Positions 1-64,000 of a stretch of 64,000 bases of DNA are shown here, piece by piece (position 1 is the stretch's first letter; each line of letters opens with the position of its first letter). This DNA comes from an uncultured Geobacteraceae bacterium (GTDB taxonomy: Bacteria > Desulfobacterota > Desulfuromonadia > Geobacterales > Pseudopelobacteraceae). Position numbers and translations under genes: made by a program. The notes below the pieces were generated by a model. That model saw only the letters and a list, made by a program, of their open reading frames with translations, was not told where the DNA came from and searched no databases. Location: positions 1 to 64,000 of the forward strand of contig CAIUSO010000166.1 of the NCBI GenBank assembly GCA_903901875.1. Direction: 5' to 3'.

Positions 1-954
1 ACCGGCTTTCAGTAAAGCCTCTTCCGCCTGCTTACGAGCGGTGTTATCGGTACCGATCAGCAGATAGCCGATGATGGTATCCTGATCGTCGCGGAGTGCG
101 GTGACCGATACAACCGCGGGGAAGCGGCTGCCATCCTTGCGGAAATAGGTCAGCTCATAGATGTCCTCTATGCCGCGCGATGCCTTGAATACCAGCGCCT
201 CAAACCCGGGGCTGATGGTTGTGCCAAGTTCAACGCTCAACGCTTCTGCCCGCACGATAACTTCCCGTGGATCGGAAATGTCGGCCGGCGTGATCTTGTT
301 CATGACTTCGGCAGCGGTGTAGCCGAGCATCCGCTCGGCACCAACATTAAATATCTGGATAACCCCCTTTGCATCGGTGGCGATACTCGAAAAGTTGGCA
401 CTGTTGAAAATAGCACTCTGTAGTGCTCCTGCCTTGAGCAACGCTTCCTCCGCCTGCTTCCGTGCGGTGTTATCGGTGCCGATCAGCAGATAGCCGATGA
501 TGCTATCCTGGTCGTCGCGGAGCGCCGTGACCGATACAACTGCCGGGAAGCGGCTACCATCCTTGCGAATATAGGTTAGTTCATAGATATCCTCGATGCC
601 ACGGGAGGCCTTGAATACTAATGCTTCGAATCCCGGACTTATGGGTGTTTCGAGCTCAGCACTGAGTTCTTGGGCTCGCGCAATTACTTCTTGCGGATCA
701 GAAATATCGGCTGGTGTGATCTTGTTCATGACCTCGGTAGCCGTATACCCCAACATCCGTTCGGCACCGACGTTAAATATCTGGATAACCCCCTTTGCAT
801 CGGTGGCGATACTCGAAAAGTTGGCACTGTTGAAAATAGCGTCCTGCAATGCACCGGTTTTAATCAAGGCCTCTTGGCGTCGGACTTCGGTTATGCCATC
901 TGTCGTACCTATAGCGGGGTCAATTATGGCGGGATTGCAGACGTTTGTTTGCAT
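1..954 (-). CDS. Tandem PAS-domain sensory protein, 3' end outside window
   Basis: The reading frame stays open from an ATG at 954 to the window edge (318 codons seen). The ATG follows an AGAGG ribosome site and lies 35 bp after the receiver-DUF1003 gene, so the two are probably co-transcribed. Two PAS units are seen, each ending in a PAC-like stretch (DGSRFPAVVSVTALRD, then a GYLLIGTDNT-type segment). They repeat with a period of 426 bp (142 residues). The last residues before the edge are again the linker that joins unit 1 to unit 2, so a third unit or an output domain probably follows outside. PAS domains sense ligands or redox state. The output domain (kinase, GGDEF or other) cannot be seen, so no enzymatic role is assigned. 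Confidence 0.85.
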   Translation of the reverse strand, partial: MQTNVCNPAIIDPAIGTTDGITEVRRQEALIKTGALQDAIFNSANFSSIATDAKGVIQIFNVGAERMLGYTATEVMNKITPADISDPQEVIARAQELSAELETPISPGFEALVFKASRGIEDIYELTYIRKDGSRFPAVVSVTALRDDQDSIIGYLLIGTDNTARKQAEEALLKAGALQSAIFNSANFSSIATDAKGVIQIFNVGAERMLGYTAAEVMNKITPADISDPREVIVRAEALSVELGTTISPGFEALVFKASRGIEDIYELTYFRKDGSRFPAVVSVTALRDDQDTIIGYLLIGTDNTARKQAEEALLKAG

Positions 955-989
955 GTGTGGCCTCTGTACGGAGTTGGATTAATTGTGAA

Positions 990-1949
990 TTATATTGATC
1001 TCATTTTTTTCTTCGTTGCGCGGCGTTGGAGACGCTCAATTTCGGCCAGTACATCTTCCGGCCTGGTTTCCATGACCAAATCTGAATCGGCCAAGTTGCT
1101 GTCATTATCGTTACTAATGCCTATTTTCTCTTGAATAGCACGGAGCATTTGCAAAACCCGTGTTAATTCATGTTCGGTGAGCAGGCCGGTCTGCAACCCC
1201 AGATCTGTGAGGCGTTCGGCCTCCTTGGCTAACAGGTTCTGACTAATCAGCACAAATGTTGCGAGGAAGATTGCTTCCAGCGATACGACCATGGTCAGAA
1301 AACCGTAAGGATAGGGATCGAAGGGAGTGATACCCAGATGACCGGTATTGAGAATAAACCAGATCAAAAACCAGGCGATATGCACATAAAAGAAGAGCAT
1401 ACTCCCTGAATATGCGGTCATGGCATTGGCAACACGATCTTGCAGACTCTGGTCATGGCTCGCCTTCTGGCGAACCTTGATTATCTTGCGAATATTCCGT
1501 TGAATAACGTTGGAGAGTGCCGGATTATCTTCCTTGTGCTCTTCAATTTCCTTACGCAATAATTGTGCTTCCAGCAAGTTATGGACGCGCGTTACCACTT
1601 CGAGCAGCTCGAACGGTTTACTGACGAAGTCTTTCGCACCGGCTTTGAGTGCTCGCGCCTTGTGCCCCGGTTCGGCGGTGATAACGAGAAACGGCGGGCA
1701 ATCGTCGGCATCTTTTTTTTTCAGGCACTCCATAACCTGAAAACCATCCATTCCGGGCATTCTTATGTCGAGGATGATCAGGTCATAGTGATTATTGCAA
1801 TACAACTCGTGGACTTTTTGCGGGTTCATCGTGCCGGTAATTGATGTATAACCAGCATTACGAAGGGCACGCTCGAGTAAAATAATGTTGGGCTCCTCAT
1901 CATCAACAATAAGGATTCCCCCCTTCAGAATGTCAGCTGAGTTAATCAT
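990..1949 (-). CDS. Response-regulator receiver fused to DUF1003 membrane domain
   Basis: The N-terminus is a CheY-like receiver: the acidic pair in ILIVDDEEPN, the phospho-acceptor Asp in LIILDIRMPGMDG, and the Lys in VSKPFELLE. A linker of about 50 residues leads to a DUF1003-type region with two hydrophobic segments (around MLFFYVHIAWFLIWFIL and LTMVVSLEAIFLATFVLI) and the family's charged tail after the second helix. DUF1003 function is unknown. The architecture suggests a phosphorylation-controlled membrane protein rather than a DNA-binding regulator. I chose the ATG at 1949 because AAAGGA sits 8 bases upstream. An in-frame start at 1991 would add 14 unconserved residues without a ribosome site. 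A truncated PAS gene follows 35 bp downstream and could be the sensor partner (inference). The C-terminal 40 residues are charged and not recognised. Confidence 0.85.
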   Translation of the reverse strand: MINSADILKGGILIVDDEEPNIILLERALRNAGYTSITGTMNPQKVHELYCNNHYDLIILDIRMPGMDGFQVMECLKKKDADDCPPFLVITAEPGHKARALKAGAKDFVSKPFELLEVVTRVHNLLEAQLLRKEIEEHKEDNPALSNVIQRNIRKIIKVRQKASHDQSLQDRVANAMTAYSGSMLFFYVHIAWFLIWFILNTGHLGITPFDPYPYGFLTMVVSLEAIFLATFVLISQNLLAKEAERLTDLGLQTGLLTEHELTRVLQMLRAIQEKIGISNDNDSNLADSDLVMETRPEDVLAEIERLQRRATKKKMRSI

Positions 1950-2019
1950 GCAATGGTCCTTTGAGGCCCAGGTACCGTATGGTGCGTGCATTTAAGTTTC
2001 TGGTACTTCCATTGCGACA

Positions 2020-2619
2020 TTATTTTGCGACGCTTTTTATCATCTCAATCTCAAGCGAAACCGTTATTTCTTCACCAACAATGAATCCACCGGTTTCAAG
2101 TGATTTGTTCCACACCAAGCCAAAGTCTTTACGGTTTATTTTTGTACTGGCAGAAGTACCCCGTCTCATATTGCCCCACGGGTCTTTGCTCTCTTTCGAA
2201 ATTTGTTCCACATCAAGGATGATCTCTTTCGTTACTCCATGAATAGTCAGATCCCCGGTAACTTTCATCGCGCCTGTCGCTGAGGTCACTATTTTTTTTG
2301 AGATAAAAGTAATGAAGGGAAACCTGGCAACATCAAGGAAATCAGCACTTCGCAGATGTTCGTCACGTTTTTGGAGATTGGTAGAGACGGAGTTTGTCGC
2401 GATGGTGACGCCAATTTTCGACTTGGTGATGTCTTTATCGTTGATTTCAACAACCCCTGCCTGTTTCGTAAAAGTTCCCTTAACGCTGGATACCATCAAA
2501 TGTTTAACCTTGAATTCTATACTTGAATGATCGGGGTCAATATCCCATGTGGTGGCCGATGCTACTGCGGGGAAAACGAGCATAAGGAACAGGACAATGG
2601 TTCTTAAGTGAGGTGTCAT
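2020..2619 (-). CDS. yceI: YceI-family periplasmic lipid-binding-like protein
   Basis: 199 residues. A Sec signal peptide (hydrophobic LFLMLVFPAVASA, cleavage near ASA-TT) is followed by the YceI lipocalin-like fold: the WDIDPDHSSIEFKVKHLMVS start, the DEHLRSADFLDVARFP motif, the LTIHGVTKEI strand and a DFGLVWN block. YceI proteins are periplasmic beta-barrels that bind isoprenoids or amphiphiles. They are often induced by base or osmotic stress, and the physiological substrate here is unknown. The ATG at 2619 is preceded by AAAGGAG with 9-base spacing. An upstream in-frame ATG at 2658 lies inside a repeat element and has no ribosome site. The gene follows a BON-domain lipoprotein on the same strand, separated by the MITE-like repeat at 2647-2757. 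Both are envelope proteins, which fits a stress role (inference). Confidence 0.93.
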   Translation of the reverse strand: MTPHLRTIVLFLMLVFPAVASATTWDIDPDHSSIEFKVKHLMVSSVKGTFTKQAGVVEINDKDITKSKIGVTIATNSVSTNLQKRDEHLRSADFLDVARFPFITFISKKIVTSATGAMKVTGDLTIHGVTKEIILDVEQISKESKDPWGNMRRGTSASTKINRKDFGLVWNKSLETGGFIVGEEITVSLEIEMIKSVAK

Positions 2620-2646
2620 TATTAGTTCTCCTTTTTGGTAATTCCA

Positions 2647-2757
2647 TGTTGCAATCAAGATGACATTTAAAACCCTGATGTAGGCGCGTATTGCATACGC
2701 CCCGATTGGGCGAACAGCCGTTCGCCCCTACAAATTGGTGTCATCTTGAATGCAACA
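2647..2757. repeat. MITE-like palindromic element with 19-bp terminal inverted repeats
   Basis: The ends (2647-2665 and 2739-2757) are inverted repeats matching at 18 of 19 positions, core TTGCAWTCAAGATGACA. Inside lie two nested hairpins: GCGTAT-TGC-ATACGC and GGGCGAAC-AGCC-GTTCGCCC. They are framed by a short outer stem (GTAGG/CCTAC), so the element could form a cruciform. One terminal sequence recurs near 18414-18433. No coding capacity is seen. It looks like a non-autonomous mobile repeat or REP-like element inserted between the BON and yceI genes. Confidence 0.7.
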
Positions 2758-2769
2758 GTGATTAAGGCA

Positions 2770-2797
2770 CTCAGAGAACTACCTAAAGTTCTCCGAG
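2770..2797. terminator. Hairpin downstream of the BON gene, possible terminator
   Basis: Two 11-bp arms (2770-2780 and 2787-2797), core AGAACT/AGTTCT, pair with one mismatch around a 6-base loop. It sits about 48 bp after the stop of the BON lipoprotein gene. Neither strand has a convincing T-run after the stem, so it may be a Rho-independent terminator of poor quality or only an RNA-stabilising hairpin. Confidence 0.35.
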
Positions 2798-2844
2798 TAC
2801 CACATCCTTGATTTCATATTCGCGAGAACGGGCTTGGAATAGAG

Positions 2845-3150
2845 TTATTTTACGACAAGGTCATTCTTAACTGCGGTAACGTTTTTGACGCTCTCGGCGA
2901 CTTCGCCGGCTTTTTTAACATTCGCTTCAGAATCAACAGTTCCGCTCAGTTGAACAGTACCCTGATATGTTTTTACATTGATCTCGAATGTTTTAAGGGT
3001 TTTTTCAGTAAATATGGCCGATTTTACTTTGGTTGTAATAACGCTGTCATCCACATACTGCCCCGTACTTTCGTGCTTTGGTGTTGCTGCGCATCCCATC
3101 AGAGCGGCAATCAACGTGAAGCTGGTCAAGCATTTTGAAATCTTTAACAT
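2845..3150 (-). CDS. BON-domain outer-membrane/periplasmic lipoprotein
   Basis: 101 residues. A lipoprotein signal peptide ends in the lipobox LMGC (hydrophobic LTSFTLIAA before it). A single BON domain follows: DSVITTKVKSAI, then the VQLSGTVDSEANVKKAGEVAESVKNVTAVKNDL strand-helix-strand, as in OsmY-type proteins. BON domains bind phospholipid or other envelope components and are common in osmotic and envelope stress proteins. The ATG at 3150 has AAAGGAG upstream. An in-frame start at 3213 would mask the signal peptide. A sigma-54-type promoter at 3222-3237 leaves a leader of about 60 bases, and an enhancer-like site lies at 3326-3348. Expression is therefore probably sigma-54 dependent, like several other genes in this window. 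Confidence 0.9.
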   Translation of the reverse strand: MLKISKCLTSFTLIAALMGCAATPKHESTGQYVDDSVITTKVKSAIFTEKTLKTFEINVKTYQGTVQLSGTVDSEANVKKAGEVAESVKNVTAVKNDLVVK

Positions 3151-3221
3151 GGGTGTTCTCCTTTTTAATCTATCGGATGTGTACGCATAAAATGCGTTTT
3201 TTGCTGCTGTCATTATATCTT

Positions 3222-3237
3222 TGCTACTTGCATGCCA
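3222..3237 (-). promoter_or_regulatory. Sigma-54 (-24/-12) promoter of the BON lipoprotein gene
   Basis: On the minus strand the sequence reads TGGCATGCAAGTAGCA. The GG and GC dinucleotides have the strict spacing of sigma-54 promoters, with TAGCA in place of TTGCA at -12. It lies about 72 bp before the start codon. Confidence 0.65.
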
Positions 3238-3325
3238 GACGTAATTTGAAAATTAAAATAGTGTAACTATCTGTAAATAAATGAAAAGAAGAGACCTGCT
3301 TAATAAGCTGGCGGAGAAGGTGCCG

Positions 3326-3348
3326 GTGGGTTCTGTCGATTGTTACGG
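3326..3348. promoter_or_regulatory. Candidate sigma-54 enhancer (upstream activator site), weak match
   Basis: The segment contains GGTTCT and GTTACGG, which align at 14 of 20 positions with the element at 24820-24841. It lies about 90 bp upstream of the -24 element of the BON promoter, the same geometry as the other sites. This is the weakest member of the set. Confidence 0.4.
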
Positions 3349-3398
3349 ATCTATCAAATACGGTGGAGAGGAATATACTGCTGAAAGATCGTCTGTCA

Positions 3399-4055
3399 TC
3401 ACACCCTGAAGATGCCGTATTTTCTCATTCGGGCACGGAGAGTACTGGCGTTAAGCCCAAGAATGACCGCTGCACCGCTCTTTCCCTCAATGCGCCAGCT
3501 GGTTTTCTTGAGTACCTGGAGGATATGGTCATGTTCTAGCTCGACAAGGGACTTTATTGCCTGCCCCGATGGTTCTCCTGCACTCTGCGTATCTTCAAAT
3601 CGTTCCACCACGTGAAGGGGTGGCCCATGGCCGATGATCACCGCTCGCTCGATAGCACTTTCCAATTCCCTGACATGTCGGAGGGTTTCTTCGAACTGTT
3701 TGCTGACTGTCCCGTCAACAATTGAAGTCAAGATGTGATTGTCTCTGTTTTTGCTGGTGACTGATACACTTTGCAGATGACCATAAATCGTCGTGCCGTT
3801 ATTATTTGTTAGTTTTAACGTGCATTTTAATATGACCTTTCGTTGCAATACCATTGAGAGGTGTTGGATAAACGTTTCCTTCTCGTCTTTATTGGCAATG
3901 AAATCAATAAACGGTCTACTGATCAGCACCCCCCGTTCCAATGCAAGTAAATCGACACAAGAACGATTTACCTCACGTATCACCCCATAAGAATCAAAGG
4001 TGAAATAGGCAATGGGGGCAAAATCATAAAGTTCAGCATACATATTTCGCGACAA
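3399..4055 (-). CDS. PAS domain plus Fis-type HTH regulator lacking an AAA+ domain
   Basis: 218 residues from the chosen start. Residues of about 5-115 form a PAS domain (LYDFAPIAYFTFDSYG, GTTIYGHLQSVSVTS). The C-terminal 45 residues are a Fis-type helix-turn-helix of the kind that ends sigma-54 enhancer-binding proteins: LEHDHILQVLKKTSWRIEG, then GAAVILGLNASTLRARMRKYGI. The central AAA+ ATPase domain with its GAFTGA loop is absent, so it cannot itself remodel sigma-54 polymerase. It could bind the same enhancers as an antagonist or partner (inference). I chose TTG at 4055 because AGGAGG lies 8 bases upstream. The longer frame to TTG 4139 runs into the -12 element of the sigma-54 promoter at 4135-4150. 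It is divergent from the MFS gene across a shared enhancer. Confidence 0.8.
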   Translation of the reverse strand: MSRNMYAELYDFAPIAYFTFDSYGVIREVNRSCVDLLALERGVLISRPFIDFIANKDEKETFIQHLSMVLQRKVILKCTLKLTNNNGTTIYGHLQSVSVTSKNRDNHILTSIVDGTVSKQFEETLRHVRELESAIERAVIIGHGPPLHVVERFEDTQSAGEPSGQAIKSLVELEHDHILQVLKKTSWRIEGKSGAAVILGLNASTLRARMRKYGIFRV

Positions 4056-4134
4056 CTTGGATGCCTCCTGTTCTCGGCACAATTCCTCGTTCTGCGGCTC
4101 AAGTCCGGAATGATATTGTTTCAGAGGCGTACAC

Positions 4135-4150
4135 AGCAACTACCGCGCCA
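4135..4150 (-). promoter_or_regulatory. Sigma-54 promoter of the PAS/Fis-HTH gene
   Basis: The minus strand reads TGGCGCGGTAGTTGCT, with correct GG/GC spacing and a TTGCT -12 box. The identical 16 bases occur at 42755-42770 in front of another minus-strand gene. This is strong evidence for function, because the surrounding sequence has diverged. Confidence 0.8.
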
Positions 4151-4250
4151 TATAGGTTATGCGGCTTCCTAAGCCTGTAATCACTTGATTGTGCGTGGGA
4201 GAAAGGGGGGAAAGTGGAATAGCCGACGCAGAAAACTGTGTGCAGAACTT

Positions 4251-4280
4251 TCATATGTAACAGTTTTGTACAAATATGAC
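4251..4280. promoter_or_regulatory. Central enhancer between divergent sigma-54 promoters
   Basis: Two boxes, TCATATGTAA (4251-4260) and CAAATATGAC (4271-4280), flank a 10-base spacer. The site lies 101 bp from the left promoter and 98 bp from the right one. It aligns closely with 42870-42899, which has the same position in the sister module. Confidence 0.7.
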
Positions 4281-4377
4281 CGATTACGGTACGGTTCATC
4301 GGGACGCAACCGGGTGACTACCTGACATTTAGTCGTACATACAGCCAGTTACGGAAGATAGAGCGACCTGTTGCCTC

Positions 4378-4393
4378 TGGCATACTCGTCGCA
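4378..4393 (+). promoter_or_regulatory. Sigma-54 promoter of the MFS transporter gene
   Basis: The sequence TGGCATACTCGTCGCA has sigma-54 spacing, with TCGCA at -12. It corresponds base for base in position to TGGCACGTTCGTCGCA at 42997-43012. It excludes any start codon of the MFS gene upstream of about 4405. Confidence 0.7.
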
Positions 4394-4538
4394 ACGAGGC
4401 CCATTACTTAGGTGGCAATTATCGATTGTCAGTATGCATCACTGTATTTCAGAGGAGCTCCATCGTGCCAGGAACAATTTCCACTTTTTCAACTCTCTTT
4501 ATGACGTACACGTCCCCGTACAATTACATGCAGGCGTT

Positions 4539-5789
4539 ATGGAAGCGGTAAGGAATCCCACCGGCCGGACACTTCGTGGTCTGGACTGGTTGAACTTTGT
4601 TTTGACCGACGTCCCGACCGGAATAGTGCCGTTTCTTGCTGTCTATCTTGCGGGATATGGCTGGAATGCCCAAAACGTGGGGATTGCGTTAACGGTGTGC
4701 GGTATCTCCGGCATAGTCTGTCAGGCCCCGATGGGCGCATTGATTGATCGTCTGAGCTCCAAGCGGGAATTGTTCTCTCTTGGGGTTGTCGCTTTGGCTT
4801 CGGGGGCATTGTTGATTGCATTCATGCCGACCTTCTGGCCCGTACTGTCGGCCATGATAGTTATCGGCAGTACCCTGAGCATACTCGGCCCGGCTATTTG
4901 TGCCGTTTCCCTTGAAGTTGTGGGAATGAACATGTTTGATCGCCGACAGGGACGTAATTTGGCCTTTTATTCGGCCGGAAACGTTGTTGCTGCTGTTTCA
5001 ATGGGACTACTCGGCTACTACGCTTCTGAGCGCAGTATTTTTTTCTTCGTTGCCGTCTGCGCGATCCCGACAATTCTGTGTCAGGGTATAGTTGGGCCGG
5101 ACGATATCTATTTCCAACGGGCCCAGGCGGTGGTTCTCTCTGATGAAAAATGTGAATCAACGGTTGCATGTTCGGGATTCATGGACCGACGGCTGATAGT
5201 CTTTCTTGTCTGCTCGGTTATGTTTCAATTTGCCAACGCCGCAATGCTGCCGTTGTTGGGTGAGTTAATCGCCAAGAGTAACGGTGCTAATCCGATGATG
5301 TTTATGTCAGCATGCGTCGTAACCACACAGCTTGTCATTGCGTTACTCGCATCGTGGGTAGGCAGGAAAGCGGGGATGTGGGGCAGGAGGCCGCTCCTGC
5401 TTATGGCATTTGGTGCGCTCCTTATTCGTGGCATATTTTATACATGTATCAGCAATATGGATGCACTAATTGTTATTCAAGCTCTTGATGGTGCGGCTTC
5501 AGGAATATTTGGTGTGGTTTCCGTCCTGGTGATCGCCGACCTTACCGAGGGGAGCGGACGCTTTAACCTGACACTCGGAGCTTTCAGTGCCGCAGTAGGT
5601 ATCGGCACATCCTTAAGCCAGGTTATTGCCGGTTCCATCGTGCATAACTTTGGTTTTAACGCAGGCTTTATCTTTCTCGCAGTGGTCGCGTCGGCCGCGT
5701 TTGGTATTCTGTACTTCTTATTACCGGAGACCCAGGGAAGTCGTTCCGGGAATGTCCCCACCTCACTGGCTGCTGCACTCCCGCAATAG
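4539..5789 (+). CDS. MFS-type transporter
   Basis: About 416 residues from the ATG at 4539, with roughly 12 hydrophobic segments. It begins TLRGLDWLNFVLTDVPTGIVPF and has an MFS-like basic loop (APMGALIDRLSSKRELF) between helices 2 and 3 and a second one (GRKAGMWGRRPLLL) in the C-terminal half. Such proteins are H+-coupled exporters or importers. The substrate cannot be read from sequence. In-frame starts further upstream (4371, 4434) are rejected because the first overlaps the sigma-54 promoter and neither has a ribosome site. The chosen ATG has only a weak CAGGCG upstream, so the start is uncertain. The leader would be about 130 bases. The 3' end overlaps the 3' end of the convergent treS-maltokinase gene by 27 bp. 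Confidence 0.8.
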   Translation: MEAVRNPTGRTLRGLDWLNFVLTDVPTGIVPFLAVYLAGYGWNAQNVGIALTVCGISGIVCQAPMGALIDRLSSKRELFSLGVVALASGALLIAFMPTFWPVLSAMIVIGSTLSILGPAICAVSLEVVGMNMFDRRQGRNLAFYSAGNVVAAVSMGLLGYYASERSIFFFVAVCAIPTILCQGIVGPDDIYFQRAQAVVLSDEKCESTVACSGFMDRRLIVFLVCSVMFQFANAAMLPLLGELIAKSNGANPMMFMSACVVTTQLVIALLASWVGRKAGMWGRRPLLLMAFGALLIRGIFYTCISNMDALIVIQALDGAASGIFGVVSVLVIADLTEGSGRFNLTLGAFSAAVGIGTSLSQVIAGSIVHNFGFNAGFIFLAVVASAAFGILYFLLPETQGSRSGNVPTSLAAALPQ

Positions 5790-8700
5790 CATCTCGATCC
5801 CGCGCAAACTGATAGTGATGGAATTGCGGGTACCCAACTCATGTCCCAATTCACTGACTACTTTCTGAATCAGGAAACAACGCAGCATTATCTCAAGCTG
5901 CTTCCGATCTTCCGGGATAAGCCGGGAACCCTTCATCGCCTGGAGATACGCTTTCAGATATGAACCGCTGACGTAGATATACCAGGCCTCCAGCCAAGGT
6001 TCAAGGATACGTGCGTCGTCATGGCCCATGGTTCCGTGATGGGTCAGCGTGGTCATGGCTGCGTAATGAAATGAGCGGATCATGCCGGCGACGTCCAACA
6101 GCGGAGATTGTTTCAGCCGTCGTCCACTCAAGGAATGCACCGGTTCTCCTTCGAAATCGATGAAGACAAAATCCTTGCCGGTAAAGAGTGCCTGGCACAG
6201 GTGGAAATCACCATGGATTCTGCACTTCATGGCTGAAAGGCGTGGGCCGGTAATCTTATGCAGGATAGCAATAATTTCCTTTTCAGCGTCCAGCACCCGT
6301 GTGGAACGTTGCTTGACGTCGTCAGTCAGGAGCGGGATGGCTACCGTCAGCTTCTGGAAGTTCCGTTGCACAAGACCGCGCAGTGACTGAAAAACCGAAC
6401 GCTGATAGAGGGTAGAATACTCTTCCGTACTCCAGGCACTATTTGTTGAGTTGGACGCCAGTGCCCGGTGCATCTCTGCCGTTCGTTGGCCAAGCAGCAG
6501 CACCATTTCCAGATGCAGACCACTCACAAGGTCTTTGAACTGGTCCGGGATACCTCCATCCACAACATCCAGAAGGGTGGGAAGTTTGCTCGGCAGTTTC
6601 GGCAGATCACTTTTGTGGGACAGCAGATGCTCGACAAATTGCATCAAAATTGTCAGGGTGTTCTGCCAGGCATCACCGTGAGACGAGACGAATGACTGCA
6701 GAACTCCGAGATCAAATTCGGTGCCTCCGGCGGCATGATACACGATCGAGCCGGAATATTCCGGCACATTTTTGAAACTTTCCACCTCGGCAAGAAACTT
6801 GAGGATTTCCGGTTCCGGATTGATTCCCCCCTGCAGCCTCCGGTAGAGCTTGAACAGAAAACGCTCACCATATATCAGACTGGTATTGTTCTGCTCTCCT
6901 TCGGAAACTCTGCTGGGAAACAGTTCCGACCGGGACGGAAAGTTTTTAGTAAGGCTGCCGCCCCGTGTGCCTGACAGCTCACAGCCATCTGGTCCGGGTA
7001 CTTTCACATGATCACTCATGAGCTCGAAAAGAAGGGTGCGGAATTCCTCAAAGTAGACGGCATCACATAACACACCCTCTATTTTCCCCAGTGACAGAGT
7101 GGTTATTGTGGCCAGCGGGTGCAGGTTTGTTATGGCCTTGATCCGTTCAGCGGCGAACCATACCATTGGAATCAGATAGATCTCCGGATCGCGCTCGATG
7201 TACGTGACCTGAACAAAAGTCAGTACAAATTGCTGTTTATCCTTTTTTATCTGAAAACTGTTGACAATACTGATCTGTCTGATGGTGCCCGCTTTACCAC
7301 AAAACCAGAAGACACGCAGCAGGTAATGCGGCATGACACTACTGCACAACAGCTCTCCGCTCTTGCCTTTGAGTACGTCCCACCAGGGCTGATTGTCCTT
7401 CAGAATAATTGTGGGGCACTCCGCACACAATTTTGTGTGTGCTTCGGAGTTGTGGAGCACGAACCAGAAATAATCATAGGGCCCCATCGTGAAGTGGTAT
7501 CTGCTTTCCTGGATTATGGGGAAGCGATTGTGGCTGAACATCTCCTCAGGAATCATGCCTGAATAGCGGGATAAATCAATGTTGACCGACTGGGAAAGGC
7601 GAGACAGATTGATGACGATAAGGAGTATTTCCTCACCATGGCGGCGGACAAACGTCAATGTTTTGGAGTTATCTGACGGGAGCACCTCCAACGTGCCGCA
7701 GCCGAATGCCTTAAATCTTTTGCGCATGGCGATCGTCCGCCGCATCCACCAGAGCAGGGACGACGGGTTCCGTTCCTGATTTTCAACATTGACCGCTTCA
7801 TAGTGATATTCAGCTTCGATAATTACCGGCATGAACAGACGCTGGGGGCTTGCCTTGGAGAAGCCGGCATTACGGTCCGGATTCCACTGCATCGGTGTGC
7901 GTACTCCGTTTCGGTCACCGAGGAAATAGTTGTCTCCCATGCCGATTTCATCGCCATAGTAGATGATCGGAGTTCCCGGCAGGGAAAAAAGCAGTATGTT
8001 CATCAGCTCGATCTTGCGGTGATTATTGGCCATCAGCGGTGCCAGACGACGGCGAATACCCAGATTGATGCGCGCTCGCGGGTCCGTGGCATACACCCGG
8101 TACATATAGTCGCGCTCCTCATCGGTTACCATTTCCAGGGTCAGCTCATCATGGTTACGCAGGAATAAGGCCCATTGGCACCCCTCAGGGATGGTCGGTG
8201 TCTGTTCGATTATATCAATAATCGGAAAGCAATCTTCCATTTCAATGGCCATGAACATACGGGGCATAAGCGGGAAATGATACGCCATGTTGCTCTCATC
8301 ACCGGTGCCGAAATAGGCTGCCGCATCTTCCGGCCACTGGTTTGCCTCGGAAAGAAGAATCCGGTTTTTAAAGGATGCATCCAGGTGGGCCCGCAGTTTT
8401 TTCAGAAAGGCATGGGTTTCGGGCAGGTTTTCACAATTGGTGCCGTCCCGTTCGAACAGGTAGGGGACGGCGTCAAGGCGGACGCCGTCAACTCCAAGAC
8501 GCATCCAGAAATCAATAACCCGCAGCATTTCCGCCTGCACCCTCGGATTGTCATAGTTGAGATCCGGTTGATGGGAATAGAAACGGTGCCAGTAGTATGA
8601 CTTTGCCAGTGGATCGTAGGTCCAGTTGGAAATTTCAAAATCCTGGAAGATGATGCGCGCTTCCCGGAATTTATCTGGTGAGGCACTCCAGACATAGAAA

Positions 8701-9101
8701 TCCCGATGTACTGAACCGGGCTTGGCCAAACGGGCACGCAGGAACCAGGGGTGCTGGTCCGAGGTGTGATTGAGCACGAGTTCCGTAATTACCCGGATGC
8801 CCCGACTATGGGCTGCGTGAAGCAACTGCTTGAATTCGCGAATTGAGTTATAGTCCGGATTGACGGAGTAGTAATCAGCGATGTCATAGCCATCATCCCG
8901 CTGGGGAGAAGGGTAGAAAGGGAGGAGCCAGATTGCCGTGATACCGAGCTGTTGCAGATAGTCAAGTTTGCCGATTAACCCGGTAAAATCTCCAATACCG
9001 TCAGCATTGGAGTCGACGAAGGCCTTGATGTGGACCTGATAAATTATGGCATCCCGATACCAGAAGGGATTGTCTTCAAGGACGGAATTTTCATGAATCA
9101 T
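5763..9101 (-). CDS. treS: Trehalose synthase / maltokinase fusion
   Basis: 1112 residues. Residues 1 to about 560 form a GH13 trehalose synthase that isomerises maltose and trehalose: start FWYRDAIIYQVHIKAF, nucleophile region GVDGVRLDAVPYLFE, acid/base region LLSEANQWPED and FLRNHDELTLEMV. The rest is a maltokinase with a kinase-like fold (YGERFLFKLYRRLQGG, catalytic-loop CRIHGDFHLCQALF, metal-binding FVFIDFEGEP). It makes maltose 1-phosphate with ATP. TreS-Mak fusions normally feed the GlgE alpha-glucan pathway, but GlgE is not in this window. The gene is last in a five-gene operon. Its ATG overlaps the end of malQ by 11 bp, so translation is probably coupled. The distal end overlaps the convergent MFS gene. 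Confidence 0.95.
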   Translation of the reverse strand: MIHENSVLEDNPFWYRDAIIYQVHIKAFVDSNADGIGDFTGLIGKLDYLQQLGITAIWLLPFYPSPQRDDGYDIADYYSVNPDYNSIREFKQLLHAAHSRGIRVITELVLNHTSDQHPWFLRARLAKPGSVHRDFYVWSASPDKFREARIIFQDFEISNWTYDPLAKSYYWHRFYSHQPDLNYDNPRVQAEMLRVIDFWMRLGVDGVRLDAVPYLFERDGTNCENLPETHAFLKKLRAHLDASFKNRILLSEANQWPEDAAAYFGTGDESNMAYHFPLMPRMFMAIEMEDCFPIIDIIEQTPTIPEGCQWALFLRNHDELTLEMVTDEERDYMYRVYATDPRARINLGIRRRLAPLMANNHRKIELMNILLFSLPGTPIIYYGDEIGMGDNYFLGDRNGVRTPMQWNPDRNAGFSKASPQRLFMPVIIEAEYHYEAVNVENQERNPSSLLWWMRRTIAMRKRFKAFGCGTLEVLPSDNSKTLTFVRRHGEEILLIVINLSRLSQSVNIDLSRYSGMIPEEMFSHNRFPIIQESRYHFTMGPYDYFWFVLHNSEAHTKLCAECPTIILKDNQPWWDVLKGKSGELLCSSVMPHYLLRVFWFCGKAGTIRQISIVNSFQIKKDKQQFVLTFVQVTYIERDPEIYLIPMVWFAAERIKAITNLHPLATITTLSLGKIEGVLCDAVYFEEFRTLLFELMSDHVKVPGPDGCELSGTRGGSLTKNFPSRSELFPSRVSEGEQNNTSLIYGERFLFKLYRRLQGGINPEPEILKFLAEVESFKNVPEYSGSIVYHAAGGTEFDLGVLQSFVSSHGDAWQNTLTILMQFVEHLLSHKSDLPKLPSKLPTLLDVVDGGIPDQFKDLVSGLHLEMVLLLGQRTAEMHRALASNSTNSAWSTEEYSTLYQRSVFQSLRGLVQRNFQKLTVAIPLLTDDVKQRSTRVLDAEKEIIAILHKITGPRLSAMKCRIHGDFHLCQALFTGKDFVFIDFEGEPVHSLSGRRLKQSPLLDVAGMIRSFHYAAMTTLTHHGTMGHDDARILEPWLEAWYIYVSGSYLKAYLQAMKGSRLIPEDRKQLEIMLRCFLIQKVVSELGHELGTRNSITISLRGIEMLLRECSSQ

Positions 9102-10626
9102 GGTTCAATTCTCCCTGTGCTTCCCGGCCAAAGCGAGTAATCCGGCTCCGAACTGTGGTGGCAATATCTTGAGGCAGCATGTCCCAGGAAAAACGCCATT
9201 CCCAGTTGCCGAAGGTGGTGCCGGGAACGTTCATGCGAGCTTCGCTGCCCAGCTTCAATATATCCTGAAACGGTATGATTGCCGTATCAGCGACTGACAT
9301 CAATGCAGCGTTCATCAGAGCATCGGCACCGTCTTTCCCTGACGTGCCAAGATATGCGCTCATTCCGTTACGCTCTGCTTCAGTCAGGGTGTCATACCAC
9401 CCTTTCGTGGTGTTGTTGTCGTGGGTACCGGTGTATACGACACCATGTTTGACATGATTGTGTGGTAGGTCCGTAGTGGCACGTGCCGAGTCAAAAGCAA
9501 ACTGCAAGATCTTCATACCGGGATAATTGTAACGGTCGCGCAAGGTAATCACTTCGGGGGTAATCACCCCCAAATCCTCTGCAATTACCGCAAGCGGGCC
9601 CAAAGCTGACTGGAGTGCATCAAAGAATTTTTCCTTTGGCCCGGAGACCCATTGTCCATCAATTGCGGTCTGTGCGGTTGCCGGCACCTGCCAGGCGGCT
9701 TCAAAACCTCGGAAATGATCAATTCGCACAATGTCAAAAAGTTCAAACACCGCTGTAAAGCGATCAATCCACCACCGGTAGCCGTTTCGTTCCATCTCTT
9801 CCCAGTGGTAGAGCGGATTGCCCCAGAGCTGACCGGTTGCACTGAAATAGTCAGGGGGAACGCCGGCAACCACCGTCGGGTTTCCGCTTGCATCGAGAAG
9901 AAAAAGATCGCGGTGGCTCCACACATCGGCAGAATCATAGGCAACAAAGATCGGAATATCGCCGATGATGGCAATGCCATGCGAGTTGGCGTAGTTGCGT
10001 AATTCGTGCCATTGCTTCGAAACCTGCCATTGCATATATTTCTGCAGTGCAATTTCATCTGCCAGTTCTTCTGCATAGTGTGCATGCATCTTCGGGGTAC
10101 TATGGAGTGCCCCCGTGGGCCAGGTAATCCAGCTTGTACCGTGAAAATGGTGTTTGAGCGCCATAAACAGAGCATAATCGTCTAACCAGGCTGTTGTTTC
10201 ACAGAATGTACGGAACTCGCGGGTGCGCCCCGTTTCCGTACGACTGAGAAATGTTGCGCCGGCCTTTCTCAACCACGCTGTTTTTTGTACGGCGACGGCC
10301 GCAAAATCAACATGATGTTCAGGATAATGTCCCTGGAGGGGGGTCCCATTTTCACCGTCATGTTTGATTTGTTCCAGATCGATCAGAAGCGGATTGCCGC
10401 CGAAGGCACTGAATGCAGAATAGGGGGAATTGCCACAGGCGGGAGGTGTGAGAGGTAACACCTGCCAGTATGACATACCCATGGCTGCCAGCAGATCAAT
10501 GAAACGCCGGGCATCCGCACCGAGGGAACCAATGCCGCCACTGCCGGGGAGCGATGTCGGATGAAGCAGGATTCCACAGCCACGCTTGTTCAGTATGTCC
10601 CCCTCCTTGTACGTACTATTCAGCAT
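9091..10626 (-). CDS. malQ: 4-alpha-glucanotransferase (amylomaltase)
   Basis: GH77 enzyme of about 500 residues that transfers alpha-1,4-glucan segments. Family marks are GILLHPTSLPG near the start, the nucleophile Asp in DIVRIDHFRGFEAAW, the acid/base Glu in VIAEDLGVITPEV, and the third acid in YTGTHDNNTTKGWY. The start is unusual. The ATG at 10626 is embedded in the last codons of treY and has no clear ribosome site. Eleven codons later a CTG at 10593 follows a strong AAGGAGG at 8-base spacing, exactly where homologues begin. Translation may therefore start at CTG, or the motif may act as an internal booster. A longer N-terminus to 10974 is only overlap with treY in another frame. Neighbours show a role in glycogen or maltodextrin remodelling. 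Confidence 0.92.
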   Translation of the reverse strand: MLNSTYKEGDILNKRGCGILLHPTSLPGSGGIGSLGADARRFIDLLAAMGMSYWQVLPLTPPACGNSPYSAFSAFGGNPLLIDLEQIKHDGENGTPLQGHYPEHHVDFAAVAVQKTAWLRKAGATFLSRTETGRTREFRTFCETTAWLDDYALFMALKHHFHGTSWITWPTGALHSTPKMHAHYAEELADEIALQKYMQWQVSKQWHELRNYANSHGIAIIGDIPIFVAYDSADVWSHRDLFLLDASGNPTVVAGVPPDYFSATGQLWGNPLYHWEEMERNGYRWWIDRFTAVFELFDIVRIDHFRGFEAAWQVPATAQTAIDGQWVSGPKEKFFDALQSALGPLAVIAEDLGVITPEVITLRDRYNYPGMKILQFAFDSARATTDLPHNHVKHGVVYTGTHDNNTTKGWYDTLTEAERNGMSAYLGTSGKDGADALMNAALMSVADTAIIPFQDILKLGSEARMNVPGTTFGNWEWRFSWDMLPQDIATTVRSRITRFGREAQGELNHDS

Positions 10627-13528
10627 CACGGACACGCTCCAGCAGGGCCACCGGAAATACGGAAAGGATGTCAGATAATGCCAGACCCATCGTGCCTTCC
10701 CGGCTTTCCGGGCGTATAACTTCTCCGGTAAAAATATTGCGATAACGGTCTGCCGTCGTTTCCGGCGCAAGCAGTATCCTGGTATCCAGCCAGGCAGTAT
10801 GCCCCATCGGCAGGTTGCTGCCGTTTCCCGGCAGGCCGCTGCAAAAACGGGGCACAACCACCAAAAAGGAACTGTCATCCCGTGAACGCTCAAAGGAGCA
10901 GACATGCTCTGAGAACGGGCCTGCAACGGACAGAGGCTGGTACTTTCCTGATTCAAAGACTGCTCGGTGGTCACGGCGAAAACAGAGTGCTTTATAGGTC
11001 AGATAGAGTTTTATGCGGCCATCGTTTCGGGTCACCATTACTTCTTCGGCCGTTGCCATGGGCCCTGCTGAGGCTTCCCCATGGAGCAGCCCCTCCAGCA
11101 GTTTTTTCCGCAGGCTAAAGTCAACGGGACGTCGGTTGTCAGGATCCACCAGGCTGAAATCCCATAATTCGTTGCCCTGATAGATGTCGGGAATCCCCGG
11201 CGAGGTGATTTTAAGCAGGGTCTGGGAAAGGGAGTTGAACATGCCACAGGACGAGATCAATTGGTGGAATTTTTCAAAATCGGCGAAAAAACTATTGTAC
11301 CTTGATTTCGTCAGGATTGAACCAATGAACAGGGTTACGGCATCCTCATACATCATATTGGGGCTGATCCAACTGCTGTTGACCTTGGCCTCTCGCATGG
11401 CTTTAACCATGTACTCGATGATGCGTGTACGAAACAGGGCAAACTCACTATCGTCCTGACTGCACAACGGCCACGTTCCAACCAGTGTCTGATAGAGCAG
11501 ATACTCTTCGTTGCGGTCGGGAACCGGCTTGTCATCGATCATTTTGATGAATTTACGGTTTTGGCGGTTCCAGCGTGAAATGCCTTTGCGCCATTGCTCA
11601 GGGATTTCCGAGAGCACGTTAATTCTGGCGCGGACATCCTCGCTTCTTTTGGTGTCATGGGTTGATGTTGCCAGCATGGTGAGTGGATGGTTTTTGCAGC
11701 GCTCCATATTTTGGCTGTGGAACGCCTCCAGACTGATTCCGAAGCGATCCGGGTTTCCTCCCACCTCATTCAGGGAAACAAGCCTGTTGTACACATAAAA
11801 GGCGGAGTCCTCGACCCCTTTGGCCATAACCGGCCCGGTGATCTGTTGAAACCGTTTTACAAAATCGAGCCACGACTGTTTGTGCTCATCGGACATGGTG
11901 GCCGGAAAACGAAGCAACAGGACATCGCGGATGAAATCGAAAACTGACGCGCTGATAGCCGGATTGTGGCGCTTTGCCCGGACCACTGCCGTTTCAATAT
12001 AGTGGCGATCACGTTCGGTGATGGTAAAAGAGTTGATATACGTGCGGTATACCGGAAAATGAGCGATCACATCCACAATGGACTTGGTCAGGCTGTTGAG
12101 GGTAAAGTCCCGCGTATGTCGGCTCTGTTCCGATAATTTATTGAGATGGTATCCCAGCATGTTAATTTCACTGGACATGGCCACCTGCATGACAAGCTTT
12201 TTCGTGGTGAGTGACACATCCTGAAATACTATTCGGCGCTGCACGAAGTGTGTGTAGAGCGTATCAAACAGGCGGGCATTGGCACTATTGACAAACAGTC
12301 CGGTTACCTGAATCGCAAAATCGTACCCGGTGGTACCGGAAATCGGCCAGCTATCGGGAAGCTGTTCGGCGTTCATAAGTATTTTTTCGCCGATGAGGTA
12401 GAACTCCGTGCCGGAAGGGTCCGTGGAACCAGTATGGTGCTGCGTTTCACACGCCGACAGGAGTCTCTTGAAATACTCTTCCGGTTCCAGGAGGCCGTCG
12501 GCATGATCAATACGTAAGCCGTTAACCTTTCCTGTATTTACCAGGGAGAGGACAAGCCGGTGTGTCTCCTCGAAGACAATCGGGTCTTCAACCCTGATGG
12601 CACCAAGGAAGTTGATATCGAAAAATCTCCGGTAGTTGATTTCCTCGGTAGCGACCCGCCAATGGGCTATGCGGTACACCTGTTCCCGCAGAAGTGCTTC
12701 CAATAGATCGAAACTGCTTGGAACACCAACTTTTCCGTTGAAGGTTGCCACATTATCGTCAATAAATATTCGTATTTCACTGCTCGTCTGATACAGGTTC
12801 TGGAGACGCCTTTTAACAACGATCTTTTCCAGGTACCGCTCTGCGACAAGCTCGGAATTCAGCTCAGTCGTGGCGGGCAGATGTCCGAGGGCGGTGACGA
12901 TGCTGGTCAGCTCCTGAATGAGCGGATTGTCATCGCCAAGGTCACGTTCCACTGCTTCAATGTTGAGTGTCAGGATACTGTTATACGTTTTCGGAATGAT
13001 CGGGAGGGTATGTTCGTAGTAATGTATGAAAAAGGAACCCTCCTCAAAGACTAATGTCAGTTCTCCATTTTCCAGCACGGTTCCGTATTGGTCACCCAAA
13101 ATCGGAATCAGTATTTTGTTGTCCAGCTCTTTTTTGAGCGGATGCCAGTTGATGTCGAAGAAACCTGCATAGTGGGCACTTGGTCCGTTTTCCAGCACAT
13201 CCATCCATAATGCATTTCCTTGTCCCTCAATGCACATATGGTTCGGGACAATATCCAGAATCTGCCCCATGGCGCACCGTTCAAGGCTGTCAGTCAGCGC
13301 GTTGAATTCCTCTTGTGAACCGATTTCCGGATTGAGGCTGTTTTGATCCAGCACGTCGTACCCGTGGACGCTCCCCTTACGTGAGGTAAAATAGGGTGAA
13401 GCATATATATCGCTGATGCCGATGGCTTTCAGGTAACCGGTTATTTCTGCCGCATCGATAAAGCGAAAAAGTGTGTTGAACTGAAGTCGATAGGTTGCAG
13501 TCGGAATTCCCTGTCTCTTACCGTTCAT
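10616..13528 (-). CDS. treY: Maltooligosyl trehalose synthase
   Basis: 970 residues. TreY rearranges the reducing end of malto-oligosaccharides into a trehalosyl unit. It starts [15 protein letters not shown] and then shows the GH13 blocks [44 protein letters not shown] (nucleophile Asp) and [17 protein letters not shown]. The length is typical of the family. The ATG overlaps the stop of the GH57 gene by 4 bp, and the last 11 bp overlap the possible malQ start. TreY works with TreZ, encoded two genes upstream, to release trehalose from glycogen. Confidence 0.95.
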
Positions 13529-15966
13529 ATAGTTCCCTTTGGTGTCGCACGGAGGGCAGGCATATTAAAACGCAACACAGTACCGAGCGTATTTATTGCT
13601 TCATCTTCATTTGTTTCGTCGATTGTGGCGGAGGTGGCAGCCCCATGTGGGTGAAACATAGTCCAGTACATATTTTGTGCTTGCCAGAGATTCACTTCCA
13701 CCGGCAGGAGCAATATGGCCTCGACCAATACCAGGAGTTCACTTAAACGCCGGGTATTTTTCTGGTCCTCCTGCAGAGCGTGCATCGTCTGCTCCAATCT
13801 GCGACGGATGATGAATTCAAGTGCCACACAGTTCAGGGTAATTTTCCAGTTTATTATTTCACTGGCAACCTCCCTGATTCTTTCTACGTCGATTGTTTCC
13901 GAAGCGAAGATTTTCTGCAGAGTGAGATTCAAGGCATCTCCGGCAGTTGTTGCGAAATAGTCAGGTACCGGCATGCCGGTTTCCCTGACAAATCCCATCA
14001 GGCTTTTGCTGTTCTCGTAGAGTGTAATTAATTTATCCTCAAACTCTTTGAGTGTGTCGGCAAGGATGTGCTGCAGAATATTCCGTTGTTCATCCCGAAA
14101 CAGATCTTTCAGTGAATAATTGTGCATACCGAAATGGGTGTCTATCAGCCTGATCACAGCGGCAAAATCGCATCCGGTAAAGGCGGCCGTAACCTCCTGT
14201 TTCATGGTCTGGTAGGCGGTATCACCTAAAAAGGAGCAGGCACCGCAATTGAGGGTCTGTCCGCCAAAATAGAGGTTGCAGAAACTTATTCGGGCTGTTT
14301 TGCGAGTGACGTGGGAGCGTAAGCGGATGTTTCCTATGGCAACTTTCATCTGTCCGGCGTGGAGAATCAGGCAATCCTCCTTGATGGCACGGTAGCTGAA
14401 AATATCAGTTTCCTCTCCATATTCTTCAAAGACATAACTAACGGCATAATGCACACCGACTTTGATTGAATCAATCATGGCGGTATCAACATATGTTGCA
14501 TATATTTTCGACCCATCGCCCTGTGCGGGGATATTACTGACGGCCAGTGCCAGCTGTTCCAGGAAGGGTGTTTTGATTTCGTGAAGGCAGTACTTTTCTG
14601 CCAACTGTATGGCTCGCGCGGCGTACTGAACAATCTGAACCGTTTCCAGGCCGGACAGTTCGTCAAAAAACCAGCCGCAACTGGTGTACATAAGGAGAGC
14701 ATGCCGCTGCATCTCAAGCAGGCTGAGGACCGTTACGATTGCGTCATCATCCAGGGGATGCCGGGAATGCTTGAGGAGAAAGGCGGCGACATTTTCTTCG
14801 GAACGGTTAAGCATGACATGTATATAGTCATTACGCGCCTCCCACGGGTCTATTATATAGTCGGCCATGACGTCCTCATACCCGGCAAATAACTGGGCAC
14901 TCAGCCAATCGATGGCACTTCGCAGCGGAATTCGCCACTGCTGGTTCCAACCGCTTTGTGCTCCCGAGTTGCAACCGCAATCACTCTTCCAGCGCTCAAT
15001 ACCGTGCATGCAGCTCCATGAGCTATTCTCGATGATTTGTACTTCATGGCTGGCAGGATACAACGCAAGGTATTCTCCATAGTTGGTGAGGCGTGCCTGA
15101 CCATTCGATTCAATACTGCTCAGGGCATGGCCCAGAGCCATCTCGCCAAAGTGATGGTGATGGCCGTAGGTCTCTCCGTCGGTGGCAATATGTACCAATT
15201 GGGGATGACTACTCTGCTCCGAAAATCCGGTCATAAGCCGGGCGGCAAACTTTTCTCCGCTATCCAGCAAATTTTCAAACGCCACGGCTTGGGAAATAGG
15301 GCCGTCATAAAAGAATATGGTGATACTCCGTCCAGAAGGGAGGCGGCAGAGATAGGGGCGCGAGGGGTCAATGCGTGAACCGCTGACATCCTTCCATCTC
15401 CCGATAGCGATCTTTCGTACCCGCCCGGCCTGATGGGGCGCAAGGATGGTGTAATGGATCCCTTCTTCGGCCAACACCTCCAATGTTGCCAGATCTACGG
15501 CGGTTTCCGCAAGCCACATCCCCTCGGGAAATCGCTGGAAGCGATGCTCGAAGTCTTTGATTCCCCAGCGCACCTCCGTCCGTTTATCGCTCAGGCTGGC
15601 CAGCGGCATGATGATGTGGTTATACACTTGCGCCAGGGCGGCTCCATGACCGGAGCGCCAGAGCATACTCTGGCGGTCTGCGGCCAGAATCGCTGCGTAG
15701 GTCTCAGGAGCATGTGTTTCCATCCAGGAAAGGAGTGTCGGTCCGAAATTAAAACTGATGCGGGCGTAATTGCAGACAATACCCCTGATACGACCCTCGG
15801 AATCCTGATCACGGGAGGCGGTATTGGGAGCGTAGCACTCTGCGGTAATCCTTTCATTCCAATCATGATACGGATAAGCCGAATCCTGAATCTCAACTGA
15901 TTCAAGCCATGGATTCTCACGGGGTGGCTGGTAAAAATGGCCATGTATACAGAGGAAACGCTCCAT
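13525..15966 (-). CDS. GH57-family glycosidase with DUF3536 C-terminus
   Basis: 813 residues. The N-terminal half is a GH57 (alpha-amylase/4-alpha-glucanotransferase type) barrel: FLCIHGHFYQPPRENPWLE, ISFNFGPTLLSWMETHAPE and FPEGMWLAETAVDLATLEVL with the likely catalytic Glu. The C-terminal half matches the DUF3536 extension usual in this subfamily, whose job is unknown. It probably cuts or branches alpha-glucan before TreY/TreZ act (inference from context). Start and stop overlap the neighbouring genes (TAATG with treZ, ATGA with treY), which indicates tight translational coupling. This subfamily has few characterised members, so the exact bond specificity is open. Confidence 0.88.
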   Translation of the reverse strand: MERFLCIHGHFYQPPRENPWLESVEIQDSAYPYHDWNERITAECYAPNTASRDQDSEGRIRGIVCNYARISFNFGPTLLSWMETHAPETYAAILAADRQSMLWRSGHGAALAQVYNHIIMPLASLSDKRTEVRWGIKDFEHRFQRFPEGMWLAETAVDLATLEVLAEEGIHYTILAPHQAGRVRKIAIGRWKDVSGSRIDPSRPYLCRLPSGRSITIFFYDGPISQAVAFENLLDSGEKFAARLMTGFSEQSSHPQLVHIATDGETYGHHHHFGEMALGHALSSIESNGQARLTNYGEYLALYPASHEVQIIENSSWSCMHGIERWKSDCGCNSGAQSGWNQQWRIPLRSAIDWLSAQLFAGYEDVMADYIIDPWEARNDYIHVMLNRSEENVAAFLLKHSRHPLDDDAIVTVLSLLEMQRHALLMYTSCGWFFDELSGLETVQIVQYAARAIQLAEKYCLHEIKTPFLEQLALAVSNIPAQGDGSKIYATYVDTAMIDSIKVGVHYAVSYVFEEYGEETDIFSYRAIKEDCLILHAGQMKVAIGNIRLRSHVTRKTARISFCNLYFGGQTLNCGACSFLGDTAYQTMKQEVTAAFTGCDFAAVIRLIDTHFGMHNYSLKDLFRDEQRNILQHILADTLKEFEDKLITLYENSKSLMGFVRETGMPVPDYFATTAGDALNLTLQKIFASETIDVERIREVASEIINWKITLNCVALEFIIRRRLEQTMHALQEDQKNTRRLSELLVLVEAILLLPVEVNLWQAQNMYWTMFHPHGAATSATIDETNEDEAINTLGTVLRFNMPALRATPKGTI

Positions 15967-17795
15967 TAGAATTGCTCCTTTACGTAGATGCTGACTCCGA
16001 ATGGTTCCAGCGTTGGGAATGTTTCAGGGCGGTCAGCATCCACCGTTATATGACTTCCGGTTACCGGCGTATCTGAAGAGCTGAGCAGTAGCTGCATGGT
16101 TCCGGCCATTAACGGCGGGAGGCAGATGTGGCTGTTACCGCTGTAGTTGAACAGGCAGATCACCTGACTCTGCCCGGCACTCCGTTTGATGACCAACAGC
16201 TGTTGCTCTTCACAGATAACTATCTCCATGGCCTCTCTGTGGAGCCGGGCGAGGGGAGGGCATGCTTTGCGCAGACGAATTAATTCGCGGTAGAAGCTGT
16301 AGATTTCCTGGTGGTCGCCGTGATGTCGCTGCTCCTGGTTGACTTTTGCCGACAGGAACGCCATTTCTGCCCCTGGATCAACAGGTTCCCCCTTGTCGGC
16401 AGAGTCGGTGAATTCCTCCCGGCGTCCGCGCTTGACAGATTCCAGGAGAACCGGGTCACCGTGGCTGACAAAATAGGGAAATGGTGCCGTTTCCCCATAC
16501 TCCTCTCCCATGAAGAGCAACGGCAGATAGGGGGAGAGGATGACTGTTGCGGCGGCAAGTTTGAGCTGTTGCGTGGAGAGGTGTTCGGCCGGCCGTTCGC
16601 CGCGCATCCGGTTGCCCACTTGATCATGATTTTGGGAAAAGGCCACCAGTTGGGTGGGCGGAACTGCGGCCGAGGAATTACCATGGTGCCGACATCTGAA
16701 GGAAGAATAACAGCCGGAGAGGACAAATCCTTCCTTAAATCCTTTGACCAGATGGGAAAACAGGCCGAAATCCTTATAGTACCCGCTCCGGTCACCGGTG
16801 AGCAGTGTCCGCAGGGCATGATGGAAATCGTCATTCCACTGGGCATCCAGACCATAGCCTCCGACTGCGGTCGGATTAATCACCCTCACATCGTTCAGGT
16901 CGCTTTCCGCAATAACGTGTACGTGGCGACCGACAGTGATTCCTGTCCGATGGACCGCCTCGGTGAGTTCCTGAAGAATATGCAGAGCACTGAAATCGTA
17001 AATGCCGTGAATGGCATCGAGGCGCAGGGCATCAACATGGAATTCAGTAATCCAATACAGGGCGTTGGCGATGAAATAGTGGCGTACCTGATCGCTGTCG
17101 GGGCCATCAAAATTGACAGCATCTCCCCAGGGGGTGCGGTAGCGGTCGGTAAAGTAGGGGCCAAATGCGTGCAGATAGTTGCCTTCCGGCCCAAGATGGT
17201 TGTAGACCACGTCCAGAGTTACGGCCAAACCTCTGACATGACAGGCATCCACCAGTCGTTTCAAGCCATCGGGGCCTCCATAGCTGTTCTGGGGTGCGAA
17301 GAGAAAGGTGCCGTCGTAGCCCCAGTTTCGTTCCCCCGGAAACTGGGCCACCGGCATCAGTTCCACTGCGGTGATGCCGAGTTCGCACAGGTAATCCAGA
17401 CGGGAAATGGCCCCATCAAAGGTACCTTCCGGTGTGAACGTCCCCACATGCAACTCGTAAAAGATATACTTTTCAAGTGCGATACCCCGCCACAGTTTGT
17501 CGCTCCAATGAAATGAATGGTCGATCACCTGGGAGGCACCATGCACTCCGTCAGGCTGGCTGCGTGAAGCCGGGTCGGGAAGTCGGACGGTACCATCGAG
17601 CCAATACCAGTAGCGGTCACCCGCTTTGGCAGGGAATTCTCCCTCGAAATATTCGCCATTTCGTTGCAGCGTTGACTTCGGTGCCCCGGCGTCCACCAGT
17701 TCCACTGCGACAGACGTGGCCGACGGTGCCCATACTCTGAAGCAGGTTGTACCATCTTGTGTGCGTGCACCGATATCGAGGTAAAAGTGGGACAT
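15966..17795 (-). CDS. treZ: Maltooligosyl trehalose trehalohydrolase
   Basis: 609 residues, first gene of the alpha-glucan operon. TreZ hydrolyses the maltooligosyl-trehalose made by TreY and frees trehalose. An N-terminal CBM48-like domain (CFRVWAPSATSVAVEL) precedes a GH13 barrel: FYELHVGTFTPEGTF, VYNHLGPEGNYL, FHVDALRLDAIHGI (nucleophile Asp), HVIAESDLND (acid/base Glu) and AFSQNHDQVGNR. The ATG at 17795 opens the operon about 60 bp after a sigma-54 promoter (17854-17869), with an enhancer at 17966-17993. The whole trehalose/glucan operon would then be activated by a sigma-54 enhancer-binding protein, probably under stress or carbon/energy imbalance (inference). Confidence 0.95.
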   Translation of the reverse strand: MSHFYLDIGARTQDGTTCFRVWAPSATSVAVELVDAGAPKSTLQRNGEYFEGEFPAKAGDRYWYWLDGTVRLPDPASRSQPDGVHGASQVIDHSFHWSDKLWRGIALEKYIFYELHVGTFTPEGTFDGAISRLDYLCELGITAVELMPVAQFPGERNWGYDGTFLFAPQNSYGGPDGLKRLVDACHVRGLAVTLDVVYNHLGPEGNYLHAFGPYFTDRYRTPWGDAVNFDGPDSDQVRHYFIANALYWITEFHVDALRLDAIHGIYDFSALHILQELTEAVHRTGITVGRHVHVIAESDLNDVRVINPTAVGGYGLDAQWNDDFHHALRTLLTGDRSGYYKDFGLFSHLVKGFKEGFVLSGCYSSFRCRHHGNSSAAVPPTQLVAFSQNHDQVGNRMRGERPAEHLSTQQLKLAAATVILSPYLPLLFMGEEYGETAPFPYFVSHGDPVLLESVKRGRREEFTDSADKGEPVDPGAEMAFLSAKVNQEQRHHGDHQEIYSFYRELIRLRKACPPLARLHREAMEIVICEEQQLLVIKRSAGQSQVICLFNYSGNSHICLPPLMAGTMQLLLSSSDTPVTGSHITVDADRPETFPTLEPFGVSIYVKEQF

Positions 17796-17853
17796 AATCA
17801 GCGCTATCCTTAAGTCGTGGCCGTATTATATTTGAAATGAGTGTAATTGAGGT

Positions 17854-17869
17854 AGCAAGGAATCTGCCA
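17854..17869 (-). promoter_or_regulatory. Sigma-54 promoter of the treZ operon
   Basis: The minus strand reads TGGCAGATTCCTTGCT, a near-consensus -24/-12 element with TTGCT at -12. It lies about 60 bp upstream of the treZ start codon. Confidence 0.8.
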
Positions 17870-17965
17870 ATAAGCGGGAATGCAGAAGGTTTGAATAAGA
17901 TAAAAATAAAAGCCAGTTAGGTAAGTAAGACGGAGGGTTGATGGATAGTAATACCGTATCATCCG

Positions 17966-17993
17966 CACTATATGGTAGAACCGCAACATATGG
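17966..17993. promoter_or_regulatory. Sigma-54 enhancer: two direct CATATGG-like boxes
   Basis: Boxes CACTATATGG (17966-17975) and CAACATATGG (17984-17993) are direct repeats 18 bp apart, separated by TAGAACCG. The site starts 97 bp upstream of the treZ promoter. The spacer and one box recur at 24813-24838 in front of another sigma-54 gene. This is the clearest copy of the element. Confidence 0.7.
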
Positions 17994-18129
17994 ACACGGG
18001 GAGTAGTGGCGGATTACCACTGATCCGGGAACGTCAGACCGGGGAAGTGAGGGGATGGAATAAAAAAGGTATGAGCGGTAAATGTGGGCCTCGGATTTCG
18101 ACATTTTCTGCAAATTTGGTTTACAACGT

Positions 18130-18405
18130 ATGAACTTGACAGTATACCAAAAAAAGGGGAAGAGCACTGGACAGGACTATTACACACCGGAAGAACTTTC
18201 ACCGGAACTGAAGACTAATCGTGCGGGTGTCTGTATCCGTGGTGGGAGGGTTAAGGAGGACTTGACACAAAAGCAACTTGCAGAGCAGATTGGTATAGCA
18301 CAGCACCATATCAGTGAGATGGAGAACGGCAAAAGAACCGTCGGCAAGGAGATGGCCAAGAAGCTGGCGGAAGTTCTGAATGTTGATTACCGGGTTTTTT
18401 TATAG
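18130..18405 (+). CDS. Small XRE-family HTH protein (antitoxin-like)
   Basis: 91 residues from the ATG at 18130. The C-terminal half is a classic Cro/C1-type helix-turn-helix (LTQKQLAEQIGIAQHHISEMENGKRTVGKEMAKKLAEVL) ending at NVDYRVFL. The N-terminus (YYTPEELSPELKTN) is typical of solitary XRE antitoxin-like proteins. No RelE/HigB-like toxin frame is seen next to it, so it is either an orphan or a stand-alone regulator. The ribosome site is weak, and an in-frame ATG at 18082 is possible but equally unsupported. It points away from the treZ operon and towards the end of the acetoacetate decarboxylase gene. Confidence 0.7.
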   Translation: MNLTVYQKKGKSTGQDYYTPEELSPELKTNRAGVCIRGGRVKEDLTQKQLAEQIGIAQHHISEMENGKRTVGKEMAKKLAEVLNVDYRVFL

Positions 18406-18413
18406 AATTCTGG

Positions 18414-18457
18414 CTGTTGCATTCAAGATGGCTGTCAAAGATAATCATATGCAACAG
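18414..18457. repeat. Partial copy of the MITE-like repeat end
   Basis: CTGTTGCATTCAAGATG matches the terminal inverted repeat of the element at 2647-2757. A short inverted copy (ATGCAACAG, 18449-18457) closes it. The stop codon of the acetoacetate decarboxylase gene lies inside, so the repeat reaches the very end of that gene. Confidence 0.5.
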
Positions 18458-19169
18458 TACCCAGCGGTAGCGTTAAATCCGTCACTATATGGACAGCAGA
18501 GATAACTTCCAACACAGGTAATTGAGCTACGGGGGCCAGCGCGTGCTGATACAACTCAAGGGCAGCCGGACCGCCCCATGCTCCTTTTATCGTAATATCA
18601 CTCAAACAGTACTGCACCAGCTCACAGATACGTGCAGTGCCGTCCACATGGGGAATTATCTTCAGTAAAAAGGAGGGAGCCCCCAGTGACTCTTTTATTG
18701 CTTCGCCATCCAGCAGAGTATGCTTGAAGCCCATGGTGCCTGTTGCTATCCGAATATCACCGTAATCGAGGGTGCCGACCAGAGTATCCTTTTGAACTCG
18801 CAATTCAGGGTTCCCCCATTTTTTAGGGAACCCCCACAGTTCCCGTCCTCCGGCAATTGGCGGATGGTTGTTTAAATACATACTGTGTGCATAACTGCCG
18901 GCAACTCCGTTCAAACTGACCGGTATTACTTGGCCTGATTCGCAATAGCTGCCGAAACCGGTGGTATCCGGCATGTTGATAAATTCAAACCTGACAATCG
19001 GTTCGACGAACTGTAGTGGCTCAGGTAGTACCTGACGAAGTAAAACGGGGTCGGTTCGATAGTTGATAATCAGATATTCACGGTCAATAAATCTATAGGG
19101 ACCAGGGGGGAAAGCCGGGCTGGTCAAGGGCATCGCGAAGGCTCTCCGTCGTACGTCATCTGCATTCAT
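18435..19169 (-). CDS. adc: Acetoacetate decarboxylase
   Basis: 244 residues, the usual length. Adc converts acetoacetate to acetone and CO2. The active-site block [10 protein letters not shown] is intact. K116 aligns with the Schiff-base lysine of the clostridial enzyme and K117 with the pKa-lowering neighbour. It is the last gene of a run ackA, CoA transferase A/B, thiolase, adc, which together form a full route from acetyl-CoA to acetone. A 67-bp gap with a hairpin (19196-19227) separates it from the thiolase gene, so its expression may be tuned separately. A role in consuming rather than making acetone is unlikely for this family. Confidence 0.93.
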
Positions 19170-19195
19170 GGTATCTCTCCGTTATGTGTGACATC

Positions 19196-19227
19196 CACCC
19201 CTCCCTAACAAGTTCAGGAAGGGGTGA
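19196..19227. terminator. Intercistronic hairpin between thiolase and adc genes
   Basis: The arms CACCCCTCC and GGAAGGGGTG pair around a 12-13 base loop. No T-run follows on the minus strand. It is more likely a partial attenuator or mRNA-stability hairpin than a full terminator. Confidence 0.4.
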
Positions 19228-19236
19228 GCCGAGGAC

Positions 19237-20421
19237 TTAGTCAAGCCGTTCAACAATCATCGCGATACCCTGACCGCCACCGATGCAAAGAGCTGCAAGG
19301 CCACGTTTTACACCACGGCACTTCATTTCATACAGCAGAGTAACCAGAATTCTCGCCCCGCTGGCACCGAGCGGGTGCCCCAGCGCAATGGCACCCCCAT
19401 TTACGTTGATTTTATCCACCGGAATCTGCAACTCTCTGTTGACGCCGAGTGCCTGAACCGCAAAGGCTTCATTCAGCTCAAACAGGTCGATATCTTTCAG
19501 CTGGAGTGAGGCCTTTGCCAGTGCCTTCCTGACCGCCTCTACCGGTCCGAGTCCCATGACTTTTGGGTCACAGCCAACGGCTGCGTAACTGACGATTCGT
19601 GCCAAGGGCATAATGCCCTTCTGTTCGGCACGTTCCTGACCCATGAGAAGCACACCGGCAGCTCCGTCATTGAGCCCGGAAGAGTTGCCTGCGGTAACAA
19701 CGCCATCCTTCTGAAAGGCGGGTCTCAGGCGTGCCAGACTTTCCAGGGCCGCATCGGCCTTTGGATACTCATCATGTTCAAACATACGTGGAGTGCCATT
19801 TTTTTGCTTTATGATTACCGGGACTATTTCCGGTTTGAATCTGCCGGATTGAATTGCTCGTGCTGCTTTCCGCTGTGACTCCAGGGCAAATGCGTCAGCT
19901 TCTTCACGGGAAATATGATATTTTGCGGCAATATTCTCCGCAGTCACTCCCATGTGAATATCATTAAATGCGTCGGTAAGCCCGTCTTTGATAACCGCAT
20001 CAACCAGAGTGCCGTTACCGAGACGATACCCGCTGCGGGCGTGGTCAAGCAGGTAGGGTGCCTGGCTCATGCTTTCCATGCCGCCAGCAACTATAATATC
20101 CGCTTCGCCTGCCGCAATGGCAAGTGCTCCCAGGGCAACGCTTTTTAAACCGGAGCCGCACAGTTTGTTAACGGTATAGGATGGAACCGACTCCGGAAAG
20201 CCGGCATATACCGCAGCCTGACGTGCCGGATTCTGGCCGCAGCCGCTCTGGAACACCTGGCCGAGTATGACTTCATCGACCGTTGTCGTATCGATGGTGC
20301 TGCGCTGGATTAACGCTTCAATCACGGTTCTGCCCAGCTCAATTGCGGGAACAGTGGAAAGTTCCCCATTAAAACTGCCAACTGCCGTTCGGGCGGCAGC
20401 AACAATAACCACATTTCTCAT
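19237..20421 (-). CDS. thlA: Acetyl-CoA C-acetyltransferase (thiolase)
   Basis: 394 residues. It condenses two acetyl-CoA to acetoacetyl-CoA or runs in reverse. All catalytic marks are present: nucleophile C88 in [11 protein letters not shown], the EAFA block ([16 protein letters not shown]), His in [17 protein letters not shown], and the second Cys in ALCIGGGQG. The ATG overlaps the stop of the CoA-transferase B gene by 4 bp, so the genes are coupled. In this operon it supplies acetoacetyl-CoA for the CoA transferase and Adc (inference from order). Confidence 0.95.
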
Positions 20422-21113
20422 CTTTTTCCCCCTGGGGTTGCACTAAAGCTACCGGTGTGCTCTGTTATGCTGTCAACGTGATCGATACAATCGGGACCGA
20501 CCGTAAAGGCGGCCTCCGTACAGCTGCGGACATCTGCAATGCTTACGCCCGGACTCAGTTCTTCCAGAACCAGACCATTGTTAATGCGAAACACCGCCAT
20601 TTCAGTTACAATCGTGTGTACTTTGCCCACGCAGGTCAGTGGCAGGGTACATTGTGTGAGAATTTTAGCGGCTCCATCTTTGGTGCAATGTTCCATGGCA
20701 ATAATGACGTGCCTGGCACCGGTAACAAGGTCCATGGCACCACCCATTCCGGGAACCTTTTTGCCGGGCACCATCCAGTTGGCCAGATTTCCCTGGCTGT
20801 CTACCTGCAATGCGCCCAGCACACTTACATCAACATGACCACCCCGGATCAGCGCGAATGACATGGCACTGTCGAAGAAGGCACCGCCCGGCAAAATCCC
20901 GCATGGCTGTCCCCCCGCATTGACAAGACAAGGGTCCGCTTCACCGAACAGTGGGCCGAGCCCGAGAAAACCATTCTCCGACTGAAGTACTATGTCAACA
21001 CCCGGCTCTAAATAATTCGGAATGAGCGTTGGCAGACCGATCCCCAGATTTACCACATCACCATTTTTAAGTTCACGTGCCACACGGCGGGCAATGATTT
21101 CTTTCGGAGTCAT
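20418..21113 (-). CDS. atoA: 3-oxoacid / acetate CoA-transferase subunit B
   Basis: 231 residues. Beta subunit of a class I CoA transferase that moves CoA between acetoacetyl-CoA and acetate or another acid. The catalytic glutamate is E46 in [10 protein letters not shown], and the [12 protein letters not shown] start is typical. I chose ATG 21113 because GAGAGG lies 7 bases upstream. An in-frame start at 21134 overlaps the preceding gene. It is two bases downstream of the subunit A gene and overlaps the thiolase gene, as expected for a complex-forming pair. The exact acid acceptor cannot be told from sequence. Confidence 0.93.
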
Positions 21114-21114
21114 A

Positions 21115-21771
21115 TCAGTACCTCTCTGCAACAACGATGTTGTCTATCACGACTCCCGGTGTCACAACTGTTTCAGGATCAATTTCACCGGTATCGACCA
21201 ACTCATCCACTTCCACGATGACACGGTCTGCGGCCAGTGCCATGAGCGGATTGAAATTGCGTGCTGACTTTTCATAGACCAGATTACCGGCCCGGTCTGC
21301 CTTTTTAGCCTTAATAATTGCAATGTCGGCCCTCAGAGGCAGTTCGACAAGGTACTTGACGCTGTTTGATACCAGTTTGATTTTCCCCTCTTCGACAAGA
21401 GTTCCGATTCCGGTTTCTGTGAGAACACCTCCCAAACCGGCACCACCGCATCGAATGCGTTCTGCCAGCGTACCTTGAGGCACAAGGATAACTTCAAGCT
21501 CATTGGCAATCATTTGTCGCCCGGTTTCCGGGTTCGTACCAATGTGTGACGCAATAAGTTTTACTACCCGTTTGTTGACAATAAGCTGACCAACGCCCAT
21601 TTCAGGGAATGCGCTGTCATTACTGATAACAGTAAGATTCTTTGCGCCATTATTTATCAGTTCACGTACCAATCCTTCCGGTGAGCCAACCCCCAGAAAA
21701 CCACCGCACATGATGGTCATACCATCCTTGAATAACCCCTTTACCTCTTGTAAACTGATGCATTTATTCAT
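21115..21771 (-). CDS. atoD: 3-oxoacid / acetate CoA-transferase subunit A
   Basis: 218 residues. Alpha subunit partner of the adjacent subunit B. It has the glycine-rich start [18 protein letters not shown] and the [17 protein letters not shown] block of class I CoA transferases. The ATG overlaps the ackA stop by 4 bp. With acetate as acceptor the enzyme would give acetoacetate plus acetyl-CoA. Acetate is also the product or substrate of the co-encoded acetate kinase, so the two could exchange acetate directly (inference). Confidence 0.93.
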
Positions 21772-22982
21772 TGAAGTGCTCCTCGATTATTTCGGGTACC
21801 GTCCAGTGCAACACCAAGAACGCGACAGACGCTGCTCGCGATCATCCATTCCTCATCAGTATGAATAACGCGAACGGTAACTTGTCCGCCCACCACTGAA
21901 ATAACTCCTGCATTTACATCGTTCTGGTTATCATCGAGCTTGATACCGAGAAATTCCATCCCGGCGCAAATCCGGCTTCTTACAACGGGAGCGTTTTCGC
22001 CAATACCGCCAGCAAATACGAGCGTATCCACTCCCCCCATAACTGTTGCAAGCGAACCGATCCATTTTTTAACCTGGTAACAAAACAGTGCGACCGCTTC
22101 CGCCGCACGTACGTCCTCCACTTCATGGCTGAGTAAATCTCGCATGTCGGAACTGGTCTCCGAGACTCCGAGCAACCCGGATTTAAAATTGATCATATCG
22201 CTTATCTGTTTCGCACTCATTTTTTCAGATCGGGCCAAGTAGAGGAGCAGGCCTGGATCAAGATCGCCGGAGCGTGTGCCCATTGGTACGCCGGAGTTCG
22301 GTGAAAAACTCATGCTGGTATCCATGCTTTTGCCATGATGTACCGCTGCCAGGCTTGCACCATTACCCAGATGGGCAAGGATGACCCGGCCGTGAGCCGC
22401 TTCGGTGCCGCCCAGCTGGGCCAGCTCTTCCATAAGAAATTCGTAGGACAAACCGTGAAAACCATATCGGCGCACGCCCATTGTTTCATAACACCGTGGA
22501 ATGGGTATCAACTGGGCCATTCGTGGAAGGTTATGGTGAAACGCTGTGTCAAAACAGGCGACTTGGGGTAGTCCGGGAAACCGGTGGTGAAATGCTCTGG
22601 CTATCAAGATTTCTTCCGGCAGATGTTCGGGATCGAACGGGCTGAGTCGGTGCAGATCTTGAACCATTTCCGCTGAGATTCGCTGAGACGTGCTGTAATT
22701 TTGTCCGCCATACACTATGCGATGCCCTACTGCGGCCACGGGGTCATGAATGCTTCGTTCTTCTATCCAGTCCATCAGTATGCCCACCGCCACGGTGTGA
22801 TTCGGTGCGTTCACGACAGACGAAAAGTTTTCCGCACCACTCAAGCCTTTCACCCAAAAAGTAGCCTCAGGTCGTCCGATCCGTTCAAGTCTCCCCTCCA
22901 TTATTCGTTGAAGAGAATTGACCGTATCGAACAGTGCAAACCTGATACTTGATGAACCACCATTTATAGTCAGTAATCGCAT
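21768..22982 (-). CDS. ackA: Acetate/propionate kinase
   Basis: 404 residues. It transfers phosphate between ATP and acetate (or propionate). Family marks are LTINGGSSSIRFALFD, RYGFHGLSYEFLMEEL, LGNGASLAAVHHGKSMDTSM, MGTRSGDLDPG and DTLVFAGGIGENAPVVR. No phosphotransacetylase gene is adjacent. This is unusual and hints that acetyl phosphate is not made locally, or that the kinase serves acetate activation around the CoA transferase. The ATG at 22982 has no good ribosome site. It follows the DUF2127 gene by 32 bp, so it may be expressed from an upstream promoter near the HxlR regulator. Confidence 0.93.
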   Translation of the reverse strand: MRLLTINGGSSSIRFALFDTVNSLQRIMEGRLERIGRPEATFWVKGLSGAENFSSVVNAPNHTVAVGILMDWIEERSIHDPVAAVGHRIVYGGQNYSTSQRISAEMVQDLHRLSPFDPEHLPEEILIARAFHHRFPGLPQVACFDTAFHHNLPRMAQLIPIPRCYETMGVRRYGFHGLSYEFLMEELAQLGGTEAAHGRVILAHLGNGASLAAVHHGKSMDTSMSFSPNSGVPMGTRSGDLDPGLLLYLARSEKMSAKQISDMINFKSGLLGVSETSSDMRDLLSHEVEDVRAAEAVALFCYQVKKWIGSLATVMGGVDTLVFAGGIGENAPVVRSRICAGMEFLGIKLDDNQNDVNAGVISVVGGQVTVRVIHTDEEWMIASSVCRVLGVALDGTRNNRGALQ

Positions 22983-23014
22983 ATGGCTTTTAGCTCAATG
23001 TGGAGAGTTGGAAC

Positions 23015-23469
23015 CTAACTGTCCAACTGTTTTTTCTTGCCATCTCTCTGTAAAACAAACAACAGGAAAGAAACAATACCGAAATTCACTGTCAATACTG
23101 TTACCCTCGGCCATGTAACATGTTGGACCACTTCGTATACTTCAAGCGGAATATAGATACCACCGCTCAGGACGGCAAACCATTGGGCCCACGTTTTTCT
23201 CAACCAAAGGCCGATAGCTTCAATTATGCGGACTACAGAGTACACTGCAGCAACCAATGCCATGCTCCAAAGTTTAGAACTATCGATATGATCGATGAGA
23301 TCCAAAAATATTCCTGGATAATGGTTGGCTGGGTTGAGATGAAGGTGCGTAACCACGTGTAATGCGGCTTCGTGAACATCTTTATGGATGTATGTGAGAA
23401 GTTCAAAACCAACAGCCAGAACGAGAAGCCCCTTGATCCCTTCAAACAGTGCAACGATACGCAGTCCAT
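23015..23469 (-). pseudogene. DUF2127 membrane protein with a frameshift next to its start
   Basis: The frame from 23464 down to 23015 reads like a full DUF2127 protein: LRIVALFEGIKGLLVLAVGF (first helix), HLHLNPANHYP, then AVYSVVRIIEAIGLWLRK and VLSGGIYIPLEVYEV. No ATG, GTG or TTG opens this frame upstream of the helix. The only nearby ATG (23469) is in the wrong frame, one base off. A single-base loss in the GG run just after that ATG would explain it. The first usable in-frame start is GTG at 23356, which would delete the first membrane segment. It is either a recent pseudogene, a non-canonical start, or an assembly error. DUF2127 proteins have no known function. Confidence 0.65.
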
Positions 23470-23495
23470 GTGTATGAGAATGTATGATTATCTCG

Positions 23496-23885
23496 TTACC
23501 CTTGCAGTTGCTGCTGGGTTTTCAGAACATGGGGAAGGTTGGTTTCTATCCAATCAGCCAACGACTCGACTTTGTGGCCAATCTCCAGTCCCATGGGTGT
23601 CAGGGAATATTCCATATGACGCGGCACTATGGGAAAGTACACTCTGTCGACAAAGCCATCATCTTCCAGACTCTGGAGCGTCTGAGCCAGCATTTTCGAG
23701 CTGACACCTTCAACTTTTCGAAGTAAGTCACTAATTCGTTGCGTTCCTCCCATGAGGGCAACCAATACGAGAACACCCCAACGACCTGTGACATGTTTGA
23801 GAATAACTCGTGAAGGGCATTCAACTGAGAATAGTTTGCCGCGCCGAATCCGCTCGGGAATTTTTGTTATATTATGAATGGTCAT
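23496..23885 (-). CDS. HxlR-family transcriptional regulator
   Basis: 129 residues. The single winged-helix HxlR fold is recognisable from CPSRVILKHVTGRWGVLVLVAL, then ISDLLRKVEGVSSKMLAQTLQSLEDDGFVDR and the wing YSLTPMGLEIGHKVESLADWI. One Cys (in ECPSRV) lies at the position used for redox or aldehyde sensing in several family members. ATG 23885 has AAAGG about 8 bases upstream. Longer in-frame starts have no ribosome site. It heads the stretch leading to DUF2127 and the acetone-type operon and may control them (inference). A perfect 14-bp inverted repeat lies just before its start codon. Confidence 0.88.
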   Translation of the reverse strand: MTIHNITKIPERIRRGKLFSVECPSRVILKHVTGRWGVLVLVALMGGTQRISDLLRKVEGVSSKMLAQTLQSLEDDGFVDRVYFPIVPRHMEYSLTPMGLEIGHKVESLADWIETNLPHVLKTQQQLQG

Positions 23886-23900
23886 GACACGTACCTTTAT

Positions 23901-23934
23901 AGTTGAGAAACCTGTTTGAGCAGGTTTCTCAACT
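23901..23934. promoter_or_regulatory. Perfect 14-bp inverted repeat, HxlR operator or terminator
   Basis: The arms AGTTGAGAAACCTG and CAGGTTTCTCAACT are perfect complements around a 6-base centre. It lies 16 bp upstream of the HxlR start and 28 bp after the lipoprotein gene. There is no T-run on the minus strand, which favours an operator for the HxlR dimer. A terminator for the upstream gene remains possible. Confidence 0.5.
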
Positions 23935-23961
23935 GACATGAGGAATTTGGTACCGTAAGGC

Positions 23962-24609
23962 CTATTTCTTCTTGCTGTACAGCTCGGCATTTATTTCATC
24001 AAGGGCTGTGATTATTGGCTGAATCGATGTTTTTAATGTATCCAGATCCTGAACCGCCTTGCTGGCAACCGGTGTAATAGATTCGATTCCTTTCGTGGTT
24101 AGATCATTGGAGAGAAATTTCTGGATTTCCCGCAAATTGGTGAGATAACTGGTATAGGCACCCTTAACTCCGGCACCGGCCTTTGGCACCCGATCATATA
24201 TTTCTGCAAGTTTTGCACGACGATCTTCGCTCAGTTCACGAATCTCCGGATTCGTGAAGGCATCTCCTTGCTTCTCCCATTCACTAAAATATTCACTGCT
24301 GTGTGACTTCATTTCATCAAGGCGTTTGACAACTCTCTTTCCCTCATGATCAAGTTTTGCAAGTTGATCAGAATATTTATTGAAGGATTTTTTGAGATCG
24401 CCCTGTTCTGGCTTAATCAGGGAGTCCAGTGATGCCGCCGTGGTGTCACACTGAACGACAAACTTCCTGAGTTCACTATCGACATCCCGAATCGACGTAG
24501 ATGCTTTTGCTGAGCGTTGCATACCGGTTGAGGCACAGCCACCGATAAGTGAAACCGTACCGAACAGGCACATTGTGTAGATGGCAAGCGTGTGAGTTGT
24601 AAATTTCAT
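23962..24609 (-). CDS. DUF2959-like envelope lipoprotein
   Basis: 215 residues. The lipoprotein signal peptide ends in the lipobox IGGC. The mature part is almost wholly helical and charged, with long coiled-coil-like runs (around SELRKFVVQ, LDSLIKPEQGDLKKSFNKYSDQL and LREIQKFLSNDL). This resembles DUF2959 proteins, whose function is unknown. ATG 24609 has AAAGGAG upstream. The in-frame extension to 24777 would place the signal peptide internally and overlaps the promoter. A near-perfect sigma-54 promoter lies at 24706-24721 and an enhancer at 24813-24838. Co-regulation with the BON lipoprotein suggests an envelope-stress role (inference). Confidence 0.8.
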   Translation of the reverse strand: MKFTTHTLAIYTMCLFGTVSLIGGCASTGMQRSAKASTSIRDVDSELRKFVVQCDTTAASLDSLIKPEQGDLKKSFNKYSDQLAKLDHEGKRVVKRLDEMKSHSSEYFSEWEKQGDAFTNPEIRELSEDRRAKLAEIYDRVPKAGAGVKGAYTSYLTNLREIQKFLSNDLTTKGIESITPVASKAVQDLDTLKTSIQPIITALDEINAELYSKKK

Positions 24610-24705
24610 ATTGTTCTCCTTTTGTGTTGCTAATGTGCAAATCACCACTGGGCAGTGGCAATCAATGCCTGAGCAGGTTTTTCTCGTTGCTTGTTTTCGT
24701 TTAAA

Positions 24706-24721
24706 AGCAACTATAGTGCCA
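24706..24721 (-). promoter_or_regulatory. Sigma-54 promoter of the DUF2959-like lipoprotein gene
   Basis: The minus strand reads TGGCACTATAGTTGCT, matching the consensus at both -24 (TGGCAC) and -12 (TTGCT). The leader to the ATG is about 85 bases. Confidence 0.88.
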
Positions 24722-24812
24722 ACGGTCAGTTGGGAGAAATTTATGTGCAATTCCCCATTATAACAGGGCAAAAACACGATAAATTACTCCTCACGATCAC
24801 AGGGTACCCTTA

Positions 24813-24838
24813 CCATACGGCGGTTCTACCAGATGTTG
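24813..24838. promoter_or_regulatory. Sigma-54 enhancer upstream of the lipoprotein promoter
   Basis: On the minus strand the boxes CAACATCTGG and CCGTATGG are direct repeats around TAGAACCG. This spacer is identical to that of the site at 17966-17993. It lies 92-117 bp upstream of the -24 element. On plus, TGGCGGGTCGTCTGCA (24844-24859) could be a weak divergent sigma-54 promoter for the kinase gene at 24942, but it is too close to this site to be convincing. Confidence 0.65.
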
Positions 24839-24941
24839 CGGTGTGGCGGGTCGTCTGCATGTGCAGATATTTCCCTTGCAATTTTTTTCTCCCATGAGAA
24901 TATGCTTAATTGAAAATGAGACTTGAAGGCAGGAACCACTT

Positions 24942-27893
24942 ATGACAGAAACAGGTAAAACCACCACAACATCGGATGGCTTCAAAACGCGCCTTGTGCT
25001 TATTGTTATCTTGCTTAATGTGATTGTCTACAGCCTCGCAGGTATATCGCTGTACCAGAGCAGAAACAATTATGAAAAAAGAGCCGCCGTTTCAACCCAG
25101 AATATTGCGAGCGTTCTCGAACATGATCTTGACGGCACGATTGATACCATCAACATTACACTCCTTGCGGTAAAGAATGAGGCTGAACAACAGTTAGCGC
25201 ACAACGGCATTAAAAAGGACACTCTCAACGGCTATATAATCCGGCAGCACACCTACCTCCCGTCAATTTCAGCTCTCCGTATGACCGATGCAGATGGAAA
25301 CCTTATGTATGGCACCGGCTTGACAGCCGGGACCGTAATCAATATTGCTGACCGTGATTACTTCAAATTCGGACGGGACAATCCCAATGGTGAACTCTTT
25401 ATTTCAAAGCCGACTCTGGGGCGTGTAACTAACAAATGGGTCATCAACGTTTCCCGGCGCGTCAACAAACCTGACGGTTCGTTTGCAGGCATCGTATTTG
25501 GTGCACTTACATTCAATCATTTAAATAATTTATTTTCCAGTATCGACATCGGTAAGAAGGGGTCGATCACTCTTCGTGATGAAGAGTTGGCTCTCATGAT
25601 CAGATATCCTGAAGTAGCCAAATCTATTGGTAAAAAAGCCGTTTCAAAAGAGTTCTCTGACTTCTATAGGGCGGGGATAAAAAATGCGACCTTCAAGGGT
25701 GTTGCTGGCATAGACAGAACCGAGCGACTGATTACGTATAGAAAAATGGCCGAGTACCCGATAGTTATTGTCGTCGCCTTGGCACGGGATGAATACCTTG
25801 CCAGTTGGCAAAATGAGATTTTTTCGCAATTATGTCTGGTGGCCTTTTTTACCTTGTTCAGCATGTTCTCCTCACGAATGCTGCTAACCAGATGGAAGCG
25901 TGAGAAAGAAAATGAAGTAGAGCTCCGAAAAGCCAAAGGGGACCTTGAGCTGCGCGTTACAGAGCGGACTGGCGAATTGAATCAAGCGAACAGGAAGCTG
26001 AAAACGGAACTGGTGGAGCGTAAACAGGTGGAAGAAGAACTACGTGTATTCAAGGAGTCAGTTGATAACTCTTCAGATGCCATAGGCATGGCAACACGGG
26101 AAGGGAAGCATTTTTACCAGAACAAGACGTTTGATATGTTGTTCGGCGAAATTGGTGAGAGCCCCTTTGAGATATTTGCAGATGAGAATGTCGGTAAGAA
26201 TGTGTTTGAAACAATCATGTCTGGAGGATTATGGGTAGGCGAAGTACAAATGTACGGAAAGAACAGAGAACGTATGTACGTACTTCTCAGAGCCTATGCC
26301 AATAGGGATACCCAAGGAAACATCATCGGGCTTGTTGGGATCCATACTGATATAACAGAAAGTAAGCAGACCGAAAAGTTACGACGTGAAAATGAAGAAA
26401 AGTATCGAAATCTCTTCAACAATGCTGAAATTGCCATGTTCAGGACAAGGCTTGATGGTTCAGAGGTACTGGATGTTAATCAGAAATTTCTTGATATGTT
26501 GGAGAAAACCAGAGAGGAAACGATTGGAACCCCTTCAGAGGTTCTTTGGGTTGATCCGGCTGAGCGTGAGGAACTGGTGCGAAGGCTTGACGCCGATGGT
26601 CGTGTGTCAAAGTATCAGTACGAAATGCTGGATGGCAAAGGTGGTATAAAAAACTGCATTACGTCTCTGGTGCTTTACCGGGAAGAGGGTATTCTGGAAG
26701 GTACCATACTGGATATTACCGACTTCAAACGGGCAGAAGAAGATCGCCTCACCATGGAAAAACAACTTCTGCATGCCCAGAAGCTTGAGAGTCTCGGAGT
26801 GTTGGCTGGTGGCATAGCACACGATTTCAACAACATCCTGATGGCCATCATTGGCAATGCTGATCTTGCATTAATGCGAATCAACAAAGAGTCACCTGTT
26901 GTTGACAACCTGCATAAGATAGAACAGGCAGCAGCTCGGGCCGCCGATTTAGCCAAACAGATGTTGGCGTATTCTGGTAAAGGCAAGTTCGTGATTGAGG
27001 ATCTGGACTTTAATCTTCTGCTGGAAGAAATGTTGCATATGCTGGAAGTTTCAATATCCAAGAAGGCGATACTGAGGCTTAACCTCACTCCCACGCTACC
27101 AACTGTCGAAGCCGATGCGACTCAAATTCACCAGATCGTTATGAACCTTGTAATCAACGCTTCGGAAGCAATCGGGGAAAAAAGTGGCGTGATAGCTATA
27201 TCTACCGGTTGTATGGAGTGTGATAAGAGCTACCTGAAGGATGTTTGGCTGGTCGAAAATCTGACCAGTGGGCTGTACGTATACCTGGAGATTGCTGATA
27301 ACGGCTGTGGCATGGATAAAACGACCCTCGCTAAGCTTTTTGATCCTTTCTTTACCACTAAATTCACTGGGCGTGGACTGGGCATGGCCGCAGTTCTCGG
27401 GATTGTGCGGGGACACAAAGGGGCGATACGGGTATATAGCGAACCGGGGAAAGGCTCGACCTTCAAGATCCTGCTTCCTGCTTCAAACAGGCTACCTGAA
27501 ATTTTAAACGGTACGACACAGCACGACGACTGGAAGGGACAGGGCAAAGTATTACTTGTCGATGATGAAGAGACAGTGAGATGCGTAGGTTCAGAGATGC
27601 TGAAGGAACTGGGCTTTACACCGATCACCGCCAATGATGGCAGAGAAGCCATGAGGCAATTCAACACCAATCCTGACATTTCTCTTGTCATTTTAGATCT
27701 GACAATGCCTCACATGGATGGTGAACAATGTTTTCGTGAATTAAGAAAACTCAAGTCAGACATCAAGGTCATCATGTCAAGTGGCTTCGGTGAGCACGAG
27801 GTCACACAGCATTTCGCCGGTAAAGGACTTGCAGGCTTTATTCAAAAACCGTACAAGCTGTCAGTACTGAGAGATGCTATTCGGAAAATATGA
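24942..27893 (+). CDS. Membrane hybrid histidine kinase (Cache-PAS-PAS-HK-REC)
   Basis: 983 residues. A transmembrane helix (about 15-35) and a second near 290-310 enclose a periplasmic double-Cache-like sensor (ITLLAVKNEAEQQLAHNG, TLGRVTNKWVINVSRRV). A coiled coil and two PAS domains follow (about 355-470 and 475-600). The kinase is of the LAGGIAHDFNNIL type with phospho-acceptor H627, then an HATPase (NLVINASEAIG, DNGCGMD, GRGLGMAAVLGIV) and a C-terminal receiver with D919 (VILDLTMPHMDG). It senses a small external ligand and passes phosphate internally or to a separate regulator. The start has AGGAA at 9 bases. It stands alone between the lipoprotein gene and the next kinase, and the signal is unknown. 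Confidence 0.93.
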   Translation: MTETGKTTTTSDGFKTRLVLIVILLNVIVYSLAGISLYQSRNNYEKRAAVSTQNIASVLEHDLDGTIDTINITLLAVKNEAEQQLAHNGIKKDTLNGYIIRQHTYLPSISALRMTDADGNLMYGTGLTAGTVINIADRDYFKFGRDNPNGELFISKPTLGRVTNKWVINVSRRVNKPDGSFAGIVFGALTFNHLNNLFSSIDIGKKGSITLRDEELALMIRYPEVAKSIGKKAVSKEFSDFYRAGIKNATFKGVAGIDRTERLITYRKMAEYPIVIVVALARDEYLASWQNEIFSQLCLVAFFTLFSMFSSRMLLTRWKREKENEVELRKAKGDLELRVTERTGELNQANRKLKTELVERKQVEEELRVFKESVDNSSDAIGMATREGKHFYQNKTFDMLFGEIGESPFEIFADENVGKNVFETIMSGGLWVGEVQMYGKNRERMYVLLRAYANRDTQGNIIGLVGIHTDITESKQTEKLRRENEEKYRNLFNNAEIAMFRTRLDGSEVLDVNQKFLDMLEKTREETIGTPSEVLWVDPAEREELVRRLDADGRVSKYQYEMLDGKGGIKNCITSLVLYREEGILEGTILDITDFKRAEEDRLTMEKQLLHAQKLESLGVLAGGIAHDFNNILMAIIGNADLALMRINKESPVVDNLHKIEQAAARAADLAKQMLAYSGKGKFVIEDLDFNLLLEEMLHMLEVSISKKAILRLNLTPTLPTVEADATQIHQIVMNLVINASEAIGEKSGVIAISTGCMECDKSYLKDVWLVENLTSGLYVYLEIADNGCGMDKTTLAKLFDPFFTTKFTGRGLGMAAVLGIVRGHKGAIRVYSEPGKGSTFKILLPASNRLPEILNGTTQHDDWKGQGKVLLVDDEETVRCVGSEMLKELGFTPITANDGREAMRQFNTNPDISLVILDLTMPHMDGEQCFRELRKLKSDIKVIMSSGFGEHEVTQHFAGKGLAGFIQKPYKLSVLRDAIRKI

Positions 27894-28129
27894 ATCAATG
27901 AATACATTGTTGAGTATGTGTTCTTGACAGATGTTCCACCGTATGTGATAGCGGTGTTAAAATACGACGGATTCAACAACAGATCTCCTTCCAATCATCA
28001 CATCAATTATTGCATCTTCCTCCCCGTACACACAGCTGTTGACGCTTCTCTTGGGTATTCTTTTTTTTGGGTACGGTAGTTGCTTCGTCATGGGGAATGC
28101 CTGCAAGGTTCAAAAAAGGGAATAAAATC

Positions 28130-31100
28130 ATGACGAACCAAAAACAAAGAATTCTTTGCGTGGATGACGAAGCTTTTAATCTCGAACTGCTGAAAACGAT
28201 TGTGAGTTCCGATGGCTATGAGGTGCTGTCGGTGTCAAGCGGATTGGAAGCACTGGAAAAGATACGGACTGAGCGGATCGATATCTGCCTTCTTGATGTG
28301 GTAATGCCGGAAATGGACGGTTTCGAAGTTTGCCGCCGGATCAAATCCGAAGAAGCACACCATGCCATCCCGGTCGTTTTGATTACCTCTCTCAACGACA
28401 CGAAAGATCGAATTCGGGGGATAGAAGCCGGAGCGGAAGATTTTATCACCAAACCATTTGTTCGCGCTGAAATTCTGGCACGGATAAAGATGCTTTTACG
28501 GGTCAAGGCACTGAATGATGAATTGGAAGTGTCCCGAGCACGCTACCTGGCCATCATTGAAGACCAGACTGAATTAATTTGCCGCTATCTGCCGGATGGC
28601 AGGCTCTCTTTTGTCAACGGGGCCTATTCGCGCTACTATGAAACTCCACCGGATGAACTGATTGGTAAAAATTTTATTCCAAGCATCCCGGAACCTGATT
28701 TATCCCGTGTCACTACGTTATTGTCCAACATCACCTGTGATAATTCAGAAGTAATGTACACACACCAAATCAAAAAATCATCGGGCGAGCTCTGCTGGCA
28801 GCGCTGGACACAGCGGGGAATATATTCAGGTGATGGAACTCTCATAGAATACCAAGCGGTGGGGCAGGATATAACCGAGCGCAAGCTGATTGAGTTGGAG
28901 CTGGCACATTCCGAGTTGAAGTTCCACACGCTCTATGCTTCAACGAGTGAAGCGGTGATGCTGTTGGACAATAATGGTTTTTTCGATTGCAACAAAGAAA
29001 CAATAGAGATGTTTGGATGCGCAACCGAGAAGGAGTTCTGCTCTCAACATCCGGTCAATTTTTCGCCACCACAGCAGCCATGTACAACTGATTCTTTGGC
29101 CTTGGCTAACAGTCACATCGCTACAGCACTGGAAAAAGGCAGCACGCGCTTTGAGTGGGTCCACCGGCGCGCAGACACAGGCAAGGACTTCCCCGCCGAG
29201 GTGTCACTTAGTGCCATGGAATTGGATGGCAGGAAAATTCTCCTGGCAACGGTGCGCGATATCACTGAACGTAAGCGGGTTGAAAAAGAATTACTACAGG
29301 CTAAGATGGATGCCGAATTGGCAAACATCGACAAGAGTGTTTTTTTGGCCAATATGAGCCATGAGATTCGCACGCCGATGAACGGTGTCATTGGCATGAC
29401 GGATCTACTGCTGGACACCGAGTTGACCGAAGAGCAGCAAAGATACGCAACGGTTGTCCGCAGATGCGGAGAAGACCTGCTGGAACTGATCAATGACATT
29501 CTTGATTTATCAAAAATCGGGGCTGGCAAACTTGAAATTGAAACGCTTGATTTTAATCTGAGAATGACCGTTGAAGACACCGCCGAGACCCTCGCAATGC
29601 GGGCATCTGCCGCCGGGTTGGAGCTGATCTGCCGGATTGACCCGCTGGTACCGACATATCTGAAAGGCGACCCGGGCCGGGTTCGTCAGGTCATTACCAA
29701 TCTGGCGGGGAATGCTATCAAGTTTACCCATGGTGGAGAAATAGAAATCAGGGCGGAGCTTGTTTCTGATCTGGGTGAAGCGGTTATGCTTCGTTTTTCC
29801 GTCCGGGACACCGGCATAGGGATACCTGAAAACCGGCGTGTCGCTATTTTTGATCCATTCACCCAGGTTGATGGTTCTACCACTCGTAAATACGGCGGTA
29901 CCGGCCTTGGGCTCAGCATCAGCAAACAGTTGGCGGAATTGATGGGGGGAGAGATCGGTGTTGACAGCACGGAGGGGGAAGGCTCCACCTTCTGGTTTAC
30001 CACACGGTTTGAAAAGCAAACCATTGTTGAGACGCTGAATATTGCGTCTCAATGCGTGGATATCTCATCGACGCGCGTTCTGGTGGTAGATGGCAACGCG
30101 ACCAACCGTACTCTTATGACTTCCCTCTTAAACAGTTGGGGTTGCCGATGTGGGTCCGCCAGCGATAGTGATACGGCCCTGTTGCTGCTCCGCGAAGCCG
30201 TTGAAAAGAGAGACCCATTCCGTATTGTCCTCTTGGACCAGATGCTGCCGGGTATTGACGGCCTTGAAACGGGACGCCGCATCAAGGCAGATTCACTGCT
30301 GCAATCGACCCTGATGATTATGGTGAAATCCTTAGGCCAGCATAGCATCGCTGCCGTTCTTGAACAGGTTGGTTTTACCGGCTATCTGACCAAGCCTGTT
30401 CGTCAGTCTCAGCTATACGATTGCATTGTTCTTGTTCTTAACCAGGCGAATCAATCCATTCCGAATCAACCACCCGATATTTCCAGTGCTGCACAGGGTA
30501 TTGCCACGTGTCACACCACACCGGAAATTTCCCAACCAGCGTATCGTATCCTGCTTGCAGAAGATAACATCATCAATCAGAAAGTTGCCCAGGGATTGTT
30601 GAGTAAACTCGGCTATCAGGCTGATGTGGTTTCCAATGGTCTTGAAGCCGTCACGGCACTTACCGAAACACACTACGATCTGGTGCTCATGGATTGCCAA
30701 ATGCCGGAAATGGGCGGTTTTGAAGCAACCTCCCTCATTCGTGACATAACCTCTCCCGTTCTCAATCATTTGGTGCCAATCGTCGCCATGACTGCCAATG
30801 CCATGACGAAAGACCGTGAAGAATGTCTGAAGGCAGGGATGAATGACTATCTGTCCAAACCGGTAAAGAGGGGCGAACTTGCGAAAGTATTTGCAAAATG
30901 GTTACCGGTCCATGAAGAACCGTCCCGTTCCGAGGGGATGGGGCCTGAAGAACCAGCCGTCGTGGCTGGCACGCTTGACGTAACCGTAAGCACTCCGATT
31001 CTGAACAGGCTGCTCGGCTACATCAATACCAGAGATGCCAGGGTTGAATGGTACCTTGACGACAATCAAAAAACACTGACAGGATTGCCGGATAAAGAGT

Positions 31101-32260
31101 TCAGGCAGGTGAACACACTGCTGAAAAATTTTGATTACGAAGCGGCCAGTAACGCGCTTCTGGCACTATCAGCCAGGTATGGCATCGTCCTTACCCCTGA
31201 CATCTGCATGGGTGACCAGACACCCACGGAAAAGACGCCTGTAATGGCAACGGTCCTTGTTATCGACGATACGCCGCGCAATATAAGTCTCCTGAACGCC
31301 GCGCTGACGGACGAATACACCATAAAAGCGGCAACAAGTGGAAAACAGGGCATTGATATTTGTAACTCCATGGCGGTTGACATTGTTCTGCTTGATGTAA
31401 TGATGCCGGGGATGGATGGTTTTGAAACCTGCAGGCAAATCAAGAAAAACCCATCGACAAAAAATATTCCGACACTATTTGTCACTGACAGAGGTGACAT
31501 TCATGACGAAACCATAGGTTTTGCCTGCGGTGCCGTTGATTATATCTCTAAACCAATTCGTGCAGCCATTGTAAAATCACGGATTAAGACCCACCTTGCT
31601 CTGTATGATCAGAACAGAATCTTGGAAAAACTGGTTCAGCAACGGACTACTGAGCTGAAAGATACCTATTTCGAAGTCCTCCGCCGGCTCGGTATAGCCG
31701 GAGAATTTCACGATGACGAAACCGGGCTGCATGTGGCCAGAGTCTGTAATTATTCACGGATAATTGCGCTGGCTTCCGGTTACTCTGAAAGCGAAGCGGA
31801 GCTGTTGTACCACGCAACTGCCCTGCATGATACCGGTAAAATCGGCATACCGGACAACATCCTCTTTAAACCAGGCAAGCTTGACGACAATGAATGGGAT
31901 GTTATGCGAACTCATTGTGAGATTGGCCACCGGATCATAGGCCAGCATCTGAACAACGAGTTGTTAAAAACTGCGGCGTCAGTAGCACTCACGCATCACG
32001 AAAAATGGGACGGCAGCGGATACCCACAGGGACTTAAGCAGACAGATATTCCCCTTGCAGGAAGGATTGTCGCTATCGCGGATGTATTTGATGCTCTTAC
32101 CAGTGATCGCCCCTATAAAAAAGCCTGGCCGGTTCCCGCTGCAGTCAGTGAGATCGTGCTCTGTAGCGGACTTCATTTCGATCCGCAGGTGGTGGATTCG
32201 TTCTTGTCAAACATCCCGGAAATTACCTTCGTACAGCAGCAATTTGCCGAGACTATGTAA
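28130..32260 (+). CDS. Giant hybrid kinase: REC-PAS-PAS-HK-REC-REC-REC-HD-GYP
   Basis: 1376 residues, soluble. The order is receiver 1 (D56), two PAS domains (about 140-390), HisKA with H411 in NMSHEIRTPMNGVIG, HATPase, receiver 2 (D703, first acidic pair altered to VVDGN), receiver 3 (D855), receiver 4 (D1089) and an HD-GYP c-di-GMP phosphodiesterase. The HD pair is H1233-D1234 in HDTGKIGIP, and the GYP motif at 1297-1299 is intact. Receiver 2 may be a pseudo-receiver. The fusion links a kinase phosphorelay to c-di-GMP breakdown in one chain. The ATG at 28130 follows AAGGGA. A start at 28067 would add an unrelated leader. It is convergent with the decarboxylase operon, with a 2-bp gap. Confidence 0.93.
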   Translation: MTNQKQRILCVDDEAFNLELLKTIVSSDGYEVLSVSSGLEALEKIRTERIDICLLDVVMPEMDGFEVCRRIKSEEAHHAIPVVLITSLNDTKDRIRGIEAGAEDFITKPFVRAEILARIKMLLRVKALNDELEVSRARYLAIIEDQTELICRYLPDGRLSFVNGAYSRYYETPPDELIGKNFIPSIPEPDLSRVTTLLSNITCDNSEVMYTHQIKKSSGELCWQRWTQRGIYSGDGTLIEYQAVGQDITERKLIELELAHSELKFHTLYASTSEAVMLLDNNGFFDCNKETIEMFGCATEKEFCSQHPVNFSPPQQPCTTDSLALANSHIATALEKGSTRFEWVHRRADTGKDFPAEVSLSAMELDGRKILLATVRDITERKRVEKELLQAKMDAELANIDKSVFLANMSHEIRTPMNGVIGMTDLLLDTELTEEQQRYATVVRRCGEDLLELINDILDLSKIGAGKLEIETLDFNLRMTVEDTAETLAMRASAAGLELICRIDPLVPTYLKGDPGRVRQVITNLAGNAIKFTHGGEIEIRAELVSDLGEAVMLRFSVRDTGIGIPENRRVAIFDPFTQVDGSTTRKYGGTGLGLSISKQLAELMGGEIGVDSTEGEGSTFWFTTRFEKQTIVETLNIASQCVDISSTRVLVVDGNATNRTLMTSLLNSWGCRCGSASDSDTALLLLREAVEKRDPFRIVLLDQMLPGIDGLETGRRIKADSLLQSTLMIMVKSLGQHSIAAVLEQVGFTGYLTKPVRQSQLYDCIVLVLNQANQSIPNQPPDISSAAQGIATCHTTPEISQPAYRILLAEDNIINQKVAQGLLSKLGYQADVVSNGLEAVTALTETHYDLVLMDCQMPEMGGFEATSLIRDITSPVLNHLVPIVAMTANAMTKDREECLKAGMNDYLSKPVKRGELAKVFAKWLPVHEEPSRSEGMGPEEPAVVAGTLDVTVSTPILNRLLGYINTRDARVEWYLDDNQKTLTGLPDKEFRQVNTLLKNFDYEAASNALLALSARYGIVLTPDICMGDQTPTEKTPVMATVLVIDDTPRNISLLNAALTDEYTIKAATSGKQGIDICNSMAVDIVLLDVMMPGMDGFETCRQIKKNPSTKNIPTLFVTDRGDIHDETIGFACGAVDYISKPIRAAIVKSRIKTHLALYDQNRILEKLVQQRTTELKDTYFEVLRRLGIAGEFHDDETGLHVARVCNYSRIIALASGYSESEAELLYHATALHDTGKIGIPDNILFKPGKLDDNEWDVMRTHCEIGHRIIGQHLNNELLKTAASVALTHHEKWDGSGYPQGLKQTDIPLAGRIVAIADVFDALTSDRPYKKAWPVPAAVSEIVLCSGLHFDPQVVDSFLSNIPEITFVQQQFAETM

Positions 32261-32262
32261 TA

Positions 32263-33393
32263 TTATTTCACGCCGAGCAACGCCAGCAGGATGCCGCCGG
32301 AAATCGCCGTACCAAAAACCCCTGCCAGGTTCGGCCCCATTGCGTGCATGATCAGATACACCTGCGGATTCTCCTTGTTGGCAACCATATGTGAAACTCG
32401 GGCGGCAATTGGCACCGAAGCGATTCCGGCTGAGCCGATGAGCGGATTGATCTTGCCTCGGCTGATGACGTTCATAATTTTTGCCGCCACTACTCCGGAA
32501 CCGGTACCAAACATAAAAGCAACCAGTCCCAACGCTATGATCTCAAGCGTTTTAATGGTAAGAAACTGCTCGGCATTCATGGTTGAGCCAATAGCCACCG
32601 TCAGCACGATGGTTATGATGTTCATTATTTCATTGGCCGCTGTCTTGGCCAATCGGTCCACCAACAGACACTCCCGAAACAGGTTACCCAGCATCAGCAT
32701 GGTAAGAAGTGGCGCAATAGGTGGGAAAAACAGATTAACGATGACGGCAATGATGATGGGAAAGGCAATTTTCTCCAGGCGGGAGACTTGCCGGGGCTTT
32801 TCCATAACTATCTGCCGTTCTTTTTTGGTTGTCAGTAGTTTCATGATGGGTGGTTGTATCAAGGGCATCAAGGCCATGTATGAATACGCGGCCACTGAAA
32901 TCTGCGGTAACAGATGGGGAGCCAGCTTCATGGTAACAAAGATAGCCATGGGGCCGTCCGCGCCACCGATGATGCCGATAGCTCCGGCCTCCGCCAGTGA
33001 AAATCCAAGCAGCTTGGCCCCGATAAGTGCAACAAAAATCCCAAGATGTGCCGCAGCCCCCAAAATAACCAGCCATGGACTGGCGATCATGGGGCCAAAA
33101 TCGGTCATGGCCCCAACGCCCAGAAAAATGAGCGGAGGCACAATGAGCAGGGCCACCCCCTGGTAGGCATAATGAAACAGCCCCCCAGGTTGGGTTAACC
33201 CTGAACCAGGCACATTGGCTACGATACAGGCAAAGCCAATGCCGACGAGCAGAAATGGTTCGTATTTCTTGGCCAGAGCCAGATAGATCATCGTGCCCCC
33301 CACCAGCATCATGAACACGTTACCCCAGCCCAATTGGGCCAGACCTGTCTGCTCTTTCAATAAATTCAATAATTCAAATAACTGTGCAAGCAT
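32263..33393 (-). CDS. mmdB: Na+-translocating decarboxylase beta subunit
   Basis: 376 residues, strongly hydrophobic with about 9-11 membrane segments. It has the family blocks PPLIFLGVGAMTDFGPMIA, AIGIIGGADGPMAIFVT (Asp of the Na+ site) and GSAGIASVPIAARV. It decarboxylates carboxybiotin and pumps Na+ outward, as in OadB, MmdB and GcdB. It is the last gene of a four-gene set with carboxyltransferase, gamma-like and biotin-carrier subunits. GGAG lies 8 bases before the ATG. Substrate specificity lies in the carboxyltransferase, so this subunit alone does not separate oxaloacetate, methylmalonyl-CoA or glutaconyl-CoA decarboxylases. Confidence 0.93.
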   Translation of the reverse strand: MLAQLFELLNLLKEQTGLAQLGWGNVFMMLVGGTMIYLALAKKYEPFLLVGIGFACIVANVPGSGLTQPGGLFHYAYQGVALLIVPPLIFLGVGAMTDFGPMIASPWLVILGAAAHLGIFVALIGAKLLGFSLAEAGAIGIIGGADGPMAIFVTMKLAPHLLPQISVAAYSYMALMPLIQPPIMKLLTTKKERQIVMEKPRQVSRLEKIAFPIIIAVIVNLFFPPIAPLLTMLMLGNLFRECLLVDRLAKTAANEIMNIITIVLTVAIGSTMNAEQFLTIKTLEIIALGLVAFMFGTGSGVVAAKIMNVISRGKINPLIGSAGIASVPIAARVSHMVANKENPQVYLIMHAMGPNLAGVFGTAISGGILLALLGVK

Positions 33394-33405
33394 TTTTTCA
33401 CTCCG

Positions 33406-33810
33406 TTATTGCGGTAGTCCCTCAATCTGAAGCAAGGCATGCCCGTCATCAACGGCATCCCCCTCCTTGACCAGCACGGCTCGTACGGTACCGGCGGACG
33501 GTGCAACAACAGGGGTTTCCATCTTCATGGCATCCAGCACGATGAGCACCTGATTGAGAGAAACCACGTCACCAGGTTTGACCAGACATTTGAAAACATG
33601 CCCTGCCATGGGACTTACAACGACCCGGCAGCCTGCAAGAGGGGAAACAGCCACTGTGGAAGATGGAACCGTGGGAGTAAAAGGCGTTAAAGGATGCACG
33701 GGAACATCGGAAGAATGTGGTGCCTCGGGAAACGCAGAGGCAGAGTCATCCAGCACCTCAACACCAACATCGTATGTTTTACCTTCCAGGGTGATTCGCA
33801 ACATTTTCAT
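33406..33810 (-). CDS. mmdC: Biotin carboxyl carrier subunit of the decarboxylase
   Basis: 134 residues. A short N-terminal strand region (MKMLRITLEGKTYDVGVEVL) and a Pro/Ala/Ser/Thr-rich linker (about 25-57) lead to a biotinyl domain, with the biotinylated K96 in VLDAMKMETPV. It shuttles carboxyl groups from the carboxyltransferase to the membrane beta subunit. The linker is typical for Na+ pump carriers. AAGGAA precedes the ATG, and the beta subunit gene follows at 12 bp. Confidence 0.93.
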   Translation of the reverse strand: MKMLRITLEGKTYDVGVEVLDDSASAFPEAPHSSDVPVHPLTPFTPTVPSSTVAVSPLAGCRVVVSPMAGHVFKCLVKPGDVVSLNQVLIVLDAMKMETPVVAPSAGTVRAVLVKEGDAVDDGHALLQIEGLPQ

Positions 33811-33877
33811 GATAATTCCTTTCTATAAAACCTGTTTGATCAATGGGTTATATTTTGAGATGCAGCACAACGGTATA

Positions 33878-34291
33878 TTATTTGAGGCGGTGCGACTGTA
33901 GCTCGTGACGTCCCTGAGCTGCCCAGTTCCAGTCTTTTGCGGTTAACGGACGGAATCTTTCGACACGAACGGCCACTCCGAGTGTCTCGTACGCCGCTGC
34001 GGTAAGTAGCACTATCAGCTGTTGGTCACTCAGGCCGGGATGAATGCCGCCCGTGGCAGCAGACTCGGTTGTCGGAAAGAGTGCCGGTGAGGCGGCACTC
34101 AAGCATGGTCCCGTGAGCGCAGGATGCCCATGGGACATGGCCAGCGTACCTTCGGGGTTCTGTTTTCCCAACCTGTTGAGCAGGGGAAACAGTGCCAGAA
34201 TCACCCCGATTCCGCCGATGATGACAAAGCTCAGAATGAAATCGATTGCGCTGATGAGAAGCGCACCGTTTAAGTTATCTTGAATAGGCAT
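33878..34291 (-). CDS. mmdD: Decarboxylase gamma/delta-like small membrane subunit
   Basis: 137 residues. One N-terminal membrane helix (ISAIDFILSFVIIGGIGVILALFPLL) is followed by a hydrophilic tail. The end of the tail (QQLIVLLTAAAYETLGVAVRVERFRPL...DWNWAAQGRHELQSH) is typical of OadG-type subunits, which hold the carboxyltransferase to the membrane. Its place between the carboxyltransferase and biotin-carrier genes agrees with this. The middle stretch (Ala/Ser/Pro-rich) is not conserved. AGGA lies 8 bases before the ATG. Confidence 0.8.
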   Translation of the reverse strand: MPIQDNLNGALLISAIDFILSFVIIGGIGVILALFPLLNRLGKQNPEGTLAMSHGHPALTGPCLSAASPALFPTTESAATGGIHPGLSDQQLIVLLTAAAYETLGVAVRVERFRPLTAKDWNWAAQGRHELQSHRLK

Positions 34292-34367
34292 GATGCTATC
34301 CTGACTGTTACTTGAATTAGTTACTCCGGAGTATATTTTTCCCGAAGCGTGCTGCGAAGATACATGC

Positions 34368-35921
34368 CTATAACGGTATCAAACCATGCTTCTTGGCCGG
34401 TCGCGTCACCCGTTTCGTCAGGGATATTCGCAGTGCCTGTGCGACCCGTGTCCGTGTTTCAGCGGGCTCGATCACATCGGTGATCATATCACGGGAAGCC
34501 GCCTGATACGGGGTGGCAAATTGTTCCCGGTATGACCGCACCAGCTCTGCCTCTTTGGATTCATGATCCTCAGCCTCTTCTATCTCTTTTTTGTAGATAA
34601 TCCGGGCCGCACTTTCGGCACCCATGACGGCAATCTCGGCGCATGGCCAGGCAAAGATGAAATCAGCCCCCATGTCCTTGGAACACATGGCCAGATAGGC
34701 ACCTCCATAGGCCTTGCGCATGATAACGGTAATCTTGGGAACCGTTGCAGCAGCATAGGCGAAGAGCATCTTGGCACCATGGCGGATGATGCCGCCACGC
34801 TCCTGAGCCAGGCCCGGCATGAAGCCAGGCACATCAACCAGGTTGACCAGCGGCACGTTGAAGGCGTTGCAGAACCGGATGAATCGGGCCGCTTTGTCGG
34901 AACTGTCAATATCAAGGCATCCGGCCTTGCATGCCGGTTGGTTGGCCACGATACCGACCACCATGCCATTGATCCGGCCAAAGCCAATCACGATATTCCG
35001 GGCAAACTCACGCTGCACCTCAAGCCACTGTCCCGGATCCAGCAGGCGTTCGATCACCTGATACACGTCGAAACTGTATTTCGGGTCGTCAGGTACCAGC
35101 TCGTTCATCCCCTCATCCCGATCCAGAACGATTGCTTCAGGAATATAGTGCGGAGGATCCTGAAGATTGTTGAGCGGCAGAAAACCGAGCAGTTGCCGGG
35201 TGAGGCTGATGGCATGACGATCATCCTCTGCAATAAAATGGATATTGCCACTGACAGCTGCGTGGGCCTCGGCGGTACCAAACTGCTCGATTGGTGCAAC
35301 TTGCCCCGTCGCAGCCTTGATCACTTCCGGACCACAAATAAACATACTGGAATGGGTGCGTGTCTGGATGATGAAATCCATCAGCGCAGGACTGTAGGCG
35401 GCACCACCGGCGCAAGGTCCGGCAATGATAGCGATCTGCGGCACTACGCCTGAGGCGGCCACATTCTGGTAAAAAACCTGACCATATCCGGAAAGGCTGT
35501 GAATCCCCTCCTGAATACGAGCACCTCCCGAATCGTTTATGGCTACTACCGGAATGCCGGTTTCGCTGGCAATGTCCATAATATCACATATTTTCCTGGC
35601 CTGCATATGACCGAGAGCACCGCCACCTACCGTAAAATCCTGGCTGTAAATTGCAACCAGTCGGCCATCCACACTGCCGGTGCCGGTTACCACGCCGTCG
35701 CCCGGCATGAATTTCCCCGGGAAACCGGGCATATGGCAGGCATGATTAACATGCATTCCGTATTCGCTGAAAGATTCTTTATCAAACAGCAGCTCTACCC
35801 GCTCACGGGCACCAAGACGCCCTTCAGCGTGACGTTTTTTCATTTTATCCTTGCCACCACCTGCAAGGGCAGCGTCACGACGCTTTTGGAGCTCACTGAT
35901 TAATTCTTGTTTAATCGCCAT
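34368..35921 (-). CDS. mmdA: Methylmalonyl-CoA decarboxylase alpha (carboxyltransferase) subunit
   Basis: 517 residues, typical length. A biotin-dependent acyl-CoA carboxyltransferase with two crotonase-like halves: GGGALGHMQARKICDIMDIA and NDSGGARIQEGIHSLSGYGQ in the first, FVDVPGFMPG-like (LVDVPGFMPGLAQE), RKAYGGAYLAMCSKDMGADF and AWPCAEIAVMGAESA in the second. With a Na+ pump beta subunit downstream it is most likely methylmalonyl-CoA decarboxylase, which makes propionyl-CoA. A propionyl-CoA carboxylase role is less likely because no biotin carboxylase gene is near. ATG 35921 has GAGG upstream. The frame to 35960 lacks one. The leader overlaps the tail of a receiver relic, and no sigma-54 promoter is visible. 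Confidence 0.88.
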   Translation of the reverse strand: MAIKQELISELQKRRDAALAGGGKDKMKKRHAEGRLGARERVELLFDKESFSEYGMHVNHACHMPGFPGKFMPGDGVVTGTGSVDGRLVAIYSQDFTVGGGALGHMQARKICDIMDIASETGIPVVAINDSGGARIQEGIHSLSGYGQVFYQNVAASGVVPQIAIIAGPCAGGAAYSPALMDFIIQTRTHSSMFICGPEVIKAATGQVAPIEQFGTAEAHAAVSGNIHFIAEDDRHAISLTRQLLGFLPLNNLQDPPHYIPEAIVLDRDEGMNELVPDDPKYSFDVYQVIERLLDPGQWLEVQREFARNIVIGFGRINGMVVGIVANQPACKAGCLDIDSSDKAARFIRFCNAFNVPLVNLVDVPGFMPGLAQERGGIIRHGAKMLFAYAAATVPKITVIMRKAYGGAYLAMCSKDMGADFIFAWPCAEIAVMGAESAARIIYKKEIEEAEDHESKEAELVRSYREQFATPYQAASRDMITDVIEPAETRTRVAQALRISLTKRVTRPAKKHGLIPL

Positions 35922-36180
35922 GTATGTTTCCTCGATTCTCTGTATCTGTAGGTTTATCAAGAACTGCTCTAATCCTTTGTAACAACTCGAATGGCTTAAC
36001 GGGCTTTGATATTATACTGATTGAATCACCGTTGATACCTCTATTTTTATAAAATCGGCCGTATAGCCACTCATAAACATGATATTTGCTTTGGGGTTAA
36101 GGCAAAGCATCTCTTCAGCAGCGTCACTCCTATTTTTCTCTGGCATTATCAGCTACGTTGAGGTTTTTGTGATTGAGCTA
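35911..36180 (-). pseudogene. Relic of a response-regulator receiver domain (frameshifted)
   Basis: Translated in two frames, the minus strand gives MPEKNRSDAAEEMLCLNP then NIMFMSGYTADFI, and after a +1 shift near 36070 ISIISKPVKPFELLQRIRA. This is the C-terminal half of a receiver, as found at the end of hybrid kinases (MSGYTAD and the KP Lys are diagnostic). The phospho-acceptor half and everything before it are missing. The frame ends just inside mmdA. It is probably debris of a lost kinase gene. Confidence 0.75.
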
Positions 36181-36300
36181 CGGTCAAAGATGGTCGGAAG
36201 ATGAGATGCAAGATGTTCATGTTATTGTTGCCAGCCTCCTTAGTATTAAACCCTATATTTATCAGAGAGCACCATGCGACCAAAAGGACAAGCGAAAATA

Positions 36301-36615
36301 TCAAAATCCTGTCAAAAGAAAATCAATCGCATTCAGGATCGTCAATCGATCGTCGGAAAGAGTTGTTATTTTTGGCCCAAGGTCTCGCACTGGGTATCCG
36401 GCAAGTTCTGGCGTACCCATGATATAATTCGCCCCATCAACGGTTAAAATGGGGCATAGCTTCACCATGCTTTGACTTAGGATATTCGTCCGCAGCAGCG
36501 GGACAACCGTATGCGTCACAAGGGATTGATGTAGACTGTGCTGGACATCCAGCAGAAAGGGGATGGTTTCCCGGGATGCAGGATCAGTGTTCTGGTAAAC
36601 ATCAAACTGCGCCAT
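36301..36615 (-). CDS. ccdB: CcdB-family gyrase-inhibiting toxin
   Basis: 104 residues, the same size as F-plasmid CcdB. It begins AQFDVYQN, has the VPLLRTN block and the inner strand LTVDGANYIMGTPELAGYPVRDLG, and ends in the helix ILNAIDFLLTGF, including a conserved C-terminal aliphatic-Gly pattern used to bind DNA gyrase. CcdB poisons gyrase when CcdA is lost. The ATG overlaps the ccdA stop (TGATG), the normal arrangement for the pair. The genes appear intact, so this is a chromosomal addiction module. Confidence 0.92.
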   Translation of the reverse strand: MAQFDVYQNTDPASRETIPFLLDVQHSLHQSLVTHTVVPLLRTNILSQSMVKLCPILTVDGANYIMGTPELAGYPVRDLGPKITTLSDDRLTILNAIDFLLTGF

Positions 36616-36863
36616 CAGAATCTCCTTTTATCTGCGGCAAATACTCCCTGTTGTTCGATGTGTGCGTTATAGTCCTGTATTGCTCCGCGACTTTCTTCTA
36701 ACCACAGTTGTTCAAGTCGTGCCTTTACAGTAGTCAATACTGCTGCTTCGAAAACCTGCGACAGATTCACGCCAACATGTTTTGCCGTCTTGATCAGGTC
36801 ACTGTTTGCATTCAAATTTACCGCTTTTTTAGGGGCAGAAACATCATAGATATGCGTTTGCAT
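36615..36863 (-). CDS. ccdA: CcdA-family antitoxin
   Basis: 82 residues from ATG 36863, which has AAAGGAG 6-7 bases upstream. The N-terminus is the ribbon-helix-helix DNA-binding part (KAVNLNANSDLIKTAKHVGVNLSQVFEAAV). The C-terminus (EESRGAIQDYNAHIEQQGVFAADKRRF) is the intrinsically disordered CcdB-binding tail. It binds and frees CcdB from gyrase and autorepresses the operon. A sigma-70-like promoter lies at 36898-36926. Confidence 0.92.
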   Translation of the reverse strand: MQTHIYDVSAPKKAVNLNANSDLIKTAKHVGVNLSQVFEAAVLTTVKARLEQLWLEESRGAIQDYNAHIEQQGVFAADKRRF

Positions 36864-36897
36864 ATGCCTCTCCTTTCGCGTATTTATTATGCGTAGC

Positions 36898-36926
36898 ATT
36901 TTAGCGTAAACCATATAATGGCGCAA
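36898..36926 (-). promoter_or_regulatory. Sigma-70-type promoter of ccdAB
   Basis: On the minus strand TTGCGC (36921-36926) and TAAAAT (36898-36903) are separated by 17 bases. The promoter lies 35 bp upstream of the ccdA start. The overlapping AT-rich stretch is where CcdA repression would be expected. Confidence 0.5.
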
Positions 36927-37027
36927 GTGGTTTACACCGAACAGTCCCACATACTCCCCTCAAATTTCCCTCAGATAAGCGTCCTTGACCGACAATTACG
37001 TGGCACCGTGGGCGACACTATCCTCTT

Positions 37028-37390
37028 CTATTTTGTGGGTTGCGGCGGAGTGGGCACTACTCTCATCCACCCTTGCGGGCATTCTGTTATGTACGGGTAA
37101 TATCCCTGCGGTTTCTGGCAATAATACCAGTATTCCGGTTCCTGGGGTGGTAAAGGCACTGTCCGCGGCGGCATATATACAGCGGGTGCCTGTTCAATAA
37201 CTACCGGTGATGAATAATAGGAACCGGGATAGTAAGAGGGTCGGGCCAACTCCATTATACCAAGTCCAACACCAAGCCCTATGACGGGCCCCCAACCCCA
37301 ACCACCATGGTGGTGGTCAGCATGGGCAGACGATGAAAACAAAACAACTGCTACCGAAATTGTTATCAATGCACGTAAGAGCGTTTTCAT
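37028..37390 (-). CDS. Small secreted Pro/Tyr-rich protein of unknown function
   Basis: 120 residues. A clear Sec signal peptide (LLRALITISVAVVLFSSSAHA) is followed by a His/Gly/Trp segment (DHHHGGWGWGP), a hydrophobic Gly-rich stretch (VIGLGVGLGIMEL), a Pro/Tyr region and a conserved-looking C-terminus (EYWYYCQKPQGYYPYITECP with two cysteines). Similar proteins occur widely in proteobacteria without a known role. They look like envelope or outer-membrane-associated proteins. GGGAGG precedes the ATG. A weak sigma-54-like sequence (CGGTCAGGTTTTTGCA, minus strand, 37452-37467) lies 62 bp upstream. Confidence 0.75.
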   Translation of the reverse strand: MKTLLRALITISVAVVLFSSSAHADHHHGGWGWGPVIGLGVGLGIMELARPSYYPGSYYSSPVVIEQAPAVYMPPRTVPLPPQEPEYWYYCQKPQGYYPYITECPQGWMRVVPTPPQPTK

Positions 37391-37594
37391 ACCATCCTCC
37401 CGTTAATCCCCCTGACCCCTCTCGCAAGGGACGGGGACTTTTAAAGGTAAATGCAAAAACCTGACCGAACTGTCAGTCCCAACCAATTATAGCGACATCC
37501 CATGAAAAGCTCCGAAGTTTCCAATATCAAGCACCACATCGTTATCGTAATGAGATCAGGTTGGGATCTGCTTAAATCTCTCAACTTCAATCTG

Positions 37595-37623
37595 CCAATA
37601 GTAACATTTTCGTCATATATGAC
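37595..37623. promoter_or_regulatory. Candidate sigma-54 enhancer, distal copy
   Basis: Boxes CCAATAGTAA and CATATATGAC correspond, on the minus strand, to GTCATATATG and TTACTATTGG. They align with the central sites at 4251-4280 and 42870-42899. The site lies about 190 bp from the plus promoter and 130 bp from the weak minus candidate. Confidence 0.5.
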
Positions 37624-37666
37624 AGGAGCGGAAAGGGATAGCGTTCTTTCTGCTCTATCAGGAGCT

Positions 37667-37695
37667 CACTATGTGGCGTGAAGGACAACAGTGCG
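37667..37695. promoter_or_regulatory. Candidate sigma-54 enhancer, proximal copy
   Basis: CACTATGTGG (37667-37676) and CAACAG further on match the arrangement at 17966-17993 (CACTATATGG ... CAACATATGG). It ends 117 bp upstream of the -24 element at 37812. Confidence 0.5.
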
Positions 37696-37811
37696 ATCAC
37701 CGACTAAGATAGCTAACAAACCAGAACAATGAGCTTATTGGCTCAAAGTGCCCTTTCGGGATTTCAGCCGAAAACTGCCTGGCTACAAATCATCTGCTGC
37801 TACCTCTTTGC

Positions 37812-37827
37812 TGGCACGCTCGTTGCG
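37812..37827 (+). promoter_or_regulatory. Sigma-54 promoter of the REC-HD-GYP / kinase operon
   Basis: TGGCACGCTCGTTGCG matches the sigma-54 consensus at every key position. It lies 75 bp before the start codon of the first gene in a three-gene signalling operon. Confidence 0.88.
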
Positions 37828-37901
37828 GTAACATCTGGAACAGAAGCTTAGCTTGGCAGACGAGCGAATTCTTACTTTCTACCCAGGAAGTTGGTGAAAC
37901 T

Positions 37902-39176
37902 ATGACTAAAGAACAGAAGAATATGAATACGGTTATGATCGTTGACGATACACCGGAAAACGTCTCATTACTTGATGCTCTTCTCTCCGCCGAATACAAA
38001 ATAGTAACTGCGTCACGCGGGAGTGAGGCACTCAAACAGATCCGTGAAAATCCTCCCGACCTTATTCTGTTGGATGTGATGATGCCGGAGATGAACGGTT
38101 TCGAGGTCTGTAAAATTCTCAAGGCCGATGAAATGACAAAAGGTATTCCGGTGATTTTTGTAACTGCGCTTACTGACGCCGGCGATGAGTCCCATGGTTT
38201 CAGTGCCGGAGGGGTTGACTACATTACAAAACCGTTTGTGGGTGCTGTGGTGCGGAGTCGTGTTAAAGCATATCTCGCATTAAGTGAGGCTCAAAAATAT
38301 CTGGAAGATTGGAATGGCAGCCTCAGGAAAAGATTATTACAGAGTGTCAAAACCATACGTCTGGAGGGTGAGGAGCATAAGGTTGCCAGAGAGATGAGTT
38401 CGGACTCCTATAGAAATCTTCAGAGTGTGAAGATACTGTCGGCCCTGTTTAAGATGATGAATAACCACTTTAGTACGTACTCACAGGCGGTGTGTGATCT
38501 GGCAGGTGAAGCAGCGAGAAAAATGAAACTCACCAGTGATGAAGTGGCAGAGATTAAACTGGCGGGACTTCTGCACGACACCGGCCTCCTTGTAACGGGT
38601 CGGGCTTCACAGGAGAAAAGTGTCTCCGAAATGTCTGCGAACGAACTGAGGGATTATAACGCACATCCGGAACGGGGCCAGGCAATGGTTGACTCGTTCG
38701 ATACATTGCAGAACGTGGGCCACATGGTGCGCTCCCACCATGAAAACTACGATGGGAGTGGATTTCCCGATGGCTTGAGTAGGGATGAGATTCCCCTTGG
38801 TGCCCGTCTTCTGGCCATAGCAGATTCCATTGAAAACGCAGTAGCTTCTGTCTCTGAAGAGTGCGATGAATATGCCATTATGGCTCTCCGCACTCAGGCG
38901 GGCACACGTCTTGACCCACGGTTGATTGCATATTTTACAACAAGTATCCACTCACGATATTTTAAAACCAATAAGTCTGGACTATCCGACGAAGTCGAGG
39001 TTAGTTCAGGTGAGCTGATTTCTGGAATGCGCCTATCGCGGGATATTTCCAGTACAACGGGGGTTTTATTACTTCAAAAAGGCGATACCCTTGATGCTGC
39101 CCGAATTACCCTCATTCGCCGCCTTCGCCAGGCTAAAAAGCAGGTGGACAACGGAATTTGGATGTACATCGCTTAA
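37902..39176 (+). CDS. Receiver plus HD-GYP-like domain response regulator
   Basis: 424 residues. The receiver has D58 (LILLDVMMPEMNG) and the KPF lysine. The C-terminal half is HD-GYP-like, with H225-D226 in LLHDTGLLV and a GFP variant in HHENYDGSGFPDGL. The Lys that normally follows the HD pair (HDxGK) is replaced by Leu, so c-di-GMP phosphodiesterase activity may be weak or lost. An extra tail (about 355-424, SGMRLSRDISSTTGVLLL) resembles the C-terminal extension seen on similar regulators. It heads an operon with two kinases behind a sigma-54 promoter. The start at 37902 has AGGAAG 11 bases upstream. An ATG seven codons later (37923) is also possible. Confidence 0.88.
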   Translation: MTKEQKNMNTVMIVDDTPENVSLLDALLSAEYKIVTASRGSEALKQIRENPPDLILLDVMMPEMNGFEVCKILKADEMTKGIPVIFVTALTDAGDESHGFSAGGVDYITKPFVGAVVRSRVKAYLALSEAQKYLEDWNGSLRKRLLQSVKTIRLEGEEHKVAREMSSDSYRNLQSVKILSALFKMMNNHFSTYSQAVCDLAGEAARKMKLTSDEVAEIKLAGLLHDTGLLVTGRASQEKSVSEMSANELRDYNAHPERGQAMVDSFDTLQNVGHMVRSHHENYDGSGFPDGLSRDEIPLGARLLAIADSIENAVASVSEECDEYAIMALRTQAGTRLDPRLIAYFTTSIHSRYFKTNKSGLSDEVEVSSGELISGMRLSRDISSTTGVLLLQKGDTLDAARITLIRRLRQAKKQVDNGIWMYIA

Positions 39177-39198
39177 ACGAAATGAGGAGATACCCCCC

Positions 39199-40344
39199 AT
39201 GCCCACTACCATCGTCACCACCACTGTCGAATCCAATGGTGCCACCATTCCAAGAGTTCTGTGCGTGGATGATGAACCGCTCAATCTTATTCTCTTGGAA
39301 TCAATCCTCTGTCCCCGCGGGTATGACGTGGTGTCGGCACATAATGGTGCTGAGGCTTTGGAAATAATCCAGACCGAGCGGATAGATATCTGCCTTTTGG
39401 ATGTCATGATGCCAGGATTGAATGGTTTTGAGATTTGCCGCCTGATCAAGTCCCACGAAACAGACAACATCCCGGTCATTATGATCACCGCACACAGTGA
39501 AACGGAAAAGCGTATCCAAGGGATTGAGGCCGGGGCGGAGGATTTTATAAGCAAACCGTTCGATACAGACGAAGTGCTGGCAAGAATTAAAATGCTTTTG
39601 TATGCCAAATCCAAAAACGATAGACGCATTCAGGAAGCTGATACAACGAAACGCCAATTTCTGAGTACCATGAGTCATGAGCTGCGCACACCGATGCATG
39701 GCGTACTCGGAATGACCCAACTGCTGGAACTGACTGAGCTAACTAAAGAACAGCGGGATTATATCGCCGATCTCAAAAAGTCTGGTAAGAATATGATGGT
39801 CCTGGTTAACGATATTTTGGATTTTTCCAGTGTGGAGTCAGGCAAAGCTGAAGTGAATGTGGCTGAATTTAACTTAAAGCAGTGCATTAATGATACCGTG
39901 GTAATGCAAAAGAATAATGCGAATGAAAAGGGTCTGAGCCTGGATGTTCATTTTAGTGGAGCCATACCTGATCTCTTGATGGGAGATGCTCTGCAACTGC
40001 AGCAAATTGTCCTTAACCTGCTGGAAAACGCAGTCAAATTCACTGAATGCGGAGGCGTCACCATCACGGTGCAACTATTTGAAACGCAGAATTCTCACAC
40101 CACGAGTGTTCAGATTGCAATACGGGATACCGGAATCGGTATCTTGCCGGAGGCTCTTACCAGGATCTTTTTACCGTTCGTTCAGGAAGATGGTTCGGCA
40201 ACACGTGCATACGGGGGGACAGGTCTCGGTTTAACCCTCAGCCGCCGTCTGGCGGAACTCATGGGTGGCACCCTCTCCGTGGAAAGCACGAGAAATCATG
40301 GCAGTTGTTTTACGCTGCTGCTTCCGTTCGCGGTGAAGGCGTAA
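39199..40344 (+). CDS. Receiver-histidine kinase hybrid (REC-HisKA-HATPase)
   Basis: 381 residues. The N-terminal receiver (D68, CLLDVMMPGLNGFE) is joined directly to HisKA (H160 in [16 protein letters not shown]) and a full HATPase (NLLENAVKFTE, DTGIGI, YGGTGLGLTLSRRL). There is no sensor or membrane segment, so it is switched through its receiver, most likely by one of the adjacent kinases. ATG 39199 has GAGGAG 9 bases upstream. An in-frame start at 39091 lies inside the preceding gene. It overlaps the next gene at TAATG, so the two kinases are translationally coupled. Confidence 0.92.
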   Translation: MPTTIVTTTVESNGATIPRVLCVDDEPLNLILLESILCPRGYDVVSAHNGAEALEIIQTERIDICLLDVMMPGLNGFEICRLIKSHETDNIPVIMITAHSETEKRIQGIEAGAEDFISKPFDTDEVLARIKMLLYAKSKNDRRIQEADTTKRQFLSTMSHELRTPMHGVLGMTQLLELTELTKEQRDYIADLKKSGKNMMVLVNDILDFSSVESGKAEVNVAEFNLKQCINDTVVMQKNNANEKGLSLDVHFSGAIPDLLMGDALQLQQIVLNLLENAVKFTECGGVTITVQLFETQNSHTTSVQIAIRDTGIGILPEALTRIFLPFVQEDGSATRAYGGTGLGLTLSRRLAELMGGTLSVESTRNHGSCFTLLLPFAVKA

Positions 40345-42497
40345 TGAACTTACTAGACATCAAACAACTTTCCAATAACTTAACTGATTGTGCCCATAAT
40401 CTGAGAGTTGAGCGGCAATTGCACGAGAGTGAAGAGCGCTTCAGGCAGTTCTTTGATTATTCACCGGATGCCTACTTGCTGTTATGTGACGGTCTCTTCA
40501 TTGACTGCAACAAGGCCGCTGAGCTGTTGCTTCGGTGTGACCGACTGCAAATTTGCGGTCAAAAACCAGAATACTTTTCCCCTGAATATCAACCGGACGG
40601 GAGGGTATCTTCTGTGGCCCTTGCGGAAACAGTTGCCAGGGCAATTCACTCCGGTAGAAGTACCGAAGAGTGGCTGCACCAACGCCTCGATGGCACCGTA
40701 TTCTGGACAGAAAGTACCTTGAGTGTCATTACGTTGAAGGGGCAGCAGGTGATAATCTGCAGCTGGCGGGAGATGACGACCCGTAAGCGACTGGAATCAA
40801 AAATCAAGTCCATAACGGATTCGACTTCAGATGCCATCATTATGATCGACTGCAAGGGTCTGGTCACCTTTTGGAACCCCGCAGCGGAGCATATGTTTGG
40901 TTACAGCGTAGACGAAATAATCGATAAGAACTTTCATAATCTGATGGTGCCCAAACGGTATCTTGCTGAACATTGTGCTGCGTTTGCCTTATTCAAGCAC
41001 ACAGGGGAAGGAAACGCCGTAAACAGAACGGTAGAGCTGAGGGCCCTGAGGAAAAATGGTCAGGAAATCTCCGTAGAATTGTCGTTATCTGCGCTTCTGT
41101 ATGGGAAAGAGTGGCACGCAATCGGGATTGTCCGGGATATCAGTGACCGTAAACTGGCTGAGGAAACTCATCGGTTAGTCTCAAATGAACTTTCAAATGA
41201 GCTGATCAAAACCCAGTTGCTTAATGATAAGCTTGTCGAGAGCAATCGACGTTTGGCGGAGGTTTCGCACATCAAGTCAGACTTTCTTGCCAATATGAGC
41301 CACGAACTGCGTACGCCGCTCAATGCGGTAATCGGTTTTTCCGATGTACTACAACGGCAGCATTTTGGGGCACTCAATCAAAAACAGCAGGAATACGTTT
41401 CGTATATTCTTTCTAACGGTAAACACCTGCTCACGCTGATCAACGGTGTTCTCGATCTTTCTCAGGTTGAGTCAGGCACGATGAAATTACTTCTGGTTAC
41501 CTGTTCGCTGTCGGAAATGCTCACGGAAGCGGTGATAATGCTTAAGGGTCATGCCCTTAAAGGTGGGATAGATCTCCAACTGTCGCTCGCTCCGGCGACC
41601 GAAATCACCATCATGGTGGACCGTACGAAGCTGAAACAGATCCTTTATAACCTGATGTCCAATGCAATCAAATTCACTTCACCAGGCGGAAAAGTAACTG
41701 TAAGCGCACGATTGAGGAGTGATGAGGGGGGAGGGATGGGCGATGACCATTCACCTCATCCGGCATCGCCCCATCAAAACTGTATCGAAATTTCTGTCAA
41801 TGACACCGGCATCGGGATCAAGAAGGAAGACATACCAAAACTTTTCCATGCCTTTACCCAACTTGAATCGTCAATCAGCAAAAAATACCGTGGTACCGGC
41901 CTTGGCCTTGCTCTGACAAAGCAATTGGTGGAACTGCACGGCGGCAGAATCTGGCTGGAAAGCGAGTTCGGCAGTGGGAGCAGTTTCCGTTTCACCCTGC
42001 CGCTCTTACCGGTAATGACGGAAGAATCGCTTCAACAATCGCACAGAGAAGCATTAACAGCAAAAGATCTCGTACCTGTTTTCCCCTTACCTGCGTCAAC
42101 CAGTGACGAACATGTAAAGGCCCACAAAATTCTGATCGTAGAAGACAATGAATACAACCGAATTCTTCTGGTGGATATTTTGTCTGGTAACGGATATGAG
42201 GTGATTGAGGCGACCGATGGCCTTGAAGGTATAGCACTGGCCAAACAACTGATGCCGGATCTTATTCTGATGGATATACAGATGCCGAGTATGGACGGAA
42301 TGACCGCCTGCAGGATACTGAAAGCTGATCCTGCTACCAGGGACATGAAAATTATCGCTGTCACAGCTCTTGCAATGGTAGGTGACAAAGAAGCCTTCAT
42401 TGCCGCTGGATTTGACGATTACCTACCCAAACCGATCAACATTAATGAAATACCAGACCGTGTAATCAAATGGCTGAATGGAGAGATTACCATATGA
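40344..42497 (+). CDS. PAS-PAS hybrid histidine kinase with C-terminal receiver
   Basis: 717 residues, soluble. PAS domain 1 (about 30-145) and PAS domain 2 (about 150-275, SDAIIMIDCKGLVTFWNPAAEHMFGY) precede a short coiled coil. HisKA (H320 in [16 protein letters not shown]), HATPase ([33 protein letters not shown]) and a receiver (D644 in LILMDIQMPSMDG) follow. A charged loop inside the HATPase domain (LRSDEGGGMGDDHSPH) is unusual. The ATG lies in the TAATG overlap with the preceding kinase. It probably forms a relay with the two upstream regulators, ending at the HD-GYP-like output (inference). Confidence 0.92.
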   Translation: MNLLDIKQLSNNLTDCAHNLRVERQLHESEERFRQFFDYSPDAYLLLCDGLFIDCNKAAELLLRCDRLQICGQKPEYFSPEYQPDGRVSSVALAETVARAIHSGRSTEEWLHQRLDGTVFWTESTLSVITLKGQQVIICSWREMTTRKRLESKIKSITDSTSDAIIMIDCKGLVTFWNPAAEHMFGYSVDEIIDKNFHNLMVPKRYLAEHCAAFALFKHTGEGNAVNRTVELRALRKNGQEISVELSLSALLYGKEWHAIGIVRDISDRKLAEETHRLVSNELSNELIKTQLLNDKLVESNRRLAEVSHIKSDFLANMSHELRTPLNAVIGFSDVLQRQHFGALNQKQQEYVSYILSNGKHLLTLINGVLDLSQVESGTMKLLLVTCSLSEMLTEAVIMLKGHALKGGIDLQLSLAPATEITIMVDRTKLKQILYNLMSNAIKFTSPGGKVTVSARLRSDEGGGMGDDHSPHPASPHQNCIEISVNDTGIGIKKEDIPKLFHAFTQLESSISKKYRGTGLGLALTKQLVELHGGRIWLESEFGSGSSFRFTLPLLPVMTEESLQQSHREALTAKDLVPVFPLPASTSDEHVKAHKILIVEDNEYNRILLVDILSGNGYEVIEATDGLEGIALAKQLMPDLILMDIQMPSMDGMTACRILKADPATRDMKIIAVTALAMVGDKEAFIAAGFDDYLPKPININEIPDRVIKWLNGEITI

Positions 42498-42512
42498 ACA
42501 CATGCAGTTATG

Positions 42513-42707
42513 TTACCTGTGTAAATCATCCATAAACTGTCCCTCGTTTTTTGCAACTGCACCTACAAACGCATCGTCCGCTTCCTTTACCATTAAATTC
42601 TCGAACAGACGGGTGAATTGCCATTTTGTATTCGATCTTCGGTTCAATTCAATAATGACGGCTCCGATAAAAACTCCGGCAACAAATAGAAAGAGAGCTT
42701 TACTCAT
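42513..42707 (-). CDS. Small membrane-anchored protein, unknown
   Basis: 64 residues. A strong GGAGGTGA ribosome site 7 bases before the ATG supports it. One N-terminal helix (ALFLFVAGVFIGAVIIEL) is followed by a basic stretch (NRRSNTKWQF) and an acidic soluble tail. No family is recognised with certainty. It is divergent from the VIT-family gene across a shared sigma-54 regulatory region and has its own -24/-12 promoter at 42755-42770. Its end is 15 bp from the convergent kinase gene. Confidence 0.75.
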   Translation of the reverse strand: MSKALFLFVAGVFIGAVIIELNRRSNTKWQFTRLFENLMVKEADDAFVGAVAKNEGQFMDDLHR

Positions 42708-42754
42708 AATCAGTCACCTCCTCGTCGAATTATGGTGCTTCTGTAAGTATACAA

Positions 42755-42770
42755 AGCAACTACCGCGCCA
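42755..42770 (-). promoter_or_regulatory. Sigma-54 promoter of the small membrane protein gene
   Basis: The minus strand reads TGGCGCGGTAGTTGCT, identical over 16 bases to 4135-4150. It leaves a leader of about 37 bases before the strong ribosome site. Confidence 0.8.
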
Positions 42771-42869
42771 TCGGTGAGAGTGGACTTCACAACGTGTTCT
42801 CGACTGTTTTATATGCAAAAAAGGGGAGAGGGTCAGGAGAAACCGGCCGGAAAACCGTGTGCCGACCTG

Positions 42870-42899
42870 CCGTATGTAACAGTTCCGTACCACTATGAC
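42870..42899. promoter_or_regulatory. Central enhancer between divergent sigma-54 promoters (copy 2)
   Basis: Boxes CCGTATGTAA and CCACTATGAC flank AGTTCCGTA. The distance to the left -24 element is 100 bp and to the right one 98 bp, the same geometry as at 4251-4280. The boxes are conserved while much of the surrounding sequence is not. Confidence 0.72.
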
Positions 42900-42996
42900 G
42901 GATTATAGTTCGGCACTTCTTAACGGCGTTTTTTGGAGAACCGGTATTGATTTATACAAACAGCCAGTTACGTGAGACAGGTGACCATTCTCCCTC

Positions 42997-43012
42997 TGGC
43001 ACGTTCGTCGCA
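42997..43012 (+). promoter_or_regulatory. Sigma-54 promoter of the VIT-family gene
   Basis: TGGCACGTTCGTCGCA has a perfect -24 box and correct spacing, with TCGCA at -12. The gene starts about 75-80 bp downstream. Confidence 0.75.
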
Positions 43013-43086
43013 GTGAAACCATCCTATGATGATCATTCCGGTTCTGATAGTTACGTCCATTTCTTGTTGTATTTGTAAAGGCATTT

Positions 43087-43788
43087 TTGGCTATGGAACT
43101 TAGTTGCAAGCAATCCCACAGAGTAAACAGAACCGGTTGGCTTCGTGCCGCTGTGCTTGGTGCCAATGACGGTATTATTTCGGTGGCAAGTCTTATGGTT
43201 GGGGTGGCCGTTACCGGTGCATCTCAGGGAAGTATTTTGCTGACGGGGGTAACTGGTATGGTTGCAGGCGGTATGGCCATGGCAGTCGGCGAATATGTGT
43301 CGGTTCAATCTCAAGCCGACGCCCAGAATGCGGATATTGAAACGGAAAGACGGGAACTTGAGCTTGAACCGGAGAGCGAATTAGCCGAGTTAACACTGAT
43401 TTATGTGCGTCGAGGCCTGGAGTACGAGCTTGCACACCTTGTAGCTGAAAAACTGATGGCAACAGACGCTCTCAACGTGCACATACACGATGAGCTCGGT
43501 ATAACCGAAACCCTGCGGGCACGGCCGGTTCAAGCTGCGGTGACCTCTGCCGTATCCTTCTGTATGGGAGCATTTGTTCCGATTATTGCGGTACTGCTGT
43601 CACCTTTAACCTTGATCGTACTGGCCACTTCCGTCACAGGGTTGGCAGGTTTGATCATTCTTGGCGGCACAGCAGCATGGGCTGGTGGAGCATCTGTTGT
43701 TCGTGGGGCCGTTCGTGTTTCCTGCGGGGGAGTGCTTGCGATGGCCCTGACTGCTTGCATTGGCAAACTTTTTGGGACAGGCATATGA
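43087..43788 (+). CDS. VIT1/CCC1-family metal transporter
   Basis: 231-233 residues with four to five membrane helices. The VIT family start RAAVLGANDGIISVASLMVGV, the GMVAGGMAMAVGEYVSVQSQAD block and the acidic cytoplasmic segment (ELELEPESELAELTLIY) are clear. Family members move Fe2+ or Mn2+ out of the cytosol. The metal here is not known. Start choice is open: TTG 43087 has AAAGG at close to ideal spacing, while ATG 43093 is two codons further. It is under a sigma-54 promoter and is followed after about 27 bp by cheW and cheR, which might be read through. Confidence 0.88.
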   Translation: MAMELSCKQSHRVNRTGWLRAAVLGANDGIISVASLMVGVAVTGASQGSILLTGVTGMVAGGMAMAVGEYVSVQSQADAQNADIETERRELELEPESELAELTLIYVRRGLEYELAHLVAEKLMATDALNVHIHDELGITETLRARPVQAAVTSAVSFCMGAFVPIIAVLLSPLTLIVLATSVTGLAGLIILGGTAAWAGGASVVRGAVRVSCGGVLAMALTACIGKLFGTGI

Positions 43789-43815
43789 AGGATTTTCAAT
43801 AATGTGGGTGTGGGG

Positions 43816-44271
43816 ATGTCAAAACACGATAAAATTCTGATTTTTACCCTTAGCGAGCAACGCTATGGAATACCGCTCGCAGTGGTAGAGAGGGTGGTCA
43901 GAATGGTGACGATTACTCCGCTGTCGGGAGGGCCTGAATTCATTGATGGCGTGATTAATGTCCATGGGGAAATTATCCCGGTTGTCAATCTGCGTTGCCG
44001 CTTCGGTCTGCCGGGACGCCCCGCCGGATTCAGCGACCAATTGATCATATTGCGCTGCGCCACACGCAGCTTTGCTCTCATAGCCGATATGGCCTGCGAT
44101 GTATGGGGTTGTACGGAGCAGATGCAGGCGGAGGCTGCGGAGATCATTGCCGATCTGCCGTTTTTGGCAGCGGTGGTTAAACTCCCGGACGGTCTGGTCT
44201 TGCTTCAGGATCCGGAGGCTTTGCTCACGCCGGGTGAATCGTTTGCAATCGATGAGCTTATTGGCCTGTAA
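43816..44271 (+). CDS. cheW: CheW-like chemosensory coupling protein
   Basis: 151 residues. A single CheW domain (ILIFTLSEQRYGIPLAVVERVVRM, FIDGVINVHGEIIPVVNLRCRFGLP) forms most of the protein. It would couple a receptor to CheA. ATG 43816 starts a homologous-looking MSKHDKILIF. GTG 43804 is an alternative, and neither has a good ribosome site. The next gene is cheR, 6 bp later. The cognate receptor and CheA are probably those on the opposite strand at 48.5-52.7 kb (inference). Confidence 0.88.
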   Translation: MSKHDKILIFTLSEQRYGIPLAVVERVVRMVTITPLSGGPEFIDGVINVHGEIIPVVNLRCRFGLPGRPAGFSDQLIILRCATRSFALIADMACDVWGCTEQMQAEAAEIIADLPFLAAVVKLPDGLVLLQDPEALLTPGESFAIDELIGL

Positions 44272-44277
44272 CCAGCC

Positions 44278-45735
44278 ATGAAACGTCTCCTTGCCGACGC
44301 TGAACTTGAAAAGCTCAGCTCCTCTATTGCCCTGCATATGGGCCTGTCTTTTCCCTCCACCAAGTGGAAAAGTCTTGAGCAGGCTTTTTGTACAGCGGCC
44401 ATGGTAATGGGTTTTAAGAGCCAGTTAGAGTGTGTTGGCTGGTTCATGTCAGCTCCACCTTCACAAGAGCTGTTCGAATCAATGGCCTGTTATCTGACAA
44501 TAGGGGAAACCTATTTTCTTCGGGAAGCGTGCAGTTTCGAGGCCCTTGAACAACAGATCATCCCGGAAATTATAAGGAAGCGCCACGGGAAAGACCAGTG
44601 TTTGCGCATCTGGAGTTCCGGCTGTGCAACGGGTGAAGAACCGTATAGTATCGCTATCGTGCTCTACAGGATGCGCGCTGTTTTGTGTGACTGGGATATA
44701 TCAATTCTGGCAACAGACATTAACCCCCATGCCTTGCGCAAAGCCACTGCTGGTATCTACACGCATTGGTCGTTCCGTAACACGCCGACAGGCTTTAAAG
44801 AGAACTATTTTACGGAAACCGAGGCCGGGCACTTCGAATTGCTTCCCGCGATCAAGGAAATGGTTACGTTCTCAAGCTTCAATCTGGCGGAAGAATGTTA
44901 CCCCTCGCCTAACTCCATTGATATTATTTTTTGCAGAAACGTACTCATGTACTTTGCCCCACAACTCATCAAAAAGGTAGTCGCACAATACCATCACTGC
45001 CTGCTGGATGGTGGCTGGCTTTTTGTCAGCTCCTGCGAAACGTCAAGCCCGACATTTCCAGGGTTTGAACCGATAAATTTTCCCGATGCGATCCTCTATC
45101 AAAAGGTAAGCTACAGAGTATTGGCGAAACCGAAAAGTACCAGGTATATCCAGACCACACACTCTTCACCTCCACCACCTCCTCCTGTTCAGGCAGCACC
45201 GGCACCCTCTTTGTTATGGCACCAGAGCCGTCATGCCGAGATATCAGACTACCAGAAAGCCCTGACGCTCTACGAACATGGCGCATATCGTGACGCCTCG
45301 GATATGTTAGTTGTGCTCCTTGATCTTGACAAGGAGAATACAGAGGCACTGACGCTGCAATGCCGCATATACGCCAACGAAGGAAGGCTCGTCGAGGCAC
45401 TGGAAATGTCTGAGTTGGCACTTACTGCCGATAAGCTCTCAAGCGAGCTCCATTATCTGCGCGCGGTCATCCTTCTGGAGCAGGGTATGAATGACGAAGC
45501 GAGCGCGGCACTCAAAAAAGCACTCTACCTTGACCAGGATCTGGTTATGGCACATTTCACCCTTGCCAATCTTGAACAACGGAAAGGAAAGGTAAAAGAG
45601 TCACAAAGGCATTTTAACGCCGCGCTCTCTCTTCTCGGCAGGTACCGCCGAGAAGATGTTATCCCGGAATCAGGCGGGATTATTGCCGGAAAACTCACAG
45701 AGATCATCAGAACCACCACCGCCTGGAGTCTGTGA
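44278..45735 (+). CDS. cheR: CheR methyltransferase with TPR domain
   Basis: 485 residues. The N-terminal alpha subdomain precedes the SAM-binding fold (IWSSGCATGEEPYSIAIVL, SILATDINPHALRKA and IDIIFCRNVLMYF). It methylates glutamates of chemoreceptors. A Pro-rich linker (SSPPPPPPVQAAPAP) leads to about four TPR repeats (SDYQKALTLYEHGAYRDASDML ... LAMSELAL-type helices), which mediate protein contacts. CheR-TPR fusions are typical of alternative chemosensory clusters that do not run flagella. No CheB is seen in the window. Confidence 0.92.
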   Translation: MKRLLADAELEKLSSSIALHMGLSFPSTKWKSLEQAFCTAAMVMGFKSQLECVGWFMSAPPSQELFESMACYLTIGETYFLREACSFEALEQQIIPEIIRKRHGKDQCLRIWSSGCATGEEPYSIAIVLYRMRAVLCDWDISILATDINPHALRKATAGIYTHWSFRNTPTGFKENYFTETEAGHFELLPAIKEMVTFSSFNLAEECYPSPNSIDIIFCRNVLMYFAPQLIKKVVAQYHHCLLDGGWLFVSSCETSSPTFPGFEPINFPDAILYQKVSYRVLAKPKSTRYIQTTHSSPPPPPPVQAAPAPSLLWHQSRHAEISDYQKALTLYEHGAYRDASDMLVVLLDLDKENTEALTLQCRIYANEGRLVEALEMSELALTADKLSSELHYLRAVILLEQGMNDEASAALKKALYLDQDLVMAHFTLANLEQRKGKVKESQRHFNAALSLLGRYRREDVIPESGGIIAGKLTEIIRTTTAWSL

Positions 45736-45773
45736 CAATTAATATGATGTTTTTCTCAAGACTACGACTTCGT

Positions 45774-45798
45774 ACTTGAACAATGCAATTGTTCAAGT
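45774..45798. terminator. Perfect 10-bp palindromic hairpin after cheR
   Basis: Arms ACTTGAACAA and TTGTTCAAGT flank TGCAA, 38 bp after the cheR stop. No long T-run follows on plus. It is a plausible terminator or the end of an inserted element. Confidence 0.45.
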
Positions 45799-45847
45799 AA
45801 ACCGCTAACGCGGCAGTAAAAACCACCTGTCCCCCCGCAGCACACTC

Positions 45848-45936
45848 CTAGGAGTCTGTCGGACTTGAAATTTTGATTGAATTGACCCTCCCTTCAATTT
45901 TCCTCCGTCTGGGAGAACTAGGAGCCTGTCGGATTT
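45848..45936. repeat. Insertion-like debris with 19-bp direct repeats
   Basis: CTAGGAGTCTGTCGGACTT (45848-45866) and CTAGGAGCCTGTCGGATTT (45918-45936) are direct repeats with two mismatches and 70-bp offset. Similar motifs border insertion sequences, but no transposase frame remains. The rest of 45736-46003 holds only the hairpin above and no supported gene. A truncated PIN gene starts right after it. Confidence 0.5.
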
Positions 45937-46003
45937 AGGAGAAATCTGCTGCAAATCCGTCTGAACGGATCATATTTCACCGCTTTTTCTTACATGCACG
46001 CTT

Positions 46004-46276
46004 GTGTACCATCAATTCGTTCTGGGTGAATTTGTATTTATCATGGACAAAGTTTATGGGACACCAAAAGAAACCATCAATTCCATGATTCGGGACTTTA
46101 TCACAATGCCGGGTGTCGAAATTTGCCAGAACACCGATTTCAATATATTGCTCTCCCTCTGGCCGTCAAAAATCACCGATTATGGAGATGCATTGATAGC
46201 AGTCACGGGAAAAGCAATGAACGGTTCAACCATAATAACTTTTGGCTCTCTGAATTACGGTGTGGAAAAGGGTTAG
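46004..46276 (+). pseudogene. Truncated PIN-domain (VapC-like) toxin
   Basis: About 90 residues remain. The central and C-terminal PIN parts are visible (LGEFVFIMDKVYGTPKETI, then KITDYGDALIAVTGKAM and STIITFG). The N-terminal strand with the first catalytic Asp (normally VDTNVLLR) is missing, and the last Asp (TFD) is Gly. An RNase without these acids should be inactive. The break coincides with the insertion-like debris just upstream. Confidence 0.7.
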
Positions 46277-46424
46277 ATTTTTCCGGTTTCAATAAAAGCA
46301 AGTAATGTGAAAATGTCCACTTCATAGTTGATCGTCACAGGAGTATAAACTTTTCGCATTTACTTATTGCAAAGACCTAAATAATGACCTAATATTGGTG
46401 CTAAATAAATTAAGGGGGTGAACC

Positions 46425-46670
46425 ATGCAAACTATGCTTGCGACAGCCACAGTCAGTATAAGCGACCTCAAAAAAAATCCTTCCGACGTAATCAAACGCT
46501 CACATGGTGCGCCGGTCGCTATCCTCAACCATAATCGTCCCACCGCCTACCTCGTCCCTGCGGCTGCCTTTGAACACATGATTGAGCAACTTGATGATCA
46601 ATATCTCGTCCAGCTTGTCAAAGATCGTCAGTATGAACGCAGCATCAAGGTTTCGCTTGATGAGCTATGA
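46425..46670 (+). CDS. Phd/YefM-type antitoxin
   Basis: 81 residues. The N-terminal Phd/YefM DNA-binding fold (SISDLKKNPSDVIKRSHGAPVAILNHNRPTAYLVPAAAFE) and a charged C-terminal tail for toxin neutralisation are clear. It begins after AAGGGGGTGA, a strong ribosome site. It overlaps the relE gene by 11 bp. It probably autorepresses its own promoter. Confidence 0.92.
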   Translation: MQTMLATATVSISDLKKNPSDVIKRSHGAPVAILNHNRPTAYLVPAAAFEHMIEQLDDQYLVQLVKDRQYERSIKVSLDEL

Positions 46671-46944
46671 ATTAGAGTTTAAAGAATCCGCTCTCAAAGA
46701 ATGGCGCAAGCTGGACAACAGTGTCAGAGAACTGTTTAAAAAACGGCTTGCAGAACGCCTTGTGGCTCCTCGGGTTGAGTCTGCCAAGCTAAGTGGAATG
46801 TCCGATTGCTACAAAATAAAGCTGCGCGATGCAGGATACCGCCTTGTCTATCAGGTTTGCGACAATCTTGTCACAGTGGTCGTCATCGCTGTAGGCAAAA
46901 GGGAAAACAATCAAGTTTATATAAACGCGAAAGAGCGGCTTTAA
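46660..46944 (+). CDS. relE: RelE/StbE-family toxin
   Basis: 94 residues. RelE fold: LEFKESALKEWRKLDNSVRELFKKRLAERL, then KLSGMSDCYKIKLRDAGYRLVYQV and TVVVIAVGKRENN. It cleaves mRNA on the ribosome. The catalytic Arg/Lys/Tyr pattern (YRLVY, GKRE) is present, so it looks intact. ATG 46660 lies within the antitoxin gene, giving translational coupling. The module stands alone between the PIN relic and the chemosensory genes. Confidence 0.92.
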   Translation: MSYELEFKESALKEWRKLDNSVRELFKKRLAERLVAPRVESAKLSGMSDCYKIKLRDAGYRLVYQVCDNLVTVVVIAVGKRENNQVYINAKERL

Positions 46945-47066
46945 AAACCTATTCAAGCGGCAGAAACTTTATGTAGTTCGTCCACACTGCAATTCATTTA
47001 AGAAAAAGTTGTCACCTTTTCAGTTTCCACACCCAAATTCAGAGACCCTAACTTTTGATGGAAAGT

Positions 47067-48506
47067 TCAAATCTGCTTTACAGAAAATTGGCTTGGCAAC
47101 GAACTGATAAAATCTGGTGCCGTTTTTAAAAACGGGATGGTGAAGCTGAACCTGCTGCCAGAGCCGAACACACTTTTCACCCAGACTCTGCCGCCGTGCA
47201 GTTCCACAAGTAATCGGGTCAGTGCCAGCCCGAGGCCAGTGCCCTCGAATTCCCTTGTGTATACTGATTCCAGTTGGGTGAAAGCCTGGAAGAGCTTTGG
47301 TATATCTTCTTCCCGTATTCCCACGCCGGTATCCTCGATGGTTATTTCAAAATAAGTGTCGTATATTTCAGCATTCACCGTAACCGTTCCGCCTGCCGGA
47401 GTGAATTTTACTGCATTTGAGAGGAGGTTGAGTAGTATCTGTTTCAACTTTCTATGGTCTGCCACAATATGTACATCGACCGCTGGTGGATGATCCATGC
47501 TGAGTATTATACCAACCTTCAGAGCTTTTTCTCTGAACATCAACAGTGAAGCGTCCATTATTTCCCGTAGTGAAAAATCACTCAGCTCAAGCTCTACCTT
47601 ACCTGACTCCACTTTGGAAAGGTCAAGGATGTCATTAATCAGAGAAAGCTGATGTCGCCCGCTTGTAAGGATGTTGTTGACATATCCCTGCTGCTTTTCA
47701 TTGAGAAGGCCAAACATCTGGTCTTGCAGTACTTCAGAAAAACCGATCACCGAGTTGAGTGGTGTGCGCAGTTCGTGGCTCATGTTTGCTAAAAAATTTG
47801 ACTTGGCCCGGTTGGCCTCTTCCGCGTTATATTTTGCTTCTTGCGCAATTTTCCGCTGTAATTCCAGTTCACTATTAACGCTCATCAGTTGCCGGTTTTT
47901 AGCCTCCACTTCTGCCAAACTATCTTCCTGCTGCTCATTCAACGTTGACAACTCTTCAGTGGCGGTGGCCAATTCCTCATTTTTCTGAATGGCCGCTTCA
48001 TATGTTGAAAGGAGCAGGTTAAGAATCTGCATTCTACTTGAGTTAATAACGTATTTCTTGCCACGGAAGTATATCCCCTGAGCACTCCGCTCCCTCTGTG
48101 TTGTTTCAAAAATGCGGTTAGCCTGAATGTGTTGGATACGGGAAAGCAGGAATTCCTCACGGTAAGGCTTCATGATGAAGTAGTCTGCGCCGCATTCCAA
48201 GCCCATGATGACGTTCTCGGGATCAGAAAGTGAGGTGAGCAGAATAACCGGGATAATCTGTAACTCACCGTCTTCCTTGATGCTGCGACAAAGCGTGTAA
48301 CCGTCCATCTCCGGCATGTCGATGTCGGTGATCACCACCATCGGTCGTCTGTGCTTCAACAAAGTCAAAGCCTCCCGGCCGTTAGCTGCCGCCTCTACTC
48401 GGAAATTATTTTTTTCCAGCATGTGACGCAACATTTCCCTCTGCGTGGGACTATCCTCGGCAATAACGATCAATGGAGGTGATTCTGTTACCGCTGTGCT
48501 GATCAT
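47067..48506 (-). CDS. Receiver-histidine kinase hybrid of the chemosensory operon
   Basis: 479 residues. The N-terminal receiver has D61 ([14 protein letters not shown]). A long coiled coil (about 165-235) leads to HisKA with H244 ([16 protein letters not shown]) and HATPase ([37 protein letters not shown]). It lacks a sensor domain. It starts 11 bp after the CheA gene, with AAGGA 7 bases before its ATG. It is the last gene of the cheW-mcp-cheA operon. CheA could phosphorylate its receiver, turning this kinase into the pathway output (inference). Confidence 0.92.
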
Positions 48507-48517
48507 GGCTTACGTCC

Positions 48518-50848
48518 TTAGATGAGGCTTTTTATTACTTCTAATAAATTACTCTGGTCAAAGTTTCCCTTTACAATATAGGCACTAGCCCCGACATCTA
48601 TGCCACGCTCACGATCTTCCCGCGAGGCGAGAGCGGTTACCAGTACCACAGGCAATTCACTCATATTCTTGTCGGATCGGATTCTGGCCGTGAGGTCAAA
48701 GCCGTTCATACGCGGCATTTCCACGTCGGAAATGACGATATCGAAGCGTCCTTTTTCAAGCTTGGTACAGGCATCCATACCGTCCACTGCAGTCACCACA
48801 TTATACCCGGTAGATTCCAGAATATTCTTGAGCAGGGTCCGGGTGGTGATGGAGTCTTCTACAACCAGGACGGAGGACACCCGGACCTCATGCTCAGCCC
48901 TGTCTGTCTCCGCGTTACGCCCGGACGAATATGTCGCAATCTTTACCGCAGATTTCAGCAGATCGGTCACGTTGAGGATTGGTGCAACACGTCCGTTGCC
49001 GAGGATTGTGGCACCGGCCACGTTGCGTACCCGGGAAAGCTGTCGTCCCAGCCCTTTTTGCAGCACCTCCAGTTCACCCAAAACCTCATCGACCTGAAAG
49101 GCGATTCGTAAATTGGCTGCGGCAAGGATCACCAGATGCTGCAGATTACATGCATTCTTTTTGGCCCGTGGGGAGGAAAGCTCCAATACGTCTGCAAGGC
49201 GAGTGAGTGAGACCACTTCTCCGTCAATACTGATGGTCTCGCGGTTCTCTACGGTCTTGACCTCCTCTGTTTTGATCCTCACTACCCGGACGACGTGCAT
49301 CGCAGGCAGTACGAACAGTTGTTCGCCAAGCCGGACAAGTACACCGCGCAGTGTTGCAACAGTCAACGGCAGTAACATGCGAAAAGTAGTCCCGGAATCG
49401 AGCGCTGTTTCGACGTTGATTGTTCCTCCCATATTCTCCACCTTTTCACGGACAATAGCCAGACCCAGCCCCCGACCGGAAATTTCGGTGATGATCGGGC
49501 TTGTGGTGATGCCCGAATGAAAGATGTGCCCGAGAAGTTCGTTGCTGCCAAGCTCAGCCACTGTCGCCCTTGATAGCGTACCGAGCTTCAACAGTGCCGT
49601 CCTGACGGCCTCAGTGGAAATACCACCACCATCATCGGTAACAGTCAGTTCCACTTTGTCGTCCAATGGAGAGACTGCCACCCTGATTGTTCCGCATGGT
49701 GGTTTTCCTTTCTCCTGACGCAGTAAGGAACTCTCAATACCGTGATCAATGCAGTTCCGTACCAAATGCACCAGTGGATCCTTCATTTCCTCCAGGATGC
49801 GCCGGTCGATTTCTATATCCCCCCCACAGATCGTCATTTCAATTTTTTTGCCGTTCTCGCGCGAGAGGTCCCGGACTATCTTGGGCAGGATCTCCAGTAA
49901 CGATGAAAAAGGAAACATAAGGACTTTTTTCATGTCACTCAGCAGGTTGTTTACCATGCTGCCCACTATTCGATCGTCTTGTTCGGCCGACATAACCTCA
50001 GACTTGAGCCGTGTCTCTAAAGATTTTATAAACGTGCTGTTCCAATCCATAAAATCCAGAACCCGTGCCAGAGCGTTCTTTATATCAGTTGATCCAGGGC
50101 TTTGCCTGCGATCTCCGTCCGGAAATATAGCTGGCCCGATCTCGTGAAGTAATGGTTGTACCCTGGCCCACTCCTTATTCCACGTGCTGAAAACCGCACT
50201 GGCGGAGCGCATGTCAAGAACACGCTGAGATGAAGCAAGCTTGGCAGAGAGCATCTCTTCCGTTTGCAGAAGCACTGATGTCAGTCTGGCGGTGGAAACC
50301 CTGACCGTATCCGGCATGACTGAGGGAGCAGTGCCTTTTTGTATCGAAGAATCAGTAACACGTGGAGCAGCGGTGTCTCTCTGAATAGTTGGATCGGGGT
50401 GCGGGGGAACCAAGGTAGCTTCTTGGGGTGGCTCTGTGCCCACAGCCTCTTCAAGTTGCTTGATGAGTTGTCGTTGCCGGATCTTGTCTTCATGGGTTCG
50501 TGCCGTGCCAACATCGGTAAGAACATGGCCGAGAAAATCCACTACCTCCTGGAGGAGATCGAAGAGGCCGGCGGATGATTGGAGCGCATTTTTTTTAAAC
50601 GCAGCGAAGATATCTTCCAGTGATTGGCAGAGAGCTTCAATCTCAACCTGGTTGACAGCTCGTGATGCTCCCTTCAGGCTGTGGGCTTCACGGTAAATAG
50701 TCTCGACAAGTTTTGCACGGTTCTCAGGTGTCTCTTCATTCTTTTCCAATTTGAGGAGGCCCGAGCACAGTCCTTGAAGATGTTCTTGAGCTTCACCTGC
50801 GAAGGTGACAAGAAGTCTCTTCAAAAAATCAGCATCCTGATCGATCAC
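48518..50848 (-). CDS. cheA: Hybrid CheA-type kinase (Hpt-P4-CheW-REC)
   Basis: 776 residues. The Hpt domain has H56 (REAHSLKGASRAV). After a variable linker come the dimerisation and HATPase regions (LVRNCIDHGIE, GGGIST, GRGLGLAIVREKVENMGG), a CheW-like P5 (about 505-640) and a C-terminal receiver (DIVISDVEMPRMNGFD). Such CheA-CheY fusions occur in alternative (non-flagellar) chemosensory systems. GTG 50848 is the start, with GGGAG 8 bases upstream. The built-in receiver may act as a phosphate sink or relay to the next gene. Confidence 0.92.
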   Translation of the reverse strand: MIDQDADFLKRLLVTFAGEAQEHLQGLCSGLLKLEKNEETPENRAKLVETIYREAHSLKGASRAVNQVEIEALCQSLEDIFAAFKKNALQSSAGLFDLLQEVVDFLGHVLTDVGTARTHEDKIRQRQLIKQLEEAVGTEPPQEATLVPPHPDPTIQRDTAAPRVTDSSIQKGTAPSVMPDTVRVSTARLTSVLLQTEEMLSAKLASSQRVLDMRSASAVFSTWNKEWARVQPLLHEIGPAIFPDGDRRQSPGSTDIKNALARVLDFMDWNSTFIKSLETRLKSEVMSAEQDDRIVGSMVNNLLSDMKKVLMFPFSSLLEILPKIVRDLSRENGKKIEMTICGGDIEIDRRILEEMKDPLVHLVRNCIDHGIESSLLRQEKGKPPCGTIRVAVSPLDDKVELTVTDDGGGISTEAVRTALLKLGTLSRATVAELGSNELLGHIFHSGITTSPIITEISGRGLGLAIVREKVENMGGTINVETALDSGTTFRMLLPLTVATLRGVLVRLGEQLFVLPAMHVVRVVRIKTEEVKTVENRETISIDGEVVSLTRLADVLELSSPRAKKNACNLQHLVILAAANLRIAFQVDEVLGELEVLQKGLGRQLSRVRNVAGATILGNGRVAPILNVTDLLKSAVKIATYSSGRNAETDRAEHEVRVSSVLVVEDSITTRTLLKNILESTGYNVVTAVDGMDACTKLEKGRFDIVISDVEMPRMNGFDLTARIRSDKNMSELPVVLVTALASREDRERGIDVGASAYIVKGNFDQSNLLEVIKSLI

Positions 50849-50876
50849 CGTATGTCTCCCTTTTGCCGTTCAATTG

Positions 50877-52721
50877 TCAGACCTTGAACTGCGATACAAA
50901 ATTCTTCAGCTTCTGTCCCAGGTCATGCAACCCCTGTACGGTAACCTCCACTTTTCTCATGCCGGAGACGTTCTCCTCGCTGGCCTGCCGGATGCTTACC
51001 ATGGCAATCGCTACCTGCTCCATGCCAATCAACTGCTGTTGGCTGGACGACGTGATCTGAAGAGCAGCCTGGGCCGATTCATCGATACTTTCGCTCATCT
51101 GACGGATCGCCTCACCGGCATCCTTGGACTGTTTAACACCCTCTTCCACCGCTTTGTTACCCTGTTCCGTGGCTAATACAGCCGCGTTTGTTGCCTTCTG
51201 AATGTCGTTCAAGATGGCGCGTACTTGGTTCGTTGCCTCCTTGGACTGTTCCGCCAGTCTTTTCACTTCCTGGGCCACCACAGCAAATCCTTTTCCATAT
51301 TCCCCAGCTTTTGCCGCCTCAATGGCGGCGTTTACCGCCAGAAGGTTCGACTGTTCGGCCAGGTCGTTGACCGTTGCAATGATATCCCCGATAGTCAGGC
51401 TCTGTTCGGAGAGACGCACAATGCTCTCCGCAATTGACTCCACTTGAGTCTGAATATGGTTAATGCCGGTGATCGAAGCATCCACCGCTTTTCGACCTCC
51501 TTGGGCGATCTGCAAAGCTCTTTGGGCGGTATCCGAGACACTCAACGCATTCTGGTTGGCCACAAGGGCGGTCTGCTTCACCTCTTCAACGGAGGTAGTT
51601 GTCTCGATTACTGCTGCAGAAGTCTGAATTGCGCCGGATGCAACCTGGGTGGTTGATGCGATGATCTCGTAGGAAGAGACGGTGAGGACATTGACACCCT
51701 CAATGATCTCTTGTATGAGCTCCTTGAGGTTTTTAGTCATGGTAGCCAGTGCGTTCCCCATAACGTCCCTCTCCGATTGGGGGACTACCGTGACCGAAAG
51801 GTTTCCTATGGCTATTTGGCGAGCAATTTCCGCAGAAACAGTGAGACTGACCACCATTTTAGCCAGTGCGTTCCCCATTACATCCTTCTCTGACTTGGGA
51901 GTTACCGTGACCGAAAGGTCGCCGGTGGCAATCTGCTGAGCCATCTCTGCCATTTCGCTCAGAGAACTCCCCATCCTGCTGAAAGCCTGTGCAAGCATCC
52001 CGATCTCGTCTTTCCTTTGGCTGGCAAAAACGCGTACATCCAGTTCACCGTCTGCAATCTGTTCTGCAATGACGGTTATGTCTTTAAGCGGCTGGACTAT
52101 GTTCCTTGAAATGAAAAAGCTGACGGCACAGAGGCAAAGTAAGGTAATGGGGATACCGAATACAACTGAGGCGATAGTAATTCGGGAGCTCCAGAGTGAC
52201 TCATTGATACGCTGCTGTAACAGCAGGTTTTCCTCGGTTTCAACATCAACCATTACTTTGCGGATGTCGTCCATGACCTTTTTACCCATGTTTGTACGCA
52301 TGATCTGCAAGGATGCTTCGAAGCCTTTGCTCTTGCGTTGACTGATTGTCTCCCGCATTTCTGTAATCCGTTCGATTATGAGTGGATCCAAGAGGTCAAG
52401 TCTGTGTTGCTGCCCCTTATTATCTGCGGTCAGTTTCCTGAGATTTACTCTTTCCTGGTCGAGCACCTTGAGTGCATTGTTATACGGCTCAAGATAGGCA
52501 TCTTCTCCCGTCAAGAGGTAGCCGCGTTGTCCGGTTTCTGCATTTATCAGGGCGGAAAGTACGTTATCGTGTGTTTCAAGCACCGTGTACGTATGAACAA
52601 CCCACTCAGAGTTCTTGATGAATCCCGCCGTGCTCAGGTACGTTACTATGCCGATAATTACAAGGCTCACAAGCGCGAGGCCAAAACCTCCGCTTATCTT
52701 TTTTCCCACAGTCCATTTCAT
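50877..52721 (-). CDS. mcp: Methyl-accepting chemotaxis protein with CHASE3 and multiple HAMP units
   Basis: 614 residues. N-terminal membrane helix, CHASE3-like sensor (LINAETGQRGYLLTGEDAYLEPY), second helix near 180-200, then three HAMP-like units in row. The last two repeat almost exactly at 39-codon offset (IATGDLSVTVTPKSEKDVMG, IAIGNLSVTVVPQSERDVMG). The signalling tip is typical (VNDLAEQSNLLAVNAAIEAAKAGEYGKGFAVVA). It senses a periplasmic cue and controls CheA. The duplicated HAMP units suggest lengthening by repeat expansion. It is preceded by a GGAG site and lies between cheW and cheA in the operon. Confidence 0.93.
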   Translation of the reverse strand: MKWTVGKKISGGFGLALVSLVIIGIVTYLSTAGFIKNSEWVVHTYTVLETHDNVLSALINAETGQRGYLLTGEDAYLEPYNNALKVLDQERVNLRKLTADNKGQQHRLDLLDPLIIERITEMRETISQRKSKGFEASLQIMRTNMGKKVMDDIRKVMVDVETEENLLLQQRINESLWSSRITIASVVFGIPITLLCLCAVSFFISRNIVQPLKDITVIAEQIADGELDVRVFASQRKDEIGMLAQAFSRMGSSLSEMAEMAQQIATGDLSVTVTPKSEKDVMGNALAKMVVSLTVSAEIARQIAIGNLSVTVVPQSERDVMGNALATMTKNLKELIQEIIEGVNVLTVSSYEIIASTTQVASGAIQTSAAVIETTTSVEEVKQTALVANQNALSVSDTAQRALQIAQGGRKAVDASITGINHIQTQVESIAESIVRLSEQSLTIGDIIATVNDLAEQSNLLAVNAAIEAAKAGEYGKGFAVVAQEVKRLAEQSKEATNQVRAILNDIQKATNAAVLATEQGNKAVEEGVKQSKDAGEAIRQMSESIDESAQAALQITSSSQQQLIGMEQVAIAMVSIRQASEENVSGMRKVEVTVQGLHDLGQKLKNFVSQFKV

Positions 52722-52781
52722 CAGGTAATCTCCTTTGTCACAACATCTACTGCCGTTTTAGTTCTGTCTGTCACGCACATT

Positions 52782-53339
52782 TTATACCTCATCATGGACC
52801 ACGAGATTACGATCAGAGAGGATTTTACTGCCATCGAGCACGATCAGTCGCTCATGGGTGACCCCCATCAAGTACTCGGCCCGTATCTCGGTGAGAGTTG
52901 GCAGCGACGGTAAAAGAGTCGCCCGTGGGATCCAGCGTGCGTCGATAATGGCATCTGCCAGGATGCCAAACTCCATGGTACCGTTCTGCAGGACAATGAC
53001 CCTGTTAAGGTCAGAGAGCCCTTTGTTTGCAATTTCGAAGAAGATTCGAAGGTCGATGATTGAGAGAAGCTTGCCGCGCACGTTGATGACCCCAAGCACA
53101 AACGAGGGAGTGCAGGGGAGTGGGGTGAGGTCCTTCAGAGGATACACCTCTCCTATGTAAGCAGATTCGATGGCATACCGCTCGTCGGCGAGGAGAAATT
53201 CGACGATCTCTAGCTGATCTCCTTCAGCTCCGTCTTCCACCAGTTCCTCTGCGAGGGCCACCGTCCGCGCCTTGAGAATTCGTCGCTGGTCGTCTTCGCC
53301 CGGTTTCCCGATACCACTCATCGCGTTTCTATTCATCAT
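52782..53339 (-). CDS. cheW: CheW-like coupling protein (first gene of operon)
   Basis: 185 residues. A charged N-terminal extension of about 40 residues precedes a CheW domain (LEIVEFLLADERYAIESAYIGEVYPL, FVLGVINVRGKLLSIIDLRIFFEI). It couples the adjacent MCP to CheA. ATG 53339 has AAGGAA 9 bases upstream. The operon is preceded by a sigma-54 promoter (53384-53399), so this chemosensory array is not under constitutive control. It is a second cheW, distinct from the one at 43.8 kb. Confidence 0.92.
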   Translation of the reverse strand: MMNRNAMSGIGKPGEDDQRRILKARTVALAEELVEDGAEGDQLEIVEFLLADERYAIESAYIGEVYPLKDLTPLPCTPSFVLGVINVRGKLLSIIDLRIFFEIANKGLSDLNRVIVLQNGTMEFGILADAIIDARWIPRATLLPSLPTLTEIRAEYLMGVTHERLIVLDGSKILSDRNLVVHDEV

Positions 53340-53383
53340 TTAGTGTGTTCCTTCAGGATACCGGTAACTCCACATTTGGAGTT

Positions 53384-53399
53384 CGCAACTAATATGCCA
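53384..53399 (-). promoter_or_regulatory. Sigma-54 promoter of the cheW-mcp-cheA operon
   Basis: The minus strand reads TGGCATATTAGTTGCG, a good -24/-12 pair with TTGCG. It lies 45 bp upstream of the cheW start. Confidence 0.82.
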
Positions 53400-53514
53400 G
53401 AGCTGGCCAGTGGAGACAGTGAGCGCAACAGTATGAATACAGAGGTAAAAACGGAATGCATCTGCGGGGGGGAAAGAGATAACTGTCAGCAGAATCTCCA
53501 AGTTTGACATAACC

Positions 53515-53525
53515 GTCATAAATGG
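53515..53525. promoter_or_regulatory. Candidate sigma-54 enhancer box upstream of cheW
   Basis: CCGTCATAAATGG matches CCGTCATATATGG at the scpB site (12 of 13). It lies 116 bp upstream of the -24 element. Only one box is clear here; a possible second (TTGACATAA) precedes it. Confidence 0.5.
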
Positions 53526-54184
53526 CGGGAGCACTTTGAGTGGATGAGCGAGCCTTTACCGTTATTTCCTTTGATATCAGCTATGTGTATTCTTTATTAT
53601 CCTAATCAATTTATGGCCCGTTAGTTATCATCGGTAAACCTGCCTACAAGATGTTGTCGAGATCTACCCAACTTTTGTGAGATTTAAAAATTGTTCATAA
53701 TCACGGATAACACCTTCCTGATCGGGCTTCTTTACGGTGTAATATTGGAAGTTGTTTTCAAAATAGTTGTCGCGTATATTACATTGTAATACTCTTAGAA
53801 AAGAGATTAGGATGGGAAGAAACAACAAGTATGACAGTCGGATCTCACTATGACGATTTTATTGATTCACAAGGCAAGACCGGCAGAAATAATACGGGTT
53901 TTGCATGAAGCAATGGATATCCCCATACAACTGATTATGTGGTAATCCACTACACGACGACCATGCATAACGAAGTGGCAGGATCGATTGTGGTTTAAAT
54001 TACCGTGCGGCGGTTCAGTTCAGCAACACTGTTTCAGCAAGAATCCGTTAGACTCTGGTGACGGCTTTATTGCTATACTGATCAACTGTATTAATACTCT
54101 GGACAGGATATCACAGGACAATACGTTGACCTGACAGCCTTTTCCCATAAACAGTGCTGTACATTGAACCATCAGGAGAAAAAA
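53526..54184. other. Non-coding or decayed region between the chemosensory and TonB operons
   Basis: No intact gene is supported. A minus-strand relic lies at 53664-53858. Short plus-strand frames around 53850-54000 read like broken coding sequence (MTILLIHKARPAEIIRVL; VIHYTTTMHNEVAGSIVV in another frame) but match no family I recognise. No convincing promoter for the TonB gene is seen. Confidence 0.5.
53664..53858 (-). pseudogene. Unrecognised coding remnant
   Basis: An open frame of about 64 codons without ATG start reads LLFLPILISFLRVLQ, then NYFENNFQYYTVKKPDQEG and DYEQFLNLTKVG before TAG. The composition looks protein-like (hydrophobic start, then polar). It may be the 3' end of a lost gene. 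No family is assigned. Confidence 0.35.
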
Positions 54185-56245
54185 ATGATGAATCAAAAAC
54201 AAGCACCCTCGTCATATGGATCTTACCTTGCTGGTGCACTTTTTAGCGCATTTCTGTCATCTGCCACATGCTCTTTTGCTTTGGAAGGTTCTGCCGATGA
54301 CCTGACGAGCCTGTCGCTTGAGGCACTGATGGACATTGATGTCACTTCGGTTTCCCGCAAGCCTCAAAAGCTCGCCAATGTTGCTGCTGCTGCCTTTGTG
54401 ATTACCCAGGACGATATTCGTCGTTCAGGTGCAACTACCATCCCTGAGCTTCTTCGAATGGTGCCGGGTGTTCAGGTTGCCCGGATAGATTCCAACAAAT
54501 GGGCCGTTTCCATCCGAGGGTTTAACGGTCGGTTCTCCAACAAATTACTGGTGTTAAAGGACGGTCGTAGCATTTATACGCCGCTTTTTTCCGGCGTCTA
54601 CTGGGAGCAGCAGGATACCCCCCTTGAAGATATTGAGCGGATCGAGGTTATTCGTGGTCCAGGAGCAGCCTTGTGGGGTGCCAATGCGGTTAATGGTGTG
54701 ATTAACATTATTACCAAATCAGCTAACAATACGAAAGGCGGTCTGGTGTCAGCAGGGGGAGGAACTTTTGAACAGGGTTTTGGCACCCTGCGTTATGGAA
54801 CGTCACTTGGCAAAGATACCGATGTGAGAGTCTATGGCAACTACGCCAATCGGGGGGGCGGCACGTACAGTAGCGGAAATAACAGTTATGATTCCTGGCA
54901 AAGCGGTTCTACTGGTTTCAGAATGGACAGTCATGTATCCAGGCAGGATACATTGACTCTTCAAGGTGATTTTTTCTCCGGCTCTTTTGATGAAAATTAC
55001 ACTCTGTATAAACTCCCTACCAGCGGTGATCCCAGTTATTCCTGGTCTCAAGACAGTAGTTCAAAAGCCCAGAGCGGCAACATTCTGACCCGTTGGCAGC
55101 GCGTCATATCGGATACGGAGGACTTTTCACTCCAACTTTACTACGACCGTTATCACCGTGACATGCTGGTTCTCGGCGAAGCTCGTGATACGGTAGATCT
55201 TGATTTTCAGCATCGGCTCACCCTGGGGGACAGGCAGGATCTGATCTGGGGCCTGGGCGTACGCTATACACATGATGATCTCACCAATTCACCATTTATC
55301 ATTTTTACAAACAATAGCGAATGGACCAGCCTGTTCAGCCTCTTCATACATGACGAGATTACGTTACTACCCGGAAAACTGTCATTAATTTTTGGATCGC
55401 GCCTTGAACACAATGATTACAGTAAGTTCGAGATCCAACCCAATGCCCGCTTACTCTGGACGCCATCTCCCCACAACACCTTCTGGGGCTCGGTCTCCCG
55501 TGCCGTGCGCACACCATCACGGGGTGATGAAAATATCGAGTATCGGTACAAAACCCTGTCACCCCAGGAGACAGGCGCACCGCTTCCATTACGCGTGGAA
55601 ATTGATGGCCATAACGGATTTACATCAGAGACCGTCATCGCCTATGAACTGGGCTATCGCACGCAACCCCTTTCTTATATGACGGTTGACACCTCTTTTT
55701 TCTATAACCAGTATAACAAGCTGCGGGTACGAGACGAGGGAACTCCGGTCCCAGAGACACCGACAAACCTGGTACTGTACTATCCACTTGCCAACAGTAT
55801 GCACGGCTTCACCTACGGTGCAGAACTTTCCACCACGTGGACTCCGTTGGACTGGTGGCGCCTGCAGGTAATGTACAGCTACCTTTACAGTGCCATGACT
55901 CTGGATAACGGCAGCACCGACGAAACCAACCGATCCAATGCAGCTGATGGTTCACCCCGTCATCAAGGTTCGCTCCGTTCAGGCTTTGACCTTGGCAAAC
56001 AGGTAGAGCTGGATTTCTGGCTGCGAGCTGTAGACCGGGTACAGTCTATTGACAGTGTTACCATCCCCGGTTATCTGACCGCTGATTTAAGATTGGCCTG
56101 GAAACCGGTTAAAAATCTCGAATGTACGCTGGTAGGGCAGAACCTGTTAAGGAACCGACATCCTGAATATGTTCCGGAGTTCATTAATACGACGGCGTCG
56201 GAGATACCACGCAGCGTATATGGTAAGGTGACGTGGAAATTTTGA
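54185..56245 (+). CDS. TonB-dependent outer-membrane receptor
   Basis: 686 residues. A signal peptide (AGALFSAFLSSATCSFA) is followed by an N-terminal segment (LTSLSLEALMDIDVTSVSRKPQ) typical of a receptor subgroup linked to c-di-GMP genes. The plug domain (AAAFVITQDDIRRSGATTIPELLRMVPGVQVARI, IERIEVIRGPGAALWGANAVNGVINIITK) and a 22-strand-type barrel ending in a C-terminal aromatic (VTWKF) come next. It imports an unknown ligand with TonB/ExbBD. ATG 54185 has AGGAG upstream; an earlier in-frame start does not. It overlaps the YfiR-like gene by 13 bp. Confidence 0.93.
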   Translation: MMNQKQAPSSYGSYLAGALFSAFLSSATCSFALEGSADDLTSLSLEALMDIDVTSVSRKPQKLANVAAAAFVITQDDIRRSGATTIPELLRMVPGVQVARIDSNKWAVSIRGFNGRFSNKLLVLKDGRSIYTPLFSGVYWEQQDTPLEDIERIEVIRGPGAALWGANAVNGVINIITKSANNTKGGLVSAGGGTFEQGFGTLRYGTSLGKDTDVRVYGNYANRGGGTYSSGNNSYDSWQSGSTGFRMDSHVSRQDTLTLQGDFFSGSFDENYTLYKLPTSGDPSYSWSQDSSSKAQSGNILTRWQRVISDTEDFSLQLYYDRYHRDMLVLGEARDTVDLDFQHRLTLGDRQDLIWGLGVRYTHDDLTNSPFIIFTNNSEWTSLFSLFIHDEITLLPGKLSLIFGSRLEHNDYSKFEIQPNARLLWTPSPHNTFWGSVSRAVRTPSRGDENIEYRYKTLSPQETGAPLPLRVEIDGHNGFTSETVIAYELGYRTQPLSYMTVDTSFFYNQYNKLRVRDEGTPVPETPTNLVLYYPLANSMHGFTYGAELSTTWTPLDWWRLQVMYSYLYSAMTLDNGSTDETNRSNAADGSPRHQGSLRSGFDLGKQVELDFWLRAVDRVQSIDSVTIPGYLTADLRLAWKPVKNLECTLVGQNLLRNRHPEYVPEFINTTASEIPRSVYGKVTWKF

Positions 56246-56790
56246 GAACTCCGCGCCCGTCATATTTCGGTTTGTTCCTGCTGCTCTGTCTGTATGGAGT
56301 TTCCGTACTACCTGCTTATGCTGAGTCAGGGGAATATCAAGTTAAATCAGCAATGATCTATAATTTCACACTCTTCATGGATTGGCCAGAAGATGCTCTG
56401 CCTGCTTCAGCGACACAGATGACGGTTTGTGTTGCCGGAAAAGGACCACTGGTTGCGGTTGTGGATCATTTGCAGGAAAAAAAGGCAAAAGGTAAGACGA
56501 TCACCGTACGTAAGGTGACACCCACCGGTGGCTTAGCAGGTTGTCAGGTACTGGTTCTGGGAGATCTCGACAAGTCCACCACGAGCGGTTTGCTGGAGCG
56601 TAGTCGCACCAGTGCAATTCTCACGGTTGCCGAGAGTGCCGGTTTTGCCGGTTCTGGAGGTGTTGTCGGCTTTGTGCTGCTGGGGAGCAAAGTTCGCTTT
56701 GAAATAAACCCGGCAGCTGCCCAGCGGCACCGGATTAGAGTCAGCTCCCAATTGCTTAAACTTGCTCAGATCGTGCGTGATGAGCCATGA
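56233..56790 (+). CDS. YfiR-family (DUF4154) periplasmic protein
   Basis: 185 residues. A signal peptide (FGLFLLLCLYGVSVLPAYA) is followed by the YfiR fold (YQVKSAMIYNFTLFMDWPEDAL, CVAGKGPLVAVVDHLQ, ILTVAESAGFAGSGGVVGFVLLGSKVRFEINPAAA). In Pseudomonas YfiR inhibits the diguanylate cyclase YfiN in the periplasm. Here the next gene encodes a membrane GGDEF-EAL protein, so the same logic is likely. GTG 56233 is chosen as start, inside the TonB gene end. ATGA overlap joins it to the next gene. Confidence 0.9.
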   Translation: MEILRTPRPSYFGLFLLLCLYGVSVLPAYAESGEYQVKSAMIYNFTLFMDWPEDALPASATQMTVCVAGKGPLVAVVDHLQEKKAKGKTITVRKVTPTGGLAGCQVLVLGDLDKSTTSGLLERSRTSAILTVAESAGFAGSGGVVGFVLLGSKVRFEINPAAAQRHRIRVSSQLLKLAQIVRDEP

Positions 56791-58868
56791 AACGCTTCGT
56801 CAAAGCATATCTGATTAACAGCTCCATCAGACGTAAGCTGACGTCCCTTATCATGCTTACCTGTGGTGTGGTTCTTCTGTCAACGACCGTGGTGTTTACC
56901 GTGAAGGAAGCAGTTTCACTGATCGGCGAACAGAATAGAAATCTAACTTCGCTGGCAGACATTCTCAGTAAAAACGTAACGTCGGCTATTATTTTTAATG
57001 ACCCCCAATCGGCACTGGAGACCATGAATTCACTGTCTGTCAAAACTGATATTTTGGCAGCATACATCCTTAATAACGATGCAACTATCTTCAGCAGCTA
57101 CATTGCCCGGGGAGCAAAACCAGCATCCCTGCCATTACCACAACTTCTTTCGAGTGCGACTCCCAATGCGACACAGAATGTTGTTATGCACATCAGCTTA
57201 CTATGGCAAGGGTCTGACCAGGTTAATCTGACCAGGCCGATCATACTGGATGGCAAAACAGTTGGCACGGTGGGCCTGATTGCGGATATGAGTAAATTAC
57301 GCACTCACTTGTTAAGTACCGTGCTGGTTACACTCATTATTCTGTGTCTCGCTGCAATTGCCACGTACTTTTTATCTCTCCGTCTGCAGGAAATCATTTC
57401 GGAACCGATCCTTAACTTGTCCGATGCAATGCGCCGGGTTTCCGAATCCAAGGATTTTTCCCTGAGAGTGGTAAAACCGGGGAATGATGAGATAGGAAGC
57501 CTCTACGATGGATTTAATGAGATGCTCCATGAGATAGAAGAACGCAACCTGGTATTACAACAGCGGCAGGAACATCTGCAGGAACTGGCGCATTTTGATG
57601 TATTAACCCGTCTGCCAAACAGGGTACTCTTCCGTGACCGTCTGCAACAGGCGATGAATCTGGCGGTACGTAAAGATCAACAAATAGCCGTATTGTTCCT
57701 TGACCTTGATCGTTTCAAGGACATTAACGACACCCTGGGGCACAGTATAGGTGACATGCTGTTGCAACAGGTGGCCAATAGAATGGGACTGGTGATGCGA
57801 GACTGTGACACCGTGGCCAGATTGGGCGGAGACGAATTTACTATCTTCATTCAGGACATCAAGTCTGCTGAAAACGCCTGTATGGTGGCACAGAAGCTGC
57901 TGGACCTGTTTGAAATCCCCTATTGCCTGGATGGACAGCAGGTCTATATAAGTAACAGCATTGGTATTACTCTCTTTCCTGCGGATAGTGGCAACATCGA
58001 TGAACTGCTGATGAATGCCGATATTGCCATGTATCGTGCCAAAGCCGATGGCAAAAACACCTATCGCCTTTATAATTCGGAAATGAGCCAACAGGGTACC
58101 GATCGGGTTGCACTGCAAAGCGATCTACGCTCCGCTGTTGACCAGAAACAGTTGCGCTTGCTGTATCAGCCAAAGTTCGACACCCTCTCCGGCAGAATTA
58201 TCGGTGTGGAAGCACTGATCCGGTGGCAGCACCCTGAACGCGGGCTAATCCCACCGGACCTTTTCATCCCGTTGGCGGAGGAGTCCGGCAGCATTTTTGC
58301 CATAACCGAATGGGTGCTTAACACTGCGTGCCTTCAGGCGAAGTTCTGGCACGATGCCGGATATATCGGCATAACGATGGCGGTAAACATTTCAGCCGTC
58401 AGCCTGAAGCGTAAAAACGTAGTCGCAATGGTACAGCAGGCCCTTATCAATACCGGCCTGCCACCGGGCCTGTTGGAGCTGGAACTAACTGAATCGATGC
58501 TGATCGAGAACAATCTGATGGCTGAAGAAACCCTGCGGGTGCTGAAGGATCTGGGGATTAGCATCGCTATTGATGACTTTGGCACCGGGTACTCATCACT
58601 TTCCTATCTGCACCGTTTCCCCATTGATTCCCTGAAAATTGACCGTTCCTTTGTCTGGAATATGAACCGAACCAGCAATGATCTTGCCATTGTTGTGGCC
58701 ATTATTGCAATGGCACACAGTCTGAAGCTGCAGGTAATTGCCGAAGGAGTTGAAACAGAAGAACAACTCGAAACATTGAAAACATGTGGTTGTGAGATTA
58801 TCCAGGGGTATCTTCTCAGCAAGCCCGTCGGTGCTGAGGAATTAAACGCTTTATTAAAGATGGGGTAA
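56787..58868 (+). CDS. Membrane GGDEF-EAL protein (YfiN-like sensor)
   Basis: 693 residues. An N-terminal helix, a CHASE8-like periplasmic region (LADILSKNVTSAIIFNDPQSALETMNSL), a second helix (VLVTLIILCLAAIATYFLSL) and HAMP lead to a GGDEF domain (347-351 intact) and an EAL domain (E475-A476-L477, with DDFGTGYSSLSYL). Both catalytic motifs are intact, so it may make and break c-di-GMP. The periplasmic part resembles YfiN and would be the YfiR target. TonB receptor, YfiR and this enzyme form an operon that could couple outer-membrane ligand uptake to c-di-GMP. Confidence 0.93.
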   Translation: MKRFVKAYLINSSIRRKLTSLIMLTCGVVLLSTTVVFTVKEAVSLIGEQNRNLTSLADILSKNVTSAIIFNDPQSALETMNSLSVKTDILAAYILNNDATIFSSYIARGAKPASLPLPQLLSSATPNATQNVVMHISLLWQGSDQVNLTRPIILDGKTVGTVGLIADMSKLRTHLLSTVLVTLIILCLAAIATYFLSLRLQEIISEPILNLSDAMRRVSESKDFSLRVVKPGNDEIGSLYDGFNEMLHEIEERNLVLQQRQEHLQELAHFDVLTRLPNRVLFRDRLQQAMNLAVRKDQQIAVLFLDLDRFKDINDTLGHSIGDMLLQQVANRMGLVMRDCDTVARLGGDEFTIFIQDIKSAENACMVAQKLLDLFEIPYCLDGQQVYISNSIGITLFPADSGNIDELLMNADIAMYRAKADGKNTYRLYNSEMSQQGTDRVALQSDLRSAVDQKQLRLLYQPKFDTLSGRIIGVEALIRWQHPERGLIPPDLFIPLAEESGSIFAITEWVLNTACLQAKFWHDAGYIGITMAVNISAVSLKRKNVVAMVQQALINTGLPPGLLELELTESMLIENNLMAEETLRVLKDLGISIAIDDFGTGYSSLSYLHRFPIDSLKIDRSFVWNMNRTSNDLAIVVAIIAMAHSLKLQVIAEGVETEEQLETLKTCGCEIIQGYLLSKPVGAEELNALLKMG

Positions 58869-58870
58869 TC

Positions 58871-59068
58871 ATGGAGTTAATCAATTGCAGCGAGCCGCTG
58901 CGCATCGGCGTGAAACAGTTCGATGAGGAACATTGCCATCACCTCATCGGCCACCTGACCATCAAGGTCATGGACCACCTATCCTTTGGAACGGGAATCC
59001 AGACATCCCGTACCTGCAATTGCCTCCCGAATCGCTTCTCCGTTACTCCCCACCCCCCCTGTCCATAG
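58871..59068 (+). pseudogene. Truncated bacteriohemerythrin relic
   Basis: The first ~27 residues (MELINCSEPLRIGVKQFDEEH) match the start of bacteriohemerythrins, including the Glu/His of the FDEEH motif. After about residue 28 the frame no longer resembles hemerythrin and the remaining diiron His/Glu/Asp ligands are missing. A large internal deletion or frameshift is likely. It begins 2 bp after the GGDEF-EAL gene, so it was probably part of that operon. Confidence 0.6.
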
Positions 59069-59082
59069 GTCTTACCATGACC

Positions 59083-59114
59083 GTCATATATGGCATCTTC
59101 GTAAAATATGATGG
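59083..59114. promoter_or_regulatory. Sigma-54 enhancer upstream of scpB
   Basis: CCGTCATATATGG (59081-59093) and TAAAATATG (59102-59110) have the spacing of the other sites. The element ends 88 bp upstream of the -24 box at 59202. Confidence 0.65.
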
Positions 59115-59201
59115 ATGCTACCAATGGCTTAACCTCTTTTTGTACCTTTAGACTCTCCATTCAAACAGGCCGTTACACCAAACAGCTCCGAATATCCGTA
59201 T

Positions 59202-59217
59202 TGGCACGTATGTTGCG
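59202..59217 (+). promoter_or_regulatory. Sigma-54 promoter of the scpB operon
   Basis: TGGCACGTATGTTGCG is a full consensus -24/-12 element. It lies 44 bp before the scpB start codon. Confidence 0.88.
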
Positions 59218-59260
59218 AACTGCCACCTCATTAATCAGTAAACCAAAGAGAGGTGCCCCC

Positions 59261-60040
59261 ATGTCATTTGTACTCACGCAACTTAGCAATGATATCGGCA
59301 CGATCATCATGAATAACCCTGAACGGCTTAATGTGCTGAACAGTGCTATGGTCGATGACATACTTACGGCGTTCGCACTGCTCGAAAGTGGGGGAGCACG
59401 GGTAATCATTATCCGTTCGAGTGCGGGGGCTAAAGTGTGGTCCGCTGGCCATGATATCAATGAACTGCCCATAGCCGACCGTGACCCCCTGCCGTATGAT
59501 GATCCGCTGGTGACTATTCTCCGCACGATTCAGGCTTCAACTTTACCGGTTATTGCCATGATAGAGGGCTCCGTATGGGGAGGTGCCTGCGATCTGGCTC
59601 TGTCGTGTGACATCCTTATCGGCTCACCACATGCCTCTCTGGCCATGACTCCTGCTAAAATCAGCGTACCGTACAACGCTACCGGCATTCTCCATTTCAT
59701 CGGCATTATGGGAGTCAACATTGCGAAGGAGATGTTTTTTTCGGCGCAGCCGCTTACGGCAGAGCGGGCGCAAAAGCTTGGGATACTGAATCATCTGGTA
59801 CCGCTTGATGAACTGGAATCGTTTACCTTAGAGTTGGCCGGTTGCATAGCGATAAACAGTCCTCTGAGCATCAGAGTTGTCAAGGAGCAGATCCGTCTGC
59901 TGGCCAATGCCCATCCATTGAGTCCGCAAACGTTTGAACGTGTCCAGGGACTGCGACGACTGGTGTATCACAGCGATGATTACGCCGAGGGGATTCGGGC
60001 ATTTAAAGAAAAACGCCCCCCGATTTTCAATGGTTCGTAG
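59261..60040 (+). CDS. scpB: Methylmalonyl-CoA decarboxylase (ScpB/YgfG-like crotonase)
   Basis: 259 residues, the length of E. coli ScpB. It shares ScpB marks: VWSAGHDINELP, DPLPYDDPLVTILRTIQ, EGSVWGGACDLALSCD (oxyanion hole), SVPYNATGI (Tyr) and ERVQGLRRLVYHSDDYAEG. It decarboxylates methylmalonyl-CoA to propionyl-CoA without biotin or Na+. ATG 59261 has GAGAGG 8 bases upstream. The frame to 59108 would cover the sigma-54 promoter. It is the first gene of an operon with an acyl-CoA reductase-type aldehyde dehydrogenase, a USP and a P-type ATPase. Confidence 0.92.
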   Translation: MSFVLTQLSNDIGTIIMNNPERLNVLNSAMVDDILTAFALLESGGARVIIIRSSAGAKVWSAGHDINELPIADRDPLPYDDPLVTILRTIQASTLPVIAMIEGSVWGGACDLALSCDILIGSPHASLAMTPAKISVPYNATGILHFIGIMGVNIAKEMFFSAQPLTAERAQKLGILNHLVPLDELESFTLELAGCIAINSPLSIRVVKEQIRLLANAHPLSPQTFERVQGLRRLVYHSDDYAEGIRAFKEKRPPIFNGS

Positions 60041-60089
60041 AAAGCGCACTGTATATGGCCAACGTGAAATACATTTTATAGGAGATACC

Positions 60090-61442
60090 ATGAAGATCCA
60101 GGGAGTGAGTAACGAACACGTATTTTTCCCCACGGTGGAGGCCGCAGTTAATGCTGCAACTCAGTCACAGGCTGTTTTCCAAGGATTAGGCCTTGATGTG
60201 CGTCGGGCTGTTATCAAGGCACTTCGTACTGAAGCGATGGCTCACGCGGAACGTTGGGGGCGGATGGCTGTGGCGGAAACGTCCATTGGCAGGGCTGAGG
60301 ATAAAACAGCAAAAAATATCATTTGCGCCACTCGGACACCGGGTGTTGAGGATCTGCAAACCCACGCCTATAGCGGCGATAAAGGGCTCACCATTGTCGA
60401 ATATGCCCCGTTCGGTGTTGTGGCGGCGGTTACTCCTTCAAACAACCCGGCGGCAACCGTGATCTCTAACGCTATTTCCATACTTGCCGCCGGTAATTCG
60501 GTGGTATTTGCTCCCCATCCGGCCGCTGCCGAAGTCAGTCGGGATGCGATGGCGGTCCTGGCCGCCGCTGCGGTTTCCGCCGGAGCTCCTCCTGGGTTAA
60601 TTACCACCGTGTTTCCCGCCACACAGGAGACCAGCAGGGCTCTGTTGGCCCACCCTGGAGTTCATCTTAATCTGGTGACCGGCGGGCCGGCAATTGTGAA
60701 AGTTGCCATGAATATTGGCAAAAGCTGTAAAACCATTGCGGCCGGTCCGGGCAATCCGCCGGTTGTGGTTGATGAAACGGCCATATTTCCCGTGTGTGTA
60801 CAAGATATCATCTTTGGTGCCAGCTTTGACAATAACCTGCTCTGTATCGCTGAGAAAGAAATAATTGTCGTTGAGGCAGCCAGGGAACGGTTTCTGGAAG
60901 CTATGCGCGGCGATACGCGTGCCTTTGAGTTATCTCCCTCACAGATGGAAGCATTGACGGCCCTCGTCATTATTAAAGGAGCAGAGGGAGCAGAGATGTC
61001 CATGAATCGTGATTTTGTTGGTCGCGATGCTTCATGTATCGCCAAAGGGATTAATCTCGATATTCCCTCCGATATCCGACTGCTGTGGGGTGTGGTGCCC
61101 AATGACCATCCACTCATCTTCATAGAGCAGCTGATGCCGCTCCTGCCGGTGACCTTTACGGCTGATGTGGAGGCCGCCATTGAGCTGGCGTGGCGGGCAG
61201 AGGGGGGCAACCATCATTCCGCCGCAATGTACTCGACAGATATCAGGAATCTTTCCCACATGGGTCGCCGAATGCAATGTTCCATTTATGTTAATAACGC
61301 ATCAACGCTCTATGGGCTCGGCATGGGTGAAGGGTATGCCTCTATGTCGATCGGCACTCCAACCGGTGACGGAATCACCAAAACATCTCATTTTGTCAGG
61401 CCTCTCCAGTGCAGTGTGGTCGGCTATTTCAGCATGGCGTAA
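60090..61442 (+). CDS. CoA-acylating aldehyde dehydrogenase (EutE/PduP-like)
   Basis: 450 residues. It interconverts acyl-CoA and aldehyde with NAD(H). The nucleophile is C252 in FDNNLLCIAEKE, and the family blocks PFGVVAAVTPSNNP, GPGNPPVVVDE and PTGDGITKTSHFVR are present. No N-terminal encapsulation peptide is seen, so it is probably cytosolic. AGGAG lies 6 bases before ATG 60090. With scpB upstream it could reduce propionyl-CoA to propanal (inference); acetyl-CoA is an equally possible substrate. No alcohol dehydrogenase gene is adjacent. Confidence 0.9.
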   Translation: MKIQGVSNEHVFFPTVEAAVNAATQSQAVFQGLGLDVRRAVIKALRTEAMAHAERWGRMAVAETSIGRAEDKTAKNIICATRTPGVEDLQTHAYSGDKGLTIVEYAPFGVVAAVTPSNNPAATVISNAISILAAGNSVVFAPHPAAAEVSRDAMAVLAAAAVSAGAPPGLITTVFPATQETSRALLAHPGVHLNLVTGGPAIVKVAMNIGKSCKTIAAGPGNPPVVVDETAIFPVCVQDIIFGASFDNNLLCIAEKEIIVVEAARERFLEAMRGDTRAFELSPSQMEALTALVIIKGAEGAEMSMNRDFVGRDASCIAKGINLDIPSDIRLLWGVVPNDHPLIFIEQLMPLLPVTFTADVEAAIELAWRAEGGNHHSAAMYSTDIRNLSHMGRRMQCSIYVNNASTLYGLGMGEGYASMSIGTPTGDGITKTSHFVRPLQCSVVGYFSMA

Positions 61443-61466
61443 TTATAAGATCGGGATTGAACAATC

Positions 61467-62270
61467 ATGAACTATCACACCATAGTAACTGTTGTAAATG
61501 AGCACACCACATCCATTGTGACCGCTCGCTATGCCATCTCGCTCGCATTGGCGTGTAACGCTGAACTTATTCTCTATAGTGCCCATGGGGCGGGAGAAAA
61601 CGAAGTCCTGCTTCGCCGGGCCAGTCACCATAGGGAATATCTGAATACACTTGCAACCGGCCACGGCATTTCCGTAACGCACATTGTCAATATCGGCAGT
61701 CTGCACAAACAGTTACCGAGACTGGTGCAGGAAAAACATGTTGATTGTGTCTTTTATCATATGGCTCCAGGTGAACAGTATGGAAATAACCTGCCGCGGA
61801 AAACCGTCCATCATCTGTTGCGGTGTGTGAAATGTGATCTGGTGGTCATGCGGGTTACCGACATGGGCGAACCGCACCCCGGTCATATACTGGTGCCGCT
61901 TGGAGATAGGACTAATAGTTCGAAGTACCATCTGATGTTTGTCGCAGGATTAGCCCAAGCGTATGCTGCGGAGGTGGTGCTCTTTCATATAGCTACCCGA
62001 CAACGGGATAAAGAAATGCCAAAGTGTGTCACCCTCTTTAAGGAACAGCTGGAACAGAGAAATATTGCCGTACAGGAACGTCGTGGTGTGGGACGCATCG
62101 GTGAGGGGATCGGTATTGAAGCGGTCACCCGTCATCATGATTTAATCGTGCTGGGAGCAAGCAATCGAGGGATGTTTCGAAGAGTATTTTTTGGCAATCC
62201 TGCCGGCATGATCATGTGTAATCCCCCCTGTAACAGCATCCTGTTTCGGCCTCGCCTCGGACTCGTATGA
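61467..62270 (+). CDS. Universal stress protein, two USP domains
   Basis: 267 residues. Two UspA-like folds in tandem. The second is better conserved and ends with an ATP-binding-type loop (VLGASNRGMFRRVFFGNPAGMIM). The first is divergent (SLALACNAELILYSAHG). USPs support survival under stress and energy shortage. It overlaps the P-type ATPase gene at ATGA and may regulate it (inference), since USP domains are often linked to cation transporters. Confidence 0.87.
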   Translation: MNYHTIVTVVNEHTTSIVTARYAISLALACNAELILYSAHGAGENEVLLRRASHHREYLNTLATGHGISVTHIVNIGSLHKQLPRLVQEKHVDCVFYHMAPGEQYGNNLPRKTVHHLLRCVKCDLVVMRVTDMGEPHPGHILVPLGDRTNSSKYHLMFVAGLAQAYAAEVVLFHIATRQRDKEMPKCVTLFKEQLEQRNIAVQERRGVGRIGEGIGIEAVTRHHDLIVLGASNRGMFRRVFFGNPAGMIMCNPPCNSILFRPRLGLV

Positions 62271-64000
62271 ACATCCAGTCACTTGCCCATGCTGAAGTGT
62301 ATTCCACGTTGTTGAGTTCTCCCGCGGGACTTCTGGCCACGGAGGCAATACGACGTCGTGGTGAATACGGCCTGAATGAGATTCATGAAGAGCGGGGTCG
62401 GCCTATGATCATGCGCCTGCTCTCCCAATTTACTCATTTTCTGGCCTTACTGCTCTGGTTTGCCGCTATCCTCTGCTTCCTGTCTGAATATCTCCATCCG
62501 GGAGAAGGGTTGTTCCGTCTTGGCTGTGCGATTCTGGCGGTCATTGGTATTAACGCTCTTTTTACCTTTGTTCAGGAGTACCGTACCGAAAAGGCAATTC
62601 AAGAGTTGCGCAAAATGCTTCCCTTTCGGGTTGCCCTGATCAGAGGGGGGGATGAGATTGAATGTCAGGCCGAGGAGATTGTGCCGGGAGATCTGGTACT
62701 GCTCCGTGAAGGAGATAAAATCCCTGCCGATGCACGGATCGTAGAATCAAACAAGCTGACCGTCAATAATTCTCTCTTGACCGGTGAATCGGATTCCCGG
62801 CTGCTTATCGAGACACCCTGTGAAGGAGAATTAATCGACAGTACGAATCTGGTCTTTGCCGGTACGTTTGTGGTGAGTGGCAGCGGTAAGGCGGTTGTCT
62901 ATGCAACAGGTATGGCGACTGAATTTGGCAAGATAGCCCGGATAACCGGCAACGTGGTGGAGGAAGTGAGCCCTCTTCACCGAGAGATTACCAGGGTCAG
63001 TCGAATTGTGGCCCTGATGGCCGTCGCCTGCGGCGGCAGCTTCTTTATTATCGGTGGTTTGGTCGGCAGAAGTTTCTGGGATAATTTTCTCTTTGCCATC
63101 GGCGTCATAATTGCGACGGTACCGGAGGGGTTACTACCAACCGTTACGCTATCACTTGCCATGGGAAGTAAGCGGATGGCAAAACGAAACGCCCTGGTGA
63201 AAAGTCTCAACGCCGTAGAAGCACTTGGATCAATTGATCTGATCTGTACCGATAAGACCGGCACCCTTACCCAGAATCAGATGACAGTGAGTAAAGTCTG
63301 GAGCCCCGCTGAACCAACCTTGGCCTGTATGGTTGCCCGACTCTGCAATAACGTATCCGAGACCCCGGAAGGGGGACTGAAAGGTGATTCAACCGAAACG
63401 GCACTGTATAGTTATGCGCTAACGCAAGGAGTGGTGGAGGGTGACCGGCTCAGTGAAAATCCGTTTGATACCGATCGAAAACGTATGTCTACTGTCCACC
63501 GGGTTGATGGTACGGTCTATCAACTGGTTAAAGGGGCAGGGGAGGGTATCCTGCCACTTTGTAGTTCGCTCTGTGAAAAAGGGGGGACCACCGTACCGAT
63601 GGATGATGCCCATACCATTGATCTGCAACAACGACTCAAGGACTTAGCCTCGGAGGGACTTCGCGTGATCACCTTGGCGTACCGGAAGCTGGACGCTCCC
63701 CCTGTCGGAGAGATCCCAGAGGAGGGGCTGACTTTTGCCGGTTTTATGGGGTTGCTTGATCCACCCCGCCCCGGAGTACAGGAGGCTCTTGTAAACTGTC
63801 ACACCGCCGGTATCAGAGTCATCATGATTACGGGTGATGCCGGTCCGACGGCTGCGGCGATCGCACGAAACATCGGCCTGATTACCGGTGAACCGGTTAT
63901 TATTGAAGGGCGAGAATGTACCACCATGACTGACGAACAGTTGCGTGAAGAGTTGAAAAAGGAAAACCTGATCTTCGCGCGTATGTCGCCGCAGAACAAG
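62267..64000 (+). CDS. P2-type cation ATPase, 3' end outside window
   Basis: 578 codons seen. Cation-ATPase N-terminus (AEVYSTLLSSPAGLLATEAIRRR), helices 1-2 (FLALLLWFAAILCFL), the LLTGESDS actuator loop, the ion-binding helix IIATVPEGLLPTVTLSLAMG and the phosphorylation site D329 in ICTDKTGTLTQNQM are present, then the nucleotide-binding domain up to an MITGDAGPTAA hinge. The PEGLLPT motif is closer to Na+/K+ or H+-type P2 pumps than to heavy-metal pumps. The ion cannot be assigned from the part seen. It starts by ATGA overlap with the USP gene. Confidence 0.92.
   Translation, partial: MNIQSLAHAEVYSTLLSSPAGLLATEAIRRRGEYGLNEIHEERGRPMIMRLLSQFTHFLALLLWFAAILCFLSEYLHPGEGLFRLGCAILAVIGINALFTFVQEYRTEKAIQELRKMLPFRVALIRGGDEIECQAEEIVPGDLVLLREGDKIPADARIVESNKLTVNNSLLTGESDSRLLIETPCEGELIDSTNLVFAGTFVVSGSGKAVVYATGMATEFGKIARITGNVVEEVSPLHREITRVSRIVALMAVACGGSFFIIGGLVGRSFWDNFLFAIGVIIATVPEGLLPTVTLSLAMGSKRMAKRNALVKSLNAVEALGSIDLICTDKTGTLTQNQMTVSKVWSPAEPTLACMVARLCNNVSETPEGGLKGDSTETALYSYALTQGVVEGDRLSENPFDTDRKRMSTVHRVDGTVYQLVKGAGEGILPLCSSLCEKGGTTVPMDDAHTIDLQQRLKDLASEGLRVITLAYRKLDAPPVGEIPEEGLTFAGFMGLLDPPRPGVQEALVNCHTAGIRVIMITGDAGPTAAAIARNIGLITGEPVIIEGRECTTMTDEQLREELKKENLIFARMSPQNK

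Follow-up and report, generated by a model that had tools for sequence, protein, structure and literature searches.

Receptors of the FecA-FecR type are known to signal inward from the outer membrane. For the YfiBNR system of P. aeruginosa (DgcN-YfiR-YfiB in E. coli), residues 66-70 of YfiN (AAVVF) have been described as the patch on which YfiR docks, and residues 160, 162 and 183 of P. aeruginosa YfiR have been named as well (PMC3375315). In the same paper, Malone et al. (2012) reported distant and modular YfiR-YfiN[PAS] systems with GGDEF-EAL, HPT or kinase outputs, and Geobacter sp. M21 is among the aligned examples in the legend of its Figure S5. The modular YfiR-YfiN arrangement with a GGDEF-EAL output is thus already known, and NCBIfam names the families of the trio described below. 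On the receptor side, the TonB receptor OmpS of Alcanivorax dieselolei is said to sense alkanes and to trigger chemotaxis, and is 40.3% similar to TOL_0244; a receptor of the TOL_0244 family increases on n-C28 alkane and resembles OmpS (PMC6304351). The main text of PMC3375315 has no occurrence of TonB, and we have found no paper in the open-access literature in which a TonB receptor serves as the input to a YfiR system.

In the window, i.e., the whole analysed stretch of 64,000 nucleotides from an uncultured Geobacteraceae bacterium, three consecutive genes bring such a receptor together with a YfiR-family protein and a membrane effector. Their features are as follows.

54185..56245, + strand: TonB-type outer-membrane receptor of the TOL_0244 family, without STN (plug and barrel, NF053590)
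54302..54361, + strand: N-terminal segment LTSLSLEALMDIDVTSVSRK, receptor residues 40-59, candidate partner-docking or TonB-box region
56242..56790, + strand: YfiR-family periplasmic protein (PF13689, AlphaFold model, PDB fold matches)
56689..56766, + strand: YfiR C-terminal stretch KVRFEIN...LLKLA (alignment to P. aeruginosa YfiR)
56787..58868, + strand: CHASE8-HAMP-GGDEF-EAL inner-membrane effector (domain profile matches)
56982..56996, + strand: SAIIF, effector residues 66-70, equivalent to the AAVVF patch on which YfiR docks in YfiN (alignment)
57798..57839, + strand: I-site RDCD (residues 338-341) and GGDEF motif (347-351), read from the sequence
58209..58754, + strand: EAL-domain motif residues, from EALIRW to EGVE, read from the sequence

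The receptor ORF starts with ATG at 54185 and stops with TGA at 56245 (686 aa). For the YfiR gene, the mechanical start is GTG 56233, with a 13 bp overlap with the receptor gene. We favour the alternative start TTG 56242, because with it the overlap shrinks to the 4 bp of TTGA and AAGGTGA stands ~10 nt before the start, though GTG 56233 is possible. The effector (693 aa) starts with ATG 56787 within ATGA, overlapping the YfiR gene by 4 bp. The initial annotation described all three genes as overlapping, and this is confirmed, with 4 bp at each junction when the TTG start is taken. A search of the window with Rfam models yielded no RNA element that reached its gathering score, and a promoter and terminator scan gave no excess over shuffles (8 vs 8.1; 3 vs 5.6). 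The scanned neighbours of the trio in the window are CheW and enoyl-CoA hydratase, neither of which is YfiB-like. The adjoining chemotaxis genes (48518-53339) were considered as further members, and they probably lie outside the cassette, since a 93% relative (L068/L078) carries a GGDEF gene at that upstream position.

In profile searches, the receptor matches PF07715 (81.4 bits) and PF00593 (98.1 bits), and its score of 667.8 bits against the NCBIfam TOL_0244 model NF053590 is above the cut-off of 645, while no STN domain was matched at E up to 0.001. Only two TonB receptors were found in this genome, and YfiR adjoins both. The YfiR protein matches PF13689 with 127.4 bits. A single-sequence search of the PDB gave no match, and a profile search matched YfiR entries only. 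The 15 best fold matches of its AlphaFold model (pLDDT 90.6) are all YfiR entries or YfiR-containing complexes. The protein misses the curated sequest_YfiR cut-off (40.9 vs 85) and, narrowly, that of the TOL_0243 model NF053591 (122.4 vs 125); the latter is passed by two YfiR proteins whose partner receptors are of other types (L047, 131.3; L036, 143.7). Its residues V151, F153 and L174 align with positions 160, 162 and 183 of P. aeruginosa YfiR, so these surface residues are kept. C63 and C101 align with Cys 71 and 110 of the YfiR of YfiBNR, while the positions of the second cysteine pair, 145-152, are occupied by Ala and Gly.

The effector matches CHASE8 (PF17152, 58.3) and HAMP (PF00672, 38.2), in addition to GGDEF and EAL. 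It misses the DgcN/YfiN equivalog cut-off (276.8 vs 325), and its sensor half scores 170.6 against the kinase model HK_near_YfiR_like (NF053592), below the cut-off of 194. The claim that GGDEF and EAL motifs are both intact is borne out by the complete motif sets: besides the I-site and the GGDEF motif, the EAL motif residues EALIRW (475-480), NISA, ELTES, DDFGTGYSS, KIDRSF and EGVE are present. The contrast that had been drawn with the GGDEF-only YfiN holds for this locus in that the output is GGDEF-EAL; it is not new, as PMC3375315 reports such outputs for distant Yfi operons. All 90 effector rows of the alignment (89 distinct) have the Phe of the docking patch, and its column is the most conserved among effector residues 45-175, the periplasmic domain. 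This kept patch constitutes strong sequence evidence for a link between YfiR and the effector.

Our survey took in 114 loci besides the window; the majority belong to its class, and most had been selected by YfiR matches. They contain 115 YfiR genes, of which 106 lie within 1 kb of a receptor gene and, likewise, 106 within 3.5 kb of a CHASE8-HAMP effector. Both partners are present for 98 YfiR genes, and 89 form in-order trios. The nine YfiR genes lacking a receptor within 1 kb include two at contig ends (L084, L126), one whose receptor follows the effector (L148), and those of both planctomycete loci (L082, L085). Nine of the 115 YfiR genes lack an effector within 3.5 kb, among them that of the other receptor-YfiR pair of this genome (L032). 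Among the matches listed, 52 of 56 window-like receptors have a same-strand YfiR gene no more than 2.5 kb away, vs 21 of 94 other receptors. The same gene order is found in MAGs named Pedosphaera, Gallionellaceae and Salinisphaeraceae, and identity with the window receptor goes down to 17-24% (22 receptors aligned). As gene order and overlaps are found again in other genomes, the arrangement is not due to chance, and the trio is a conserved cassette. Judged by its sequence matches, it is a widespread variant of the known Yfi system.

The modules of this cassette have been exchanged. At the 98 YfiR genes with both partners, the outputs are 37 GGDEF-EAL, 1 GGDEF-EAL-REC, 59 kinase forms and 1 other. 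The GGDEF-EAL form also occurs in complete genomes of this order that consist of a single contig (e.g., G055, G057, G105 and G146). On the tree of YfiR and CHASE8 from 85 cassettes, the output was swapped at least 6 times and the receptor type at least 5 times. Receptor and YfiR distances are correlated (r 0.615, ancestry not controlled). No OmpA/Pal-like ORF was found in the 114 other loci with one Pal query at E 1e-3; as that query gave no YfiB-like gene, the receptor may occupy the place of YfiB. Two plug-YfiR fusions (L121, 5549-6430; L124, 4770-6143) were considered as interaction evidence and discounted: one begins within the plug and both are without most of the barrel, and we interpret them as products of deletion or of faulty assembly. 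In addition, there is a sister arrangement in which PF04392 binding proteins stand between receptor and sensor.

The N-terminal segment of the receptor is largely shared by the YfiR-linked receptors. Its core motif occurs in 88 of 98 linked receptors and in none of 31 other unlinked ones, as counted with a fourth regex composed post hoc with a new boundary; some of the 88 matches fall beside the true motif, and of the 10 misses several show a variant and others are due to over-long ORF starts. The first strict regex had given 60/89 linked vs 0/31 unlinked receptors, and a stricter one 20/89 vs 0/31. The third, whose search range ended before the motif (the plug model starts inside it), gave 10/77 vs 4/31, the four unlinked matches being signal-peptide-like stretches. 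Reduced to 3 independent contrasts, the association of segment and YfiR has p 0.25, with the regex composed after inspection. Nor does the segment strictly mark a YfiR neighbour, since it is also present in each of the four window-like receptors that have no YfiR close by, one of them (L125) at a contig end.

Based on the above analyses, we consider it probable, with some reserve, that the operon is a three-compartment relay, in which the receptor, in the place of YfiB, acts through YfiR on the c-di-GMP effector. The inner-membrane effector would be kept in one activity state by YfiR docked on SAIIF/Phe70 of CHASE8, by analogy with the inhibition in YfiBNR. Ligand binding may then expose the periplasmic N-terminal segment of the receptor, which would bind and sequester YfiR by direct contact. 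The effector would be freed and c-di-GMP would change, in whichever direction and for whichever ligand gates the receptor. The interpretation of the initial annotation is partly supported: the route that it proposed, from the outer membrane to c-di-GMP through YfiR, is the best reading, whereas the ligand uptake that it puts first is hypothetical. Such a relay would explain, in a concrete way that can be tested, how c-di-GMP or a kinase output is set by a ligand outside the cell that does not pass the inner membrane. It would also suggest that some TonB proteins annotated as transporters are mainly sensors.

It is nearly an even question whether this relay is real with only a regulatory role for the GGDEF or the EAL half, which would make the enzyme a plain phosphodiesterase or cyclase; this is compatible with the relay itself. 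Among the NCBIfam models, the GGDEF-EAL part scores best with the phosphodiesterase model DibA, far under the cut-off (516 vs 980), while the intact motif sets of both domains argue for two working halves. A different and rather unlikely explanation is that the receptor is an importer only, delivering a ligand with which YfiR is loaded to regulate the effector, with no contact between receptor and YfiR. Substrate-binding proteins do regulate chemoreceptors, the nearest non-YfiR folds of the YfiR model are substrate-binding proteins (8wgl, 6k1x, 3lft), and the PF04392 binding proteins of the sister arrangement occupy a corresponding position. The segment found in the YfiR-less receptors also makes the importer slightly more likely, and the relay and the recruitment reading given below slightly less so. 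On the other hand, we know of no ligand for YfiR. Energised import is uncertain, since ExbD was found once in this genome, inside an apparent tol-pal cluster, and TonB_C once as a partial match. Moreover, the YfiR-CHASE8 core is retained through changes of receptor type, a pattern that hardly favours a one-ligand pocket in YfiR.

It is quite improbable that the three genes stand together merely for regulation or transfer, with no signalling from receptor to YfiR. That the receptor-YfiR interaction is deduced indirectly and that YfiR-effector pairs without a receptor exist would fit this co-transcription, but the order recurs in the three differently named MAG groups despite the low receptor identity.

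A wider and more tentative reading, which we regard as possible yet doubtful, is that TonB-type receptors with different barrels have been repeatedly recruited as ligand-gated substitutes of YfiB. The L-E-x-L-M-x3-V segment would dock YfiR and so couple varied barrels to YfiR-controlled outputs, while parallel receptors with another N-terminal segment would act via PF04392 proteins, whose binding-protein fold may be related to that of YfiR, on HAMP kinases or chemoreceptors. If true, this would be a general class of outer-membrane-to-cytoplasm signalling without STN, and perhaps without energised import.

Compared with the FecA-FecR type, the window receptor has no STN match, its periplasmic neighbour is YfiR, and the cassette has no sigma regulator. 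Of the NCBIfam set TOL_0244, TOL_0243 and HK_near_YfiR_like, the receptor passes its cut-off and the other two proteins miss theirs, and the effector of that set is a histidine kinase, whereas here it is GGDEF-EAL. OmpS is likewise a TonB receptor, similar to TOL_0244 and said to sense alkanes (PMC6304351). With YfiBNR, the cassette shares the YfiR fold and family, the CHASE8-HAMP membrane effector, the docking patch and the YfiR surface residues; it differs in having a TonB receptor instead of the OmpA/Pal-like lipoprotein YfiB, a GGDEF-EAL output instead of a single GGDEF, and a YfiR without the Cys145-Cys152 pair. It is close to the distant systems described in PMC3375315, which are mostly without YfiB and have replaced outputs including GGDEF-EAL, and for these YfiB-less YfiR-YfiN systems of Malone et al. 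we propose the TonB receptor as the input.

Three overlapping genes, for a TonB receptor, a YfiR inhibitor and a GGDEF-EAL enzyme, had been proposed in the initial annotation. Domain profiles confirm the three open reading frames, and the claimed overlaps have held as well, both junctions being of 4 bp, given a TTG start for YfiR. The features are as follows.

54185-56245: TonB-type receptor with plug and barrel, above the cut-off of the NCBIfam TOL_0244 family
Start TTG 56242: second protein of the cassette, PF13689 (YfiR/HmsC-like)
Third protein of the cassette: effector with CHASE8, HAMP, GGDEF and EAL domains
58871-59067: short frame immediately 3' of the cassette, beginning FDEEHCHHLIGHL

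The genome holding the window (G000) is a 4.3-Mb assembly in 169 contigs, and the closest named relatives of its YfiR are from an uncultured Geobacteraceae MAG (93% identity) and Geobacter sp. UBA6169 (59%). Divergently upstream of the cassette (48518-53339) lie a CheW gene, found by Pfam, and genes that we take to encode a CheA-like hybrid and a chemoreceptor; none of these was seen beside the close relative L068, on a 7.6-kb contig. The short 3' frame gave no match in a Pfam scan. Its start resembles, as we read it, a bacteriohemerythrin, and it is probably a gene remnant.

As to the identity of the second protein, a single-sequence search of the PDB found nothing; a profile of 45 sequences (the window YfiR and its relatives) retrieved YfiR entries only, with a best E of 8e-15. 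In the AlphaFold model (pLDDT 90.6), the predicted fold is also that of YfiR, judging from Foldseek, where the top 15 matches are YfiR entries or YfiR-containing complexes and substrate-binding proteins come next. The alignments, together with inspection of the sequence itself, pair C63 and C101 with Cys71 and Cys110 of Pseudomonas aeruginosa YfiR, and Ala and Gly stand at the positions of Cys145 and Cys152; V151, F153 and L174 align with positions 160, 162 and 183 (residues checked). The roles of the compared residues are those given in PMC3375315 and PMC4655355.

Among the nearest relatives, G000 included, 30 of 58 genomes encode YfiR, as do 63 of 146 genomes of the class. We have annotated 114 loci with HMMs built from the domains of the window and of one fetched locus (L001); nine named MAG loci are among them, two more having been left out as repeats, and four were chosen for receptors without YfiR. 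In total, 115 YfiR ORFs occur in 109 loci. A same-strand receptor gene or fragment lies within 1 kb of 106 of them, including two plug-YfiR fusion remnants, and a CHASE8-HAMP effector lies within 3.5 kb, also of 106. Both are near in 98 cases, 89 of them in the order receptor-YfiR-effector, with the outputs HK-REC (41), GGDEF-EAL (37), HK (18), GGDEF-EAL-REC (1) and other (1). YfiR and effector overlap at 69 of 98 measured junctions (by exactly 4 bp in 55), and receptor and YfiR at 48 of 98, though these counts may be too high since ORF starts were set mechanically. Seen from the receptor side, 52 of 56 receptors matching NF053590 at 300 bits or more have a same-strand YfiR within 2.5 kb, and so do 21 of 94 lower-scoring ones among the matches listed, one of the 21 being a fusion remnant. 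With one Pal query, no YfiB-like ORF was found in the 114 loci.

Some layouts depart from the common one. L051:3326-11042 holds two receptor-YfiR pairs followed by a single sensor, and L136 and L145 are receptor-YfiR-sensor-receptor arrays. The second receptor-YfiR pair of G000 (L032, contig C61) has no adjoining CHASE8 effector and faces a convergent hybrid kinase gene. L121:5549-6430 and L124:4770-6143 are in-frame plug-YfiR fusions with most of the barrel gone, which we attribute to deletion or to faulty assembly.

The proposed YfiR-docking patch of YfiN is AAVVF, residues 66-70 (Malone et al., PMC3375315), and the window effector has SAIIF at residues 66-70, numbered as in that patch. The patch Phe occurs in every one of 90 aligned effector rows (89 distinct, window included), regardless of output domain, and is the most conserved column across residues 45-175. 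In addition, YfiR and CHASE8-HAMP distances correlate over 85 cassettes (r 0.865, shared ancestry uncorrected; 0 of 999 permutations as high). The step from YfiR to the effector appears well supported, and very probably holds.

The Ton machinery of G000 bears on whether the receptor acts as a transporter or a sensor. Plug, barrel and TOL_0244 searches of G000 each returned two receptors, both adjoining YfiR. ExbD has a single match (L112, contig C35), in a cluster that we take to be tolQ-tolR-tolA-tolB-pal, and TonB_C a single partial one, in a 273-aa protein (L111, C38) whose neighbour is presumably a cobyrinate-synthase-like gene. The three MotA/ExbB matches are in the ExbD-bearing cluster, a 250-aa frame (presumably MotA) and a 568-aa frame. 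Therefore, no dedicated Ton motor or ExbB-ExbD pair was found in G000 by these searches, which may reflect an incomplete assembly or the use of TolQR. As for the ligand, the family exemplar TOL_0244 of Thalassolituus is reported to rise sevenfold on n-C28 versus Tween 80, and to be 40.3% similar to OmpS, called essential for detecting alkanes (PMC6304351). Two further papers, PMC5174103 and PMC9788540, refer to OmpS as well. By analogy with TOL_0244 and OmpS, an alkane could be the ligand of the window receptor, as a lead only.

A sister arrangement emerged from 15 loci of YfiR-less receptors, examined over ~5 kb on each side. PF04392 is above cut-off in all ten receptor-adjoining ORFs tested, in loci picked for an ORF of 282-334 aa (L194, L196, L198, L199, L200, L201, L203, L204, L206, L207); this count leaves out the adjoining ORFs of L195 and L202, and L197, L205 and L208. 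The TonB receptor is followed by the PF04392 binding-protein gene and, in several loci, then by a HAMP kinase or chemoreceptor gene. Of the seven sensors beside these PF04392 genes that were tested, five have kinase domains, one (L200) an MCP signalling domain and one HAMP only; HAMP is above cut-off in five of the seven. The structures 3lft and 3lkv, presumably of PF04392 type, were recovered with the predicted YfiR model (E 0.002 and 0.006). Both are given as YfiR fold relatives in PMC4655355. This arrangement parallels the YfiR one and suggests that cassettes joining a receptor, a periplasmic relay and a sensor form a wider class.

In a FastTree phylogeny of YfiR plus CHASE8-HAMP from the 85 cassettes, for which the tool gave a long-branch warning, output class requires a minimum of 7 changes, of which starred branches force 6 (25.9 in shuffles). 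For receptor type, scored as window-like or other, the minimum is 11 changes, 5 of them forced (28.4 in shuffles). The YfiR-sensor core therefore combines with exchangeable barrels and outputs. Output exchange and YfiB loss were already reported by Malone et al. (PMC3375315), where a text search of the main text found TonB unmentioned, and our searches of the open-access literature identified no paper pairing YfiR with a TonB receptor.

Receptors adjoining YfiR carry a short N-terminal segment, which reads LTSLSLEALMDIDVTSVSRK in the window receptor. Its core, cast as a regex after the sequences were seen, matches 88 of 98 full-length linked receptors, which partly form a single clade; none of the 31 unlinked ones match, and the rate in shuffled sequences is 8.9%. 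However, all four window-like receptors without a nearby YfiR also have the segment, which counts against a strict tie; one, in L125, lies at the edge of its contig, and the matching YfiR could be on a different one. The other loci (L118, L122, L123) show no YfiR gene across the fetched 9.5-10 kb. Supported branches yield only 3 independent contrasts for the association, and 2.9 of these go the expected way (p 0.25). In the known YfiBNR system, the YfiB linker behind the membrane anchor must unfold for YfiR binding, and Met59 of YfiB enters a hydrophobic pocket on the C-terminal face of YfiR (PMC4655355). Given these features, it is reasonable to regard the receptor segment as a putative counterpart of the YfiB linker.
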